Positions 1-64,000 of a DNA stretch of 64,000 nt are shown here, piece after piece. The stretch is from the NCBI RefSeq assembly GCF_020164555.1, contig NZ_JAIQZB010000021.1, positions 1 through 64,000 of the forward strand, read 5' to 3'. The notes under the pieces were generated by a model, which was given only the letters and a program-made list of their open reading frames with translations, had not been told where the DNA came from and did not search any database. Source of the DNA: Salegentibacter lacus (GTDB lineage Bacteria; Bacteroidota; Bacteroidia; Flavobacteriales; Flavobacteriaceae). The position numbers were made by a program, and so were the translations under genes. Numbering within the stretch: position 1 is the stretch's first letter; every line of letters begins with the position of its first letter.

Positions 1-190
1 TTAATTCTAAATTATTTGTAAAAATTGCTAATGCAATTTTACGCGCTGTCAATTCAATAAATCAATGAACTTCCCCGGTATTACCCGAGATATTCTTGCT
101 AAAACAAAAGGACTCGAACCTTTACTCTTTACTTACCCACCCGGGATTTCTTTTCAATATTTTGGGAACTTGTTTCCGCTGTAAGCGGCT
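1..190 (-). other. Probable leader of a ribosomal RNA operon beginning left of the window
   Basis: This stretch has no credible open frame. It lies downstream of three stacked promoters. Reading on the minus strand it carries GTTCATTGATTTATTGAA followed by TTGACAGCGC, which resembles the leader seen before 16S rRNA in many flavobacteria (from memory). A perfect 8-bp stem with a 4-base loop follows (21-40, arms AAAATTGC/GCAATTTT), as expected for the RNase III stem flanking 16S. No rRNA sequence itself is in the window, so the assignment is inference. Confidence 0.5.
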
Positions 191-191
191 G

Positions 192-223
192 CAAATATAC
201 ACTACTTTTTCTTTACAAGCCAA
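192..223 (-). promoter_or_regulatory. Flavobacterial promoter, third of three in tandem (proximal)
   Basis: Minus-strand -7 box TATATTTG (192-199). Candidate -33 TTG triplets are at 216-218 (16-base spacer) and 221-223 (21-base spacer). It is followed by GCAGCCGC like the second copy. Transcription would run left through the leader at 1-190. Confidence 0.6.
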
Positions 224-330
224 ATAATTTTTAATAAATTTTTTGACTTTATTTTTAAAAAGCAACTCCTTAAAAGAACTCTAAAAACAACACCGATTTT
301 CAAACAAAACCTTAGCTGTTTTTGCGGCTG

Positions 331-360
331 CAAATATACAACCCCTTTTAGTTCTCACAA
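331..360 (-). promoter_or_regulatory. Flavobacterial promoter, second of three in tandem
   Basis: Minus-strand -7 box TATATTTG (331-338) with -33 TTG (358-360) and a 19-base spacer, the same geometry as the distal copy. It is followed by GCAGCCGC. The spacing of about 150 bases from copy to copy suggests a stacked strong promoter set for a stable RNA. Confidence 0.6.
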
Positions 361-488
361 GTAAAAAATAATATTTTTTTTACTTTTAATTTTTAAAGCT
401 TTTTCAAACCTTAAAAACCTTGCATCTCCCAGTATGTAATGAACTTCCCACTTTACTCCCCAACCCTCGTTGTGTCTCAAAGCGGGTG

Positions 489-518
489 CAAATATACGCG
501 GGTTTTTTAGATGCACAA
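489..518 (-). promoter_or_regulatory. Flavobacterial promoter, first of three in tandem (distal)
   Basis: On the minus strand the -7 box TATATTTG (489-496) matches TAnnTTTG exactly. A -33 TTG (516-518) lies upstream with a 19-base spacer. The box is followed by GCACCCGC, a string almost repeated after the next two promoters. It points left, away from the porin gene. No protein gene lies between it and the left edge. Confidence 0.6.
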
Positions 519-543
519 GGCTTTATTCGATTTTAGATATTTT

Positions 544-639
544 TCAGAAAATTTCAGCTGGATCTACTTTATTCTCATAAATATCATGCTTCAAATGCGC
601 CGTACCTTCTAAATAGGCAAACAATTGGTTAAAAAACAT
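544..639 (-). CDS. Possible 32-residue small ORF
   Basis: A short ATG frame with a TGA stop, reading MFFNQLFAYLEG at the start and ENKVDPAEIF at the end. The residue mix looks protein-like, with charged residues and few rare codons. It lies just 3' of the porin gene on the same strand and upstream of the tandem promoters. No family is recognised. It could equally be the decayed tail of a longer gene or chance, so it is kept only as a candidate. Confidence 0.2.
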   Translation of the reverse strand: MFFNQLFAYLEGTAHLKHDIYENKVDPAEIF

Positions 640-668
640 TCAATAGAGAATCGCTTCCGAAGAAAAAA

Positions 669-2591
669 TTAAAGAAAAAAGTTCCAAACTAGACCAAATC
701 GAAGTAAAAAGTCGCTATAAGGATAGCGCGGTGCTACAAAGTTATTGTTGGCCTCCAGCAACGAATTGACATTTTCAAGATTTAAAAAGATTCGGGTTTG
801 ATCTACTTTCGCATTAAAAAAGAAGTCTACTACCGGATAATTCCCAAATTCGACTGAATTCTGAACATAGAATTCAGCTAAAACAGGATCGTAAGCATTC
901 ATATTATAATTAGTAAAGTATTTAAAAGTAAATCCCGTTTGGAGGTAAAGCGCCTTATCAAACCATTCATCTTTATAATAAATAGAATTTCGAGTTACAA
1001 ATTCAGGAAGATTTAAAACCGATGCACCGTCCAGCACGTTTTGGTACATTAAGGTATTATCTATGGCAAAAAGGCCAAAATCAAAATCCTTACTTGCCTT
1101 CAACTTTAAATAACGCACCTGGTCTCCCGCCTGAAATGGTTTCACCAGGGTATCTTCCCCTTCAGCAAAATAGGTGTAGTTTTGAATTTGTGTTAATCTT
1201 CCTTCTATATTAAGCAACTTTTTAGAACGCAATTTTCCGTAAATACTTTGCGTATTTACATTATCAAATTCATTCTGCCAGTTATAATTAATATAAGTGC
1301 TTTGATAAAGCAGAAAATTATAATTAGGCATATGGCTGTTTTGGTTAACTCCAAACTCTAATCTATTCTCCTCATCTAAACTATAACCCGCGTGTGCTGA
1401 AAAATAACTACCCGTAAAATCACCAGCGAGGTTTAGCATAGCGTCGGCTTCTACATCAAAACCGCCAATAGTTTTTCTATACTCTCCACCTAACGAATAA
1501 TTTGATCCGGTAAGCTTATTATTAATAGTATCGTTTTCCCGTATATAAAATGTCTTATAACCGTATTCGAAATTCTTAACGGCTGCTTTGGCTTTTACCT
1601 CGCCAAGAGTATTATTAGACCACTGCACATAGGCTTCATTATAAAATTCGGTTAAACGCACCCGGTCCCGTAAATTATTACGCTGAAAAGAAGGTCCAAA
1701 AATCTCGTTTACCGCATTAGCCTGAAGAAAATCGAATTTCTTATAATCGTGGTTAAAAATGTGACCGATCTTTAGTGCATTAGAGGAAAGAGAATCTGGC
1801 CTGGCTACATGATAGAAATGATCTAGATAAAAACGTTTTCCGTAAAGTGTACTTTCGGCATTTTCAAAATTCATTGCTAGCAAGGAACGGTCTTCGAATT
1901 CCTCTTCTTTATTTATATATTGTTGTAATGCTAAATCTGACAGCCCACCGTTTTCCTGATTCATTAAATCGTGGGAGACAAAATGCGTTCTTAACTGATA
2001 TTTTCTATCCAGTGTTTTATAAGTTAGGCCAAACCTAAATATCCCTGTGCTCGTAAGCGCATTTTGATATCTTCCTAATGAACGAACACCTTTATAAGCT
2101 GCAGAGAAATTCAATCTCTCTGATGTATTAATAGTAAATAAAACATCTAATTGTTGCCCTTGTTCAGGTACGGTTTTAAAATAAGCTTCGGTAACCGGTG
2201 TGGGCACGTGGTAATAATAAATATCTTCTACATCTAAAAAATTATAATGCCTGGCTTGTGCACCAAACTCCGGATATAATTTTTCTGCATCAAAATCTAT
2301 CCCAAGCTTATTATAGGTTTGCCCAGTATTAGAAAATGGTAGTAACTCAAAATTATCTTTTCGGCGATAATTGAATTTATAATTTTTTTCTATAGTTAAT
2401 GTGGTATCTACATGAGTAGTATCATTAGCTATTGAAATTATTTTGTAAGCAGAGATTGGGGGTTTAATGGTGTCTTCTTCCTTAGTAGCATTTTCCGAGG
2501 TGCCTTGGTTTCCGCCACCACCGCCCAATCTAGTTTGGGCCTGGCTACAAATAGGTATAAGGAGTAAAATCAGCAGTATGTAAAGTTTCAT
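669..2591 (-). CDS. Putative porin, outer-membrane beta barrel
   Basis: A 640-residue secreted protein that resembles the flavobacterial 'putative porin' family. It has a signal peptide (MKLYILLILLLIPICSQAQ), a Gly-rich linker (GGGGGNQG), then a long run of alternating aromatic and polar strands and a C-terminal Phe-Leu ending typical of outer-membrane barrels. An in-frame ATG 21 bases upstream exists, but it lies on the -7 promoter box at 2610-2617, so the start at 2591 is preferred. It is likely monocistronic. The substrate is unknown; the family has no tested function that I can cite. Confidence 0.75.
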   Translation of the reverse strand: MKLYILLILLLIPICSQAQTRLGGGGGNQGTSENATKEEDTIKPPISAYKIISIANDTTHVDTTLTIEKNYKFNYRRKDNFELLPFSNTGQTYNKLGIDFDAEKLYPEFGAQARHYNFLDVEDIYYYHVPTPVTEAYFKTVPEQGQQLDVLFTINTSERLNFSAAYKGVRSLGRYQNALTSTGIFRFGLTYKTLDRKYQLRTHFVSHDLMNQENGGLSDLALQQYINKEEEFEDRSLLAMNFENAESTLYGKRFYLDHFYHVARPDSLSSNALKIGHIFNHDYKKFDFLQANAVNEIFGPSFQRNNLRDRVRLTEFYNEAYVQWSNNTLGEVKAKAAVKNFEYGYKTFYIRENDTINNKLTGSNYSLGGEYRKTIGGFDVEADAMLNLAGDFTGSYFSAHAGYSLDEENRLEFGVNQNSHMPNYNFLLYQSTYINYNWQNEFDNVNTQSIYGKLRSKKLLNIEGRLTQIQNYTYFAEGEDTLVKPFQAGDQVRYLKLKASKDFDFGLFAIDNTLMYQNVLDGASVLNLPEFVTRNSIYYKDEWFDKALYLQTGFTFKYFTNYNMNAYDPVLAEFYVQNSVEFGNYPVVDFFFNAKVDQTRIFLNLENVNSLLEANNNFVAPRYPYSDFLLRFGLVWNFFL

Positions 2592-2609
2592 ATATAAAAT
2601 GGACTTCAA

Positions 2610-2617
2610 CAAAAGTA
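2610..2617 (-). promoter_or_regulatory. -7 promoter box of the porin gene
   Basis: TACTTTTG on the minus strand fits TAnnTTTG. It would start RNA about 12 bases before the ATG at 2591 and so decides the choice of start. No clean -33 TTG is visible. Confidence 0.45.
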
Positions 2618-2866
2618 AAAATAAAAATCACAGAAAACAGAAATTGCTATAAACAAAAAGATCACAAAGCCTTTGGCCTTCTCGCTGAAGTCTTAAGCAC
2701 CGAGCATATAATATAAGATAGGTAATTGAACCGTGATTTTAGCAAAAAAATTGTGTAGAAAGATATTCAGCCTGTAAGTATTCTATATTTTACAGATCAG
2801 ACAGACAGTTCCAATAACTGTTTCATCAAATAGCATTATTCACCATATTTATAAAGTAATAGGTCA
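2618..2866. other. Intergenic stretch without gene
   Basis: Between the porin promoter and the terminator of the SusCD locus. I see no open frame with protein-like composition, no tRNA shape and no clear repeat. It only separates two minus-strand units. Confidence 0.5.
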
Positions 2867-2904
2867 AAAAAAAACCGTCTAAAAATAATTTTTAGACGGT
2901 TTTC
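2867..2904 (-). terminator. Terminator of the SusC/SusD/lipoprotein operon
   Basis: A near-perfect stem built on ACCGTCTAAAAAT and its complement (about 2874-2900), followed on the minus strand by a run of nine T. It lies about 40 bases after the stop of the lipoprotein gene and closes the three-gene operon. A shorter T-run on the plus side could make it partly bidirectional. Confidence 0.8.
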
Positions 2905-2942
2905 ATAAATTTATATAAACTATAACTTCTTATAGTATAACA

Positions 2943-3698
2943 TTAAGTGTCATCACCATCAGTTTCTTCAGTATTAGAGCTACCTCCAAGAGTAAAAGCT
3001 TCAGTTGTTTCAGCTCCAAAATCACCAGGAATAACAAGAAGTTCCTCTCCACCAAAAGTTAAGGTTACAGATCCTTGGTCAGGAAAAGTAAGACCATCTC
3101 CGTAAGAATCAAAAATGGTGAAAGTGTAATCGCCATCAGGAAGACATCTCTCTACCGTAGTACCTCCGGCTCCGTCTACATATGGTCCGCCTTCTAAAAT
3201 AGTATTACCCTCAGTATCTTTAACATTCCAGGTAGTCTCACTAGCGTAGCCATCAAAAACGAAATCAATAACCAAAGGACTATCACAAGACAAAGAAACG
3301 TTTAGAGTAAAGTCATCCCCTGTAGAAAAATTCTCTTGAGGTGCAAGACCTAGAATTAAGGTTTCTCCATTTGGACTAAAATTAACATCCTGAACATTGA
3401 CTGTAAAAACTGCCTCGTTAGAACCACCAGGTACAACTACTGTTTCAGGTACAGAATATGCCTCAGCACTCATGCTAGAAGACTCCCTTACTACTATATC
3501 CAAAGTTCTATCCTCGTTAACTATATTGGATGTATAAACATTCAAATCATAGGATGTACTTCCGCCCAATTCTATTTTAATATCTGCAGGACCTTCTTGA
3601 AGCGCGGCAAAATTTGGTGGCGTAAAATCACTTTCATGATCACAACCCACGAAAGAAAACGCTATGGTTGCAATAAATAACAATAAATATTTTTTCAT
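2943..3698 (-). CDS. Lipoprotein of the SusCD locus, unknown function
   Basis: A 251-residue lipoprotein with a lipobox (FSFVGC, lipid Cys 19). The N-terminal half looks like a beta-sandwich with an adhesin-like pattern. The C-terminal half holds the motif FDSYGDGLTFPDQG, often seen in secreted flavobacterial beta domains, and the acidic tail EETDGDDT ends the protein. It follows susD by 26 bases and is bounded by a terminator, so it is the third gene of the uptake operon. By position it may be a surface ligand-binding lipoprotein. That role is inference; no enzyme motif is seen. Confidence 0.6.
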   Translation of the reverse strand: MKKYLLLFIATIAFSFVGCDHESDFTPPNFAALQEGPADIKIELGGSTSYDLNVYTSNIVNEDRTLDIVVRESSSMSAEAYSVPETVVVPGGSNEAVFTVNVQDVNFSPNGETLILGLAPQENFSTGDDFTLNVSLSCDSPLVIDFVFDGYASETTWNVKDTEGNTILEGGPYVDGAGGTTVERCLPDGDYTFTIFDSYGDGLTFPDQGSVTLTFGGEELLVIPGDFGAETTEAFTLGGSSNTEETDGDDT

Positions 3699-3724
3699 AA
3701 TGTATTTATCTTTTAAGATTAAGA

Positions 3725-5272
3725 CTAGTTGTTTTGAGTACTAATAGCCGGGTTATAAAGAATTTCCGCTTCTGGAATTTCAAAAGTCATACGCTCATCG
3801 TTATAAGGAATTGGCTCCCCTACAAAAGATAAGTGGTTCGGCCCTCTTACAGTCGTCGCCTTGTTTCTCTTCATAGCAAGGTAAGATTTCCCTTCACCCC
3901 AAAGTTCAATTCGAGTTTGTAGGTAAATTTCATCTTCAAGATCCTGCCCAGAAAGATCATCCAGGTAAGATGTATCATCTACTCTTAAGTCTAAAAGGGC
4001 AGCTAAAGATGTTCTGGCCTCAGCATCCATATCAAGATTGGCAGCTGCTTCAGCATTCAATAAATACATTTCAGCGATTCTCATATAAACAAGATCCATT
4101 GTAATTACCTGAGATGGCCCTCTTGCAACTCTAGCAGGATCATAGAATTTACCCCATGGTTGCAGATAGTTAGCAGATCCAGGATTGCTCATAAATTGAC
4201 GTCTTCTAACATCATCAGCAGGCATTTGATCGTAAAGATCAGAATCCATGGCCTTATAATCACCATAACCAGCATAACTATAGGAGAAGTAATCCATTTG
4301 TCCCCACCAGGAAACAAGACCAACCCCAACATCTGATGTAACATCAACACCCCACATCCATCCTGCAGTATTTACATCATTAAATCCACCACCGGAAATG
4401 CTTCCGCTGTTTCCAACCAAGTTTACTTCTGCAGCATCTGTAGGAGCAACTTCAGTAGAATCCATAATTGGGTAGCTACTTTCAGCGATAATCTCATCGG
4501 TTAAAGTCTTAACCTGTCCCCAGGCTTCAGGAGTGTCCTTTGATGCCAAAACATAAGCTAAAATACCTTTTGCAACATCCTGGTTTATTTCGTTTTTAGC
4601 AGATCTTCCAAATCCATCAAGCAAAGAAATCGCATGATTTAAATCTGATTCTATAAGATCATAAATTTGTGATGCCGGTACTTTAGGACCGTTCTCCTCT
4701 TCTGGAGATACATAAATTGGAAGTATTTCCTCATTAGGATCGTATTCCTTTTGATAATATTGAGTAAGGTAAAAGTAAGAATGTGCTCTCAATGCCTTAG
4801 CTTGCCCAAGAATATATTTATTCTCTTCTACTTCCGGCTCAGCATCGTTACCTCCAACTGCATTAATAACAAGATTGGCAGAACGAACAATACGGTAATA
4901 ATACCTCCAAGGCATATAATTTCTTTGTTGAAGAAAATCCTTTGGCGCCTGAAATTCAGTGATATCAGCTCTATACCAACCAAAAGAACTTACAGAAAGG
5001 GCCATATCACCACTTAGCATATCTCCATAAATATCATATCCTTTATGGCCAAAATCATCGTGGTTAGTAGTACCTCCAGATCCAGATTCAAATTGAAGAG
5101 AGTAAATACCAGTCAAAGTTCCAACCAGTACGTCTGCATTAGTTTCACCAGCTTCTGAAACCTGTTCCTGTGTTAAAAATTCAGAAGGCTCCTTTTCCAG
5201 GTAGTCTTCGCTACATCCTACTAGCATAAGCAGCGCGGATGACAGCAATGTTAATTTAAATAAATTTTTCAT
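3725..5272 (-). CDS. RagB/SusD family nutrient-binding lipoprotein
   Basis: A 515-residue lipoprotein (lipobox LMLVGC, then SEDYLEKEP, the usual SusD opening). The family sits on the cell surface as a lid over the SusC barrel and binds oligosaccharides or peptides. Family features include the TPR-like helices with ALRAHSYFYL near residue 160 and the closing LWGEGKSYLAMKRN segment. Length is normal for the family. It follows susC by 18 bases and is co-transcribed. No glycoside hydrolase, peptidase or regulator accompanies the pair, so the substrate cannot be told. Confidence 0.92.
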   Translation of the reverse strand: MKNLFKLTLLSSALLMLVGCSEDYLEKEPSEFLTQEQVSEAGETNADVLVGTLTGIYSLQFESGSGGTTNHDDFGHKGYDIYGDMLSGDMALSVSSFGWYRADITEFQAPKDFLQQRNYMPWRYYYRIVRSANLVINAVGGNDAEPEVEENKYILGQAKALRAHSYFYLTQYYQKEYDPNEEILPIYVSPEEENGPKVPASQIYDLIESDLNHAISLLDGFGRSAKNEINQDVAKGILAYVLASKDTPEAWGQVKTLTDEIIAESSYPIMDSTEVAPTDAAEVNLVGNSGSISGGGFNDVNTAGWMWGVDVTSDVGVGLVSWWGQMDYFSYSYAGYGDYKAMDSDLYDQMPADDVRRRQFMSNPGSANYLQPWGKFYDPARVARGPSQVITMDLVYMRIAEMYLLNAEAAANLDMDAEARTSLAALLDLRVDDTSYLDDLSGQDLEDEIYLQTRIELWGEGKSYLAMKRNKATTVRGPNHLSFVGEPIPYNDERMTFEIPEAEILYNPAISTQNN

Positions 5273-5290
5273 ATCGTATATTTTTTATTT

Positions 5291-8200
5291 TTAAAACTTA
5301 ACTCTTACACCTGCAGTAATCGTTGTAAGAGGGGCGTATAAACGACGTCCAGAATTACCTGTTTCATCCGTGTTTGGAAGGAAACCATCTCTTGCAGTAT
5401 TCACATAAAGGTTATCTCCAGATAAATAGAGGTTCACATAGTTAATCCCGCTATCTCCAAACATTTCTTCTGGAATCGTATATCCAACTCTAACATTGTT
5501 TAATGCGATATAATCTGTGCTTGTTACAAAACGGTCAGAAGCTGAAGTACCATTTACAAATGCGTTATCTGTTAAAGCAGGAACGCTTGTCATATCTCCA
5601 GGACGTTGCCATCTGTTTAAGATGTCTGAGTGGTAATTGTTTCCAACTGCACCAAAACGGTCGCTCATTAACTCTGCATACTGCGCATCGTAAGCATGAC
5701 CTCCAAAGCTATAGATAAGCTGAGCGCCAAAAGTAAAGTTCATAAAGTTACCACCTAATCTCATACCACCTCTTACATCAGGAATCGCTGATTTATCGAT
5801 ATATTTTTCAGTAGCATTAGCATAAGTTTCTGTAACTCGTCTTTCAATATTAGCATCTGGATTATCAGTAGTAAAAAGTTTCATATTTTGAATGGCTTCT
5901 TCACCATTATCCAGAATTCCATTGGAATTAGCATCATTAAAGTATTGGTACCACTGTGGAGCACCATTCGCTGGATTAACTCCCGCATACTCTCTAGTAT
6001 AGATATCAAAAATAGATCTACCCTCACTAAAAGCAAAAGGAGAATTAGAAGTATCTAATATACGCTCTTCTCCAGTAGAAGGATCTAATGGCATTCTTGT
6101 AATCACGTTATCCAAAATCTCACCGTTCACACTTAGATCTAAATTAAAGTCTGCAGTTTGAACAAGATGACCTGTTAAATTAAATTCTAAACCTGAGTTT
6201 CTTAAATCCCCATCGTTAACTGTAATAATGGCGATACCCTGAGAAGGACCTACTCTACGTGAAAAAATCTGGTCTTCTGTATTTTTAATATAATAATCTA
6301 TGGAACCATCTAACCATTTTCCAAGTCCAAACTCAGTACCTACCTGGTACATTGTTGAAGTCTCCCAGGTTAGATCTGGATTTCCATTCCCTAACATTGA
6401 AAGAGATATCTCATTGTTTAGGTTATTAATACTAAAAGTATCATATCCAGAATAGTATCCTACCCCAGCTTCATCACCCATAATACCGTAAGAAGCCTTA
6501 AATTTAAGGAAGTTGAACAAATCGTTGTTTGCAAGGAAATCTTCGTTAGAAGCTACCCAGGCAGCACCAACAGATCCAAATGTCCCCCATTTCTCATTAA
6601 CAAAACGAGAAGATCCGTCACGACGTACCGATCCTGTAAGGAAGTAAGTATCAATGAAATTATAGTTAACCTGCCCAAAATAAGATTCTATAGACCTTCC
6701 TTCGTTAAAACCAGTAGCAGGACTTGCAGCAACAACATAGTTATTTAGTTCGTAAATATCTGAAGCTACAGCTTTGGTTTTAAATGCTGTATTATAAGAC
6801 AATTCAAAATCATTAGATTCGTGTGCAGCCAAAACTTCCAGGCTATGATCCCCAAATTGATTCTCATAACGCAATAACTGTAAAAAGTTAGTAGTTAAGG
6901 TTTCGGTATCTGACTTAAATAAAGTACCGCCATCACCTTGCGCAGAACCATAGAAAGGATTGCTTGCACTAGTATATCTATTCATCGCATACTGAGCACC
7001 AAATTTGGTTTCAAACGTAAGGTTATCAGTAATTATAAAATCTAAACCAAAACTTCCGTTCAATTCGTGTCTTTCAGTATTATTATAGTCGTAAAGCGCA
7101 GAACCAACCGGGTTCAATCCGTCAGATTGTGGTCTTGTTCTAAAATTTGAAAAGCTACCATAATCCAATTGATTACCACCAAATATAGGATCTGGCACCA
7201 ATTCTCCTTCATCATCTCTCAAATAAACCCCAAAAATAGGAGCTGTTTTGTCAGCAAATTCAAAAACGTTTTCAGATCCTACTGTTTGGCCGTTTTCTAA
7301 TTGCTCAGAATATGCATAACCAATGTTAGCGGAAAGGTCTAACCATTCCTTAACCTGAGACTTTAAATTTAAACGTGTGGTATACCGGTCATAGCCTGTA
7401 TTTAAAGCATAACCATTATCATTTAAATACCCTGCAGAAGCAAAGTAAGTAGTTTTCTCATCTCCACCACCAAAACGCACGTTGGCTTCAGATCTAATAG
7501 CCTGCTTAAACGCTGCATCAGCATAATTCTGTGGTGTATACTTTCTTGTCACACCATCTCTTACCATACGGGTATCAGGATTAATTAATTCTGAAGCTGA
7601 ATCTACATTCCACATATTATATCCAGCAGGAACATAATTAGAAGAAAACAATCTTGCGTTTGCATAAGCTACTGGATCTGCAGCTCCCGTAATATTACCT
7701 CGATTATAAATACCTTCCCAAACAAGTCCGATGTATTGTTCTGGTGAAGTAAGAACATCATATCTTGGAATTATCTGATCGTTAACACCTGTTCTAACAT
7801 CTACTTCAATGTAATCTTCTCCGGTAGAAGTACCTGCTTTTGTAGTAAGCAAAATAACACCGTTGGCACCACGAGAACCGTAAATTGCGGTTGCGGTAGC
7901 ATCTTTAAGTACGGTAGTACTCTTAATATCTGCGGGGTTAATAGAGTTAATACTTCCTGAAAAAGGAACACCGTCTACTACATAAAGCGGAGCTCGGTTT
8001 CCATTTACAGAACCAAAACCTCTAATTCTAATCGTAGAAGTCGTACCTGGCTGTCCAGAAGTATTAATTACATTAACACCTGCAACCTCACCTGCTAATG
8101 CCTGAGAAACGTTAGAAAAGTTTTTATTTTCCAAATTCTCAGTATCAATGGTAGTTGCTGTACCAGCAAAAGATTGTCTTGTAGCGGTACCGTATCCTAC

Positions 8201-8521
8201 TACTACTACTTCATCTAAAGCAGCAGCGTCTGTACCAAGAGTAACATCATAAACATCAGCTGCTCCAACAGTCACCTCTTGATTACTAAATCCAACATAA
8301 CTAAAGACAATGACGTCTCCTATGTCTACTGAAAGACTATATTCCCCATCAAAATTTGTTTGGGCACCATTAGTGGTACCTTTCTCAATTACGTTCACTC
8401 CCGGTAGGGGCAAACCATCTTCGTCGATGACCGTACCGGTCACCACTTTTTCCTGTGCAAAAGTAAATTGCACTACAAACGCTAATAATAGCGTAAGAAT
8501 TCCATGTAATTTGTTTTTCAT
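5291..8521 (-). CDS. SusC/RagA family TonB-linked outer-membrane transporter
   Basis: A 1076-residue TonB-dependent barrel. In order it shows a signal peptide (ending VVQFTFAQ), a carboxypeptidase-D regulatory-like domain (about 25-100, VTGTVIDEDGLPLPGVNV), the SusC signature EVVVVGYGT near residue 105, a plug (LYVVDGVPFSG, ATAIYGSRGANGVILLTTK) and a long barrel ending VRVKF. It imports a large nutrient with its SusD lid, driven by TonB. It is first in a three-gene operon, and a candidate promoter lies about 150 bases upstream. No sigma/anti-sigma pair or hybrid sensor is beside it, so regulation is not visible. Confidence 0.95.
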   Translation of the reverse strand: MKNKLHGILTLLLAFVVQFTFAQEKVVTGTVIDEDGLPLPGVNVIEKGTTNGAQTNFDGEYSLSVDIGDVIVFSYVGFSNQEVTVGAADVYDVTLGTDAAALDEVVVVGYGTATRQSFAGTATTIDTENLENKNFSNVSQALAGEVAGVNVINTSGQPGTTSTIRIRGFGSVNGNRAPLYVVDGVPFSGSINSINPADIKSTTVLKDATATAIYGSRGANGVILLTTKAGTSTGEDYIEVDVRTGVNDQIIPRYDVLTSPEQYIGLVWEGIYNRGNITGAADPVAYANARLFSSNYVPAGYNMWNVDSASELINPDTRMVRDGVTRKYTPQNYADAAFKQAIRSEANVRFGGGDEKTTYFASAGYLNDNGYALNTGYDRYTTRLNLKSQVKEWLDLSANIGYAYSEQLENGQTVGSENVFEFADKTAPIFGVYLRDDEGELVPDPIFGGNQLDYGSFSNFRTRPQSDGLNPVGSALYDYNNTERHELNGSFGLDFIITDNLTFETKFGAQYAMNRYTSASNPFYGSAQGDGGTLFKSDTETLTTNFLQLLRYENQFGDHSLEVLAAHESNDFELSYNTAFKTKAVASDIYELNNYVVAASPATGFNEGRSIESYFGQVNYNFIDTYFLTGSVRRDGSSRFVNEKWGTFGSVGAAWVASNEDFLANNDLFNFLKFKASYGIMGDEAGVGYYSGYDTFSINNLNNEISLSMLGNGNPDLTWETSTMYQVGTEFGLGKWLDGSIDYYIKNTEDQIFSRRVGPSQGIAIITVNDGDLRNSGLEFNLTGHLVQTADFNLDLSVNGEILDNVITRMPLDPSTGEERILDTSNSPFAFSEGRSIFDIYTREYAGVNPANGAPQWYQYFNDANSNGILDNGEEAIQNMKLFTTDNPDANIERRVTETYANATEKYIDKSAIPDVRGGMRLGGNFMNFTFGAQLIYSFGGHAYDAQYAELMSDRFGAVGNNYHSDILNRWQRPGDMTSVPALTDNAFVNGTSASDRFVTSTDYIALNNVRVGYTIPEEMFGDSGINYVNLYLSGDNLYVNTARDGFLPNTDETGNSGRRLYAPLTTITAGVRVKF

Positions 8522-8676
8522 TATTATTTAAATTTGAATTAGCCTACGCCAAAAATCATAATAAATTCTTAATAAACCAAATGATTTTTTAATTGAATTA
8601 TCATTTCCTTTATCAAAACATCTTTGAAAGATATAAAACAGAGGCCCTTTGAGAGGTTATTTTTTTACGAATATTG

Positions 8677-8684
8677 CAAAATTA
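8677..8684 (-). promoter_or_regulatory. Candidate -7 box for the susC operon
   Basis: Minus-strand TAATTTTG fits TAnnTTTG and would leave an untranslated leader of roughly 150 bases before susC. No perfect -33 TTG is present, so support is moderate. The rest of 8522-8866 is AT-rich and shows no gene. Confidence 0.35.
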
Positions 8685-8866
8685 TATATAATTAACATTT
8701 GTAAACCCATAGGAACTTTATGAGTATTTTAATAAAAAAAAGGCAATAACTCATTTTCCGAAACGTTTTCCCGCGCAAATTCAAAGAACACACTATATAT
8801 TATATACGAAGAAAAGGAACTAATAGTTTTGTATATACCCGAAAATCTTGCAATTTTTGCAGTATC

Positions 8867-9463
8867 ATGCTAAAAATGTATAACCTCCCCTGCCAGATAG
8901 CCGGCACAGACGAAGCCGGCCGTGGTTGCCTTGCCGGCCCAGTAACTGCAGCAGCAGTAATTTTACCCAAAAACTTTAAAAACAAATTATTAAACGACTC
9001 TAAGCAAACTAAGCTAAGTGATCGTAATAAACTTAAAGAAATTATTATTGGTGAAGCTATTGCTTACGGAATAGCCCACGTATATATGGAAGAAATTGAT
9101 GAAATTAATATTCTAAATGCATCTATTTTGGCGATGCACCGGGCGATTAAACAGTTAAGTTGTGAACCAGAACATATTATAGTGGATGGCAATAAATTTA
9201 AACCATACGGAAATATATCACACGATTGCGTTATAAAAGGGGACGGGAAATTTCTTAGCATTGCTGCAGCTTCTATTTTAGCTAAAACCGCCAGAGATGA
9301 ATTTATGGAAAAAATACATCAGGAATTCCCTCTTTACAATTGGAAACAAAACAAAGGTTATCCCACTAAAGAACATCGCCGTGCGATCATGGAGTTTGGC
9401 AGCACTCCTTATCATCGAAAAAGCTTCAAGCTTTTGCCGGAACAATTAAAACTTACGCTATAA
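8867..9463 (+). CDS. rnhB: Ribonuclease HII
   Basis: A 198-residue enzyme that cuts RNA in RNA-DNA hybrids and removes misinserted ribonucleotides. The catalytic opening [13 protein letters not shown] (Asp15, Glu16), IIVDG, the [13 protein letters not shown] helix and the KGYPTKEH segment are all present, and length matches the family. The start at 8867 follows a stop-rich region. A second in-frame Met lies three codons later and cannot be excluded. The gene is followed by a lipoprotein gene on the same strand after 29 bases. Confidence 0.96.
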
Positions 9464-9492
9464 CTTTTATATTTGCTGAAATTTTAGCTTTT

Positions 9493-11946
9493 ATGAAGAA
9501 AATTCTCTTCAAAATTTTACTAGTTCTCTTTCTTATTTCCTGTCAAAACCAGGAAAAAATCGTGGATCCTTCCGGATTTATTCCTGATGATGCTGCGGTA
9601 ATTATTCAAACTCCTAACCTTAAAAATCTTCAGCAGGATTTAGAAAACTTTAGCTTTTTAAATGAAAATAAACTTAGTGCGAAAGATCATCTAAAAGGTG
9701 AATTAGGCTATTTGAACCACGCCGGCACTCTTACAGCGGCTATAATCGCATTTTCTATCTCTGAAAACGATAAATTGATTTACACCTTAATAGTTAAAGA
9801 CAAGCCCAAATTTCAACTGGATTCCATTAAAAATAAATCGGTAGAAAGCATTAAAACTGAAGGCCATAATTACCAAAAAATGGTGTTAGAAAACAAAACA
9901 TTCTTTTTATCAAATGAAAATACACCATTTATAGCTTCTAATTCTGAAGAAAAACTAAGACAGGTTCTAAATGAAGAAAAGTTACTTAAGACTGAAGATT
10001 TCAAAAGAGTATATTCGGCTATAGATCTTAACAAGACTTCTGTAATCCTTAATCATCAGAATTTAAAAGATTTTCAGCGAAAATTATTTCCAAATTTAGA
10101 TCTAAAAAATATAGAAAATTATGCCGATTGGAGCGCATTAGATCTCGATTTCTCTAAAAGTGGGCTTTCCTTTAACGGTCTTAGTATTGCCGAAAATTCA
10201 TCTGCTCTTCATGACATTTTTAAAAATTCAGGAACGGTTCCGCAGGAACTTGCTGCCGTCACTCCCCAAAATTCGACAGGTTTTGCAACTATAGGCTATA
10301 AAAATCCTGAAATATTTCTTCAGAATTTAAAAAAGTTTAGAGGCGATTCGGTTTCTAATGCTATTGACGAAATTATTTTAAACATCCAGGAAGCCGGGAT
10401 TATCGCTACGGAAGAAAATTCTTTATTGGCATTAAAAACCCTCGTAACTGTTGATGCTATGGATTTAATTTCTAATTATGGTGAGTTAGAAGAAAACTAT
10501 CGCGATTTTCCCATATATAAGATTTCTCAACCCGAAACTTTTAAAACACTTTTTAATCCGTTATTAAAACCTGAAAAAACAAATTTCGCCGTTGCAATTG
10601 ACGAATACCTCGTTTTTGCCAGTTCAATACCGCAACTTCGAGATCTAATTGCGGATTATGTAAACGAGAATACCCTGGCGCATCAATCCTTTTATAAGGA
10701 AAGTCAGCAAAAATTAGCCCAGGAATCATCAATACTAATTGTCGGAAAAACCGAGAAATTAAAGGCTAATCTCGCTGACGCCGTAGCAAACGAATTAAGG
10801 GAAGAAATAAATAATCTGAATTTTGGCGAACATAAATTGGCCATTCTACAACTGGTAGAAGAAGATGATTTCGCTCATATTCACGGTACATTTGAAACCC
10901 AAAATAATGGAGACATCTCCAATAGAAAGACCGAAGAAATGCTTTCTGTAAACCTTGAAGCCCAATTACTTAACGAACCGGTCTTGGTTAAAAACCATTT
11001 GAACAACCAAATGGATATTGCGGTTCAGGATATTAATAACACGCTTTATCTAATTTCAAACAAAGGCACGGTTTTCTGGAAGAAAAAATTAAGTGTACCA
11101 ATTTTGGGAGACATCAAACAGGTAGACCTTTTTAAAAATGGACGATTTCAACTTGCCTTTGCCACTCCTTATTCTATAGAAGTTTTTGACCGAAACGGAA
11201 ATACGGTAAAACCCTTTCCCCTTAAATTTAAAGATCCAATTACTCAGCCCTTGTCTTTATTCGATTATGACAACAACAGAAAATACCGCTTTTTGATTAC
11301 GCAAAACGATGAAGTGTTTATGTATGATAAAAATGGAAAAAGTGTAGGAGGTTTCGATTTTAGAAAAACTAATTCCGAAATTCTAAAAGCGCCAAAACAT
11401 TTAAGAATTCAGAATAAAGACTATATCGTTTTTCCTGAAAAAGTGGGAAAACTTAATATTTTGAGCAGGCAGGGAGAGCATAGAGTAAAGGTACAAGAGA
11501 GCATAGATTTTTCTGAAAACGAATGGTATGAATTTGAAAATGATTTTGTTTCAACTACTTCTGAAGGAAATTTAGTTAAGGTCACACAAACCGGCCAGGT
11601 AAATATTTCAAGCACCAATTTTAGCGAAAATCACAAGATTTCAGCAAGACCCAATCTATTGGTGAGCCTTTCAGAAAATATTCTAAAGATTAGAAATAAA
11701 GAATTAAACCTGGATTACGGACTTTACACTGAACCTGAAATCCAATATGTAAACGACAAATATTACATCAGCCTAACCGATCTACAAACCCAAAAAGTGT
11801 ATGTTTTTGACAGCAATGCAGAACTGCTTCCCGGCTTCCCCGTTTACGGCACTTCAGAGATCAATTTAAATAATGCCGATATCGATAACCGCCCGGAATT
11901 TGTAGTAAAAGGAGGTGAAAAAGAAGTTTTATTGTATAAATTCTAA
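9493..11946 (+). CDS. Large lipoprotein with C-terminal propeller-like repeats
   Basis: An 817-residue lipoprotein (lipobox LFLISC, lipid Cys 17). The first 480 residues form an alpha/beta region reminiscent of DUF3352-type proteins (FIPDDAAVIIQTPNL). Residues of about 510-815 contain repeated strand motifs such as YLISNKGTVFWKKKL, IEVFDRNGN, VFMYDKNGKSVGGF and VYVFDSNAELLPGFP, which look like blades of a beta-propeller of the PQQ type. It lies directly after rnhB and converges on lipB, with which its end overlaps by 4 bases. No enzymatic motif is seen. A periplasmic scaffold or binding role is inference. Confidence 0.6.
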   Translation: MKKILFKILLVLFLISCQNQEKIVDPSGFIPDDAAVIIQTPNLKNLQQDLENFSFLNENKLSAKDHLKGELGYLNHAGTLTAAIIAFSISENDKLIYTLIVKDKPKFQLDSIKNKSVESIKTEGHNYQKMVLENKTFFLSNENTPFIASNSEEKLRQVLNEEKLLKTEDFKRVYSAIDLNKTSVILNHQNLKDFQRKLFPNLDLKNIENYADWSALDLDFSKSGLSFNGLSIAENSSALHDIFKNSGTVPQELAAVTPQNSTGFATIGYKNPEIFLQNLKKFRGDSVSNAIDEIILNIQEAGIIATEENSLLALKTLVTVDAMDLISNYGELEENYRDFPIYKISQPETFKTLFNPLLKPEKTNFAVAIDEYLVFASSIPQLRDLIADYVNENTLAHQSFYKESQQKLAQESSILIVGKTEKLKANLADAVANELREEINNLNFGEHKLAILQLVEEDDFAHIHGTFETQNNGDISNRKTEEMLSVNLEAQLLNEPVLVKNHLNNQMDIAVQDINNTLYLISNKGTVFWKKKLSVPILGDIKQVDLFKNGRFQLAFATPYSIEVFDRNGNTVKPFPLKFKDPITQPLSLFDYDNNRKYRFLITQNDEVFMYDKNGKSVGGFDFRKTNSEILKAPKHLRIQNKDYIVFPEKVGKLNILSRQGEHRVKVQESIDFSENEWYEFENDFVSTTSEGNLVKVTQTGQVNISSTNFSENHKISARPNLLVSLSENILKIRNKELNLDYGLYTEPEIQYVNDKYYISLTDLQTQKVYVFDSNAELLPGFPVYGTSEINLNNADIDNRPEFVVKGGEKEVLLYKF

Positions 11947-12641
11947 CTCAATTCTGCCTCAAACAATTCTTCAAAATGTTTTAAAACCTTCTCCTGAACT
12001 TCAGCTAAAGGAATTTCTCTTTTCCCGAGTTCTACATTTAAAGAAGTGACTGCTTTCCCTTCAATTCCACAGGGAATAATATGGTCAAAATAGCCTAAAT
12101 CGGCATTTACGTTTAATGCGAAACCGTGCATAGTGACCCAACGACTGGCACGAACACCCATCGCACATATCTTTCTGGCAAATGGGGTTCCCACATCCAG
12201 CCAAACTCCGGTTTCGCCCGGGCTGCGTTCAGCCTTTAAACCATAATCTTTTAAAGTAAGAATAATACATTCTTCAAGAAACCGAAGGTATTTATGAATA
12301 TCGGTAAAGAAATTATCCAGATCCAATATTGGGTATCCTACCAACTGCCCCGGCCCGTGATATGTGATATCACCACCACGGTTAATTTTGTAATATTTAG
12401 CCTGTCTTTTTTCGAGTTCGGCTTCAGAAATAAGCAAGTTTTTAACATCACCGCTTTTCCCCAAAGTATAAACATGGGGATGCTCTACCATTAAAAGGTA
12501 ATTTGGCGTAATTTCATTTAGATTCTGTCTTCGGTTTTTAATTTTAAGATCAAGAATCTCCTTAAAAAGACTTTCCTGGTAATCCCAGGTTTCTTTATAA
12601 TCCTTGTAACCTAAGTTCTGTAAGTTTATCTGCTTGTTCAT
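11943..12641 (-). CDS. lipB: Octanoyl-[acyl-carrier-protein]:protein octanoyltransferase
   Basis: A 232-residue enzyme that moves octanoate from acyl carrier protein to lipoyl domains, the first step of lipoate synthesis. Family motifs are clear: NRGGDITYHGPGQLVGYPI, the catalytic Lys region ARKICAMGVR, WVTMHGFALNV and the catalytic Cys in HIIPCGI. Length is normal. It overlaps the upstream Pmp3 gene by 4 bases (ATGA type), so the two are translationally coupled, and its 3' end overlaps the convergent lipoprotein gene. Confidence 0.96.
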   Translation of the reverse strand: MNKQINLQNLGYKDYKETWDYQESLFKEILDLKIKNRRQNLNEITPNYLLMVEHPHVYTLGKSGDVKNLLISEAELEKRQAKYYKINRGGDITYHGPGQLVGYPILDLDNFFTDIHKYLRFLEECIILTLKDYGLKAERSPGETGVWLDVGTPFARKICAMGVRASRWVTMHGFALNVNADLGYFDHIIPCGIEGKAVTSLNVELGKREIPLAEVQEKVLKHFEELFEAELS

Positions 12642-12802
12642 ACGCCTTTTCTCGGATTATTAAGAATAATAAGTGCAGCGATAACACCCGGAATCCAACC
12701 TAAAATAGTAAGAATCAACACAATTAAAATAGAACCACATCCCCGATCGTAAACCGCAAGGGGTGGAAATAAAACAGAAAGAATTACACGCCAAACACTC
12801 AT
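12638..12802 (-). CDS. YqaE/Pmp3 family small membrane protein
   Basis: A 54-residue membrane protein with two helices and the family signature VLFPPLAVYDRGCGS followed by TILGWIPGVIAAL. Pmp3 proteins affect membrane potential and salt tolerance in other organisms; the role here is not known. An upstream in-frame ATG at 12823 would lie only a few bases after the -7 box at 12832-12839. The start at 12802 gives the usual family length and a normal leader. It overlaps lipB by 4 bases. Confidence 0.85.
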   Translation of the reverse strand: MSVWRVILSVLFPPLAVYDRGCGSILIVLILTILGWIPGVIAALIILNNPRKGV

Positions 12803-12831
12803 ATTATTTAATGCTTTTATCAAATATGTCG

Positions 12832-12839
12832 CAAAGATA
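12832..12839 (-). promoter_or_regulatory. -7 promoter box of the pmp3-lipB unit
   Basis: Minus-strand TATCTTTG is an exact TAnnTTTG match, about 30 bases before the chosen ATG at 12802. It supports the shorter Pmp3 protein. No clear -33 TTG is seen. Confidence 0.5.
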
Positions 12840-12922
12840 AGATTATAAATAGAGAAATCTTATTTGGGAAGAGACCTCATTTTATCGCTAAAATATTATC
12901 AAAAATTCAGGTTTATATCGCA

Positions 12923-12953
12923 TTGGTTGGTAGCCACATAGTCACTATATTTG
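12923..12953 (+). promoter_or_regulatory. Promoter of lysS
   Basis: The -7 box TATATTTG (12946-12953) is an exact match and is preceded by -33 TTG candidates at 12923-12925 (20-base spacer) and 12927-12929 (16-base spacer). Because the promoter lies over the ATG at 12923, that ATG cannot start translation from this RNA. Confidence 0.7.
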
Positions 12954-12997
12954 CACTCGTTTTGCCAAAGCAAGCATTAATACATCAAATTACGAGT

Positions 12998-14689
12998 ATG
13001 CAATTATCTGAACAGGAAATAGTAAGAAGAGAGAAGCTTTCTGCACTGAGAAAAGCAGGTATTAACCCCTATCCGGCAGATTTATTCCCGGTTAAGGATA
13101 CCAGCAAGGGAATAAAGGAGAATTTTGAAGAAGGAAAAAAAGTGGTACTGGCCGGAAGGTTAATGTCGCGCCGTATCCAGGGTAAAGCCTCTTTTGCCGA
13201 AATACAGGATTCTAAAGGAAAGATCCAGGTTTATTTTAACCGTGACGAAATTTGCACCGGTGAAGATAAAAGCAAGTATAATGATGTTTATAAAAAATTG
13301 CTGGATATTGGCGATTTTATAGGTATTGAAGGGGAGCTTTTTAAAACCCAGGTTGGTGAAATGACTGTGATGGTAAAAGATTTCACTTTGCTTAGTAAAT
13401 CTATTCGCCCGCTTCCACTTCCAAAAACCGATAAAGACGGAAATACTTACGATGGTTTCACAGATCCAGAACACCGTTACCGCCAGCGTTACGCTGATTT
13501 AGCGGTAAATCCAAAGGTTAAAGAGATCTTTGTAAAGCGTACCAAATTGTTTAACGCGATGCGGAATTTCTTTAATGAAAGGGAGTATTTTGAAGTTGAA
13601 ACGCCAATTCTACAATCCATTCCCGGTGGTGCTGCGGCAAGACCGTTTGTTACCCATCACAATGCTTTGGATATTCCGCTTTACCTTAGAATTGCCAATG
13701 AATTATATCTTAAAAGATTAATCGTAGGCGGATTTGACGGGGTGTATGAGTTCTCGAAAAACTTCAGAAATGAAGGTATGGATAGAACGCATAACCCGGA
13801 ATTCACTGCGATGGAAATATATGTAGCCTATAAAGACTACAACTGGATGATGGAATTTACCGAAACACTGTTGGAGCATTGTGCAATTGCTGTAAACAAT
13901 ACTACTGAAGCCGTTTTTGGAGAAAATAAAATCGATTTTAAAGCGCCTTACAAACGTGTTACCATGACCGATTCCATCAAGGAATTCACCGGGTTTGATA
14001 TTACCGGGAAATCTGAAGCTGAAATTAGAAAAGCAGCGGAGGATATGGGAATTGAAGTTGATGAAACAATGGGAAAAGGAAAACTCATCGACGAGATTTT
14101 TGGTGAAAAATGCGAAGGAAATTACATTCAACCCACTTTCATAACCGACTATCCAAAAGAAATGAGCCCGCTTTGTAAAGAGCACCGTGAAAATCCTGAA
14201 TTAACCGAGCGTTTTGAATTAATGGTATGTGGGAAAGAAATCGCTAATGCATATTCAGAATTAAATGATCCGATAGACCAGCGCGAACGTTTTGAAGAAC
14301 AGCTAAAACTAGCTAAAAAAGGTGACGACGAAGCAACCGAATTTATAGATCAGGATTTCTTGAGAGCTCTGGAATACGGGATGCCTCCTACCTCCGGATT
14401 AGGAATTGGAATGGACCGATTAATTATGTTTTTAACTAATAATCAATCAATCCAGGAAGTTTTATTCTTCCCGCAAATGAAACCGGAAAGAAAAGCTGTT
14501 GAACTTAGCGAAGACGAAAAAGCGGTTTTTCAGTTATTAAAAAGTGATGAAATCCAGGAGTTGGAAACTATAAAAACCAATTCGGGTTTAAGTAATAAAA
14601 AATGGGATAAAACCCTTAAATCACTTAGAAAACATAAGATGATAGATGTTTTTAAAGATGATGAAACTATGAAGATAAAAGCAGTTTAA
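12998..14689 (+). CDS. lysS: Lysyl-tRNA synthetase, class II
   Basis: A 563-residue enzyme that charges tRNA-Lys. An OB-fold anticodon domain ([23 protein letters not shown], about residues 50-160) precedes the class II core with motif 2 ([20 protein letters not shown]) and motif 3 ([14 protein letters not shown]). The start [11 protein letters not shown] at 12998 is chosen because the upstream ATG overlaps the promoter. Compared with the usual length of about 500 residues it has a C-terminal extension of roughly 65 residues ([16 protein letters not shown] onward), which looks like a helical winged domain. Bacteroidota enzymes often carry this tail, from memory. Confidence 0.96.
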
Positions 14690-14849
14690 GAAGTTCCGAA
14701 TTAAAGAAATGGAGCAAGAAAAAAATGCCTTTTTCAACGCTAAAGTAAAATAGAGCCAATAAAATGAAAGCTCGATTATCGAGTGAACAAAGGTTAAATT
14801 AAGGCCTTTTTAACTTCAGTTTTAAACCTTTTTAAGATATTTCAGTCAA
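14690..14849. other. Intergenic stretch after lysS with a small palindrome
   Basis: No gene or tRNA is seen. CTCGATTATCGAG at 14771-14783 is a near-palindrome whose exact reverse complement recurs at about 50052. It is probably one member of a small dispersed intergenic motif. Confidence 0.35.
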
Positions 14850-14875
14850 AAGATCACCAAATGGTGGTCTTTTTT
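14850..14875 (+). terminator. Terminator of lysS
   Basis: A stem AAGATCACC/GGTGGTCTT with a 4-base loop is followed by a T-run on the plus strand (14871-14875). It lies about 160 bases after the lysS stop. Confidence 0.85.
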
Positions 14876-14943
14876 CGTTTTTTAGCTTTCGCTAAAGAAA
14901 ATTTATCACTTCAATTTAATCACACAAACCAAAATTAAACTTT

Positions 14944-17433
14944 ATGACCAAACGATTTACGCATAAGCTCTTTTTAGTAGCCTTATCGGTATCGGTTTCC
15001 AGTTGTGCGGTTTTTCAGCCTAATAAATCTTCGGCTGATGCCTCCAAAGAAGAAGCCTCAAAAAAGAATGGAGACTTTGAGCCTTACGCCAAGGTAATCA
15101 CCAAAGACGCTAAAAGCGACGAAGGTTTATTCACCGTACACCGGGTAGAAGACAAATATTTCTACGAAATTCCAGATAGCCTTTTTAACCGTGAAATGCT
15201 TACGGTAACAAGAATCGCTAAAACCGCAACCGGAATTGGTTTTGGCGGTGGGAAACAAAATACCCAGGTTCACCGCTGGCAGAAAAAAGACGGTCACGTA
15301 CTTTTAAGGGTTGTTTCTCACGAAATCTATGCTGCAGATTCACTTCCTGTGCACGAAGCCGTAGTAAACTCTAATTTTGAGCCTGTTTTACAACGGTTCC
15401 CTATAAAAACTGTAGGAAAAGATTCCGTAAATAAAACAACCGTAATTGAAGTAACCGATCTTTACACAAAAGATGTTCAGGCTCTTGGATTAAGAGACGG
15501 CACAAGAAAACAATATAAAGTTTCGCGTTTAGACGATAGCCGTTCTTATATAGATACTATTCGTAGCTATCCCGAAAATATTGAAGTTAGACACGTAAAA
15601 ACTTACAATGCAGGCGAACCGCCTTCTAATGCAAGCACAGGGTCTATTTCTTTAGAGTTTAGTAATTCTATGATCCTGCTTCCAAAAGAACCAATGAAGC
15701 GTCGTTATTTCGATCAGCGTGTAGGTTGGTTTGCCCGTGGGCAAACAGATTATGGGCTTGATGCTCAAAAAAGTAAAGAAGTAAAATACCTTGACCGTTG
15801 GAGACTTGAAGTTAAAGAAGAAGACAGAGAAAAATTCGAAAACGGGGAATTAGTTGAGCCGAAAGAACAAATTGTTTATTACGTAGACCGCGCCACTCCA
15901 AAACAATGGATTCCTTATATCAAACAAGGTATTGAAGACTGGCAGGTTGCTTTTGAAGCTGCAGGATTTAAAAATGCGATTATAGCTAAAGATCCTCCAA
16001 CTAAAGAAGAGGATCCAGATTGGAGCCCGGAAGATGCTCGCTATTCTGTTGTACGTTATCTAGCTTCTCCAATTCCAAATGCAAACGGACCTCACGTAAG
16101 TGACCCACGTTCAGGAGAGATCCTGGAATCAGATATTAACTGGTACCATAATGTAATGACCTTGCTTAGAAACTGGTTCTTTGTACAAACTGCGGCTATC
16201 AATGAAGATGCCCGTAGCGTTGAATTTGAAGACGAAGTAATGGGTCGTTTAATCCGTTTTGTTTCTTCTCACGAGGTTGGCCATACTTTAGGTCTTCCGC
16301 ATAATATGGGAAGTAGTGTTGCTTATGCAGTAGAAGATCTTCGTGATCCTGAATTTACTGCGGAATATGGTACTGCACCTTCAATTATGGACTATGCGCG
16401 TTTTAATTATATCGCACAGCCGGAAGACGGTGATGTAGCTTTAATGCCGGATATTGGACCTTACGATAAATATGCAATTGAGTGGGGTTACCGACCAATT
16501 TTAGATAAAACTGCTGAAGAGGAAAAGGAAATTCTAGACGAATGGATCCTTGAAAAAGCTGATGATCCTTTATATCGCTTCGGAAGCCAGCAAAGCGGCG
16601 GAGTTATAGATCCAAGTTCCCAAACTGAAGATCTTGGAGACGATGCAGTTTTGGCCAGTGAATATGGAATTAAAAACCTGAAACGCATAATGCCGAAACT
16701 AATCGAGTGGACTGCCGAAGACGGGAAAAACTACGATGACCTAGATGACATGTACGGCCAGGTTTTAAGTCAGTTTAACCGCTATATGGGACACGTAACT
16801 GCAAATATTGGTGGTGTTTATGAGCACTACAAAACTTACGACCAGGAAGGTGCTGTTTATTCTCACGTAGATACTGAACGCCAAAAAGAAGCGATGAATT
16901 TCTTGCACGAACAACTTTTTGAAACTCCAGAATGGATGATAGATCAGGAGATTTTTAATAAGATTCAATTTGACGGGCAGGTAGAGCGCATTAGAAATAT
17001 GCAGGAACGTAGCCTTAACAATCTACTGGATTTCGGAAGAATGGCTCGTTTAATGGAAAATGAAGAAATAAACGGCGAGGAAGCTTATGGTTTAATCGAT
17101 ATGATGACCGATGTTAGAACCGGAATTTGGAGCGAACTTTCTTCAGGACAAAACATAGACCGTTACCGTAGAAATCTTCAACGCGCATATATTGAGCGTA
17201 TGGAGCATTTAATGACGGAAGAGCAGAGCGAAATTCCATCACGATACAGAAGCTGGATTAGCAGAAGTGATGTAGATGTTGCGCAAAGTGATATTCGTCC
17301 TGTGGTAAGAGGAGAGCTTAAAACACTTCAAAACCAAATTAGGAGAGCAGCCAACCGAGGAGACCGTTTAACCAGGTACCACCTTCAGGATGCTTTAGAA
17401 AGAATAGATTTAATATTAAACCCTATCAAATAA
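14944..17433 (+). CDS. Zinc-dependent metalloprotease, lipoprotein (DUF5117/DUF4953 type)
   Basis: An 829-residue protein with a signal peptide and a probable lipobox (SVSSC, Cys 22). The metzincin-like zinc site HEVGHTLGLPH begins at His443 and is followed by MGSS and a Met-turn candidate (PSIMDYARFNY). The flanking regions match the large Bacteroidota family usually annotated as zinc-dependent metalloprotease with DUF5117/DUF5118. Length is typical. It likely acts in the periplasm or on the outer surface; the substrate is unknown. It stands alone between two terminators. Confidence 0.88.
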   Translation: MTKRFTHKLFLVALSVSVSSCAVFQPNKSSADASKEEASKKNGDFEPYAKVITKDAKSDEGLFTVHRVEDKYFYEIPDSLFNREMLTVTRIAKTATGIGFGGGKQNTQVHRWQKKDGHVLLRVVSHEIYAADSLPVHEAVVNSNFEPVLQRFPIKTVGKDSVNKTTVIEVTDLYTKDVQALGLRDGTRKQYKVSRLDDSRSYIDTIRSYPENIEVRHVKTYNAGEPPSNASTGSISLEFSNSMILLPKEPMKRRYFDQRVGWFARGQTDYGLDAQKSKEVKYLDRWRLEVKEEDREKFENGELVEPKEQIVYYVDRATPKQWIPYIKQGIEDWQVAFEAAGFKNAIIAKDPPTKEEDPDWSPEDARYSVVRYLASPIPNANGPHVSDPRSGEILESDINWYHNVMTLLRNWFFVQTAAINEDARSVEFEDEVMGRLIRFVSSHEVGHTLGLPHNMGSSVAYAVEDLRDPEFTAEYGTAPSIMDYARFNYIAQPEDGDVALMPDIGPYDKYAIEWGYRPILDKTAEEEKEILDEWILEKADDPLYRFGSQQSGGVIDPSSQTEDLGDDAVLASEYGIKNLKRIMPKLIEWTAEDGKNYDDLDDMYGQVLSQFNRYMGHVTANIGGVYEHYKTYDQEGAVYSHVDTERQKEAMNFLHEQLFETPEWMIDQEIFNKIQFDGQVERIRNMQERSLNNLLDFGRMARLMENEEINGEEAYGLIDMMTDVRTGIWSELSSGQNIDRYRRNLQRAYIERMEHLMTEEQSEIPSRYRSWISRSDVDVAQSDIRPVVRGELKTLQNQIRRAANRGDRLTRYHLQDALERIDLILNPIK

Positions 17434-17466
17434 CACCTCAACATTTTTTTTGATTTGTTAGTTTTG

Positions 17467-17498
17467 AAAACCACCGTCCCTACACGGTGGTTTTTTTA
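17467..17498 (+). terminator. Terminator of the metalloprotease gene
   Basis: The stem ACCACCGT/ACGGTGGT (17470-17491) has a 6-base loop and is followed by seven T on the plus strand. It lies about 35 bases after the stop codon. Confidence 0.9.
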
Positions 17499-17648
17499 TG
17501 TTTTATATTAAACCTTTTTAAAATTTTAAAGTCTTATAGAAAAGTACCGCTTAAATTGCTATGAAAAAGATTTTTTGAAGTTAAATATCGAAGAATCAAT
17601 TAGGGACTTTTTTAGATTAATTAGTTGAGTTTGTTTGAATTTTAAATT

Positions 17649-17730
17649 GAGAGCAGCACCTGGAAAATCGAAAATCTAAATTTTATATCTGAGCCAAATA
17701 AAATTTAAATCCTTTCTGCTCTCTTTTTTT
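17649..17730 (+). terminator. Long two-tier hairpin with T-run between convergent genes
   Basis: The outer arms GAGAGCAG (17649-17656) and CTGCTCTC (17716-17723) enclose an inner AT-rich stem (CTAAATTTTA with TAAAATTTAAA). Seven T follow on the plus strand. It lies just 3' of the permease stop on the opposite strand. It may be a backup terminator, or the 3' half of a small RNA read on plus. The rest of 17500-17648 shows no gene. Confidence 0.45.
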
Positions 17731-17734
17731 ATTC

Positions 17735-18955
17735 CTAAAGAAAAAACTTCGCAATAAGACCTCCCGCCAGCCACAGGTAACACACAAAGGCAATATATTT
17801 CAAGCTCGTTTCCAACAACTGACTTTTAGGTGCCATTTCCTTCATATGCATTACATCTTTCCGCTTAAAAAACCCAAGATAAATTAGTACTCCAGAAATT
17901 GCTAAAAAAATCATATTCAGCCAAAAAGTATAATCAATCTTAAAGTGTTCTGCATTAGTGATTTTTACGGATGAAGGATCGGGTAATAAATTGAATAAAT
18001 TAAACCCATAATGCAGTAATAAGGACGTACCTATAAGCGCGGTAAAAAGGAGGAAAAGTATAAAAAGCGACATCTTCCATCCGTAATATTTTGCATTAAT
18101 TCTTAATACTGGAAAAACTACCAAATCACTAAAAATAAAAGCCATTACTCCGGCAAAACTTACTCCTTTCCCAAACAAAAGTGCTGCTAAAGGAATATTC
18201 CCCATAGAACCTATAAAGGTTAAAAAAGCGGCAATTGGGCCTACTATGATATGCTCAAGAATGGTAAAAAAGCCAAAATCGGTATTTCCATCACCGGTGT
18301 TTATAAATAAAGTTTGAAAGAAAGAATCTGGAACAAAAGCGGCAACAACACCGGCAACTGTAAAACCTAAAGTCACATCTTTCCAAACCATTTTCCATTC
18401 CATCGCGTATTGTTTGGAAACTTTAGCCCAGCTGGTTTCAGACTTTATTTTTTTCTTCCAGGATTTTTCAGAATCTTCATCATCTTCATCTTTTTCGTCA
18501 AGACGCTCTCGTGCCTTTTTAATCAATTTATGCGGATTGATAAGCCTAATAAGTATCCAGCTGATGAGAATAAGCAATATTCCGCCTATATATTCACCTA
18601 CCACAAATTGCCAGCCTAAAAAGATTGCTATTAAAATACCCAGTTCTATTACCAGGTTGGTGGAAGCAAGTAAAAAAGCAATAGAAGAAGAGAAACTGGC
18701 GCCTTTTTTAAATAAACTTTTTGTGGAAGCTAAAGCAGAAAAACTACAGGAACTACTAATAAAACCAAAGAAAGTTCCCAGCAAAAGACTTTTAGATTCG
18801 TCTTTTCCCATAGTTCTTTCCATGCGCTTTTCGGTCACAAAAATCTGGATACAACTACTTATCACATATCCAAGAATAAAGGCCCATAAAGCCATCCAAA
18901 AAAAACCGGCGCTGGTATACGCCGCTTCTCCCCACTTACTTAAAAAATCCTGCAT
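17735..18955 (-). CDS. Permease of the UPF0718/ArsP family
   Basis: A 406-residue membrane protein with two repeated halves. Each half has about four helices, split by a charged cytoplasmic loop near 150-185 (RERLDEKDEDDEDSEKSWKKK). The family motif SSCSFSALASTKSLF is present in the first half, with GSMGNIPLAALLFGKG as its counterpart in the second. Family members move metals, organoarsenicals or are untested. The gene follows copA by 27 bases at the end of the copper operon, so a role in metal handling is likely, though not shown by the sequence. Confidence 0.8.
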   Translation of the reverse strand: MQDFLSKWGEAAYTSAGFFWMALWAFILGYVISSCIQIFVTEKRMERTMGKDESKSLLLGTFFGFISSSCSFSALASTKSLFKKGASFSSSIAFLLASTNLVIELGILIAIFLGWQFVVGEYIGGILLILISWILIRLINPHKLIKKARERLDEKDEDDEDSEKSWKKKIKSETSWAKVSKQYAMEWKMVWKDVTLGFTVAGVVAAFVPDSFFQTLFINTGDGNTDFGFFTILEHIIVGPIAAFLTFIGSMGNIPLAALLFGKGVSFAGVMAFIFSDLVVFPVLRINAKYYGWKMSLFILFLLFTALIGTSLLLHYGFNLFNLLPDPSSVKITNAEHFKIDYTFWLNMIFLAISGVLIYLGFFKRKDVMHMKEMAPKSQLLETSLKYIAFVCYLWLAGGLIAKFFL

Positions 18956-18982
18956 TTCTACTATTTTTGGTTGATTAGTATT

Positions 18983-21679
18983 TTACTGTAATTTGGTATT
19001 TTTCAATCTCAAAGCATTTGCAATCACTGAAACCGAACTAAAACTCATCGCTAAAGCAGCGATCATTGGTGATAATAAAAGTCCGAAAACCGGGTATAAA
19101 ACTCCGGCAGCAATCGGCACTCCAAGAGTATTATAAATTAGGGCAAAGAAGAGGTTTTGCTTAATATTTCGCATCACTTTCTTACTTAGCATCTTTGCCT
19201 TTTTCACTGCTTTTAGATCTCCTTTTACCAGGGTTATTTCGGCGCTTTCTATCGCGACATCAGTTCCGGTTCCCATAGCGATACCAATATCTGCCTGTGC
19301 CAGTGCAGGGGCATCGTTAATTCCATCGCCGGCCATCGCGACTTTTTTGCCCTCCTGCTGAAGTTTTTTTACTTCATTTTGTTTGTCTTCCGGAAGCATT
19401 CCCGCTTTAAATCCGGTTAAACCCAGTTCTTCGGCAACCGATTTTGCGGTTTTCTCATTATCGCCGGTAAACATATAAACCTCAACGCCATCGTCCATTA
19501 AAGATTTTAAGGCCTCTCTACTCGTTTTTTTAATAGGATCGGTAATCGTAAAATATCCTTCTATTTTTCCTTCTACAGAAACAAAGGATACGGTTTTGCC
19601 TTTTTCCTGTTCAGCAGTTACTTTTTTAGTAATTTCTGAAGAAATTTCAACATTTTCAGCTTGCATTAGCTTGTCGTTCCCAATGGCAACTTTTTTATTG
19701 TCTACCATTCCGGTCACTCCTTTCCCAGTAACCGAATTAAAATCTGAAGCTTCTATATATTTCAGCTCTTTTTCCTTTGCAAAATCAACCGTGGCTTTTG
19801 CCAGTGGGTGTTCACTCTGTGAATTTACCGAAGCCATAAGTTTTATAATTTCGTCTTTATTTTCTTCTGAAATCACTTCAACTTTTTCCACTTTGGGTTT
19901 GCCCTCGGTAATGGTGCCGGTTTTATCGATTATTAAAGTATCAATATCATCCATTTGCTCCAAAGCACGGGCGTTTTTAATAAGTACCCCGTTTTGTGCA
20001 CCTTTTCCAACACCTACCATAACCGACATTGGTGTAGCCAAACCTAGCGCACAAGGGCAGGCAATAATTAATACCGCAATTGCATTTACAAGCGCATATA
20101 CATATTGTGGTTCAGGCCCATAAATGGCCCATACAATATAAGTGATTACCGCAACAATTACCACAACGGGAACGAAATAAGCTGAAATTCTATCGGCTAA
20201 TTTCTGAATAGGCGCCTGAGACCTGCTGGCATCATTCACCATCTTTATAATTTGAGAAAGCAAGGTCTCCTCCCCTACTTTTTCGGCTTTCATGGTAAAG
20301 CTTCGGTTTCCGTTAATGGTTCCTGAACTTACTTTATCGCCTTCGGCCTTATCAACCGGAATAGGTTCTCCGGTAATCATAGACTCGTCTATACTGGAGT
20401 TTCCCTTTTCAATAACTCCGTCTACGGGAATCTTATCTCCCGGTTTCACCCTTAGAATATCTCCTTTTTCAATTTCGTCTATAGAAACTTCCTTTTCTTC
20501 GCCATCAACTACTTTTATCGCTTTGTTTGGAGCTAGTTTCAGCAATTCCTTTATAGCCGAATTTGTCTTACTATGTGCCCGGGCTTCTAAGACCTGACCA
20601 AGTAGAACAAGCGTGAGAATTACCGTTGCAGCTTCAAAATAAACGTGCACGGTGCCCATTTCAGTCTTAAACTGCGGCGGAAAGAAATCGGGAAACAACA
20701 TACCAAAAACACTGAAAAGCCAGGCCACACCAGCACCAATGCCAATAAGGGTAAACATATTGAGATTCCAGGTTTTTATAGATCGCCAGGCGCGCTCAAA
20801 AAACATCCAGGTAGCGTAAAATACCACGGGAATTGAAAGCCCAAACTGCGCCCAGTTCCAGTATTTCATTTCTAAGACATCATACAGAGGATTGTTCGGA
20901 ATCATCTCAGACATTGCGATAATAAAAATAGGTAAGGTAAACGCAACCGCGATTTTAAACTTTTTTAGCAGCTTTTTATATGATTTGCTTTCAGACGATT
21001 CTTCGGGTTCTTTTGGCACCAGGTCCATTCCGCACTTTGGGCAGGAACCAGGACCATCCTGCTCCACTTCAGGATGCATTGGGCAGGTGTACGTTGTAGC
21101 TTGAGGTTTTAGACTGGCTTCTTCTACCAAATCCATTCCGCAAACCGGGCAATCTCCGGGTTTATCATAAGTTTTGTCTCCTTCGCAATGCATAGGGCAA
21201 TAATAAACCCCAGTGCCACTTCCTTTAGTTTTTTGCTTTTCTGGTTTCGGTTTCTTTCCAGACTGGTGAATTTGGTAGTTATCACCATCATCTTTTAAGG
21301 CTTGCTGTAATTTCTCTAATGAAACATTTTCCTTGGCAACAATTCTAGCTTCTTCCTTTTCGAGATTTACCTCTGCAGATTTTACACCCTCAACTTTATT
21401 CAAAATTTCTTCAACGTGGCGCCTACAACCCATACAGGTCATTCCACTCACAGGATATGTTTGAACGTTTTCGTCTTCTGGATGAATTTGGTAGTTGCTA
21501 TCTTTTAGTGCTTTCTGAAATTCTTCAATTTCAATATGTTTTTCCATCTCGATTTCGGCGGAGGATTTTTCGAGATCTACCTGGGCATTCGTTACCCCAT
21601 CCACATTTTTTAAAGTATTTTCAACGTGGGCCCTGCAACCCATACAGATCATTCCAGAAATTTGATAGCTGTGTTTCAT
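18983..21679 (-). CDS. copA: Copper-translocating P-type ATPase CopA
   Basis: An 898-residue P1B-type ATPase that exports Cu(I) from the cytoplasm. It has two HMA domains (Cys12/Cys15 and Cys82/Cys85, both CMGC) and two short heavy-metal-binding modules (YYCPMHCEG...CPVCGMDL and YTCPMHPEV...CPKCGMDL). The pump core has the CPC ion path (near 541-543), [21 protein letters not shown] (Asp near 585), a nucleotide-binding HP motif (SEHPLAKA) and [16 protein letters not shown]. The upstream ATG at 21748 is rejected because that extension translates a dispersed DNA repeat. The double HMA plus double metal-module N-terminus is long for the family. Confidence 0.95.
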
Positions 21680-21723
21680 AGATTTTATTGGAGAGAAAAG
21701 GCTGTTTGAACCAATTTTACCCA

Positions 21724-21795
21724 CGTCATGCTGAATTTGTTTCAGCATCTAAATTGAAAGAAATTAGGCCCTGAAACCAGTTCAGGGTGACGGCC
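21724..21795. repeat. Two copies of a GTCA-CTGAA-TTCAG intergenic palindrome
   Basis: The first copy (21724-21750) pairs ATGCTGAA with TTCAGCAT. The second, on the other strand (21769-21793), pairs CCCTGAA with TTCAGGG. A third copy lies at 57358-57380. The shared consensus is near GTCAnSCTGAAYTTGTTTCAG. This looks like a dispersed REP-like element and lies just upstream of copA. Confidence 0.65.
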
Positions 21796-21833
21796 AGTAA
21801 GAAAAATTCAAACAGCCTTTAAAGATTTAAATT

Positions 21834-22154
21834 TTAGGCTAAATATGCTTCGCAAGCTTTTGCACACTCACGGCAGGCTTTGGCGCAATCCTGACAGTGT
21901 TGGTGATCGTGCTGGCCGCATTCGTCGGCACAGGCATTACAAACTTCGATACAATACTTTACGAGTCCGTCTACATTTTTATAACCGGTAACCAATACCT
22001 GGTTAAGCGTGCTACAAACCTCTGCACAAACCCTATCGGTTCTAATGCAGTCTTTCATCATTTTCACATTGTCTTCATCAAGACATGCATCAGCACAATA
22101 ATTGCAGTGGTTAATGCAATTCCCTAAGGTGCTTAGCAATTCCTCATTCCTCAT
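21834..22154 (-). CDS. Four-helix-bundle copper-binding protein (Csp/DUF326)
   Basis: A 106-residue protein with 16 cysteines, arranged as CxxxC and CxxC pairs along helices (NCINHCNYCADAC, YCIEVCNACADEC, HCQDCAKACRECAKAC). This matches the copper storage protein family, whose bundle holds many Cu(I) ions on inward-facing cysteines. There is no signal peptide, so it is probably a cytosolic (Csp3-like) store. It has its own promoter at 22180-22187 and lies between copA and the regulator. Confidence 0.92.
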   Translation of the reverse strand: MRNEELLSTLGNCINHCNYCADACLDEDNVKMMKDCIRTDRVCAEVCSTLNQVLVTGYKNVDGLVKYCIEVCNACADECGQHDHQHCQDCAKACRECAKACEAYLA

Positions 22155-22179
22155 AATATTGGTTTTTAATGGTTTACAT

Positions 22180-22187
22180 CAAAGTTA
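22180..22187 (-). promoter_or_regulatory. -7 promoter box of the copper-storage protein gene
   Basis: Minus-strand TAACTTTG matches TAnnTTTG exactly and predicts a leader of about 20 bases. A -33 TTG is not clear. The stretch from 22188 to 22365 shows nothing else certain. Confidence 0.5.
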
Positions 22188-22365
22188 AGCACTATAAACC
22201 GTAATGAGTTTTAAAATTATGGTAAGAAGTTATAAGAAAATTGAAAAATATGAGGCCAGAAAATTCCGTTTACGGACTGGAAACTCAAAAGATATATGAT
22301 GTTGAAACAATCCCAAATCCCCGGGATCACAACGTTTTCAATATAAATTTTCAGAACTTGAAAGA

Positions 22366-22932
22366 CTAAATATCGTCCAGTGGCTTTCGTTCTAAATGTC
22401 GCAGTTTATATTGCGACGGATTTAATCCAGCTTCTTTTTTGAAGAAAGTAGAAAGATAAGCGGCACTGCCAAAACCCATTTTATCGGCAATTTCTGAAAT
22501 ATTCAATTCATCATATTCCAGTAATTCTTTGATACGTTCTGCCTTTATCTTATTCTGAAAACTTTGAATACTTTGCCCTTCGGCTTTAGTGAAGATGGTG
22601 GTAAGATGGCTATAATCGTAATGCAGTTCTTCACTTAGAACCTGAGAAAGCTTTTTGTTTTCAAAATCTTTTCGCTCGTAAACCCATTCAATAATCAAGG
22701 ATTTAATATCGTTAACAATTTTATCAGTTCTTTCAGACACGATTTCAAATCCGCTGTCATCTAGCTCTTCCTTTAAAAGCTGTAATTGAGTTTTAGAAAG
22801 TTCTTCTTTAAACTCGATCCTGCCTAAACTTATGTGTTCATATTTGAGGTTTTGTTGCTCTAAAGTATTTCTAACGCTCATCAGGCAACGATCGCAAACC
22901 ATGTTTTTTATATGCAGAATATTATTTTTCAA
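22366..22932 (-). CDS. AraC-type regulator fused to an HMA-like metal domain
   Basis: A 188-residue protein of two parts. Residues 1-65 have the pattern of an HMA domain, with MVCDRC (Cys13, Cys16) after the first strand and a closing DSGFEIV. Residues of about 80-185 form two helix-turn-helix motifs of the AraC family (LNISEIADKMGFGSAAYLS, FFKKEAGLNPSQYK). There is no classical sugar-binding cupin domain. Its place between the copper-storage gene and the efflux genes suggests that it senses Cu(I) with the CxxC pair and controls the island. That function is inference; the domains are visible. Confidence 0.82.
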   Translation of the reverse strand: MKNNILHIKNMVCDRCLMSVRNTLEQQNLKYEHISLGRIEFKEELSKTQLQLLKEELDDSGFEIVSERTDKIVNDIKSLIIEWVYERKDFENKKLSQVLSEELHYDYSHLTTIFTKAEGQSIQSFQNKIKAERIKELLEYDELNISEIADKMGFGSAAYLSTFFKKEAGLNPSQYKLRHLERKPLDDI

Positions 22933-22952
22933 AATCCTTTTATAAGTTAAAA

Positions 22953-22978
22953 CCTACAGGGTTTTAAAACCCTGTAGG
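22953..22978. repeat. Perfect 26-bp palindrome between regulator and DUF3347 gene
   Basis: CCTACAGGGTTTT is followed at once by its exact reverse complement, with no loop. On the minus strand TTTT follows. It lies 20 bases 5' of the regulator start and 11 bases from the stop of the DUF3347 gene. It could be a transcription stop for the efflux operon, a regulator-binding site or a dispersed palindrome. Confidence 0.6.
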
Positions 22979-22989
22979 AATATATTTAA

Positions 22990-23559
22990 TTATTGAATAG
23001 TAGCTTCTACCCTACCGCATTTCAGCATTTTATCGCCATAATACGGGTTAAAAATATCTTTGGAATTGGAAAACCAGTAGTCACCCTTTCCTTCAAAAGC
23101 CATTGGACAATATTGCTTATAAATCTCACCCGATTCTAAAGCGTCTTGCAAAACAGATTCCATGGCTGCGGTAAGTTTAGAGAATTCTTCTCTTTGCATA
23201 TTAACATCATCACTTTCTGAAATTCGCTTAGCAACCGAAGTAATTTCTTCATTTTCACCGGCTTTTTTAGCGAGTTCAGCTGCTTTATTACTTGCAGCTT
23301 CAGCATCGGTATTTACAAAGGCGTCCTTTATTTCTACATATAAACTATAGAGTTCAGCGGTAGTTTCATCTTTAAATTCTGCCCGTAATTCTTCGCCTTT
23401 ATAGGTCTCCATTTTAGCTTGATCCTCAGACTGGTGCATTTCATTTTGCATAGGTTCTGCCGGTTCATCCTTTTTTTCTTCGGCATCGCGGCAAGAGGTC
23501 ATAGATAGCGATCCCACTACCAGGCTAAGCATCATCACGTTTTTAAGCTTCTTTTTCAT
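22990..23559 (-). CDS. DUF3347 domain lipoprotein
   Basis: A 189-residue lipoprotein with lipobox SLSMTSC and a polar Met/Glu linker (PMQNEMHQSEDQ). The C-terminal DUF3347 domain has the conserved IYKQYCPMAFEGKGDYWFSN and IFNPYYGDKMLKCG, with a Cys and Met pair at each end that could bind copper. The same domain closes the CusB protein two genes upstream. An upstream ATG at 23586 is rejected because the signal peptide begins at MKKKLKN. A periplasmic copper buffer or chaperone role is inferred from context. Confidence 0.8.
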   Translation of the reverse strand: MKKKLKNVMMLSLVVGSLSMTSCRDAEEKKDEPAEPMQNEMHQSEDQAKMETYKGEELRAEFKDETTAELYSLYVEIKDAFVNTDAEAASNKAAELAKKAGENEEITSVAKRISESDDVNMQREEFSKLTAAMESVLQDALESGEIYKQYCPMAFEGKGDYWFSNSKDIFNPYYGDKMLKCGRVEATIQ

Positions 23560-23598
23560 CGTTTCTGTTTTTAATTTAATTTGCATTTATAATTATTC

Positions 23599-24306
23599 TT
23601 ATTTAAATCGTTTTTGAATTTTTCTTATAGAAGGTGAGGAAATATACCAAAGTACAAAACCACTTAAAACGGTAATTAATCCCATTAGCGAAAAAATACG
23701 CAGTACGAGATTATTAAAATCATCCCTGCCTTCATAATCCATTGTGTGAGTCATCCATCGAAAATCGAACCAGCGCCAGTCACGGTGTCGCACTGACCTG
23801 AATGCGGCATCCTGCACCGATATATACGCTTTCAGGTCGGCAGGTTCCTTATAGGAAATCACATAGGCCGGTAAAGCACCGCCTCGATATTCGTGATGAT
23901 CTCCGGTTTCATTGATTAGTTTAATCCCTGCTACCTGTAGATCTTCCCGCATGTGCTTTTTAGCAATTTTCAGGGCTTCTTCCCGGCTAATTTCTTGCCT
24001 TTTCTCTCCCGTTTTTGGATTAACTAAGCTTTGTCCGTTAATTAAATAAAAAGCTTCACCGCCAATATCTTTAAGTTCTAATGAACTTACCGGGATGTCA
24101 GACAATATTGCTCCCGGACCTTGAAGATTGGAAAAAGAAGGATTTTCAACAACCTCCTTTTTAAAATGATCCCCATGGATCTCATCAAGATCAGTCCAGC
24201 TAAAATACATCCCACTAATGGTCCACATAATGAACTGAATTCCTATAAAAAGTCCCAGGTATCTATGGGCCTGTCTTAATTTTCGAGCTGTTTTACGTTT
24301 AACCAC
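23599..24306 (-). CDS. PepSY domain membrane protein
   Basis: A 235-residue inner-membrane protein. One helix near 13-36 (YLGLFIGIQFIMWTISGMYF) opens it, a periplasmic region with a PepSY-like domain (SREEALKIAKKHMRE) follows, and a second helix near 205-227 closes it with a short basic tail. It resembles PepSY-associated TM proteins, some of which act in metal or flavin-linked redox. It lies between the DUF3347 gene and cusB in the same run. A link to copper reduction or delivery is inference. Confidence 0.75.
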   Translation of the reverse strand: MVKRKTARKLRQAHRYLGLFIGIQFIMWTISGMYFSWTDLDEIHGDHFKKEVVENPSFSNLQGPGAILSDIPVSSLELKDIGGEAFYLINGQSLVNPKTGEKRQEISREEALKIAKKHMREDLQVAGIKLINETGDHHEYRGGALPAYVISYKEPADLKAYISVQDAAFRSVRHRDWRWFDFRWMTHTMDYEGRDDFNNLVLRIFSLMGLITVLSGFVLWYISSPSIRKIQKRFK

Positions 24307-24386
24307 TTTCAGGCTTTTAATTCAACAAACTTATATAAATTTTTATTTTACCGTTTTCTCAATAAATTATTCACTATACAATACTG

Positions 24387-26108
24387 TTATTCTTTAATTA
24401 CATCGGTAACCTCCCCGCAATTAAGCATCGCACTACCGTAATAGGGATTCCTAATTTCTTCAGAAAGGCTTAACCAATCTGCACCTTTATCGTTATTTGC
24501 CATAGGGCAATGCTGAATATAAATTTGCTCATTAAAAGGCTTGAAACTTTTTGCCATCCTGATCATTTCTGCGGAAAGATCAATAAAACCGGTTCTTAAA
24601 GCTGAAATATCTTCCGAAGCTTTTAAAGCAGGTAATTCCGACTGAAGCCTATTTTTATAATTTTCCATAGCATCTGCGGCTGAATTCGAGATAACCGAAT
24701 TATCCACCGCCTCAATTGCTTTTTCTAATCCGATTAGTTGCTTTTTCGCGCCTTCGAAATCATCTTCTACAAGGGTGTTTTTTAAAGCTAAATAGGAATT
24801 AAAAACTTCTTGAAGTTCCGTTTTTTCTGCTTCAGATAATTTTATTTCACTCAAATTGCTTTCCCCCTCTTCCGGCGGATTCATCATACTGGGTCTTCCG
24901 GCCAACTGCACTGCAGCATCTATCGTAAATGTTCCGTTTACCACAATTTCCTCACCTTCATTTAAACCTTCTTCAATTACATAAGAATCCCCCAGGGAAG
25001 CTCCTAAAACCACTTCCCGATACTTAAACCCGGCACCACTTTCAACATCTTCCTTTACATACACCACAGAACGTTTTCCCGTCCATAAAACAGCTGATTG
25101 GGGGATTACAATTTTCTCATTTTCCACATTTAGGCTGTTTTCTATGATTCCCGTAGCAAACATTCCCGGTTTTATACGCCTATCCTCATTATCTATTTCT
25201 ACTCTCGCTGTGGCAACCCGCGTATTACTATTTAATAATGGATCTACGAAATTAACCTCACCTTCAAAAGTTTCACCGGGAAGCGATTTAATAGTGTATT
25301 CTATTTTGCTGCCTTCTTTAATCCATGACATATTGCTCTCGTAAACATCAAAAAGCACCCAAAGTTTATCCAGGTTTGCGATTTCGTAAATAGGCATTCC
25401 CCGTTCCAGGTAATCGCCCTGCTCAGCCATTAAATCGGTCACTACCCCTCCAACATCGGCGGTAATAGGAAAACGATCTATAGTCTCGCCTCTGCTTAGC
25501 ATTTTATTAATTTGATTCTCGCCAATTTTCCAGTTTCTCAGCTTTTGTTTTGCGGCTTCAAAAAGTTCCGGCTGGCTTTCCCTTATCTCGGCTGCCTGTA
25601 ATAATTCTTCCTGTGCAGTTACCAATTCCGGTGAATAAACGCTGGCCAAAACCTGTCCTCGATTTACTTTTTCACCAGTAAAATTAACACTTAATTGCTC
25701 AATTCTCCCGGGAATATGAGTAGACTGTGTGTAAGTGTTCCGCTCGTCTACCTCAACTTTTCCGTTAAGTCGAATTTCTTTCGAAGCATCATTTGTACCA
25801 ACAATCAGGGTTTCAACATTTGCAAGTTTAAGTGCGTTTTCACTCATCACAAACATATCTGAATCCAATTCGTTTTCATTCTCAGAAACAGGAATGAGAT
25901 CCATTCCACAAATTGGGCAATCGCCCGGTTCGTTTTGTCTTACTGAAGGATGCATAGAACAGGTCCAGATTTGATCTTCGCTCATTTCAGAATGATCATG
26001 CTCTTCAGCTTCTTCAGCATCATTTCCTCCTCCAAAAAACAAGTAGCCTAACAACACGCCGAGAATAAGAATTCCGGCCGCTTTCCAAATATAATTAGTT
26101 CGTTTCAT
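24387..26108 (-). CDS. cusB: CusB-like efflux RND periplasmic adaptor with extra metal domains
   Basis: A 573-residue membrane-fusion protein of a tripartite metal exporter. It has an N-terminal anchor helix (10-25), a His/Asp-rich linker (EEHDHSEMSED) and a heavy-metal-binding module (WTCSMHPSV...CPICGMDL, Cys50/Cys64/Cys67). The barrel-sandwich and hairpin core follows (SVNFTGEKVNRGQVLASVYSP). A C-terminal DUF3347 domain (about 430-573, HCPMANNDKGADWLSLS, NPYYGSAMLNCG) is beyond the standard CusB length of about 400. Its end overlaps nothing downstream, while its start overlaps the TolC-like gene by 14 bases. Confidence 0.9.
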   Translation of the reverse strand: MKRTNYIWKAAGILILGVLLGYLFFGGGNDAEEAEEHDHSEMSEDQIWTCSMHPSVRQNEPGDCPICGMDLIPVSENENELDSDMFVMSENALKLANVETLIVGTNDASKEIRLNGKVEVDERNTYTQSTHIPGRIEQLSVNFTGEKVNRGQVLASVYSPELVTAQEELLQAAEIRESQPELFEAAKQKLRNWKIGENQINKMLSRGETIDRFPITADVGGVVTDLMAEQGDYLERGMPIYEIANLDKLWVLFDVYESNMSWIKEGSKIEYTIKSLPGETFEGEVNFVDPLLNSNTRVATARVEIDNEDRRIKPGMFATGIIENSLNVENEKIVIPQSAVLWTGKRSVVYVKEDVESGAGFKYREVVLGASLGDSYVIEEGLNEGEEIVVNGTFTIDAAVQLAGRPSMMNPPEEGESNLSEIKLSEAEKTELQEVFNSYLALKNTLVEDDFEGAKKQLIGLEKAIEAVDNSVISNSAADAMENYKNRLQSELPALKASEDISALRTGFIDLSAEMIRMAKSFKPFNEQIYIQHCPMANNDKGADWLSLSEEIRNPYYGSAMLNCGEVTDVIKE

Positions 26109-27363
26109 CGTAGTTTTCAGTTTTAGCTGATAAATAATCCATTTTTGCCTGAGCCGTAAATCCGGCTTTCAAAGCTTCTATTTGCTGAGTTTTCAGCATT
26201 AAAACATCCTGGTTCATTCGAAGTACTTCTTCAAAATCACCATCGTTATTACTAAAAGCCGAAACCAAAAGTCTATTTACCTGGCCAGAACTTTCTATTT
26301 GCCTTTCATAAAGTTTTAGCAGCTTATCGGCCTTGTTTAAATTGTAAACAGTTTGCTCAAATTCACTTTGCAACTGATTTCTTCGAGCTTCTTTATTTTG
26401 AATTGCGGCTTCCTGCATTAGTTCGGCTTCTTTTTCTGCAGCTTTATATTTTTTTCTGAAAATTGGCAAACTCACAGAAAACATGGGCATTATTGCATCC
26501 TGCCCATTCATAGGTGGATTCGCATCTGTCCGCTTTGAAATAACCGAGTAATCCACTCCAATCCCAAAATTAGGTAAACCTGATTTTTGAGCTGTTTCTG
26601 CGCGACTTTCGTATGCCTCCCGCTCCCTATCGAATTTGGTAAGTTCAGGATGCATCTTAAAAGCTTCTTCCGCATTAACAATTTCAGCCTGTATTTCAGG
26701 ATTAAAAATCAAAGTATCCTGAATAGAAACTTCGGCTTCCCGCTCTCTATTCAATAATAAATTAAACTGCTTTTTTAAACTTTCTAATTGTTCTTCTTCC
26801 AGTTCAATTTCGGTTAAAGCTTCATCCCGCTTGATATCCACTCGCACCACATTCACCATTTTTGAACTTCCGCTTCTAAATTTACTTAGGGAAAGCTCAC
26901 GATAGGAATCCAGAATATCAAGGTTTTTCTCTTTTAAAGCAATAGTCTTCTCAATGGCGAAAAGCTCAGCATAGGCTTTCTTTATTTGAAAAAACAAATC
27001 AGCTCGCATTGCTAAATACTCCTGAAATCTTGCTTCTGCCAGTAAATCGGCTGCTTCTTTTTTCGTTCTTAAAGTTCCAAACCAGGGAAACATTTGCATC
27101 AGGCTAAACCTGGCTTCCTGGGCACCCAACCTGGTTTCTATCATTCTACCAAATGCGCTTACCGTAAGCGTGGGATCTGGTAAAGAAGAAACTTGTGGAG
27201 ATTGCTGCAGTGCAGCCTCAAACTGCGTATAAGCCGATTGCAGCTTCGGGTTATTTTCTGCAGCTATTTGGAGATAATCTTCCAACTCCTGGGCGATCCC
27301 TACTGCTCCCCAAAGCGGAATTAGAAGCAGGCTCATAATTATTTTTTTTCTGTCTATTTTCAT
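26095..27363 (-). CDS. TolC family outer-membrane channel of the metal exporter (CusC-like)
   Basis: A 422-residue protein with signal peptide (ending GAVGIAQ) and the long paired helices of TolC proteins (LEDYLQIAAENNPKLQSAYT, repeat-like second half). It would form the outer duct for CusA and CusB. It is encoded between them, 28 bases after cusA and overlapping cusB by 14 bases. No lipobox is seen, unlike enterobacterial CusC. The assignment rests on fold pattern and operon position. Confidence 0.88.
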   Translation of the reverse strand: MKIDRKKIIMSLLLIPLWGAVGIAQELEDYLQIAAENNPKLQSAYTQFEAALQQSPQVSSLPDPTLTVSAFGRMIETRLGAQEARFSLMQMFPWFGTLRTKKEAADLLAEARFQEYLAMRADLFFQIKKAYAELFAIEKTIALKEKNLDILDSYRELSLSKFRSGSSKMVNVVRVDIKRDEALTEIELEEEQLESLKKQFNLLLNREREAEVSIQDTLIFNPEIQAEIVNAEEAFKMHPELTKFDREREAYESRAETAQKSGLPNFGIGVDYSVISKRTDANPPMNGQDAIMPMFSVSLPIFRKKYKAAEKEAELMQEAAIQNKEARRNQLQSEFEQTVYNLNKADKLLKLYERQIESSGQVNRLLVSAFSNNDGDFEEVLRMNQDVLMLKTQQIEALKAGFTAQAKMDYLSAKTENYDETN

Positions 27364-27391
27364 TATCTGATTCTTATTTCATTCAGAAATT

Positions 27392-30300
27392 CTAAGCCTG
27401 AATTGTTGTTGGTTCTTCTCCATTTTCGTCTGTGGAATTAGAAGAAACACTCTCCCTCCAAATAGCCTGTAAAACCGGCACCACAAAAATCGTCATAATC
27501 TGGATCACCATTCCTCCTACAATAGGGATAGCCATGGGCACCATAATATCAGAACCTTTTCCGGTTGAAGTAAGTACCGGGAAAAGGGCAATTATCGTTA
27601 CCGCCGTGGTCATCATTGCGGGACGAACCCTTTTTAGACCGGCTTCCATTACCGCCTCACGAACTTCTGAAACTGTTTTTGGATTTTTGCGTTCAAAAAC
27701 CTGGTGAATATAAGTTCCCATTAAAACGCCATCATCTGTAGCAATCCCAAACAAAGCGATAAAACCAACCCAAACCGCCACACTCAAGTTAATCTCGTGC
27801 ATTTGGAATAGGTTGCGCATATTCGTACCGAACATATCAAAATCCATAAACCACCCCTGCCCGTAAAGCCAAATCATAATAAAGCCGCCGGCAAAGGCCA
27901 CAAACACCCCAGAGAAGTGAATTGTTGATGCAATAATGCTCTTAAACTGAAAATAGAGTAACAGGAAAATGATAAGCAAACAAATAGGAATTAAGATGGC
28001 CAAACGTTTTACAGCTCGCACCTGGTTTTCATAATTTCCGGAGAATTTGTAACTGATCCCCTGGGGCACTTTCAGTTCGCCGGCATCAATTTTATCCTGA
28101 ATATGCTGCTGTGCATCATTTACCACATTTACTTCTGCATAACCGTCACGTTTATCGAAGAGCACGTACCCGGTTAAAAAAGTTTCTTCACTTTTTATCA
28201 TTTGCGGCCCACGTTCATACTTAAGCTCAGCGAGTTCTCCTAACGGAATTTGAGCTCCATCAGAAGTCGGTATCAAAATGTTCTTAATACTTTCTGGATC
28301 ATCTCTTAATTCGCGGGGATATCTCACTCTAACCGGAAACCGCTCTCTGCCTTCTACCGTAGAGGTAATTTCCATTCCGCCAATTGCGATTTCAATAGTT
28401 TGCTGCACATCTTCAATGCTAAGTCCGTAGCGGGCAATCGCATTTCGATCTATATCAATTTCCAGGTAAGGTTTTCCAACAACGCGATCGGCAAAAACTG
28501 CTTCAGATTTAACCGAAGGCACTTCTTTTAACAATTCTTCCAGTTCCATCCCAAAATCCTGAATGGTTCTTAGATCTGGTCCGTAAACTTTTATTCCCAT
28601 TGGCGCCCGCATCCCGGTTTGTAACATCACCAAACGGGTTTCTATAGGTTGTAATTTTGGTGCGGAAGTTACTCCGGGAAGTTTGGTGCGTTTGGTAATT
28701 TCATTCCAAATATCATCGGGACTGTTAATATGCTCCCGCCAGTTTCGGTAGAACCTTCCATCTTCATCTTCTACTAAATTTGCTGCGGTAACATCTCGCT
28801 GAATCCCTTCAGAATTGGTTAAAGTATCCCCGGATTTCAGAATAAATCGGTTTTGATCATCAACCTTGAAACGTTGCATTGAACCGTCTTCAGCATGAAT
28901 ATATTCCGATTTATAATTAATAATATTTTCAAACATAGATATTGGCGCAGGGTCTAAAGCGGTTTCAGCCCTACCTAATTTACCAACGGCAACCTCTACT
29001 TCAGGAATACTGGTTACCGCCATATCCAATTGCTTCAGGGTTTTGGTAGTTTCCTCCATCCCTGCATGTGGCATGGTGGTTGGCATCAATAAAAAGCTAC
29101 CTTCGCTAAGTGAAGGCATAAATTCTTTGCCTACACCGGGAAAAGTATGTGCCATCCCACTCCAAACCTGGGTTGTTCTCACATTCCAGCCTACTTTATC
29201 AAATCCATTGGCTACAAATCCGAATAATTTTGGAAAACCAAACCAAATCATCGCTCCAAAAAAGATAGTGATTATTGGCAGACTTAGGAATTTCCCCTTA
29301 TTGGTTAAACACCAATTTAAGATGGGTTCGTAAAATTTCACCACCATCATTAATATCACCAAAGTGATACTAAGCAACAGGATTACAAAGATATAATTGG
29401 CCAAAGCCGATTTCTGGAACCCAAGTGGCATCCACTCTTCAGCAAGGAAAAATATGGTAACTGCCAGAATTAAACCCGGAATAACCAAATTTGTATATTT
29501 CCCGAAAAACTGTGGATTCCTGTCTTCAACAATTTTTACAATTCCGATTAGCGTTAATGCTAATGGCAACCAAAAACTAAAAATAATGGCCAAAGCGATT
29601 CCTGAAACGATTAAAACAATATTCCAGATTCGTTGGGTCCTCCTTTTATTAACTTTAATGTTGAAAAAGAAATACGACAGCATTGGCAATACAAAAACAC
29701 CAATAAGAAAAGCGGCGACCAGCGCAAATGTTTTGGTAAAAGCCAGGGGACGGAATAATTTACCCTCAGCATTTTCCATAAAGAAAACCGGGATAAAACT
29801 CACAATCGTGGTGGCTAGTGCTGTGGTTACAGCGGGAGCCACTTCAGCGGTTGCTTTGTAAATTATTCCTGCCAGTTTATTGCCACTCACATTTTTGTTT
29901 TCAGGCATTTCGAGCCATCGAATTGTGTTTTCAACAAAAACAATCCCAACATCTACCATAACTCCAATGGCAATTGCAATTCCTGAAAGCGCCACCACAT
30001 TAGCATCCACGCCAAGATAGCGCATCGCGATAAAGGTCATAAGTACCGCAACAGGTAATAAACTGGAAATTAAAATAGAAGCACGCAGGTTTAAAACCAA
30101 TACAATAATTACAATAATACTGATGAGTACCTCGTGAGATAGTGCCCTCTCCAGCGTGTTTATGGTTTCATTAATCAGTTGCGTTCTATCGTAGAATGGG
30201 ACTATGGTTAGTTGACTTTCGGTACCATCAGCAAGGGTTTTAGATGGTAATCCCGTGGATATTTCCTGAATTTTATCTTTAGTATTTTGAATAACCGCCA

Positions 30301-31240
30301 GCGGATTTGAACCATAGCGAGCTACAACCACACCTCCAACAACCTCAGCACCACCTTTATCCAAAACACCACGGCGTTCAGCAGGCCCCAAACTTACCCG
30401 ACCAAGATCTTTAATAAGAACAGGTGTGTTATCATTTTCGGCAACAACGGTATTTTCAATATCTTCAATCGATTCAATATACCCGAGTCCACGAACAAGG
30501 TATTCTACCTTATTCACTTCTAAAGTTTTCGCACCGGCATCACGATTAGAATTCTTTACCGCCATCATTACCTGGTTGATACCAATTCCGTAAGCTTTGA
30601 GGGCATCTGGATTTACATCGATTTGATATTCCTGCACAAATCCGCCGATAGAAGCTACTTCAGAAACTCCTTTAGCCCCGCTTAGGCCAAGCTTTACATA
30701 ATAATCCTGGACTTTGCGCAATTCGTGAAGGTCCCAACCACCGGTAACATTTCCGTCTTTATCGCGTCCCTCTAAAGTGTACCAAAAAACCTGACCCAGG
30801 CCGGTAGCGTCTGGTCCTAAAGTAGGTTGAGCATCATCGGGTAACAAGCCGGCAGGAAGCGAATTCAATTTCTCTAAAACCCTGCTTCTGGACCAGTAAA
30901 ATTCTACATCTTCTTCAAAAATGATGTAAATACTGGAAAAACCGAACATAGAAGAACTACGAATAGATTTCACCCCCGGAATTCCCAAAAGCGAACTGGT
31001 TAGCGGATAAGTGATTTGATCTTCTATATCCTGTGGGGAACGCCCGGGCCAATCGGTGAAAACAATTTGCTGATTTTCTCCAATATCGGGAATAGCATCT
31101 ACCGGAACAGGATCACTTGGTAAAAACCCGGTGTCCCAATCAAAAGGCGCAGTTACCAGTCCCCAACCGATTAGAGAGACCAAAAGCAAAATGGAAACCA
31201 GTCGGTTATAAAGAAAATATTTTATAATCTTGTTGAACAT
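27392..31240 (-). CDS. cusA: CusA/CzcA family heavy-metal efflux RND pump
   Basis: A 1282-residue inner-membrane proton-driven pump. The N-terminus shows VDAIPDIGENQQIVFTDWPG and GIPGVKSIRSSSMFGFSSIY. The proton-relay helix region (VALSGIAIAIGVMVDVGIVF, Asp) and the Cus-type LMPTTMPHAGMEET are present, and the sequence ends with a second RND repeat (FGIATDDGVLMG). Cus pumps are Cu(I)/Ag(I) exporters; Czc pumps carry Zn, Co and Cd. The Met-rich loop and copper context favour copper. Residues of about 535-635 are an extra block of hydrophobic helices between repeats, which makes the protein some 230 residues longer than enterobacterial CusA. Confidence 0.93.
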   Translation of the reverse strand: MFNKIIKYFLYNRLVSILLLVSLIGWGLVTAPFDWDTGFLPSDPVPVDAIPDIGENQQIVFTDWPGRSPQDIEDQITYPLTSSLLGIPGVKSIRSSSMFGFSSIYIIFEEDVEFYWSRSRVLEKLNSLPAGLLPDDAQPTLGPDATGLGQVFWYTLEGRDKDGNVTGGWDLHELRKVQDYYVKLGLSGAKGVSEVASIGGFVQEYQIDVNPDALKAYGIGINQVMMAVKNSNRDAGAKTLEVNKVEYLVRGLGYIESIEDIENTVVAENDNTPVLIKDLGRVSLGPAERRGVLDKGGAEVVGGVVVARYGSNPLAVIQNTKDKIQEISTGLPSKTLADGTESQLTIVPFYDRTQLINETINTLERALSHEVLISIIVIIVLVLNLRASILISSLLPVAVLMTFIAMRYLGVDANVVALSGIAIAIGVMVDVGIVFVENTIRWLEMPENKNVSGNKLAGIIYKATAEVAPAVTTALATTIVSFIPVFFMENAEGKLFRPLAFTKTFALVAAFLIGVFVLPMLSYFFFNIKVNKRRTQRIWNIVLIVSGIALAIIFSFWLPLALTLIGIVKIVEDRNPQFFGKYTNLVIPGLILAVTIFFLAEEWMPLGFQKSALANYIFVILLLSITLVILMMVVKFYEPILNWCLTNKGKFLSLPIITIFFGAMIWFGFPKLFGFVANGFDKVGWNVRTTQVWSGMAHTFPGVGKEFMPSLSEGSFLLMPTTMPHAGMEETTKTLKQLDMAVTSIPEVEVAVGKLGRAETALDPAPISMFENIINYKSEYIHAEDGSMQRFKVDDQNRFILKSGDTLTNSEGIQRDVTAANLVEDEDGRFYRNWREHINSPDDIWNEITKRTKLPGVTSAPKLQPIETRLVMLQTGMRAPMGIKVYGPDLRTIQDFGMELEELLKEVPSVKSEAVFADRVVGKPYLEIDIDRNAIARYGLSIEDVQQTIEIAIGGMEITSTVEGRERFPVRVRYPRELRDDPESIKNILIPTSDGAQIPLGELAELKYERGPQMIKSEETFLTGYVLFDKRDGYAEVNVVNDAQQHIQDKIDAGELKVPQGISYKFSGNYENQVRAVKRLAILIPICLLIIFLLLYFQFKSIIASTIHFSGVFVAFAGGFIMIWLYGQGWFMDFDMFGTNMRNLFQMHEINLSVAVWVGFIALFGIATDDGVLMGTYIHQVFERKNPKTVSEVREAVMEAGLKRVRPAMMTTAVTIIALFPVLTSTGKGSDIMVPMAIPIVGGMVIQIMTIFVVPVLQAIWRESVSSNSTDENGEEPTTIQA

Positions 31241-31320
31241 AAATGTGGATATACATTTGATTATTTAATTCTGAGATCAAAAACAGAAGGTGAATAATCT
31301 GATTTTGAATCAATACACAA

Positions 31321-31428
31321 CGTCAAATTGAGTTTGATTTTTCAAGATTGTTTCGAGCTAAAAATGTTATTTTAGTTGAAAAGATTCTCGATACAATTCC
31401 GATTTCTTCGGAATCACTCAAATTGACG
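31321..31428. repeat. Inverted-repeat intergenic element between cusA and the HYC_CC_PP gene
   Basis: The outer arms CGTCAAATTGAGT (31321-31333) and ACTCAAATTGACG (31416-31428) pair with one mismatch. A smaller hairpin GATTTCTTCGGAATC lies at 31401-31415. The size and layout resemble dispersed palindromic elements in flavobacterial genomes. No gene is present in 31241-31447. Confidence 0.5.
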
Positions 31429-31447
31429 AATAATTATAAAAAGTATA

Positions 31448-31840
31448 TCAAATAAGGAAAACCTGGTCTTCAAGTTGTATGTCCTTGACCAGAAGTGGTG
31501 GAGAATAATTCTTAAAAGGAATGATTTCTTTTGAAAAATCTTCGAAAATAAAAATGTAAGAATAAGCGAAACCGGTTAGAAAGGCCTGTTGGTTAAGGTC
31601 TAATGCATCAAACTGATGTTTTAATTCATCCTGGCCTTCTACCGCTATTTTTTCGTTGGAACAACAGGAATCTTCAGTTGAGGTTTCCATTTCCATCCCA
31701 CAGGTTTTGGCTTCAGAAAAAATAGCTGTATCTACTAAAAAGCTTCCACAGAAATGTTTATCAACCGTAAAAGAAAAGGTTGAAAACAACACCATAAATG
31801 CCATTGCTATAGAAATGCTATGTTGAAAAGCTTTTTTCAT
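31448..31840 (-). CDS. HYC_CC_PP family protein
   Basis: A 130-residue exported protein. It has a signal peptide (about 1-24), then the motif set that names the family: His29-Phe-Cys31, Cys59-Cys60 and Pro-Pro in NYSPPLL. The Cys, His and Met (KTCGMEMET) suggest metal binding. The family often sits beside cusA in Bacteroidota, as here. The reaction or partner is unknown. It is the first gene of the copper run on this strand, about 200 bases before cusA, with an intergenic repeat between them. Confidence 0.8.
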   Translation of the reverse strand: MKKAFQHSISIAMAFMVLFSTFSFTVDKHFCGSFLVDTAIFSEAKTCGMEMETSTEDSCCSNEKIAVEGQDELKHQFDALDLNQQAFLTGFAYSYIFIFEDFSKEIIPFKNYSPPLLVKDIQLEDQVFLI

Positions 31841-31906
31841 CAGTTACAAAAATAGGCAAAATTTTGAAACAAAGTACTTTTCGGTTTTTGGGAATAACTT
31901 TCAAGA

Positions 31907-32350
31907 TTATGGGTTTTCCCGTTTTTTCAATCGGTAATAGTAAAAAGCAGGAAGTAAAATGAGAATAAATATGGGGTGAATTAAAAATCGACGAACATAA
32001 AACAATCCCATCACATTTTCCGAATTCAGATTAAAATAAAGCACGCTAAAAGCGGCAATACTAATTCCAAAAAGCAAAGTAAAAAGCAGTGCGGCAAACT
32101 TCACAATGTTTTTATCACGAAAAGCTACAAAAAGGATTAACAGCGAAATTAGGGTGTTAAGCCAGTAGCGTAAACTTATATTTAGTAATAGTTTTGAGAA
32201 GATAATTTCAGGAACTTCCATTGCTAAATGCCCGCCATAACGATAGAAATCGATTAAAGGATCGTAAAAAAGCTGATGTTCAAATAGTCTCACCAAAACC
32301 AGCAAAACAACTAAAACCCCAATACCTAAAAGTCTTAATAATTGTTTCAT
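31907..32350 (-). CDS. Exosortase F system-associated membrane protein
   Basis: A 147-residue protein with about four membrane helices and a basic C-terminus (YRLKKRENP). It matches the small family found directly after XrtF in Flavobacteriia, with the conserved-looking YDPLIDFY near residue 30. Its function is unknown; it probably helps the exosortase in protein sorting. It overlaps xrtF by 4 bases and so is translationally coupled to it. Confidence 0.85.
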   Translation of the reverse strand: MKQLLRLLGIGVLVVLLVLVRLFEHQLFYDPLIDFYRYGGHLAMEVPEIIFSKLLLNISLRYWLNTLISLLILFVAFRDKNIVKFAALLFTLLFGISIAAFSVLYFNLNSENVMGLFYVRRFLIHPIFILILLPAFYYYRLKKRENP

Positions 32351-32892
32351 AGTTTTTGTTTTCGGCTGTAAATACGTACCCAGATCACCCAGAGTATAAA
32401 TACGGTGCCGTAGATAATTAATGGAAAAATGATACTGTGAAGGAAGTCGGTATATTGAGGGTATTCATAAATCCCCATCGCGAGAATAGCAATTCTAATA
32501 ATATTCATCACATAAATAATCACGGCACCCGCCAGTAGGTAAAGTAACGTGAGTTTTAACCTCCCGAAGAAAGAAAGTACAAAAGATGTAAATAAAATTA
32601 TAATACTAATCGCATTACATCCTTCTACAATCCTGGCCAAATAAACTTCATTAACCATAAGCTTCATAGAAAGTTCTGACTGGTGCGGTAAAATTTGAGC
32701 GCTGTACCCAAAACTATTTATTAAGGCTTCACTTTGTTTTGCTACGAGGTGTGTGAAATAATCAGGGAAATAAACCGGCGACCTAAAAAACTCTAAATAG
32801 AGATTATAGATTAGAGTTAAAACCAGGTAGCTTCCCAAAAACGTAAAGATGAAACGAAGTACCGATTTATATTTAACGAATAACTTAAGCAA
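32347..32892 (-). CDS. xrtF: Exosortase family protein XrtF
   Basis: A 181-residue membrane peptidase/transpeptidase of the exosortase superfamily, which cleaves C-terminal sorting signals and attaches proteins to the envelope. Several helices and the catalytic triad positions are visible: Cys92 in VEGCNAIS, Arg133 in NIIRIAIL and His152 in DFLHSIIFP. Length is short, as expected for the XrtF branch. Together with the associated protein it forms a two-gene unit. No protein with an obvious matching C-terminal sorting tag was recognised in this window. Confidence 0.92.
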   Translation of the reverse strand: MLKLFVKYKSVLRFIFTFLGSYLVLTLIYNLYLEFFRSPVYFPDYFTHLVAKQSEALINSFGYSAQILPHQSELSMKLMVNEVYLARIVEGCNAISIIILFTSFVLSFFGRLKLTLLYLLAGAVIIYVMNIIRIAILAMGIYEYPQYTDFLHSIIFPLIIYGTVFILWVIWVRIYSRKQKL

Positions 32893-32955
32893 GTTTTGAG
32901 TTGGTTTTTAACAAATTTATATAAATATGAGCCTGTGCTTACTATTATTTTTAAA

Positions 32956-32963
32956 TACTTTTG
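32956..32963 (+). promoter_or_regulatory. -7 promoter box of the GAF protein gene
   Basis: TACTTTTG fits TAnnTTTG and lies 17 bases before the ATG at 32980. It shows that the in-frame ATG at 32896 is upstream of the RNA start. Confidence 0.5.
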
Positions 32964-32979
32964 CACCAAAATATTAACT

Positions 32980-33438
32980 ATGCCATTTCAGAAACTAAAA
33001 CCGGAAATTAAAACGATTCTTGAAAACGATAATCTATCGGTAGACCACAGGTTATCTCAGGTTTGCGAAGTTTTAAAAGAGAATATCCCGTATTACGACT
33101 GGGTAGGTTTTTATTTTAAAAATGGTGATAAAGACGAATTGAAATTACGCTCTTTTGCCGGTGAACCTACAGATCATACTATTATTCCCTTCGGAAAAGG
33201 GATTTGCGGGCAGGTAGCTGTTTCTAATAAAAACTTTGTTGTTCCCGATGTAAAAGCACAAACCAACTATATAGCCTGTAGTATTAATGTTAAAGCTGAA
33301 ATTGTTGTTCCGCTTTTCTTAAACGGTGAAAATATTGGCCAGATTGATATAGATTCTCACACCCCAGATCCATTTTCTAAAGAAGATGAAGAATTTTTAG
33401 AATGGGTAAATGAGAGGGTTGCTGAAGTTTTGAATTAA
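32980..33438 (+). CDS. GAF domain protein, free-methionine-(R)-sulfoxide reductase-like
   Basis: A 152-residue single GAF domain. It has the family core WVGFYF, PFGKGICGQVAVSNK, VVPDV and YIACSINVKAEIVVPL. Cys76 and Cys100 are spaced like the two main cysteines of fRMsr enzymes (24 apart, as for Cys94 and Cys118 in E. coli). The position matching the third cysteine (Cys84) is His66. It probably reduces free Met-R-sulfoxide in the cytosol. The start at 32980 follows a promoter box. It diverges from xrtF. Confidence 0.82.
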   Translation: MPFQKLKPEIKTILENDNLSVDHRLSQVCEVLKENIPYYDWVGFYFKNGDKDELKLRSFAGEPTDHTIIPFGKGICGQVAVSNKNFVVPDVKAQTNYIACSINVKAEIVVPLFLNGENIGQIDIDSHTPDPFSKEDEEFLEWVNERVAEVLN

Positions 33439-33439
33439 A

Positions 33440-33958
33440 TTAATTATTTGCTTCAATAATACCGGCTATTTTTTTGTAAACGCTCTCGTCTTCGATTGTA
33501 ATTCTAACTGAAGAATACATTGCCGGTTCCCCTTTAAAATCCAGAGGTTTTATAGTTTTCAAAACTTCTATTTTTGAAACTTTTTTTAAGACTTCAACTA
33601 TTTTTTCAATTTTCCCCTTTTCAGGATTAACATCTAAAAGTAGCCGTTCTTCTGCGAAAGCAACAATATATAGAGGTCTTGAAGGGGATTCTTCTTTAAA
33701 ATTGAAGCCTTTGAGTTCTTTCTTTTGCCGTTCAGTTTCAAAATCGCCATTTCTATAATTGAAATAGACAGCTGTATCCTGCAACATTCTATGGCGAATT
33801 TTAGCTAATTGTGCATCTAAGCCCCTGGTATTTTTAAGATTTTTCAACCACTCCTGGTTTTCCATCTTACTTAAGATAAAATCTTCCTGCGCGTTAAAGC
33901 TTTGAAAAGTAAAAAAGACAATAATAATTAATACTTCTGGAATAAATATCCTCTTCAT
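33440..33958 (-). CDS. Secreted protein of unknown function
   Basis: A 172-residue protein with a signal peptide (about 1-23, ending FQSFNAQ) and no lipobox. The body is alpha/beta with RGLDAQLAKIRHRMLQ, FNYRNGDFETERQK and VRITIEDESVYKK. I recognise no family. Its stop is one base from that of the convergent GAF gene, and it follows the MacB-like permease by 39 bases on the same strand, so it may be co-transcribed with that permease. Confidence 0.55.
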   Translation of the reverse strand: MKRIFIPEVLIIIVFFTFQSFNAQEDFILSKMENQEWLKNLKNTRGLDAQLAKIRHRMLQDTAVYFNYRNGDFETERQKKELKGFNFKEESPSRPLYIVAFAEERLLLDVNPEKGKIEKIVEVLKKVSKIEVLKTIKPLDFKGEPAMYSSVRITIEDESVYKKIAGIIEANN

Positions 33959-33997
33959 ATGCTCTCTTTAACTCAGTATAATTTTCATCCTTCGTTC

Positions 33998-35251
33998 TTA
34001 CATTCCCGTCCTAATCGCTTCTACCGGATCTAATTTTGAAGCAGAAATTGCCGGAATTATTCCTGAAATTAAACCGATTACTGCTGAAACCGCAGTCCCT
34101 ATAAACATATTCCAGGGTGAAAGCACAAACTCAAAATCTCCGGTAAATTGGGAAGCTGCGAGGGAAACTAACCAAACCAGGCCTAAGCCAACGAGTCCAC
34201 CAATTATTGCAAGAATTATCGCTTCAAATAAAAATTGAAATAAAATAAATTTATTCTTCGCTCCTAAAGATTTCTGAATTCCAATGAGGTTGGTTCGCTC
34301 TTTAACGCTTACGAACATAATATTGGCAATTCCAAAGCCACCAACAAGGAGAGAAAAGCCGCTAATGATCAATCCGATAAAATTCAGTTGACCGGTGATA
34401 TTGTCTATAAAATCGGCAAAGCCCTGTAGCTGGTTAACAAAGAAATTATTGATATCGCCGGGTTTTATTCCGCGGTAATTTCTAAGTTGCTGCTCTAAAA
34501 CCGCTATATATTCAGCATTATCAACATCTTCTTCAGGCTTTAAAATTAACTGCGGAAACACGCCTTTGTTATTATCGCCATAAACCCTTCTGGCAATATT
34601 AACCGGGAGAAAAACCTGGCCATCCCTTGAGCCACCAAATAAACTGGAACCTTGTTTTTTAAGCACGCCAATAACCGTGAATTTACGGCCGTACATTCGC
34701 ACTTCTTTCCCTAGCGGATTGAAATTTCCAAAAAGATTATTGGCAATTTCGTGGCCTAAAACAATTACCGGAGAACCACTAACCGATTCAGATTCGTTAA
34801 AGAAACGTCCCTCTTCCAGTTCTAGGGCTTCAATATCGTAATATTCGTGCGTAACTGCTCCCACGCCAACGCCTGTACTGGTAACATCTTCGTGCTTTAT
34901 AGATTCATCGGGTACCCCGATGGTAAAACTTATAGATTCGGTATTGGGAAGGCTCCTTTTTAGGAATTGATATTCATCGTAAGAAACATCTGGAAATTGC
35001 TGGCGTTTCCATTGTGGAACTTCGGTAGGACCAAAAGAAAAACGCATTACTATAATAGTGCTATTATCTAAAGCGCTTAAGCTCCCTTTAATTTCCCGCT
35101 CTAAAGAATCTACCGCGGCAAGCACACCAATGATGGAAAAAATACCAATGGTAACCCCAAGCAAAGAAAGGAATGTCCTTAATTTATTGTTTTTGAGTGC
35201 ATTAATCGCAAAATTAAAACTCTCTTTAAGTACACGTAAATATATCAGCAT
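33998..35251 (-). CDS. MacB-like ABC transporter permease
   Basis: A 417-residue permease with one N-terminal helix (LRTFLSLLGVTIGIFSIIGVLAAV), a large periplasmic MacB_PCD domain and three C-terminal helices (FtsX core, VSVKERTNLIGIQKSLGAK, then the closing ISASKLDPVEAIRTGM). Such proteins power mechanotransmission of export or lipoprotein handling with a separate ATPase. No ATPase gene lies beside it here. The ATG at 35251 is chosen; an upstream ATG at 35278 adds nine unlikely residues. Confidence 0.88.
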   Translation of the reverse strand: MLIYLRVLKESFNFAINALKNNKLRTFLSLLGVTIGIFSIIGVLAAVDSLEREIKGSLSALDNSTIIVMRFSFGPTEVPQWKRQQFPDVSYDEYQFLKRSLPNTESISFTIGVPDESIKHEDVTSTGVGVGAVTHEYYDIEALELEEGRFFNESESVSGSPVIVLGHEIANNLFGNFNPLGKEVRMYGRKFTVIGVLKKQGSSLFGGSRDGQVFLPVNIARRVYGDNNKGVFPQLILKPEEDVDNAEYIAVLEQQLRNYRGIKPGDINNFFVNQLQGFADFIDNITGQLNFIGLIISGFSLLVGGFGIANIMFVSVKERTNLIGIQKSLGAKNKFILFQFLFEAIILAIIGGLVGLGLVWLVSLAASQFTGDFEFVLSPWNMFIGTAVSAVIGLISGIIPAISASKLDPVEAIRTGM

Positions 35252-35460
35252 AATAAATAAAGCCCGGGACAAACCCACGAAGCATTGATTTGAAAATTAA
35301 ATCTTTTTGACGCCAGCTCGACACATTTCAAATCTCATTTATTGAATAAATAAAGTCGAGATTTTTATGTGCTTAGTGGTATGACGCCCGGGTTTAAAAT
35401 TCGTTACAAAATTTCTGGATAAATAAAGGAAATGCCTTTTATGTTTTTGGGTTAAATACT

Positions 35461-35468
35461 TACTTTTG
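35461..35468 (+). promoter_or_regulatory. -7 promoter box of purH
   Basis: TACTTTTG fits TAnnTTTG, about 22 bases before the ATG of purH. The nearest upstream TTTTTG (35444-35449) is closer than the usual spacing, so the -33 part is doubtful. No PurR-like operator was recognised. Confidence 0.45.
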
Positions 35469-35490
35469 CCACTTTAACAAACACAACACA

Positions 35491-37023
35491 ATGAGCGACT
35501 TAAAAAAAGCAAAATCTGCTTTAATTTCTGTATTTAGTAAAGACGGCCTGGAACCTATCGTAAAAAAACTTGACGATCTGGGAATCACCATTTATTCTAC
35601 CGGAGGTACCGAGAAATTTATTAAAGACCTTGGAATAAATGTAGTACCTGTAGAAGATGTAACTTCTTATCCTTCAATTTTAGGCGGAAGGGTGAAAACG
35701 CTCCACCCAAAAGTTTTCGGCGGAATTTTAAATCGCCAGGATAATGATGGTGATGTAAAAGAGCTTGCTGAGTATGAAATTCCGCAGATAGACATTGTGA
35801 TTGTAGACCTTTATCCGTTTGAAAAAACTGTAGCTTCGGGAGCTTCAGAACAGGATATTATTGAAAAGATTGATATTGGCGGAATTTCACTAATTCGCGC
35901 TGCAGCAAAAAACTTTAAAGATGTGCTTTGTGTTTCTTCGGTAGAAGATTATAAAGATTTTGAAAATTTACTGGAAGAAAAAAACGGCGATACCAGCCTT
36001 GCCGATCGTAAACTTTTTGCTGGCAAAGCTTTTAATATTTCGTCGCATTACGATACAGCAATCTTCAACTATTTTAATGCTGAAGGTGAAGTAAAAGCCT
36101 ATAAAGAAAGTATCCAAACCGGGAAAGAATTGCGATATGGTGAAAACCCACATCAGCAGGGAACTTTCTACGGAGATTTTGATGCCATTTTTGAAAAGCT
36201 GCACGGAAAAGAACTTTCTTACAATAATCTTCTTGACGTTGATGCAGCGGTAAACCTCATCAACGAATTTAATGGTGAAGCACCAACTTTTGCAATCTTA
36301 AAGCATAATAACGCTTGTGGTTTAGCACAACGCGATACCATTCACCAGGCTTATGTAGATTCTCTGGCGGGAGATCCTGTTTCAGCTTTTGGTGGTGTTT
36401 TGATCAGTAATGTTGAAATTGATAAAATCACGGCTGAAGAAATTCATAAATTATTCTGTGAAGTGGTAATTGCTCCTTCATATTCGAGTGAAGCCGAAGA
36501 AATCCTAAAAGGAAAAAAGAACAGGATTTTACTAATCCAGAAAGAAACTGAACTTCCGCAGAAACAAGTTCGAACTTGCTTAAATGGGGTTTTAGTTCAG
36601 GATAAAGACAATAAAACAGATGCCCTTGAAGATTTAAAAGAAGCGACAAACAATAAACCGACAGATGCCGAGTTATCTGACTTGTTGTTTGCTTCCAAAA
36701 TTTGCAAACACACAAAATCCAACACTATCGTATTGGCAAAAAATAAGCAATTGTGTGCCAGCGGAACCGGACAAACTTCTCGTGTTGATGCTTTAACACA
36801 TAGCATTGAGAAAGCAAGATCTTTTAAATTCGATTTGAATGGAGCGGTTATGGCCAGTGATGCTTTTTTCCCTTTTCCTGATTGTGTCGAGATTGCAGGA
36901 AATGCAGGAATTTCAGCTGTTATCCAGCCTGGAGGCTCAATAAAAGATCAGCTAAGTGTAGATTATTGCAACGAAAATAATATAGCCATGGTGATGACGG
37001 GAACACGCCATTTTAAACATTAA
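35491..37023 (+). CDS. purH: Bifunctional AICAR transformylase / IMP cyclohydrolase
   Basis: A 510-residue enzyme for the last two steps of IMP synthesis. The N-terminal cyclohydrolase shows STGGTEKFI and GGRVKTLHPKVFGGIL. The C-terminal transformylase shows LRYGENPHQQGTFY and the catalytic Lys-His in AILKHNNACGLA, and it ends GTRHFKH. Length is standard. It is followed by mreB after 38 bases on the same strand, so partial read-through into the rod-shape operon is possible. Confidence 0.97.
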   Translation: MSDLKKAKSALISVFSKDGLEPIVKKLDDLGITIYSTGGTEKFIKDLGINVVPVEDVTSYPSILGGRVKTLHPKVFGGILNRQDNDGDVKELAEYEIPQIDIVIVDLYPFEKTVASGASEQDIIEKIDIGGISLIRAAAKNFKDVLCVSSVEDYKDFENLLEEKNGDTSLADRKLFAGKAFNISSHYDTAIFNYFNAEGEVKAYKESIQTGKELRYGENPHQQGTFYGDFDAIFEKLHGKELSYNNLLDVDAAVNLINEFNGEAPTFAILKHNNACGLAQRDTIHQAYVDSLAGDPVSAFGGVLISNVEIDKITAEEIHKLFCEVVIAPSYSSEAEEILKGKKNRILLIQKETELPQKQVRTCLNGVLVQDKDNKTDALEDLKEATNNKPTDAELSDLLFASKICKHTKSNTIVLAKNKQLCASGTGQTSRVDALTHSIEKARSFKFDLNGAVMASDAFFPFPDCVEIAGNAGISAVIQPGGSIKDQLSVDYCNENNIAMVMTGTRHFKH

Positions 37024-37061
37024 TTTTATTACATTTACCAAACCTCAATACCGAACAAAGC

Positions 37062-38090
37062 ATGGGATTTTTTGACTTTCTCATTGAAGAAATAGCAATA
37101 GATTTAGGAACTGCCAACACACTAATAATCCACAACGATAAAGTAGTGGTAGACAGTCCCTCTATAGTTGCACGAGACCGCACTACGGGAAAAATAACCG
37201 CAGTAGGAAAAGAAGCTGCAATGATGCAGGGAAAAACCCATGAAAACATAAAAACCATTCGCCCTTTGAAAGACGGTGTGATTGCTGATTTTGATGCCAG
37301 TGAGAAAATGCTCACCATGTTCATCAAAGAGATTCCGGCGCTTAAAAAGAAAATGTTTACTCCGGCGCTTAGAATGGTAATTTGTATTCCTTCGGGAATT
37401 ACAGAGGTTGAAATGCGTGCAGTGAAAGAAAGTGCAGAGCGTGTTAACGGGAAAGAGGTTTACCTTATTCACGAACCTATGGCTGCGGCCATTGGTATTG
37501 GAGTTGATATTATGCAGCCAAAAGGGAATATGATTGTTGATATAGGTGGTGGAACTACCGAAATTGCGGTGATTGCCCTTGGCGGAATTGTATGTGATAA
37601 ATCGGTTAAAATCGCCGGTGATGTTTTTACCAACGATATTGTTTACTATATGCGTACCCAGCATAACCTTTACGTAGGAGAGCGTACTGCTGAAAAAATA
37701 AAAATTCAGATTGGTGCAGCAACTGAAGATTTAGAAGTTCCTCCGGATGAAATGAGCGTTCAGGGTCGTGACCTTTTAACAGGAAAACCCAAGCAGGTAA
37801 ATATTTCTTATCGTGAAATCGCCAAAGCTTTAGATAAATCTATTTTAAGGATTGAAGACGCCGTGATGGAAACCCTATCCCAAACTCCCCCAGAGCTTGC
37901 AGCCGATATTTATAATACCGGTATTTACCTTGCCGGTGGTGGATCTATGCTTAGGGGTTTAGATAAGAGATTGTCTCAAAAAACCGACCTTCCGGTTTAT
38001 ATTGCTGAAGATCCTTTAAGGGCGGTAGTAAGAGGAACTGGAATATGCTTGAAAAACCTTAATCGTTATAAGGGAATTTTGATAAAGTAG
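37062..38090 (+). CDS. mreB: Rod-shape determining protein MreB (bacterial actin)
   Basis: A 342-residue actin-like ATPase that forms membrane filaments guiding side-wall synthesis. Motifs are IAIDLGTANTLI (phosphate 1), IVDIGGGTTEIAVI (phosphate 2), MAAAIGIGVDI and LAGGGSMLRGLDKRL (adenosine). Length is typical. It opens the mreBCD-mrdA-rodA cluster, in which neighbouring frames are 13 bases apart or overlap. Confidence 0.97.
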   Translation: MGFFDFLIEEIAIDLGTANTLIIHNDKVVVDSPSIVARDRTTGKITAVGKEAAMMQGKTHENIKTIRPLKDGVIADFDASEKMLTMFIKEIPALKKKMFTPALRMVICIPSGITEVEMRAVKESAERVNGKEVYLIHEPMAAAIGIGVDIMQPKGNMIVDIGGGTTEIAVIALGGIVCDKSVKIAGDVFTNDIVYYMRTQHNLYVGERTAEKIKIQIGAATEDLEVPPDEMSVQGRDLLTGKPKQVNISYREIAKALDKSILRIEDAVMETLSQTPPELAADIYNTGIYLAGGGSMLRGLDKRLSQKTDLPVYIAEDPLRAVVRGTGICLKNLNRYKGILIK

Positions 38091-38103
38091 GAGAAGTAGT
38101 TTT

Positions 38104-38928
38104 ATGCAGCAAATTTTCAATTTTCTTATTCGGAATAAGAATAATATTCTATTCTTATTTCTGCTGGCATTAGCTGTATTTTTTACGATTCAAACCCATT
38201 CTTTCCATAAGAGCAGTTTTATAAGCTCCGCCAATGTTGTTACCGGTGGCATCTATTCCTGGGCTAACGATTTCGATAAGTATATGCACTTAGACGAGTA
38301 CAATAAGCGCTTAATGGAGGAAAACAAGCAGCTTCGTAATGTACTCACAAACTTAAACGATACAATTTCTGTAGAAAATTATACAGATACTACAAGTTTT
38401 GATGGTACTTATTATTTTAGAACTGCAAGGGTTATAAATAACAATTACGCCAAGCCCAACAACTTTCTAACCTTAAACCAGGGAAAAGAAGCCGGAATAA
38501 AATCTGAATTTGGAGTAATTACAAGCAAAGGAGTAATTGGGATCGTAGACCGGGTAAACGATAGGTTTTCACGGGTAATTTCAATCTTAAATTCAGATTC
38601 TCAAATTAACGCACAATTAAATAAAACCAGCCATTTTGGAAGTTTGATCTGGAATGGAAGAAATCCCAATATTGTTCAATTGATTGATGTGCCCCGACAG
38701 GCTCCTGTAAAAAAGGGAGACACCATAGTAACCGGAGGTAAATCCTTAATCTTTCCTGAAGGAATTCCTATTGGAAGTATTGAAGATTTTAAACTAGATC
38801 AAAGCGAAAGTTATTACAAAATTAATGTTAGGCTTTTTAATGATATGACCAACATTGGTTATGTATATGTAATTGAAAACCTGGATAGGGAAGAAATTCT
38901 GGAATTAGAGCGGGAAGATGAACAATAG
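38104..38928 (+). CDS. mreC: Rod-shape determining protein MreC
   Basis: A 274-residue bitopic protein. One N-terminal helix (ILFLFLLALAVFFTIQT) is followed by a coiled coil (DKYMHLDEYNKRLMEENKQLRN) and a periplasmic beta domain (GVITSKGVIGIVDRVNDRFSRV, KKGDTIVTGGKSLIFPEGIPIG). MreC links the MreB filament to the elongation enzymes. The frame overlaps mreD by 11 bases. Confidence 0.95.
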   Translation: MQQIFNFLIRNKNNILFLFLLALAVFFTIQTHSFHKSSFISSANVVTGGIYSWANDFDKYMHLDEYNKRLMEENKQLRNVLTNLNDTISVENYTDTTSFDGTYYFRTARVINNNYAKPNNFLTLNQGKEAGIKSEFGVITSKGVIGIVDRVNDRFSRVISILNSDSQINAQLNKTSHFGSLIWNGRNPNIVQLIDVPRQAPVKKGDTIVTGGKSLIFPEGIPIGSIEDFKLDQSESYYKINVRLFNDMTNIGYVYVIENLDREEILELEREDEQ

Positions 38929-39424
38929 TATTGTAAAAAATATCATCAGGTTTGTGGGATTAGTATTTATACAAGTGCTAATTCTTAACAACATTAATTT
39001 TCTGGGCTACATAAACCCTTATCTGTATGTATTATTTATTTTACTTTATCCTTTTAACGGAAATCAGAGTGTCTTTTTAATACTGGCTTTTCTACTAGGT
39101 TTCAGTATAGACCTGTTTGAAGACAGTGGCGGGGTTCATGCGGCAGCTTGTGTGGTTATCGCTTTTATTAGACCTAATTTGCTTCGATTCTCTTTCGGAA
39201 TAAGTTATGACCACCAAAATTTAAGGCTTTCCACAACGCCTTTTGGAGCCCGATTAAGCTATATTTTTATCAGTATTATAATTCATCATTTTATCTTATT
39301 TTTCTTGGAAATGTTCAGCTTTAGTCATATAATAATAGTCCTCAAAAAAACGTTATTTTCAGGGATCTTCAGTGTTGTTATGATTATGCTAAGCCTGATT
39401 GTTTTCAATAAAAAATATAGATGA
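38918..39424 (+). CDS. mreD: Rod-shape determining protein MreD
   Basis: A 168-residue inner-membrane protein of about five helices, such as IRFVGLVFIQVLILNNINF and YLYVLFILLYPF, and a short conserved-type loop GFSIDLFEDSGGVHAAAC. MreD is part of the elongasome. It overlaps mreC by 11 bases and mrdA by 4 bases, so translation is coupled throughout. Confidence 0.93.
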   Translation: MNNSIVKNIIRFVGLVFIQVLILNNINFLGYINPYLYVLFILLYPFNGNQSVFLILAFLLGFSIDLFEDSGGVHAAACVVIAFIRPNLLRFSFGISYDHQNLRLSTTPFGARLSYIFISIIIHHFILFFLEMFSFSHIIIVLKKTLFSGIFSVVMIMLSLIVFNKKYR

Positions 39425-41289
39425 GAAAATTACTTCTTTACATTATTATACTTACCACCGGCATTATCTTTCTTGCCCGCTTGTTCTATTTGCAAATAAT
39501 GGACGATTCGTTTACGGTAAGATCCCAGGATAATGCAATTGAAGTGGTGTACGATTATCCGCAGCGCGGTTATATTTCAGACCGAAACGGGAAGTTAATG
39601 GTTTCCAACCAACCTTCTTACGATGTGATGGCAATACCGCGAAATCTAAAACCTTTTGATACAACTGAATTTTGTGAAATTCTAAGTATTGAACCCGAAG
39701 AACTAGGCCACCGATTGGATAAAGCCAAAATTTATTCCCCCATTCTTCCATCGGTAATTATTCCGCAGCTAACTAAATCTGAATACGCCTATTTGCAGGA
39801 GAAAATGCGAAAATATGAAGGTTTTTATATTCAAAAACGTTCCTTAAGAGATTACCAGGTAGATCACGGCGCAAATATTTTAGGCTATATCGCACAAGTA
39901 AATCAGAAGAAAGTTAATGAAGATCCTTATTATATTTCCGGAGACCTTATTGGACGAAGTGGTGTAGAAAAAACTTATGAAGAATTGCTGCGTGGCGAAA
40001 AAGGGGTTAAATATATTCAGAAAGATAGGTTCAATAGGGATATTGGTCCTTATAAGGATGGTATTTATGATACACTTCCCACCAAAGGAAAAGACATATC
40101 CATCACCATAGACGCCCAGCTGCAGGCTTATGGAGAAAAATTAATGGAAAATAAACGAGGTGGTATCGTTGCCATAGAACCGGAAAGCGGTGAAATATTG
40201 TCTTTGGTAACGGCTCCAAATTATGACCCTGCCCTTTTGGTAGGCCGAAAAAGATCTCCAAATTACACCAGGCTTTATTATGATTCTATTGCTCAGCCTC
40301 TTTATGATCGCGGACTTTTAGCTGAATACCCACCCGGATCTCCATTTAAAGCTTTAACGGCTTTAATAGGACTGCAGGAAGGTGTAGTAGATACAGATGA
40401 TAGGTTTTCCTGCAATAACGGATATAACTATGGCGCAAGAAGACCATTAGGTTGCCATGCGCACCCAAGTCCATTAGATATGGTCCCAGGAATTGCACAT
40501 TCCTGTAACTCATATTTTGCCCAGGTTTATCGCAAAACCATTGAAAAGCATCCAACTCCCCAGGAAGGAATAGACACCTGGAACAAGCATTTAAAAAGTT
40601 TTGGATTGGGAGAGTTTATGGGAAATGATCTTAGTACAGGAAGACCTGGTAAAATTCCTGATGCAGAATATTATAACCAAATTTATAATTACCCAACCTA
40701 TAAATGGTATTCTACCGCTACAATTTCTAATGCTATAGGGCAGGGTGAGGTTTTAATGACGCCAATTCAATTGGCAAATATGACGGCTACTATCGCAAAT
40801 CGTGGCTGGTATTATACTCCGCACATTTTAAAGTCAGTTGAAGGAGATCCTATAAAAGAGGAAAAATTCAAGGTTAAGAATGAGACAAGCATAGATAGAA
40901 AACATTTTGATCCTGTAGTTGAAGGAATGCACCAGGTTTACAAAAAAGGAACAGCCAGAAGCCTGCAAATACCGGGTATTGAAATTGCCGGAAAGACGGG
41001 AACTGCAGAAAACTATACTAAAATAGATGGTAAGCGAACCCAACTTACCGACCACTCCATCTTTGTGGCCTTTGCGCCTGTAGATAATCCAAAAATAGCT
41101 ATCGCCGTTTTTGTGGAAAATGGATATTGGGGAAGCCGGTATGCCGGTAGAATTGCCAGCCTAATGGTTGAAAAATATATCAAAAAAGAAATTTCCCGAA
41201 CAGATATGGAAGACTGGATTTTAAGCCACAGTCTTGAAGACGAATATGCAAAACCACTAAGCGGCGAACCTTTTATAATTAATCAATAA
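39421..41289 (+). CDS. mrdA: Penicillin-binding protein 2 (elongation transpeptidase)
   Basis: A 622-residue D,D-transpeptidase for side-wall peptidoglycan. It has an N-terminal helix (KLLLYIIILTTGIIFLARLFYL), a PBP dimer domain (about 50-225) and a transpeptidase domain. The active-site motifs are Ser307-Pro-Phe-Lys310, Ser361-Cys-Asn363 and Lys525-Thr-Gly527. It overlaps mreD by 4 bases and abuts rodA, its polymerase partner. Confidence 0.96.
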   Translation: MRKLLLYIIILTTGIIFLARLFYLQIMDDSFTVRSQDNAIEVVYDYPQRGYISDRNGKLMVSNQPSYDVMAIPRNLKPFDTTEFCEILSIEPEELGHRLDKAKIYSPILPSVIIPQLTKSEYAYLQEKMRKYEGFYIQKRSLRDYQVDHGANILGYIAQVNQKKVNEDPYYISGDLIGRSGVEKTYEELLRGEKGVKYIQKDRFNRDIGPYKDGIYDTLPTKGKDISITIDAQLQAYGEKLMENKRGGIVAIEPESGEILSLVTAPNYDPALLVGRKRSPNYTRLYYDSIAQPLYDRGLLAEYPPGSPFKALTALIGLQEGVVDTDDRFSCNNGYNYGARRPLGCHAHPSPLDMVPGIAHSCNSYFAQVYRKTIEKHPTPQEGIDTWNKHLKSFGLGEFMGNDLSTGRPGKIPDAEYYNQIYNYPTYKWYSTATISNAIGQGEVLMTPIQLANMTATIANRGWYYTPHILKSVEGDPIKEEKFKVKNETSIDRKHFDPVVEGMHQVYKKGTARSLQIPGIEIAGKTGTAENYTKIDGKRTQLTDHSIFVAFAPVDNPKIAIAVFVENGYWGSRYAGRIASLMVEKYIKKEISRTDMEDWILSHSLEDEYAKPLSGEPFIINQ

Positions 41290-42537
41290 ATGGGGAAAAG
41301 CGTAACAGGATTTGATTGGATTACAATATTAATTTACCTTTTACTAGTTGGCTTTGGCTGGGCCAATATTTACTCGGCTTCCTTAACAGATGACTTTAGC
41401 AGCTTCCTCGAATTCAATCAAATTTATAGCAAACAGGGACTTTGGATTATTTTAAGCTTTTTCCTGATAATTATATTATTATCTATTGAAGGAAAGTTCT
41501 ATCAGCGTTTTTCAAGTGTGATTTACGCAATTAGCCTTTTAAGTTTAGCAGGACTATTTATTTTTGGAAGTACGATTGCAGGGCAAACAGCCTGGTATCA
41601 GATTGGCTCTATTAGCATTCAACCGGCAGAATTTGCAAAAGCGGCTACTGCACTGGCCGTAGCGAAATACCTAAGCGGCATACAAACCAATATTAAAGAT
41701 TTTAAGCACCAGTTAAGAGTATTCTTAATCATTGCACTACCAATGATTTTAGTGCTCTTACAACCCGATGCAGGTAGTGCTATGGTATATTTCTCTTTTG
41801 CTTTTGCCTTATATAGGGAAGGTTTGCATTTTGCTTATTTATTACTTGGGTTCTTTGCTGCATCTATATTTGTAGCAACCCTTGCTTTCGGCCCATTATG
41901 GGTAATTGGAGGAGTTCTATTAATTGCTATATTGGTTTATCTAAAAAACCTTAAAAGAAGGCCTAATATTCTGAAGTACTTGTTTTTTGCCGCAGTTGCA
42001 GTTGGATTCTCCCTTTCGGTAAATTATGTATTTGAAAATGTATTTAAACAGCACCACCGCGATAGATTTAATATTGTATTAGGGAAAGAAGTGGATTCCC
42101 GCGGAATTGGCTATAACACTAACCAAAGTGAAATTGCCATAGGTAGTGGTGGATTATTTGGAAAAGGCTGGACAGAAGGAACGCAAACCAAAGGCCATTT
42201 TGTGCCGGAACAACACACCGATTATATTTTTAGTACGGTGGGTGAAGAATGGGGCTTTTTAGGAAGTACTTTTATTCTTGCACTTTTTGTACTCCTTATG
42301 TTGCGCTTACTTTATCTGGCAGAACGACAACGTTCAACTTTTAACAGGGTTTACGGTTATGGAGTAATCGGGATAATCTTCATGCATTTCCTGGTAAACA
42401 TAGGGATGGTTATTGGTATTTTTCCCACCGTAGGTATTCCCCTACCCTTTTTAAGCTACGGCGGTTCGGGGCTTTGGGCCTTCACCATTCTGCTATTTAT
42501 TTTTATTAAACTGGATTCCGATAGGATGTCATTTTAA
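41290..42537 (+). CDS. rodA: Peptidoglycan glycosyltransferase RodA
   Basis: A 415-residue SEDS-family polymerase with about ten helices. It shows SIQPAEFAKAATALAVAKYL, LLQPDAGSAMVYF (with the SEDS Asp), FVPEQHTDYIFSTVGEEWGF and the closing PTVGIPLPFLSYGGSGLW. It makes glycan strands with PBP2. The start codon directly follows the mrdA stop. Its last three bases are overlapped by a small reverse frame at 42534-42614. Confidence 0.97.
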   Translation: MGKSVTGFDWITILIYLLLVGFGWANIYSASLTDDFSSFLEFNQIYSKQGLWIILSFFLIIILLSIEGKFYQRFSSVIYAISLLSLAGLFIFGSTIAGQTAWYQIGSISIQPAEFAKAATALAVAKYLSGIQTNIKDFKHQLRVFLIIALPMILVLLQPDAGSAMVYFSFAFALYREGLHFAYLLLGFFAASIFVATLAFGPLWVIGGVLLIAILVYLKNLKRRPNILKYLFFAAVAVGFSLSVNYVFENVFKQHHRDRFNIVLGKEVDSRGIGYNTNQSEIAIGSGGLFGKGWTEGTQTKGHFVPEQHTDYIFSTVGEEWGFLGSTFILALFVLLMLRLLYLAERQRSTFNRVYGYGVIGIIFMHFLVNIGMVIGIFPTVGIPLPFLSYGGSGLWAFTILLFIFIKLDSDRMSF

Positions 42538-42614
42538 TTACAGCGTTCTGCCAACAACAAAACAGCTGCAACAACCAGGATAATAAGTGGGTAAATGTAT
42601 TTTCTTTTTAGCAT
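42534..42614 (-). CDS. Candidate 26-residue single-helix membrane peptide
   Basis: A small frame (MLKRKYIYPLIILVVAAV opening, ERCN end) with a basic N-terminus and one hydrophobic helix, typical of short bacterial membrane peptides. An exact -7 box TAAATTTG lies at 42619-42626, so its RNA would begin near the ATG and may be leaderless. It is antisense to the end of rodA by a few bases. No family is recognised. Confidence 0.35.
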   Translation of the reverse strand: MLKRKYIYPLIILVVAAVLLLAERCN

Positions 42615-42779
42615 ACTGCAAATTTAAGCTTTTCGAAACAAAATTCTTTCCCCGGAAGTTCAATAGACTCCTTTAAAAGAACCTGAACCTTACAGGAAAA
42701 AAACTTTTATCTGAAAAGCCTTTGAGACTTCAACCTATATCTGATTGATTTGCTCCCATTTAATTAATTATCGCACATA

Positions 42780-42809
42780 AAAAAGCGCCTCATTACTGAA
42801 GCGCTTTTA
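42780..42809 (-). terminator. Terminator of prc
   Basis: The stem AAAAGCGC/GCGCTTTT (loop about 12 bases, extended by TCA/TGA pairing) gives TTTTTT after the stem on the minus strand. It lies about 20 bases after the prc stop. From 42627 to 42780 no gene is seen. Confidence 0.85.
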
Positions 42810-42827
42810 CTTTATTCTGTAGAACAA

Positions 42828-44963
42828 CTAGTCTCTTACTTTCGCTAATTTATCTTCTCTTATATTATTCTTTCGCATATCAGATAGCACGTGAATTGCT
42901 TCTTCAACGTAAACATCCCTGCTTAAATTATTGTGCCAACGATCTCTTTTTTCCTTTAAAATAGTATCATTTTCGAACATCTCCTTTTCATAAGGTAAAG
43001 AAGTAAAAGTCAGGTTAGTCTTATAATCGTTTATAGAATCAAAACTTTTTGCCATTTCCTGGTTTCTTTCTGCGGTTGCCGCGTATTCTTCGAAATTAAG
43101 GGAATGAAGACTATTCTCACTTTGATCTTTAATCCATTTTGCGTGCTGCTCTATTCGCTCTAATTGCTCATTAGAGTTCATTCGGGCTTTACTTTCAGTA
43201 ATAGTTTTATCAAAACCTACATAACCATCCCAAACTTCATATTTAGCTGGGTCTATCTTATCCCAGGGTAAAGGATTATCCTGATCTTTCTCTCCAATAT
43301 CTACAAAGCTGTAACGATCTGGTACTACTACATCACTTTTTACGCCTTCCAATTGGGTAGAACCGCCATTCACTCGATAAAACTTTTGAGTAGTAAGTTT
43401 AAGTGCACCTACATCTCCATATTCATTACTTCTCAACCAACGGTTAAGGTCTATTACATTTTGAACGGTTCCCTTACCATAAGTTTGTTTACTTCCTATA
43501 ATAATAGCACGTTTATAGTCCTGCATTGCCGCCGCCAAAATTTCTGAGGCAGATGCTGAAAGTTCGTTCACCAAAATTACAAGAGGACCATCCCAAAGAA
43601 CAGACGGATCTTCATCTGAAAGCACATCTTTTCTTTGTCCGTTAGATTTAACCTGAACAATTGGTCCTTCTTCAATAAAAAGACCTGCGATATCAACAAC
43701 AGTTTTTAATGATCCTCCACCATTATTTCTAAGGTCAAGGACAAGGCCGTCCATATCTTTTTCTTTTAAACGAATAATATCTTTTTTAATATCTGAAGCA
43801 GCATTACGCTCTTCATAATCTTCCATATTAAAGTAGAATTTAGGTAAATTGATTATCCCAAAATTCTTTCCTTCCTGCTCTACCATAGCAGTTTTAGCAT
43901 AGGTTTCTTCAATTTCAACAATGTCACGGGTTAAAGTGATTTCCTGAATATTGCCCATTAGCTTTTTACGAACGGTTAAGGTAACCTTAGAATCTTTTGG
44001 GCCTTTAATTAGGTCTACTGCATCTTCAAGACGCATACCTACAATACTCACGGGGTCTTCTTCATCTTCCTGTTGCACTTTTAAAATCTCATCGCCCTCA
44101 GAAAGCTCTTCACTTCTCCAGGCAGGACCTCCAGATATAACTTCGGTTACGGTAATATTGTCGCTTTTCTTTTGAAGTCTGGCGCCAATTCCTTCCAGTT
44201 TTCCAGACATCGCAATATCAAATCTATCTTTATCCTGAGGAGCAAAATATAGCGTATGCGGATCAAAAGATTCAACAATTGAATTTAGATATACTGAAAA
44301 GTAATCCTTGCGCTCAAGATCATCGGTGAAATCATAATATTCATTTAAAGAATTTAAAGTAACCTCACGGGCTTCTTTTTCTAATTCTTCTTTAGATTTC
44401 ATTTCATAATCTGCATCCTCTTCCTTTTTCATTTCTTCCTCTTCCACTTTGTCGTGATAAGTGATAAGGGTAGAAAATTTAAGTTGCTTTCTCCAGCGCT
44501 CCTTTAGTTCTTTTTTTGAAGATACATATTCAGCTTCAGAAAAATCTGTATTTATATCTTCGGCTTCAGAATAATCAAAAGGTTCCTCCAGAATTTCTTT
44601 ATAGATTTTCCGGGCTTCTTCAGATCGCTTTAAAAGTCGGTTATAAGTAAGGTCAAAAAAGTCAATTTCCTTCTCCTTAACCTGATCGTCTATTTTATCC
44701 CTGTATTCATCAAATTCTTTAATATCACTGGCATAAAAGAATCGCTTAGACCCGTCCAGGCCTCCAAGATACTTGTCGTAAACCTCTTCAGAAAATTCGT
44801 CATTAATCTCCCTTGCATCGTAGTGCCCTTCGTTGAGAACATAGGTAATAAGGTCTATAAGAAGTTTATCTTTGTTAGGGTCGTCGAATTTTTTAGTCGT
44901 AAAACTACAGGAGGTAGCTGCCATTAAAAGCACCACCACCAAGATTTTAAAATTCCTTTTCAT
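42828..44963 (-). CDS. prc: Carboxy-terminal processing (tail-specific) protease
   Basis: A 711-residue periplasmic serine protease and lipoprotein (lipobox MAATSC). An N-terminal domain is followed by a PDZ domain (about 240-320, IGARLQKKSDNITVTEVISGGPAW). The S41 catalytic core has the Ser in NELSASASEILAAAM (near 470) and the Lys in YGKGTVQNV (near 495). A C-terminal DUF3340 region closes it. The start MKRNFKIL is chosen because upstream Mets do not give a signal peptide. It diverges from surE. Confidence 0.95.
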   Translation of the reverse strand: MKRNFKILVVVLLMAATSCSFTTKKFDDPNKDKLLIDLITYVLNEGHYDAREINDEFSEEVYDKYLGGLDGSKRFFYASDIKEFDEYRDKIDDQVKEKEIDFFDLTYNRLLKRSEEARKIYKEILEEPFDYSEAEDINTDFSEAEYVSSKKELKERWRKQLKFSTLITYHDKVEEEEMKKEEDADYEMKSKEELEKEAREVTLNSLNEYYDFTDDLERKDYFSVYLNSIVESFDPHTLYFAPQDKDRFDIAMSGKLEGIGARLQKKSDNITVTEVISGGPAWRSEELSEGDEILKVQQEDEEDPVSIVGMRLEDAVDLIKGPKDSKVTLTVRKKLMGNIQEITLTRDIVEIEETYAKTAMVEQEGKNFGIINLPKFYFNMEDYEERNAASDIKKDIIRLKEKDMDGLVLDLRNNGGGSLKTVVDIAGLFIEEGPIVQVKSNGQRKDVLSDEDPSVLWDGPLVILVNELSASASEILAAAMQDYKRAIIIGSKQTYGKGTVQNVIDLNRWLRSNEYGDVGALKLTTQKFYRVNGGSTQLEGVKSDVVVPDRYSFVDIGEKDQDNPLPWDKIDPAKYEVWDGYVGFDKTITESKARMNSNEQLERIEQHAKWIKDQSENSLHSLNFEEYAATAERNQEMAKSFDSINDYKTNLTFTSLPYEKEMFENDTILKEKRDRWHNNLSRDVYVEEAIHVLSDMRKNNIREDKLAKVRD

Positions 44964-45108
44964 AAATAGCATAAATTTCATCATTAACAGCTCTCCAAAA
45001 TACATTAAAAATTGTGCCAATAAAGCTAATAGGTAATAATAATTTGTTAAACTACTAAGATAAGGTTTCTTACTGAAATTACTATTTTAGCTCTATAAAA
45101 AACAGGCT

Positions 45109-45891
45109 ATGACAAAGAAGAAACCATTAATATTGGTAACTAACGATGATGGTATTACCGCTCCCGGAATAAGAACTTTAATTGAAGTGATGAAAGAACT
45201 GGGTGATGTAGTGGTTGTGGCACCGGATAGCCCTCAAAGCGGAATGGGTCACGCCATCACCATTAGCGACACTTTATTTTGTGAGCAGGTTACTATTAAG
45301 GAGAATTATAAGCATAAAGAATACAGCTGCTCGGGCACCCCTGCAGATTGCGTTAAAATTGCCACACAGGAAATCCTGCACCGCAAACCCGATCTCTGCG
45401 TGAGCGGAATTAATCACGGCTCAAATTCTTCGATAAATGTAATTTATTCGGGAACTATGAGCGCTGCGGTAGAAGCCGGTGTAGAAGGAATTCCCGCAAT
45501 TGGTTTTTCTTTATTAGATTATTCTTTAAATGCCGATTTTGAACCGGCCCGAAAATATGTGAAAGCAATTACCCGGAATGTCATTAAAAACGGTCTTCCA
45601 AAAGGAGTGGTTTTAAATGTGAATATTCCTAAACTTCCTGCTTCAGAAATTAAAGGAATGAAGGTTTGCAGGCAGGCAAATGCCCAGTGGGAAGAAGAAT
45701 TTGATAAAAGAACAAATCCGCAGGGCAGGGAGTATTACTGGCTCACCGGTAAATTTGTAAATAAAGATGAAGGTGAAGATACTGATGAATGGGCGCTGGA
45801 AAAAGGTTATGTTTCGGTTGTACCTGTGCAATTTGATCTAACAGCACATCATTTTTTAGACGATTTAAATAATTGGAAGCTTAATGATTAA
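45109..45891 (+). CDS. surE: 5'/3'-nucleotidase SurE
   Basis: A 260-residue metal-dependent phosphatase on nucleoside monophosphates. It has ILVTNDDGITAPGI (Asp14, Asp15), the SPQSGMGHAIT loop, SGTPADCVKIA and SGINHGSNSS, all metal or phosphate ligands in the family. Length is typical. It overlaps the next small gene by 8 bases, and lpxB follows on the same strand. Confidence 0.96.
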   Translation: MTKKKPLILVTNDDGITAPGIRTLIEVMKELGDVVVVAPDSPQSGMGHAITISDTLFCEQVTIKENYKHKEYSCSGTPADCVKIATQEILHRKPDLCVSGINHGSNSSINVIYSGTMSAAVEAGVEGIPAIGFSLLDYSLNADFEPARKYVKAITRNVIKNGLPKGVVLNVNIPKLPASEIKGMKVCRQANAQWEEEFDKRTNPQGREYYWLTGKFVNKDEGEDTDEWALEKGYVSVVPVQFDLTAHHFLDDLNNWKLND

Positions 45892-46165
45892 GCAAAACAT
45901 TTTTATAGGATTTTTAACCGGAATTTCTGCTAATATTGGCGGTATTCTCCTTTACATTCTGCTTTTTTCTGAAATGGGAATAGACGAAACTTTAGACAAT
46001 GCTATTGCCGAAGGTTATATTGGTAAGCTCATTGCGCTAGGAGCAATTTTAAACTTCCTGCCATTTTTTGTATTTCTTCGGAAAAAACAAATCTATCACG
46101 CAAGAGGCGTACTTTTAGCAACAATAATTGCTGCCATTACCACATTTATCTCTAAAATTGTCTAA
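45884..46165 (+). CDS. Small membrane protein between surE and lpxB
   Basis: A 93-residue protein with three predicted helices (IFIGFLTGISANIGGILLYI, LIALGAILNFLPFFVFL, and a C-terminal one with ATIIAAITTFISKIV). It overlaps surE by 8 bases, so expression is coupled. No family is recognised with confidence, and the role is unknown. Confidence 0.65.
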   Translation: MIKQNIFIGFLTGISANIGGILLYILLFSEMGIDETLDNAIAEGYIGKLIALGAILNFLPFFVFLRKKQIYHARGVLLATIIAAITTFISKIV

Positions 46166-46171
46166 ATGAAG

Positions 46172-46248
46172 CCAGCAGGCTGCTGGACCCAAAAATTGGC
46201 AACGCACAGATATATGATTATAAGTCTGTGCCTAATTCCAAAATTGGG
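46172..46248. repeat. Hairpins between the small membrane gene and lpxB
   Basis: CCAGCAG/CTGCTGG (46172-46186) forms a tight stem. A second stem GCACAGA/TCTGTGC spans 46204-46231. A weak CCCAA/TTGGG pairing may enclose the second stem. No T-run follows, so these are not a clear terminator. They could modulate lpxB expression or be a dispersed palindrome. Confidence 0.4.
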
Positions 46249-46264
46249 ATAAAAAATTATAAAG

Positions 46265-47380
46265 ATGAAATATTATATTATAGCAGGAGAAGCTTCGGGA
46301 GATTTGCATGCATCTAACCTGATGCGCGCTTTAAAACAAACTGATTCACAGGCTGAATTCAGATTTTGGGGTGGTGATCTTATGCAGGAACAGGGAGGCG
46401 AGCTGGTAAAGCATTATCGGGAATTGGCTTTTATGGGTTTTGTGGAAGTTCTTTTTAACCTGAAAACCATTCTCAAAAATATTTCATTTTGCAAGGAAGA
46501 TATTAGCGCATATAATCCCGATGCGATCATTTTTATAGATTACCCCGGCTTTAATTTAAGGATTGCTAAGTGGGCTAAAGAGAAAGGTTACCAAACTCAT
46601 TATTATATTTCACCACAAATTTGGGCATGGAAAGAAAACAGGATTGATGCGATAAAAAGGGATATAGATCATATGTATGTGATCCTACCGTTTGAAAAAG
46701 AATTTTACGAAGAAAAACACAATTTCCCTGTTCACTTTGTAGGGCATCCCCTTATCGATGCGATCGGCCAAAAAGATCTACCCAATGTAGCTGCGGTAAA
46801 GCAGGAATATCAATTAGACGAAAGGCCGATAATTGCGGTTTTGCCTGGAAGCCGAAAACAGGAGATTTCAAAAATGCTGGAAGTAATGTTAAGCATCACT
46901 CCAGATTTTCCAGAATATCAATTTGTGATTGCGGGTGCTCCGAGCCAGGATGCTGAGTTTTATGCTCCTTTTATTAAGCAGAAGAATATCAAACTCGTGA
47001 TGAATAGAACATACGATGTGCTAAGCCTTTCTCACGCCGCAATGGTGACTTCAGGAACTGCTACCTTGGAAACAGCATTATTTAAAATTCCCGAAGTTGT
47101 TTGTTATAAAGGCAGCTTTGTTTCTTACCAAATCGCCCGCCGAATTGTGAACCTGGACTATATTTCGCTGGTAAACCTGATTATGAATCGCGAAGTAGTT
47201 AAAGAACTTATTCAGAACGATTTTAATACGAAAACCCTCAAAAAAGAGTTTAAGAAAATACTGGAGGAAGAAAATCGCACAAGGATCTTTAAAGATTATT
47301 TTGAACTAGAAAGAAAACTGGGCGGAAAAGGCGCCAGCGAAAAAACCGCCCAACTTATAGTAAGCGCGATTAAAAATTAA
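46265..47380 (+). CDS. lpxB: Lipid-A-disaccharide synthase
   Basis: A 371-residue GT19 glycosyltransferase that joins UDP-diacylglucosamine and lipid X to make the lipid A disaccharide at the inner membrane. It has the opening YYIIAGEASGDLHASNL, QIWAWKENRI, FVGHPLID, VLPGSRKQEI and TSGTATLETALF. Length is normal. It is followed after 3 bases by an NlpC/P60 gene. Confidence 0.96.
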   Translation: MKYYIIAGEASGDLHASNLMRALKQTDSQAEFRFWGGDLMQEQGGELVKHYRELAFMGFVEVLFNLKTILKNISFCKEDISAYNPDAIIFIDYPGFNLRIAKWAKEKGYQTHYYISPQIWAWKENRIDAIKRDIDHMYVILPFEKEFYEEKHNFPVHFVGHPLIDAIGQKDLPNVAAVKQEYQLDERPIIAVLPGSRKQEISKMLEVMLSITPDFPEYQFVIAGAPSQDAEFYAPFIKQKNIKLVMNRTYDVLSLSHAAMVTSGTATLETALFKIPEVVCYKGSFVSYQIARRIVNLDYISLVNLIMNREVVKELIQNDFNTKTLKKEFKKILEEENRTRIFKDYFELERKLGGKGASEKTAQLIVSAIKN

Positions 47381-47383
47381 TCT

Positions 47384-47923
47384 ATGCAGAAAGTTTTTAA
47401 ATTACTTTTTTTTGGCTTTTTTATCCTAAGTCTTATTTCCTGTGGAAGCTCCCGCTCAAAGGTTATTACCACTAAAAGTGAAGATAAAAGCTCTGAAAGA
47501 GTTTCTCACTCAAGAAATACTGAAATTGAACCCACGGATAAAAAAGTCTATAACATTATTTCTAAAGCCAAAAGTTTTGAAGGCACGCGCTATAAATATG
47601 GTGGTACTACTAAACAAGGCATGGATTGCTCAGGACTTATCTACACTTCATTTTTAGAAGAAGATATTGCTATTCCAAGAACTTCCCGCGAAATGTCTTT
47701 AGAGGGGAAACGCCTGTACTTAAAACAGGTAACTCCGGGTGATCTCCTATTTTTTGAAACCAATAAAAACCGAAAAGTAATTAATCATGTTGGTTTGGTG
47801 GTAGAAAGAGAGCGAGACAATATTTATTTTATCCACTCCTCCACCTCCCGTGGTGTTATTATTTCTTCCCTTTCAGAATCTTATTGGAATGGCGCTTTTG
47901 TAATGGCACGTCGAATTTTATAA
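47384..47923 (+). CDS. NlpC/P60 family cell-wall peptidase lipoprotein
   Basis: A 179-residue lipoprotein (lipobox LSLISC, lipid Cys20) with an NlpC/P60 domain. The catalytic Cys82 lies in GMDCSGLIYTSF, His135 in VINHVGLVV and the third polar residue is His151. It likely cuts peptidoglycan stem peptides on the periplasmic side. It follows lpxB by 3 bases and precedes comEC. Confidence 0.92.
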   Translation: MQKVFKLLFFGFFILSLISCGSSRSKVITTKSEDKSSERVSHSRNTEIEPTDKKVYNIISKAKSFEGTRYKYGGTTKQGMDCSGLIYTSFLEEDIAIPRTSREMSLEGKRLYLKQVTPGDLLFFETNKNRKVINHVGLVVERERDNIYFIHSSTSRGVIISSLSESYWNGAFVMARRIL

Positions 47924-47976
47924 TTTTTAGTATCTTCAAAAGATAATTGCCGCCCTACGAAATAAAATTAATAGGG

Positions 47977-50022
47977 ATGCAATTTCTGAATTTCACCATA
48001 ATCAAAATTACAATATTCCTAATCCTGGGAATAATCACCGGTTTTTCAGTGGAAACACCCGGCATATCACTTTTTATATTTTTAGGCTTTCTTCTTTTGA
48101 TTTTCTGCTTGGCATTTTTAAGGGCGCGTAAACAATTATTTGATGATATTTTCTTCGGAATATGCACGTGGAGTTTAATTTTCACCCTGGGAGTTGCGGT
48201 AGCTTATCTACATCAGCCAAAGAACCAGCCGAAACATTATATAAATCTTGAAAATACTGAACCTGAAATAATACAAATTCGTATTACCGAAAGCCTGAAA
48301 CCAAACCTTTATAATGAGCCTTATCTCGCTGAAATTGAAAGGATTTTTTCAGAAGAAAGCATTATTTCAGCAAAGGGGAAAATCTTATTAAGTATTTCAA
48401 AAGATTCGCTTCACAAAGAGTTAGCACCGGGAATGAAAATAATTGTTCCATATAAACTAACAAATATTACTGAACTGCTAAATCCATATCGCTTTAATTA
48501 CCGAAACTATATGCAAAAGCAGCGGGTAGAAAAACAATTGCAAGTTAGTAATTCTGAAATCCATATTTTACCAGACAAAACAGAATCCCCTGTTAGTCTT
48601 GCTTCAAATTTTAGGGAAAGGATTATTAGAAAACTTTCGGAAACTAAGATTAAGAAAAATGAATTGGCGATAATGCAGGCGCTATTACTAGGGCAAAGAC
48701 AGGAAATTTCAAGGGAAATTTACGAAGAATATGCAGCGGCTGGAGCTATTCATATTTTGGCGGTTTCCGGGCTTCACGTGGGGATTATCTTACTCATTTT
48801 AAACTGGCTTTTTAAACCGCTTAATTACTTCAAAAACGGACTTATAGTAAAAACTCTGCTTTTAATTTCACTAATGTGGGGGTTCGCTGTCCTAGCCGGG
48901 CTTTCTCCCTCAGTAGTTCGGGCGGTTACTATGTTTTCTTTTATCGCTATCGGGATGCAAATGCGAAGAAAAACCAGTGTGTTAAACAGTTTATTTATTT
49001 CACTCTTTATTTTACTGCTCATTAACCCATATTTTATTTTTCAGGTAGGTTTTCAACTGAGTTATCTCGCGGTTTTTGCTATTGTCACCATTCAGCCTAA
49101 ACTTTTCAAGCTTTGGCAACCCCGGTTTAAAATCACAAAATATTTCTGGGGATTAATGAGTGTAAGTATTGCAGCTCAAATTGGCGTTTTACCTTTAAGC
49201 TTATTCTATTTTCATCAATTCCCGGGCTTGTTCTTTCTTTCAAACCTGGTGGTTTTACCGGTGTTGGGAATTATCTTAGGACTGGGGATTTTGATTATTT
49301 TACTCGCTTTACTGAATTTTCTCCCCGATCTTTTAGCCCAAACCTACGGAAAGCTTATTAGCTTAATGAATCAATTTATCAGCTGGGTTGCGGGAAAAGA
49401 AGAGTTTGTTTTTAGGGATATTCATTTTAATATTTGGCAAAATTTAAGTGCCTACTTGCTTTTTTTCTTTTTCATTCTTTTAATCTATCAAAAAAGCTTC
49501 AGGAACCTGGTTTTCTTTCTCTGTGGAATTCTTTTATTTCAGGGAAGTATGTTTTATAGTAAAGTGCATAATTCTTTTCAAGAAAGTATTGTCTTTCATA
49601 AACCCAGGAAGACGATAATTGGTATTCAGAAAGATAAAAAGCTAATACTCCATCATAATTTAGAAGATGAGATTCAGCAAGAAATTCGGCTAAAAGATTA
49701 TAAAACAGGAAGGGATATTCATCAAATTGAAGAGGAAGACATTCCCGATGTTTTAGCCCTTTCGGAAGCCAGTGTTTTAATTATAGACAGCAGCTCAGTT
49801 TACCAGCTTAAAGATTTTCGACCTGACCTGGTACTACTTCGGGATTCACCTAAAGTTAACTTAGAGAGGCTTATTAAGCATTTAAACCCTGAAATAATTA
49901 TTGCCGATGGCAGCAATTATCATAGTTATGTAGCCCGCTGGGCAGAAACAGCCAGAAAACAAAAAGCCCGCTTTCACCATACTGGTAAAAACGGGGCTTT
50001 TCGCATCTCTACTGAACCTTAG
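47977..50022 (+). CDS. ComEC/Rec2 family DNA-uptake membrane protein
   Basis: A 681-residue membrane protein with an N-terminal OB-like DUF4131 region (about 25-170) and a Competence domain (AAAGAIHILAVSGLHVGIILLIL, PSVVRAVTMF, GFQLSYLAVFAIV). The C-terminal 120 residues are soluble and resemble the metallo-beta-lactamase part of ComEC but lack the HxHxDH metal site. The ATG at 47977 (with AGGG just upstream) is preferred over a TTG at 47947. It transports single-stranded DNA inward in competent bacteria; activity here is not shown. Confidence 0.9.
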   Translation: MQFLNFTIIKITIFLILGIITGFSVETPGISLFIFLGFLLLIFCLAFLRARKQLFDDIFFGICTWSLIFTLGVAVAYLHQPKNQPKHYINLENTEPEIIQIRITESLKPNLYNEPYLAEIERIFSEESIISAKGKILLSISKDSLHKELAPGMKIIVPYKLTNITELLNPYRFNYRNYMQKQRVEKQLQVSNSEIHILPDKTESPVSLASNFRERIIRKLSETKIKKNELAIMQALLLGQRQEISREIYEEYAAAGAIHILAVSGLHVGIILLILNWLFKPLNYFKNGLIVKTLLLISLMWGFAVLAGLSPSVVRAVTMFSFIAIGMQMRRKTSVLNSLFISLFILLLINPYFIFQVGFQLSYLAVFAIVTIQPKLFKLWQPRFKITKYFWGLMSVSIAAQIGVLPLSLFYFHQFPGLFFLSNLVVLPVLGIILGLGILIILLALLNFLPDLLAQTYGKLISLMNQFISWVAGKEEFVFRDIHFNIWQNLSAYLLFFFFILLIYQKSFRNLVFFLCGILLFQGSMFYSKVHNSFQESIVFHKPRKTIIGIQKDKKLILHHNLEDEIQQEIRLKDYKTGRDIHQIEEEDIPDVLALSEASVLIIDSSSVYQLKDFRPDLVLLRDSPKVNLERLIKHLNPEIIIADGSNYHSYVARWAETARKQKARFHHTGKNGAFRISTEP

Positions 50023-50049
50023 GGTCCACTATCAACTAACACTTAAATC

Positions 50050-50113
50050 TTACTCGATAATCGAGACTAAATACACTTCCGATTATCTCGAAACTGAAGT
50101 TTTTTTCAACCTA
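50050..50113. repeat. Small palindrome motif between comEC and the thioredoxin gene
   Basis: ACTCGATAATCGAG (50051-50064) is followed by CGATTATCTCG. Similar motifs occur near 14771 and 50695. They may mark a small dispersed family; function is unknown. Confidence 0.3.
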
Positions 50114-50139
50114 ACTTCGTTAAATTTTGCTAAGTTATT

Positions 50140-50676
50140 TTATTTAAAAGAACCTTTAAAATTCTCCTGGTATTCGGCAAAAGCTTCTTTTGAGGTCATT
50201 TTTTTATATTCATCTTTAGCAAAAAGCTTCAGATATAGTTCCAGCTGCTGAGGCGTTCTGTATCCCGGAATAGGAGCGATTAAATTCGCTTCCTCATCAA
50301 AGAAAACAAGACTGGGATAACCCGAGATTTTTAAAGCTCTTGCAAGTTGATGCGAAGAATTTCTACCTTTCTTTTCAGGATCGTATTGTGGGTTTTCAAA
50401 TACCTGACCTTTAAAGTCAATTTTCTTGGGACCTTCAGCATTAAACTTCACCGGATAGTAATTCTTATTTACAAATTCAATCACATCATTATTGGTAAAA
50501 GTATTTTTATCGAGCATTTTGCAGGGACCACACCAAACGGTATAAGCATCCATAAAAATCTTTTTTGGCTCTTCTTTTTGAGCTTCCAAAGCCTCGTTCA
50601 TACTCATCCAATTAATTTCCTGAGCCTGGGTGTTTATTCCTATAAACAGAAAAACTACGGTAATTATCCTAATCAT
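50140..50676 (-). CDS. Secreted thioredoxin-family protein
   Basis: A 178-residue periplasmic protein with signal peptide (ending INTQAQ), a thioredoxin fold with WCGPC (Cys49, Cys52) and the cis-Pro segment SGYPSLVFF. It has the helix KMLDKNTFTNNDVIEFVNKN. Unlike cytosolic thioredoxin it has a C-terminal helical tail (KDEYKKMTSKEAF). It probably acts in disulfide handling or as part of a redox pathway. It stands alone on the minus strand. Confidence 0.88.
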   Translation of the reverse strand: MIRIITVVFLFIGINTQAQEINWMSMNEALEAQKEEPKKIFMDAYTVWCGPCKMLDKNTFTNNDVIEFVNKNYYPVKFNAEGPKKIDFKGQVFENPQYDPEKKGRNSSHQLARALKISGYPSLVFFDEEANLIAPIPGYRTPQQLELYLKLFAKDEYKKMTSKEAFAEYQENFKGSFK

Positions 50677-50777
50677 ATATTATTCTTAAAATTTACTCGC
50701 TAATCGAGGTTTAAATGCTCCGGGACTAGTCTCAAACCTATAATTCCTTGTGATCTTGCGCCGAGGTAATTTACATT

Positions 50778-50819
50778 AAACAAAAAACGTTCCTAAAATT
50801 AAGAACGTTTTTTGTTTAA
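50778..50819 (-). terminator. Terminator of the dpp4-POT operon
   Basis: The stem AAACAAAAAACGTTC and its complement (50778-50818) has a short AT loop, with T-rich runs on either side, so it could work on both strands. It lies just 3' of the POT gene. Confidence 0.75.
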
Positions 50820-50832
50820 TGTCATTTTTAAG

Positions 50833-52743
50833 TTATTTACTATCTCTTTCAGTATCGGCAATTTCATATTGCTCCTGTTCCAGCATTTCCCTTTCATTAT
50901 CTTCAGCACCGTGAGTAAGGCGCTTTAAAGGTTTTAGCATGAATATCACTATTAAACCAAAGACCGTAGTAAATATGGTAATACCAATAAAGGTTCTAAA
51001 CTCTAATTTAGTTTGAACTTCTTCGATAACAAAATCGCCATAATATCCAACTTTATCTTCTTCCTGTCTAAAATTAAGCATCACGTGATAAGGATCCTGA
51101 GCGGTTGCCCCTTCCTCTTTCAGGTTTGCTATAATTTCTGATTTCCGCTCTTCACTTTCAAAGTTCATGAGTCCCATTACTGGCTCACCAGATTCCATAT
51201 TCGTTACTGCAATCTCATTATTTTCCAGATAAACAAAACCATTAAAGGTGAAATCATTTTTATTCTGAATTATGGAGTCATTTAATTGCAGTCTATTAGC
51301 CACATCATCGGATTCTGTACTTAATTGAACAGTAGCTGGTTCCCCCTGAGAGAATTCACCAATAAGTCCCGCCATTTTATTTCCAAGTCCTGTAGCAGCA
51401 AAATAAACACCCATCATAAGGGATGCATATTTAACCGGCGCCAGTTTGGTAATAAATGAAAGCGCAACCGGGGAAGAACAAAGTTCTCCAATAGTATGTA
51501 GTAAGTAAGCCAATACCAACCAGTACATAGCCGATTTACTTTCAAATGCTGAATATTCTTGTGAAGCTATAGCCATAAATACAAAACCGAGTCCCATAAT
51601 AATTACCCCGGTAGCCATTTTAAAAATTGAAGAAGCTTCTTTATTCTTCAACTTTCTTTTTGCCCAGAAATTCGCTACAATTACTCCAAAAATAATAATG
51701 AACATAGCATTTAAGGACTGAAACCAGGTTGCAGGCACTTCGTTACCAATAAGTGGCAAGGTTACCGAAAGTGTTCTGTCAGTTTTATCGGCTGCATAAA
51801 TATTCATTAATCCTCCGGCCTGTTCGAAAGCTCCCCAGAAAACAACTACCAGCAGGAATGATAAGATCATAACTACATACCGGTCTTTCATTACTTGTGT
51901 AGTAAGATCCTTATACACCATAAGCATCAAAGCGATTACCAGGGTTAAAAAGATGAACAATAGACCAAACGGAATAGATTCTACAATTAGAAAATATATA
52001 GAACCTACCATCAAAATTGAAGTAATAGTAAGTTGTATAGGAGATTTTAATAGTTCACTAAACATTTTACTAAGAGAAGCTCCTTCGCTTCGCTCAACCT
52101 TAGATAAAAGGTTACCAACATTTACTAAGTATTTTTGGCCCCATAGGTAAACGATAAGTCCAAAAGCCATTGCAATACCTGCAAGTCCAAAACCATAGTG
52201 CCAGCCAATATTTTCACCAACATAACCAACAATTAAACTGGAAAGAAAAGCACCAAGATTAATTCCTATATAAAAGATAGTAAAACCTTTATCTCTTCTT
52301 ATATCGCCGGGTTTATACAAACCTCCAACCATAGTAGAGATATTTGGTTTAAGCATTCCCACCCCAATAATAATTAATGCAAGTCCCGAATAAAAAGCCC
52401 ACATTTCTTCCACGGCTAAAATACCATGGCCGGCTACAAGGATAATTCCACCCCATAACACCGTTTTCTTTTGGCCTAATAATTTATCGGCTATAATCCC
52501 TCCCGGAATAGAAGCCACATAAACTAACATAGTATACCAACCGTAAAGGGCGATGGCTTCACCACCTGTCCAACCAAGACCTGCGTTTCCACCGGTTGTT
52601 GCACTTACTAAATATAAAACCAGGATAGCACGCATTCCATAATAGGAAAAGCGTTCCCACATCTCAGTGAAAAATAAAATATATAAGCCTACCGGATGCC
52701 CAAATAATTCCTTTTGTGGAGCTCTGTTTGTTGCTGTTGCCAT
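50833..52743 (-). CDS. POT/PTR family oligopeptide:H+ symporter
   Basis: A 636-residue transporter of the POT family. It has the proton-coupling motif EMWERFSYYGMRAILVLYL (Glu27, Glu30, Arg31), the FTIFYIGINLGAFLSS helix and further helices of the 12-14 TM fold. About 120 residues between the last two helices (QGEPATVQLSTESDD onward) form an extra periplasmic or cytosolic loop, so it is longer than the usual 500. It is 5 bases after the dpp4 stop, so it is co-transcribed, and it would take up the di- and tripeptides made by DPP IV. Confidence 0.92.
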   Translation of the reverse strand: MATATNRAPQKELFGHPVGLYILFFTEMWERFSYYGMRAILVLYLVSATTGGNAGLGWTGGEAIALYGWYTMLVYVASIPGGIIADKLLGQKKTVLWGGIILVAGHGILAVEEMWAFYSGLALIIIGVGMLKPNISTMVGGLYKPGDIRRDKGFTIFYIGINLGAFLSSLIVGYVGENIGWHYGFGLAGIAMAFGLIVYLWGQKYLVNVGNLLSKVERSEGASLSKMFSELLKSPIQLTITSILMVGSIYFLIVESIPFGLLFIFLTLVIALMLMVYKDLTTQVMKDRYVVMILSFLLVVVFWGAFEQAGGLMNIYAADKTDRTLSVTLPLIGNEVPATWFQSLNAMFIIIFGVIVANFWAKRKLKNKEASSIFKMATGVIIMGLGFVFMAIASQEYSAFESKSAMYWLVLAYLLHTIGELCSSPVALSFITKLAPVKYASLMMGVYFAATGLGNKMAGLIGEFSQGEPATVQLSTESDDVANRLQLNDSIIQNKNDFTFNGFVYLENNEIAVTNMESGEPVMGLMNFESEERKSEIIANLKEEGATAQDPYHVMLNFRQEEDKVGYYGDFVIEEVQTKLEFRTFIGITIFTTVFGLIVIFMLKPLKRLTHGAEDNEREMLEQEQYEIADTERDSK

Positions 52744-52748
52744 TTAGA

Positions 52749-54920
52749 TTATAGTTTTTCTTTGATAAAATCAGTCATCATTGTGTATAGGTGTAATCTA
52801 GTGTTTCCACCGTAGATTCCGTGGTTTCTATCAGGATAGATCGCCCAGTCAAACTGTTTGTTAGCCTGTACTAAAGCTTCAACCATTCTCATGGTATTCT
52901 GAAGATGTACGTTATCATCTCCTCCACCGTGAATTAAAAGATAATCTCCTTTTAACTTTTCTACGTGATTAATTGGTGAATTTTCATCATAGCCTGAAGG
53001 ATTTTCCTGTGGAGTAGTCATATATCTTTCGGTATAGATAGTATCGTAAAATCTCCAGCTAATTACCGGCGCTACAGCTATAGCCATAGAGAAAGTTTCG
53101 TTTCCTTTTAAGATGGCGTTAGAAGACATAAAGCCACCATAGCTCCATCCCCAAATTCCAATTCGGTTTTCATCTATATAATCTCTTGCTCCAAGTTTTT
53201 GTGCAGCAGCAATTTGATCTTCCACTTCGTATTTACCAAGTTCATTTTGAGTCACTTTCTTAAAATCTGCTCCCTTAAAACCTGTACCACGACCATCTAC
53301 GGTTGCTATAATATAACCTTCATTAGCAAGTAACTGGTACCAGTAATCGTTTGTACCGAAGTAAGAGTTAGAAACCGACTGCGAACCTGGTCCCGAATAT
53401 TGAAACATTAATAATGGATATTCTTTATTCTCGTCAAAATCGTTTGGCTTGATCATCCACATATTAAGCTCATTACCATCCACTTCAATAGTGCTTAGTT
53501 CTTTTGGAGTAAAGTTATAAGCCGCTTCTTTTTCCAGTAAAGCCGAATTATCTTTAATCTTTCTTACAAGCTTTCCATTTTTAGCATTGTGAAGTGTGAA
53601 TTCATAAGGAGTTTCGGTGCTTGTGTAAGAATTGATAAAATAGGTATAGTCTGCGCTAAAATCTGCGCTGTTCATTCCTTCTTTTTCTGTTAAACGGGTT
53701 TTGTTTTTACCATTAATTTTTATGGAATATACATCGCGGTTAACGCTTCCGTTTTCTGTACTTTGATAAAAGATTTTCTTAGAATCCTCATCGTAACCAT
53801 AATAGTTGGTCACTTCCCAGTTTCCTTCGGTAACCTGGTTTTCTAATTCGCCATCTTCATCATACAGGTAAATATGGTTCCAGCCATCTTTTTCGCTGGT
53901 CCAGATAAAGCTGTTATCCTCAAGAAAAGTCAGGTTGTTGGTGATATCAATATAAGCTTCATCGGTTTCGTTCATTACCACTTCAGCCTCATTATCTTCA
54001 ACATCAACAAAAATTAAGTCTAAATCGTTTTGGTGTCTGTTTAAAACCTGAACGCTTAAAATTTCAGCATCCTGTGTCCACTTAATTCTTGGAATATAAA
54101 AATCTTCATAATCTCCTAATGCTACTTTTTCACTTTCTTCAGTAGCTAATTCATAAGTGTACAGGGAAACTTCAGAATTAGTTTCGCCCGCTTTCGGGTA
54201 TTTAAAAACGTGCTGGGTTGGATATAAATCCTGACCAAACATATCCATTGAAAATTCCGGAACTTCGGTTTCATCAAATTTCAGATAAGCTAAATGAGTT
54301 CCGGTTTTATTCCAGTCGAAAGCTCTTACAAAAGCAAATTCTTCCTCATAAACCCAATCGGTAACCCCATTGATTATCGCATTTTTTTTACCGTCTGTTG
54401 TTACTTGCGTTTCTTCGCCTGAAGCAATATCGTAGGTATAGATATTATTTTCGAAAACATAAGCCACTTTAGAAGCATCGGGAGAAAAAGTAGGCTCCTG
54501 CACTTTATTGTCACTTAACCTGGTAAGGTTTTTATCTTCGACATCGTAGATATAGTAAATTCCGCGGGACGAGCGTCTGTAAATTTGTTCCAGTTCTGTA
54601 GAAAGTAAAATCTTATCCTCATTTTCACTAAGTTCAAATCCCTGAAATCCGGAAATTTCACTAAGATTTTCACTGTTTAATAGGCTTCTAACTTTTTCCC
54701 CGCTCTTGTAAGAATAAACATCTATACTAGTAGTATTGGCATCGCGGTCGCGATTTAAAACCAGGTATTCCTTACCATTATCTAGAGATTGTAGGGATTG
54801 TAAACGTTCCTGTCTAAAGGTGCCGTCGTAAATTTCTTCGAGGCTAATTTCTTTATCCTGCGCGTAAATTGTTGAGGTTGCTGCTATTAACAACCCAACC
54901 AGTATTTTGGAGAACTTCAT
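52749..54920 (-). CDS. Dipeptidyl-peptidase IV, S9 family
   Basis: A 723-residue secreted serine peptidase that releases X-Pro or X-Ala dipeptides. It has a signal peptide (ending TSTIYAQ), an eight-bladed propeller (about 30-470) with the Glu-pair region DWVYEEEFAF, and an alpha/beta hydrolase core. The nucleophile is Ser593 in GWSYGG, with Asp in GGGDDNVH and His in DRNHGIYGG. The start at 54920 gives the signal peptide, while an upstream ATG at 54950 would not. It pairs with the POT gene in peptide use. Confidence 0.95.
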   Translation of the reverse strand: MKFSKILVGLLIAATSTIYAQDKEISLEEIYDGTFRQERLQSLQSLDNGKEYLVLNRDRDANTTSIDVYSYKSGEKVRSLLNSENLSEISGFQGFELSENEDKILLSTELEQIYRRSSRGIYYIYDVEDKNLTRLSDNKVQEPTFSPDASKVAYVFENNIYTYDIASGEETQVTTDGKKNAIINGVTDWVYEEEFAFVRAFDWNKTGTHLAYLKFDETEVPEFSMDMFGQDLYPTQHVFKYPKAGETNSEVSLYTYELATEESEKVALGDYEDFYIPRIKWTQDAEILSVQVLNRHQNDLDLIFVDVEDNEAEVVMNETDEAYIDITNNLTFLEDNSFIWTSEKDGWNHIYLYDEDGELENQVTEGNWEVTNYYGYDEDSKKIFYQSTENGSVNRDVYSIKINGKNKTRLTEKEGMNSADFSADYTYFINSYTSTETPYEFTLHNAKNGKLVRKIKDNSALLEKEAAYNFTPKELSTIEVDGNELNMWMIKPNDFDENKEYPLLMFQYSGPGSQSVSNSYFGTNDYWYQLLANEGYIIATVDGRGTGFKGADFKKVTQNELGKYEVEDQIAAAQKLGARDYIDENRIGIWGWSYGGFMSSNAILKGNETFSMAIAVAPVISWRFYDTIYTERYMTTPQENPSGYDENSPINHVEKLKGDYLLIHGGGDDNVHLQNTMRMVEALVQANKQFDWAIYPDRNHGIYGGNTRLHLYTMMTDFIKEKL

Positions 54921-55070
54921 AAAATTTATAGAATGAATTTTGATTGCCAAGTTTACTAAATTTTCAGCAAAAAAAGTAGGTTTTGAGTGTTAAATACTAA
55001 GGATTTGTTAAAGAAATATTCTCCTATATTTTCTAAAAACCGAAAACCCGCTTCCCTTAAATAACAATTG

Positions 55071-55078
55071 TATCTTTG
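55071..55078 (+). promoter_or_regulatory. -7 promoter box of the HMG-CoA reductase gene
   Basis: TATCTTTG fits TAnnTTTG exactly, 22 bases before the ATG at 55101. No clear -33 TTG is present. Confidence 0.5.
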
Positions 55079-55100
55079 CCCACTATAAATTAGCTTAAAA

Positions 55101-56420
55101 ATGACAAAACCTATCAGCGGCTTTTCCAAACTTAACAAAAAGGAAAAAATAGACTGGTTGGCTGAAACCTACCTGAAAGACCGCCCCGAAGATGTGGCAA
55201 TTCTTAGACAATACTGGAACGAAGATTCCAGGTTACAACAGCTACACGACGAATTTACCGAAAATACATTATCAAATTTCTACCTGCCTTTTGGCCTGGC
55301 ACCGAACTTCCTGATTAACGAGGATCTTCTTGCTATTCCTATGGCTATTGAAGAAAGCTCAGTAATAGCAGCGGCAAGTAAAGCCGCGAAATTCTGGAGA
55401 ACCCGTGGCGGATTTAAAGCTGAAGTTATAGACACCAAAAAGATAGGTCAGGTTCATTTTAATTTCTTCGGAAATAAAGAAAAGCTGGAGCACTTCTTTA
55501 AAATTACAAAACCAAAACTTCTGGAATCGGTAAAACCCATTACCCGAAATATGGAAAAACGCGGCGGTGGAGTTCTAGACATAAAGCTGAAGGATAAATC
55601 GTCTGAAATAGCAAATTACTACCAGCTGCATTGCGAGTTTGAAACGAAAGATTCTATGGGCGCGAATTTTATAAATTCCTGCCTCGAAAAATTTGCTGAA
55701 GTTTTTCAAGATGAAGCCCAGCAGTATACCGATTTTACTGCTGAAGAAAAGAATATCGAAATAATCATGAGTATTCTTTCCAACTATGTGCCGGAATGTT
55801 TAGTGAGAGCTGAAGTTTCCTGCCCGGTGGAAGACCTGAATGAAAATAAAGATTTAAACGGTAAAGATTTCGCGAAGAAATTTATTCAGGCAGTTAATAT
55901 TGCTGAAGTTGAACCTTATCGTGCCGTGACCCACAATAAAGGAATCATGAATGGGATTGATGCCGTTGTGCTTGCTACCGGAAACGATTTTAGAGCAGTT
56001 GAAGCAGGCATTCACGCTTATGCCGCTAGAAACGGAAAATATTCCAGCTTAACACACGCCAGCATTGAAGATGGCATTTTTAAATTTTGGATAGAAATTC
56101 CATTAGCGCTGGGAACCGTTGGCGGATTAACGAGCTTGCACCCATTAGTAAAACTGGCTTTAGATATTTTACAGCAACCTACCGCCAGGGAATTAATGAA
56201 AATTGTAGCCGTTGCCGGACTTGCGCAGAATTTTGCTGCGATAAATTCCCTTACTACTACTGGAATTCAGCAAGGGCATATGAAAATGCATTTAATGAAT
56301 ATTTTAAATCAGCATAAAGCAACTGCAGCCGAGAAGAAAATACTTGTCAAATATTTCACGAAAAATACCGTAACCCACAGCAGCGCTGTGGAGGAATTGC
56401 AAAAATTAAGAAATTCATGA
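55101..56420 (+). CDS. Hydroxymethylglutaryl-CoA reductase, class II (degradative type)
   Basis: A 439-residue enzyme that interconverts HMG-CoA and mevalonate. Class II features are FYLPFGLAPNFLIN, PMAIEESSVIAAASKAAKFW (catalytic Glu), ATGNDFRAVEAGIHAYAARNG and GTVGGLTSLHPLVKLAL. Length is near the 430 usual for class II. The next gene is a GHMP kinase overlapping by 4 bases, which points to isoprenoid synthesis rather than mevalonate use as carbon. The rest of a mevalonate pathway is not in the window. Confidence 0.93.
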   Translation: MTKPISGFSKLNKKEKIDWLAETYLKDRPEDVAILRQYWNEDSRLQQLHDEFTENTLSNFYLPFGLAPNFLINEDLLAIPMAIEESSVIAAASKAAKFWRTRGGFKAEVIDTKKIGQVHFNFFGNKEKLEHFFKITKPKLLESVKPITRNMEKRGGGVLDIKLKDKSSEIANYYQLHCEFETKDSMGANFINSCLEKFAEVFQDEAQQYTDFTAEEKNIEIIMSILSNYVPECLVRAEVSCPVEDLNENKDLNGKDFAKKFIQAVNIAEVEPYRAVTHNKGIMNGIDAVVLATGNDFRAVEAGIHAYAARNGKYSSLTHASIEDGIFKFWIEIPLALGTVGGLTSLHPLVKLALDILQQPTARELMKIVAVAGLAQNFAAINSLTTTGIQQGHMKMHLMNILNQHKATAAEKKILVKYFTKNTVTHSSAVEELQKLRNS

Positions 56421-57334
56421 AAGAGTTTTACAGCAACGGAAAACTTTTAATTACCGGGGAATATGCGGTTTTAGAAGGCGCAAAGGCTCTGGCTATTCCC
56501 ACAAAATTTGGTCAGTCGCTGGAAATTAAAGTTTCTGAAGGAAAAAACATTCAGTGGAACAGTTTTGATGAAAACGAAAAACTTTGGTTTCAGGGTAAGT
56601 TTAATTTCAAAAACGGAAAAATCGAATTGATCTCTGGGGAAGAAAATACCGGAAAAAAACTTCAACAAATATTAAATGAAGCCCATTGCCTAAACCCCGA
56701 AATATTTTCTGGAGAAAAAACCGGAATTGAAGTAAACACCCGATTGAATTTTAATAAAAAATGGGGTTTAGGGACGTCTTCAACCTTAATCAATAACATT
56801 GCAGACTGGTTTGCAATTGATGCCTACAAACTGCTTAAAAACACCTTTGGTGGCAGCGGTTATGATATAGCTGCGGCACAGAATAATCAACCGATAACTT
56901 ATCAAATTACCGAACATGGCCCTTCGGTTTTAAAAGCTAATTTTTATCCTGAATTTTCAGAAAATATATTTTTCGTTTACCTAAATGAGAAAAAGAACAG
57001 CCGCGATGCAATCGCACACTATAAAACTTTACCAGAGGCAAATAAAACCGGACTTACAGAAAAAATATCTTCGCTAACAGAACAATTTATAAATTGCAAA
57101 ACGCTAACTGAATTTGACCTTTTAATCAATATTCACGAGACTTTACTGGCAAAAGCATTGCAAACACCAAAAGTAAAACAAGAACGCTTCCCAGATTTCC
57201 CAGGTGCAGTTAAAAGCCTTGGTGGCTGGGGTGGCGATTTTGTGATGGTAACAGGGGGAAAAGAAGAGGTTTTTGAGTATTTCAATAAAAAAGGTTTCAA
57301 AACGATTTTTGCATTTGAGGATATTGTTCTTTAA
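56417..57334 (+). CDS. GYDIA family GHMP kinase (mevalonate-kinase-like)
   Basis: A 305-residue kinase of the GHMP superfamily. It begins FYSNGKLLITGEYAVLEGAK, which resembles mevalonate kinase. The glycine-rich ATP loop is KWGLGTSSTLI, the family-naming GYDIA lies in FGGSGYDIAAAQ, and the closing motif is LGGWGGDFVMV. It overlaps the HMG-CoA reductase gene by 4 bases. It probably phosphorylates mevalonate or its derivative; the exact substrate is not shown by the sequence. Confidence 0.9.
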   Translation: MKEFYSNGKLLITGEYAVLEGAKALAIPTKFGQSLEIKVSEGKNIQWNSFDENEKLWFQGKFNFKNGKIELISGEENTGKKLQQILNEAHCLNPEIFSGEKTGIEVNTRLNFNKKWGLGTSSTLINNIADWFAIDAYKLLKNTFGGSGYDIAAAQNNQPITYQITEHGPSVLKANFYPEFSENIFFVYLNEKKNSRDAIAHYKTLPEANKTGLTEKISSLTEQFINCKTLTEFDLLINIHETLLAKALQTPKVKQERFPDFPGAVKSLGGWGGDFVMVTGGKEEVFEYFNKKGFKTIFAFEDIVL

Positions 57335-57357
57335 ATACCGGTGCTTAAGAGCCTAGA

Positions 57358-57380
57358 CCCTGAAACAAGTTCAGGGTGAC
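57358..57380. repeat. REP-like palindrome, third copy in the window
   Basis: CCCTGAA ... TTCAGGG followed by TGAC matches the two copies at 21724-21795. It lies 3' of the GHMP kinase and may stabilise mRNA ends. The next bases up to 57500 show no gene. Confidence 0.6.
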
Positions 57381-57499
57381 TAAGGGTTACAATTCACAAG
57401 ATAATCTGCAAATTACTAGCAAACGAGTTAGCGTCACTCCGTTCTTAATGACATCTCTGTTTTAATTTTATTTCTAAAGATCGAAGTAAAAAACTATAT

Positions 57500-57534
57500 A
57501 AAAAAAGCCCCAGTAAAAATTACCGGGGCTTCCT
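57500..57534 (-). terminator. Terminator of the ppiD operon
   Basis: The stem AAGCCCCAGTAA/TTACCGGGGCTT (one mismatched pair) is followed by a T-run on the minus strand. It lies about 20 bases after the ppiD stop and ends the right-hand envelope run. Confidence 0.9.
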
Positions 57535-57554
57535 ATATCTAAACGCTTATTCTA

Positions 57555-59675
57555 CTAGTAGAATCTTGCGCGATTGTCTTCAATTTCCGCTTTTTCACGA
57601 AGTGCTTCAAACAGTCTTTCAGAAGCATTTTGTCTTCTTTGCGCAGTTTCCTGTTCTGCAATTCCGCTATAAGAATTCATAGCCGGCGCCTCATTTTTGC
57701 TTTCAAGCTCTACAACGTAAACCCCGTTATTTCCTGCGATAGGATTGCTCACACTTCCCGGTTCCAAAGCAAATACAGATCCTACTACTTCCGGTTCTCT
57801 TCCTGCACCCGGTAATGTTGGGCTGGAAAGATTTACTGCATTTGCAGTCTGTACCATTGTATTATTATTAGAAGCGATCTCCTGTAGGTCTTTACTATTA
57901 ATTCTTTCTTTTAGGATTTCGGCTTTCTTTTGTTTTGTTAGAATAGGGATTACTTTAGAAGAAGCATTTTCTGCAGTCATCAAACCTTCTTTGTTCTTAG
58001 CCGTTAATTGAGCTACAACATATCCCGAAGGAATATCAAAACGTCTAATATCACCAACGCTAGCTTCATCTTCAAAAGCCCACTGAACAATTCTTCTTTG
58101 TTGCCCAACTCCCGGAATATTTTCATCCAGTGCTTTTACATTATTAACGGTTCTAATATTATAATCACCTTCATTTGCTATTTCAGCAAAATCTCCGTCA
58201 CCTGCAGCAATCTCGAATTTGGTAGTTTCGTTAAACAGGTTATTTCTTGAACGTTCTGAAGCTTCTACTTCTCTTGCGATAGTTGCAATTTTAACTGCTT
58301 TTTCTCTTTCAGTTTGCTCTTCAATATGAATTACGTGATAACCAAAATCGGTTTCCACAACACCAACATCTCCCGGGTTATTCTCTAATACATAATTATC
58401 GAATTCTGGAACCATATCGCCAGGGCCAAAATAACCAAGGTCTCCCCCATCTTCACTGTTTGAACGGTCTGAAGAAAATTCAGCAGCCAATTCGTCAAAC
58501 TTATCTTTATTTCCTCTTACCACATTTGCAAGGCTATCGGCTAAAGCTTCTGCTTCTGTCTTACTTCTGGTTACATCTGGAGCAAATTGCTGTCCCTGGT
58601 AAGCCACAAGAATATGACTTGCTTTTGTTGAATCTGGTATTTGTTTGGTTTCAACTAATTTTGATATTTTGAAATATCCATTATGTTGGTACGGCCCAAA
58701 AGTCTCTCCTTCTTCTATAGTAAAAAGCTCATCGGCAAATTCTGAAGGCAATTCATTTTTGAATACAAACCTATCTTCGTAAGGAAGATCTGAATTTGCT
58801 TCAACAAAATCTTCATAATCATTAGTACTATTGAAACCAGGAAGGGTATCATTGCTGCTTGTTACCGCGTTATATTCTACACGGCTATCCAGTAAAGAAG
58901 TTAAAGCTTCTTTAGCTTCCTGTACATCTTCATCTGAAGCTTTTTCTTCAAAATAAACATACCTGAGGTTTCTTGAAGCTTCTGTTTCAAACTGAGAAGA
59001 ATTTTCTTTAATATAATCTCTAATTTCATCTTTAGTCACCTCAACTTCATCGTCTGAAACAGAAGAATAAGGCAATTGAACAAAACGAAGGTCTACGCTG
59101 TTATTCGCAAAACGGTAAGCCTGCTCAGCCTCGGTAATGGTAGCACCAATCCCGGCGGTTACCATAGAGAAATACATATTCTGGCGGGCCATATCACCCA
59201 TATTGCTCTCCATTTGCAACCATTGCTGGTAAGCTTCCGGTTGAGTAGATCTTATGCTTGCAATATATTCACGAACACGGTTCTCGTCAAACATCCCGGC
59301 TTCGTTTCTAAAAGCAGGATTATTCCCCATTTGCATACGCATCACCTCTCTAATTTGAGCTTTACCGGCTCTTATTCCAAGCTTTTCCATTTCTTCTTTA
59401 AGAATGGTTTCGCGAAGTGTTTGTTCCCAAACCTGATTTACCGCCTGAGCAGTACTCGCATTGGAGCCCATGTTACGCTGATATGCTTCTACCTGCCTCG
59501 CAAAATCTTCCCTGCTAACCTCTTCATCATTAATAGTTGCGATGGTATTTTGATCTTTTTGCGAAGAAAAGCCGCCGTTACGAATCACATCTGCAAGGAC
59601 AAAAGAAAAAAGTGCCAATGCAATGATGATGATTAAGAAAACAGAACGTTGTCTGATTTTATTTAATACTGCCAT
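57555..59675 (-). CDS. Peptidyl-prolyl isomerase of the PpiD/SurA type
   Basis: A 706-residue foldase anchored by one helix (VFLIIIIALALFSFVLADVI). It has a SurA-like N-terminal region (NDEEVSREDFARQVEAYQRN) and a parvulin domain (about 340-450, DSTKASHILVAYQGQQF and GYFGPGDMVPEFDNYV). A second parvulin-like part follows. It would help outer-membrane proteins fold in the periplasm. It is the last gene of the minus run from the right edge and may have an extra promoter at 59695-59702. Confidence 0.93.
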   Translation of the reverse strand: MAVLNKIRQRSVFLIIIIALALFSFVLADVIRNGGFSSQKDQNTIATINDEEVSREDFARQVEAYQRNMGSNASTAQAVNQVWEQTLRETILKEEMEKLGIRAGKAQIREVMRMQMGNNPAFRNEAGMFDENRVREYIASIRSTQPEAYQQWLQMESNMGDMARQNMYFSMVTAGIGATITEAEQAYRFANNSVDLRFVQLPYSSVSDDEVEVTKDEIRDYIKENSSQFETEASRNLRYVYFEEKASDEDVQEAKEALTSLLDSRVEYNAVTSSNDTLPGFNSTNDYEDFVEANSDLPYEDRFVFKNELPSEFADELFTIEEGETFGPYQHNGYFKISKLVETKQIPDSTKASHILVAYQGQQFAPDVTRSKTEAEALADSLANVVRGNKDKFDELAAEFSSDRSNSEDGGDLGYFGPGDMVPEFDNYVLENNPGDVGVVETDFGYHVIHIEEQTEREKAVKIATIAREVEASERSRNNLFNETTKFEIAAGDGDFAEIANEGDYNIRTVNNVKALDENIPGVGQQRRIVQWAFEDEASVGDIRRFDIPSGYVVAQLTAKNKEGLMTAENASSKVIPILTKQKKAEILKERINSKDLQEIASNNNTMVQTANAVNLSSPTLPGAGREPEVVGSVFALEPGSVSNPIAGNNGVYVVELESKNEAPAMNSYSGIAEQETAQRRQNASERLFEALREKAEIEDNRARFY

Positions 59676-59694
59676 TTGTAGTTGTTATTTTATC

Positions 59695-59749
59695 GAAATA
59701 TAGTGGGCGAAAATAATGTTTTTAACCTAATTATAAAACTTATAATTAG
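59695..59749 (-). promoter_or_regulatory. Possible ppiD promoter and AT-rich inverted repeat
   Basis: TATATTTC (59695-59702) differs from TAnnTTTG in one base. A perfect 10-bp inverted repeat CTAATTATAA/TTATAATTAG lies at 59727-59749. It follows the corC stop and may be an operator or a weak terminator. Confidence 0.3.
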
Positions 59750-59771
59750 CAAAATATTAACTGATCGCTAT

Positions 59772-61061
59772 TTAATCTGCAGGTTTTATTTTTAATTCTA
59801 CCAATTCTATTTTGGTATTGGAAACTTCCAGTATTTTAAATAAGAAATTATCTATTTGTAATTCCTCATTTTGTTGCGGAATTTCCTCGGTATGATTTAC
59901 AATATACCCTCCAAGAGTTTCATAATTTTCACCCTCGGGGATATTGAATTTATAATTTTCATTCAGGTAATCTACTTCTAACCGGGCAGAGAATTTATAA
60001 TGTTCTTCAGCCAGTTCTTCTTCGGTAAGAACTATAGGGTCATGTTCGTCCTGGATTTCACCAAAAAGTTCTTCTACAATATCCTCTACGGTAATCATTC
60101 CACTGGTACCACCGTATTCATCTATAACCACGGCAATACTTTTACGCTTTTTAGTGAGGTTATTTAAAACATCTTTCACCCACATAGTTTCGGGCACAAA
60201 AACAACCGGTAACAATATAGATTTTATAGATTCCGGCTTTTTAAAAAGCTCGAATGAATGAACATAGCCAATAACATCGTCTATGGTTTCGTTATAAATT
60301 AAAAGTTTTGAAAGTCCGGTTTCTGTAAATGTGTTTACGAGATCCCTGGGAGCCTGGTGTTGATCTACCGCAATAATTTCGGTTCTTGGAACCATAACTT
60401 CCCTGGCTCGTATATCTGAAAACTGCAGGGCATTTTGAAAAATTTGAATTTCAGAATCTACTTCATCATCATCTTCGACGGTTTCCATTTGCTCATTGAT
60501 GAAATTTCCCAGTTCAACTTTACTAAATGCAAGTTGCACTTCGTCTCCTTCGGTTTTAAAAAATCTTTTCAAAATAACATCTGAAACCCATATTACGAAA
60601 GAGGATATAAAACTGAAAAGCAAATAAAAGATATACGCCGGAACCGCGAAAAATTTCAACATGGTGTTCGCGTAAATTTGAAAAAACACCTTCGGAAGAA
60701 ATTCAGCAGTAAGCAAAATTACAAGCGTAGAAATTATTGTTTGGGTAAATAAACTTAGGTCTACGATAAGATATTCTAAGAAAGCACTATTTAAAGGCTG
60801 AAGCCCTTCAAGCCAAAGCATAAGTAAATCGCCCATAAAAAACCCGTAAACCACCAGTGCAATGTTATTCCCCACCAGCATGGTAGCGATAAATTTCGAG
60901 GGTTTTTTGGTTAATCTCTTAAGAATAGTCGCTAGAAAATCGTTTTGGCGTTTTTCAATTTCAATATAGATCTTGTTAGAAGAAATATACGCGATTTCCA
61001 TCCCGGAAAAGAAGGCAGATAAAATTAAAGAAAGGACAATGATAAGAATTTCAACTTCCAT
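59772..61061 (-). CDS. CNNM/CorC family membrane protein with CBS domains
   Basis: A 429-residue protein of the hemolysin/CorC/CNNM type. The N-terminal membrane part (about 1-190, LSAFFSGMEIAYISSNKIYIEIEK) is followed by two CBS domains (AREVMVPRTEIIAVD; IDEYGGTSGMITVEDIVEELFGEI) and a CorC/HlyC transporter-associated domain. Members affect magnesium or cobalt transport. It overlaps the upstream small gene by 1 base (TAATG). Confidence 0.9.
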   Translation of the reverse strand: MEVEILIIVLSLILSAFFSGMEIAYISSNKIYIEIEKRQNDFLATILKRLTKKPSKFIATMLVGNNIALVVYGFFMGDLLMLWLEGLQPLNSAFLEYLIVDLSLFTQTIISTLVILLTAEFLPKVFFQIYANTMLKFFAVPAYIFYLLFSFISSFVIWVSDVILKRFFKTEGDEVQLAFSKVELGNFINEQMETVEDDDEVDSEIQIFQNALQFSDIRAREVMVPRTEIIAVDQHQAPRDLVNTFTETGLSKLLIYNETIDDVIGYVHSFELFKKPESIKSILLPVVFVPETMWVKDVLNNLTKKRKSIAVVIDEYGGTSGMITVEDIVEELFGEIQDEHDPIVLTEEELAEEHYKFSARLEVDYLNENYKFNIPEGENYETLGGYIVNHTEEIPQQNEELQIDNFLFKILEVSNTKIELVELKIKPAD

Positions 61062-61258
61062 TACTCCTGCTTGTTACGCTCTTCAATTTTTCGTCTAAAT
61101 CGCCTTTTAAAGAAAAACATTAAGATAGATATAACCACGAAAAAGATGAACAAATATGCTCCGCTGCGCTCAGTATTCCAGATTCTAATACTCTCATACA
61201 AGAAAAATGCAGCTATAAATAAATAAGCGTATTCAAAATATTTATAATATTTACTCAT
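61061..61258 (-). CDS. Small two-helix membrane protein
   Basis: A 65-residue protein with two hydrophobic helices and a basic tail (FFKRRFRRKIEERNKQE). It overlaps lptC by 8 bases and corC by 1 base, so it is coupled to both. No family is recognised; its position in the run suggests a role in the envelope. Confidence 0.6.
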   Translation of the reverse strand: MSKYYKYFEYAYLFIAAFFLYESIRIWNTERSGAYLFIFFVVISILMFFFKRRFRRKIEERNKQE

Positions 61259-61823
61259 CTGATTTATTGTCTTTTATAATTTGGATTCCCACATTGGTTC
61301 TAGAGCGAAAATTACCGAAATTTTGATTAGCATCAAAACCTTCACCATCGTTGATAGCGCCATTGGGAAATTTAATAGTATTAGGCTTATCGGTAAACAC
61401 CCAGTTTATATTTTGATCCCAAAACAATTGCGAGGCTTCCAGGCGCATACTATCTGCCGTAAAAATCACCACATTCCCTTGCATATCTATAAGATTAGTG
61501 CCATCGTAAATAATCCCATAATCAGAAGTTACTGTACTTTTCTCATTATTTTCGTCATAAATTTCCAACTCCAACCCCTCCGGGAATTCGCGATAAGGAA
61601 ACTCTTTATTTGTAAAATCCATCATCTTGGGGCTTTTTAAATTAGCCACCATTCTGCCTGAATCGGTATACTTAAGGTTAATTCCCTCGGCTATAGCTTG
61701 TGGAGCATCACCTTCAATTTCCAAGGCACGAATCTCATTAAGATTACCCTGACATGAAAAAAGCATTGTCACGCCGGTGAGCGTGACAATGCCTGTTATT
61801 ATTTCCTTATATGTTAATCTCAT
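61251..61823 (-). CDS. lptC: LPS export protein LptC
   Basis: A 190-residue lipoprotein-like protein (TMLFSC) that holds lipopolysaccharide in the periplasmic bridge between LptBFG and LptA. The beta-jellyroll pattern is visible (GINLKYTDSGRMVANLKSP, LEIYDENNEKSTVTSDYGII, MQGNVVIFTADSMRLEA). The start MRLTYKEI at 61823 is chosen because it lies one base from the TPR stop and gives a signal peptide; an upstream ATG at 61961 would run through that gene. Codons 11-22 contain a terminator-like hairpin. Confidence 0.9.
   Translation of the reverse strand: MRLTYKEIITGIVTLTGVTMLFSCQGNLNEIRALEIEGDAPQAIAEGINLKYTDSGRMVANLKSPKMMDFTNKEFPYREFPEGLELEIYDENNEKSTVTSDYGIIYDGTNLIDMQGNVVIFTADSMRLEASQLFWDQNINWVFTDKPNTIKFPNGAINDGEGFDANQNFGNFRSRTNVGIQIIKDNKSDE
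61757..61792 (-). terminator. Terminator-like hairpin inside the start of lptC
   Basis: On the minus strand GCATTGTCACGC (61781-61792) pairs perfectly with GCGTGACAATGC (61763-61774) across a 6-base loop, and TTTTTT follows at once (61757-61762). This has the form of an intrinsic terminator but lies within codons 11-22 of lptC. It would make lptC and the genes after it less expressed than the TPR and barrel genes before it. Confidence 0.6.
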
Positions 61824-61824
61824 A

Positions 61825-63198
61825 TTACATTTGTGGGATACGCACGGTTTCCCCAATCCAACATCCAATTTGTATTGCTTCACCGGCACTTCTACCTTGT
61901 TGAAACACATCAGATTTTTGTGGTGCTCTACCTCTATAGGCTGTAGCAGTTTGATTTGCATTAGATGCGATAGAAGGATCTACTCTTGCGGCTCTGGCAG
62001 CATAATCTGCAGCTAACCAGTAAACAGCTCTTTTATCAAAAGAAGTCTCTCCACAATTGTTAGCACTCTGGGCTATCATATTAGAGATTTGCAAATATGC
62101 ATTACCTAAAGATGGTTTAGCATTAAGTGCTTTTCTATAATAATTTCTGGCTTGAGAAAAACTACCTCTTTCTTTATAGTTAGAAGCAATTCTATAGTAA
62201 ATTCTAGCCTGATCGTTAGGATCTTCTTCTAATTCTGCAGCTTCGTTATAGTATTCTAAAGCTTTAGCTCTATCGCCATCGGCTTCAGCCAACTGACCTA
62301 AAGAGTAAGCAGAATTTGCAGAAGGCTCTAATTGGTGCAATGCTTCAGAAACCTGGAAGAATAATGGATCTTCGGTACAGTCTTTAGCAGACAGTCTCGC
62401 GTTAGCGTTCTGCAACCAGTTTACATCAGATTTTTTCTCTTCAAAATCTTTATTATAAAGAGGGATCAAATTATCACAATCTGCTCTTGCTCCTAATTTA
62501 GCATTGATACTTCCTTTTACAAGGTTGTAGTTTTTCAGATTGATTTCTGCATAATTAATTTGTTTTTTTTCTTTAGCAGTAAGATCTTCACCTTCTTCTT
62601 GTTTCTTCAAAAGAGGAGCTAATCTTTCAGCAGCATCATTTTCCTCTTCTTCAATTTTTGCTAACACCTTATCATAGCTATCAAAAACATCCTGAAGTTC
62701 TCTATCACCAGCATCTTGCATTTCTACCATAAGGTCGAAATACGCATACAAACCTTTAGGGCTAGTAAAGTTTTCACGATCCTCTACATAAACTTTATCA
62801 AAAGCATTATATAATTCTTCCTTAGTACCTAATTTATGGTCGTATCTTAACTGAGCGATATCAGAATAAATTTTTCCTTTAGAAGTTTTATTTGGAAACA
62901 ATTCTAAACGCTCTTCCCAAAGACTAATAAGCTCTTCAATAAACTGCTCCTTTTCGGCACCTTCAGCGTTCTCAATTTTATAGTTAAGAGCACGTTCACC
63001 ATATTGGAAAGTAGCCAAACTATATTTAGGGCATTCCTCCCTTACTTTCATTAAAGGTTCATAAGCGGCATCATAATTTTTAGCTTTAGCATCGTCATAA
63101 GCCAAAGCAGCCATTGTTGCACAATCATTAGACTGCGCGCTTAGAACACTTGAACCTAAAACGGCTCCCGTAATTAATGCTATAAATCTCGCTTTCAT
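61825..63198 (-). CDS. Secreted TPR protein
   Basis: A 457-residue protein with a signal peptide (ending SSVLSAQ). It has several tetratricopeptide repeats (AYDDAKAKNYDAAYEPLMKV, ALEYYNEAAELEEDPNDQAR, QARNYYRKALNAKPSLGNAY) and conserved-looking Cys residues (DCA, ECPKY, NNCGE, GCW). It is probably a periplasmic scaffold. It ends one base before lptC and begins 21 bases after the barrel gene, so it is in the same operon. Confidence 0.78.
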   Translation of the reverse strand: MKARFIALITGAVLGSSVLSAQSNDCATMAALAYDDAKAKNYDAAYEPLMKVREECPKYSLATFQYGERALNYKIENAEGAEKEQFIEELISLWEERLELFPNKTSKGKIYSDIAQLRYDHKLGTKEELYNAFDKVYVEDRENFTSPKGLYAYFDLMVEMQDAGDRELQDVFDSYDKVLAKIEEEENDAAERLAPLLKKQEEGEDLTAKEKKQINYAEINLKNYNLVKGSINAKLGARADCDNLIPLYNKDFEEKKSDVNWLQNANARLSAKDCTEDPLFFQVSEALHQLEPSANSAYSLGQLAEADGDRAKALEYYNEAAELEEDPNDQARIYYRIASNYKERGSFSQARNYYRKALNAKPSLGNAYLQISNMIAQSANNCGETSFDKRAVYWLAADYAARAARVDPSIASNANQTATAYRGRAPQKSDVFQQGRSAGEAIQIGCWIGETVRIPQM

Positions 63199-63219
63199 TT
63201 TCTTGTTTTATTATTGTGG

Positions 63220-64000
63220 TTAATTAAATTTTCTTCTTTCAAACCATCTTCTGGCTTCGGTAAGGGAAAGCCCTACTGAAAGCCTAAAGAAATCTTCCTG
63301 AATTAAACCTGAATCTGTGGTACCGCGCTGTCCATACTCAAATCCAAGGTTTATATTAGAAAATCCCGGTCCTACAGGTAGTCCAACTCCAAAAGTGATG
63401 CCAAACTCATTAATGCCCTGATTATTGATATTTAAACCTGTCTCTTCAAACCTGAATCCCGCACGGTATACAATACGGTTAAAATAATTTGTAATTGAAT
63501 TATATTGCGGAATAAAATACCCACCAAATTTATACTGCGCAGCATTTGCAAAATTTGCATTTCCGCCACCGGCATTGTTTACGTCTAGATAAGAATTATC
63601 ATCGGTGCTTACATACTCACCACCAAAGAACCATTTATTAGGCCTTCCCAATCCTAAACCAATTGTGTATTTAGCCGGCAGAGTTAATTCAGAGTCTGCA
63701 ACATCTATATCGCGCTCTTCTACTACTGATTCGCCACCGGTTGATGAAAAAGCAATAGTGGCTAACTGCCTCGAATTTTCAGCATCTATTGTTGTAGTTG
63801 GTGAATAAGTCGCCGCTGCATGTAAATTAAGTCCATTTTTTAATTTTTGCTGAAAATCGGCACCAAAATTATAACTAAAGCCCAAAAGATCTGATCTACT
63901 CACATCCCTGGAACCTAATTGCACCTCTTCCCTAATAAGGGTTCTTCGATTTTGAAGATTTCCAAAGTTATAATTTGCATCAATCCCAAGGCTTAAAGAA
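63220..64000 (-). CDS. Outer-membrane beta-barrel protein, cut by the window edge
   Basis: The C-terminal part of an outer-membrane protein; the frame stays open to base 64000 and begins outside the window. The visible 259 residues have alternating strand patterns (KWFFGGEYVSTDD, AGFRFEETGLN, INLGFEYGQRG) and end RRKFN with a preceding FFRLSVGLSL strand. It resembles FadL/PorV-like or flavobacterial outer-membrane transport proteins. The start and signal peptide cannot be seen; GTG at 63924 is not the real start. Confidence 0.7.
   Translation of the reverse strand, partial: SLSLGIDANYNFGNLQNRRTLIREEVQLGSRDVSRSDLLGFSYNFGADFQQKLKNGLNLHAAATYSPTTTIDAENSRQLATIAFSSTGGESVVEERDIDVADSELTLPAKYTIGLGLGRPNKWFFGGEYVSTDDNSYLDVNNAGGGNANFANAAQYKFGGYFIPQYNSITNYFNRIVYRAGFRFEETGLNINNQGINEFGITFGVGLPVGPGFSNINLGFEYGQRGTTDSGLIQEDFFRLSVGLSLTEARRWFERRKFN

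Follow-up and report, generated by a model that had tools for sequence, protein, structure and literature searches.

The window analysed here, 64,000 nucleotides of Salegentibacter lacus (contig NZ_JAIQZB010000021.1), contains a cluster of genes for copper export, all on one strand (Table 1). Read from 31840 down to 17735, the genes that could be assigned encode an HYC_CC_PP protein, CusA, an outer-membrane protein, CusB, a PepSY-TM protein, a DUF3347 protein, a regulator that joins an HMA domain to an AraC-type DNA-binding domain (HMA-AraC), a Csp-like protein, CopA and a permease. The initial annotation placed the regulator gene within a copper island. Its location in a copper-export cluster is borne out by the neighbouring csp, copA and cus-type genes, and copA and csp adjoin HMA-AraC in 12 of the 13 congener loci fetched. 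The clustering of copper genes with the regulator thus stands, but 'island' is a loose term for it, as nothing indicates that the cluster is mobile. A perfect palindrome lies between the DUF3347 and HMA-AraC genes and has stem counterparts with altered sequence in several congeners. Most likely it terminates transcription of the operon that precedes HMA-AraC. On the same strand, genes for exosortase XrtF and an associated membrane protein (window 31907-32892) precede the cus genes.

Table 1. Features of the copper-gene cluster and of the HMA-AraC gene in the window, with selected features of loci in relatives (positions within those loci)
Feature	Position	Strand	Basis or remark
Permease (ArsP_1; distant similarity to SO_0444 Cu/Zn efflux, under the cut-off of that model)	17735..18955	-	profile search
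CopA-type Cu(I) P1B ATPase, two HMA domains	18983..21748	-	profile search
Four-helix-bundle cysteine-rich protein (Csp1-like, DUF326; under Csp1 model cut-off)	21834..22154	-	profile search
-7-like box TAACTTTG	22180..22187	-	fits TAnnTTTG
Candidate operator TTCTTATAACTTCTTACCATAATTTTAAAA, 30 bp	22209..22238	-	footprint over window and 12 congeners
HMA-AraC fusion regulator	22366..22932	-	188 aa, TTG start
AraC-type DNA-binding domain, residues 99-176, two helix-turn-helices	22405..22638	-	Pfam HTH_18; fold match to AraC-family domains
HMA domain, residues 1-66 (beta-alpha-beta-beta-alpha-beta)	22735..22932	-	matches Cu HMA domains by profile and by fold
Codons C13-D-R-C16 of MVCDRC, predicted metal site	22885..22896	-	sole two cysteines of protein
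Perfect 26-bp palindrome between DUF3347 gene and HMA-AraC gene	22953..22978	.	RNA fold -18.1 kcal/mol, z -3.9
DUF3347 protein, probable lipoprotein	22990..23586	-	profile search
PepSY-TM protein	23599..24306	-	profile search
CusB-like adaptor with HMBD and DUF3347 domains	24387..26108	-	profile search
Outer-membrane efflux protein	26095..27363	-	profile search
CusA/CzcA family RND pump	27392..31240	-	profile match over cut-off
SO_0444 transporters directly downstream of HMA-AraC in relatives	L135 6674-7936; L140 6615-7874		
HMA-AraC members with lost CxxC cysteine(s), no copper neighbours	L141 5995-6555; L148 5992-6552; L197 5995-6567		KYMVSLRC; FDINTLCRK

The HMA-AraC gene was read from the open reading frame and translation of the window. 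Among 13 congeners the start codon is TTG in nine, ATG in three and ATG one codon later in one. Because the congeners keep the position of the start codon, the assigned start and the short first strand of the protein are likely right. Pfam HTH_18 matched the C-terminal part with an E-value of 1.3e-15 and was found in all 57 aligned family members. When the AlphaFold2 model of the whole protein was searched with Foldseek, AraC-family domains ranked first. Thus, the fusion of an HMA domain to an AraC-type double helix-turn-helix, as described in the initial annotation, was recovered by profile search, structure prediction and Foldseek alike. A conserved C-terminal tail, RKPLD (window 22366-22389), follows the second helix-turn-helix outside the HTH_18 match; in 111 sequences R182 is kept in 100, L185 in 86 and D186 in 101.

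We analyzed the N-terminal domain by profile comparison and by fold. A Pfam HMA search with the window protein alone reported no match at E ≤ 1, and the NCBIfam CopZ model aligned with residues 4-64 at an E-value of 4.2e-4, below the model cut-off. At E ≤ 0.1, Pfam HMA matched 17 of the 57 aligned members, the lowest value being 5.6e-6. A profile of the N-terminal domain, built from 44 sequences, was run against PDB sequences. HMA-domain proteins by name, mostly copper proteins, account for 42 of the 45 chains listed, the remaining three having E > 0.6. Matches included CopZ (E 1.7e-5), the copper ATPase chain 1p6t (3.7e-6) and ATP7B (4.3e-16 as the sum of six domains, the best of which alone gave 0.007). 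In a profile-to-sequence comparison, the E-value for the first HMA domain of the adjoining CopA was 5e-4, with a probability of only 32%. The assignment of residues 1-66 as an HMA domain is firm, since the profiles with relatives match copper HMA chains.

The AlphaFold2 model of the isolated 66-residue domain (pLDDT 89.1) has the order of strands and helices given in Table 1. In Foldseek its top match was CopZ (2qif; E 1.5e-3, TM 0.73); MerP, ZntA and ZiaA were also among the matches, and none had an E-value below 0.001. In the model, the N-terminal part thus folds as an HMA domain, with CopZ as the nearest structure. By sequence and predicted fold, residues 1-66 are a copper-chaperone-type HMA domain, for which copper is the predicted metal and Cu(I) the putative ligand.

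The two cysteines of the protein are located within MVCDRC, after strand 1. Across the 57 aligned members K9, M11, V12, R15, C16 and G37 are invariant, and C13 is nearly so. Of 111 distinct sequences, all have C16 and 109 have C13; this set is partly biased toward the motif, as one search peptide contained MVCD. Among 43 copies in the 40 fetched loci of relatives, found by whole-protein search, 40 carry M-x-C-x-x-C. The exceptions are one copy with V for M, in which both cysteines are kept, and two with S for C13.

Homologues with the same fusion, for which the initial annotation had proposed to search, form a family present in 142 of 296 sampled Bacteroidota genomes and 81 of 140 genera (cut E 1e-30). 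Plasmid copies also occur in Bacteroidota. On a Pontibacter plasmid the fusion, annotated merely as 'helix-turn-helix domain-containing protein', lies upstream of a copper ATPase, and on an Aureibacter plasmid it precedes an SO_0444 transporter. A match on a Lacticaseibacillus plasmid was rejected as a family member: it is a longer AraC protein (~362 aa by annotated span), matched from query residue 11, and was taken as unrelated at the N-terminus.

To survey the usual cytosolic copper sensors, we used the models for CsoR (PF02583), CueR (TIGR02044) and CopY (TIGR02698). In 60 genomes, that of S. lacus included, CsoR was found in five, and neither CueR nor CopY scored over the cut-off in any. 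In the S. lacus genome none of the three sensors reaches its curated cut-off; the genome contains MerR and BlaI relatives that score below the CueR and CopY cut-offs, and OmpR-type relatives and CusR-like response regulators, likewise below cut-off. For the window protein itself none of the three models was among the matches listed, and it has HMA and HTH_18 instead, in agreement with the view that it differs from MerR, CsoR and CopY systems. The rarity of these sensors in the 60 genomes leaves a gap that HMA-AraC could fill. A mutual exclusion of CsoR and HMA-AraC was considered and rejected: both occur together in nine of the 296 genomes (HMA-AraC in 142, CsoR in 85; Fisher p 1e-17), but the effect is driven by 64 CsoR-positive genomes of one family (f31), without which p is 0.10. 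At E 1e-30 HMA-AraC is absent from these 64 genomes, as though the one sensor had replaced the other there.

We next compared the neighbourhood of 40 fetched family loci with that of 40 control loci, which contain other AraC genes and were drawn from the same relatives. The 40 family loci were picked from at least ~64 full-length matches, those omitted being mostly extra copies in sampled genomes. One locus (L197), in which the HMA domain is degenerate and the CxxC is lost, was counted as family and not as control, giving 41 family and 39 plain AraC loci; for 31 of the 39 controls the same genome also supplied a family locus, and for the other eight it did not. CopA, CusA, CusB, DUF3347, Csp and the window permease served as copper markers (E ≤ 1e-10, within 6 kb). 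A marker was found near 35 of the 41 fusion loci as compared to one of the 39 plain AraC loci (p 2.5e-15). Two fusion loci with no marker from this list (L135 and L140) have directly downstream an SO_0444 Cu/Zn transporter, over the cut-off and with a CopZ-like C-terminal domain. When SO_0444 was added as a marker in both sets, the counts were 37/41 and 1/39 (Fisher p 4e-17). Note that in the sole control with a marker (L159), kept as a control match, the CopA is the one beside the fusion gene of another locus (L152); both loci share a contig, and this CopA is ~6 kb away from the control gene. A strict CopA match was present near 27 of the 40 fetched family loci.

The four fusion loci left without a marker are L141 and L148 (C13 to S), L197 and L147; the last has an intact CxxC (KYMVCLRC) and is close in sequence to L141 and L148. 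Among the 41 fetched loci, copper neighbours accompany 37 of the 38 members with CxxC and none of the three without (p 4e-4), a post hoc comparison in which L141 and L148 are alike, leaving perhaps two independent events. The variants that lost the CxxC may sense something else. A sigma-70 gene precedes the fusion gene of L141, and the gene after that of L197 resembles a receiver domain by eye.

In a second set of 80 named loci, which overlaps with the first in nine Salegentibacter contigs that were also among those fetched, any copper marker was found in 65 and a strict CopA match in 50. The other 15 loci have no copper marker, SO_0444 included, and some of them are on contigs of ~4-8 kb. Several have full flanks and an intact CxxC with no copper-export gene, among them L058 (Prevotella denticola), L062, L063, L069, L092 and L117. 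As several marker-free named loci keep the CxxC, the copper linkage is not strict; these copies may have distant targets or serve another role. Close pairs of HMA-AraC genes were also seen, divergent in L059, L061 and L084 (around 5310-6560) and in the same direction in L055 and L072 (6000-7250) and in L043, L045, L048 and L051. In L055, L059, L072 and L084, the second copy shows [IV]KGMVCxRC in its plain form.

The gap between HMA-AraC and csp was aligned for 13 sequences, namely the window and 12 congeners; the locus of the thirteenth congener (L128) lacks csp at this place and was not part of the footprint. The gap varies in length and sequence except for the last ~100 bases. Within these, TTCTTATAACTTCTTACCATAATTTTAAAA is nearly fixed, with one base differing in one of the 13 sequences over its last 20 bases. 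In the window, 21 bases separate it from TAACTTTG, which fits TAnnTTTG, a sequence we take to be the -7 box consensus of Bacteroidota promoters. At constant spacing, four Gillisia loci also have the TTCTTATAACTTCTTACCATAATTTTAAAA core ahead of csp, as do two congeners at a second csp locus. With two TTCTTA half-sites in tandem at a distance of 10 bases, the block would be a suitable target for an AraC-type protein. It is a candidate binding site of HMA-AraC, although a different factor might be bound instead.

The window contains the 30-bp site once, and the genome contains a single exact match to its 16-base core; no copy of the site is present ahead of the cus operon or of the HMA-AraC gene itself. 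A regulon search of the S. lacus genome with the 16-base core and up to three mismatches was discarded. It gave 142 forward and 150 reverse matches, compared to 137 and 135 for a reversed-pattern control, and because looser core matches are about as frequent as those of the reversed pattern, there is no regulon support for the 30-bp site, and of all these matches the single exact one alone carries information. A matrix from Salegentibacter and Gillisia, run over 146 upstream regions, gave strong matches confined to Gillisia. The looser core TYTTANCNNAATNNTANAA was found in 0 of 38 control loci, seven of the 71 named loci that do not belong to the genus and two of 27 other fetched loci, the pattern having been derived from the same data on which it was scored and missing most family loci outside Salegentibacter and Gillisia. 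It fits a few Mucilaginibacter-type loci and is only suggestive of an operator in distant genera.

Direct sensing of Cu(I) by HMA-AraC, as predicted from domain homology, the conserved CxxC and the copper-gene linkage, is well supported. The best reading, and in our view a likely one, is that the protein is a one-component Cu(I)-responsive sensor that activates csp-copA. Cu(I) in excess in the cytosol, drawn from the buffer or passed on by HMA-to-HMA exchange with a chaperone or with the HMA domains of CopA, would be bound by C13 and C16 of the N-terminal domain. In the copper-loaded form, the AraC domain would activate the csp-copA promoter via the candidate operator, which lies just upstream of the TAnnTTTG promoter, the position of class II AraC-type activators. 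As a result, copper would be stored by Csp and exported by CopA. The cus operon may be controlled by HMA-AraC as well.

The sign of control is not fixed by anything in the sequence, and with the same architecture the apo-protein could block the csp-copA promoter until released by Cu(I); for CsoR and CopY, metal-released repression is the rule. We consider this arrangement unlikely, as the conserved block is located upstream of the -7-like box and not over it, and AraC-type proteins are mostly activators. A different question is whether copper is the signal. The HMA domain might respond to another soft metal (Zn, Cd, Hg or Ag), or its thiols to redox conditions, with the copper linkage reflecting mixed metal resistance. 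HMA domains are also found in zinc and mercury proteins, in line with the presence of MerP, ZntA and ZiaA in the Foldseek list, and SO_0444 Cu/Zn transporters adjoin some fusion copies. However, the top matches, by profile as well as by fold, are Cu(I) HMA domains of the M-x-C-x-x-C form, and strict CopA matches lie near most of the fetched family loci, making a signal other than copper quite improbable.

Given that HMA domains are classically chaperones and that CopA of the same genome offers two HMA partners, the domain could also serve in copper delivery or docking instead of sensing, with the AraC part constitutive or responding to another signal. The CxxC-intact copies with no nearby copper gene would fit such a role. 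The loss of copper neighbours together with the CxxC in the comparison described above, post hoc and based on few independent events, argues against it, and we regard a delivery or docking function as highly improbable.

In conclusion, activation of csp-copA by a Cu(I)-responsive HMA-AraC is the reading we prefer. The HMA and AraC parts are each already known domains; their fusion is probably a little-studied kind of copper sensor. Searches of open-licence full-text papers, a part of what is published, yielded no recognisable description of an HMA-AraC copper regulator, which is weak evidence of novelty. Whether much of Bacteroidota relies on these proteins for its main cytosolic Cu(I) sensing, in place of CueR, CsoR and CopY, is in our judgement evenly balanced. 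The proteins would then form a separate, chaperone-derived sensor class, maybe loaded by HMA-to-HMA exchange and reading the copper pool of CopA. If true, a copper sensor would have been made by reuse of a chaperone fold.

With the HMA domains of CopZ, Atx1 and CopA (PF00403) the window domain shares the predicted fold, the M-x-C-x-x-C metal loop and the length, whereas the fusion family is distinguished by K-N-M-V-C-x-R-C, the invariant R15 and G37 and a DNA-binding partner domain. The C-terminal double helix-turn-helix is common to AraC/XylS regulators (MarA, SoxS and the AraC DNA-binding domains; HTH_18). These usually have a cupin-like or other small-molecule domain at the N-terminus, where HMA-AraC has the HMA domain, and HMA-AraC differs from them also in its conserved RKPLD tail. 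CueR, CsoR and CopY would have their role in common with HMA-AraC, namely cytosolic Cu(I) sensing next to copA, but their sensor and DNA-binding folds are different. A similar layout is that of the archaeal CopR/CopT-type regulators, in which a TRASH metal domain is joined to a helix-turn-helix, with both the metal domain and the DNA-binding family differing from those of HMA-AraC.
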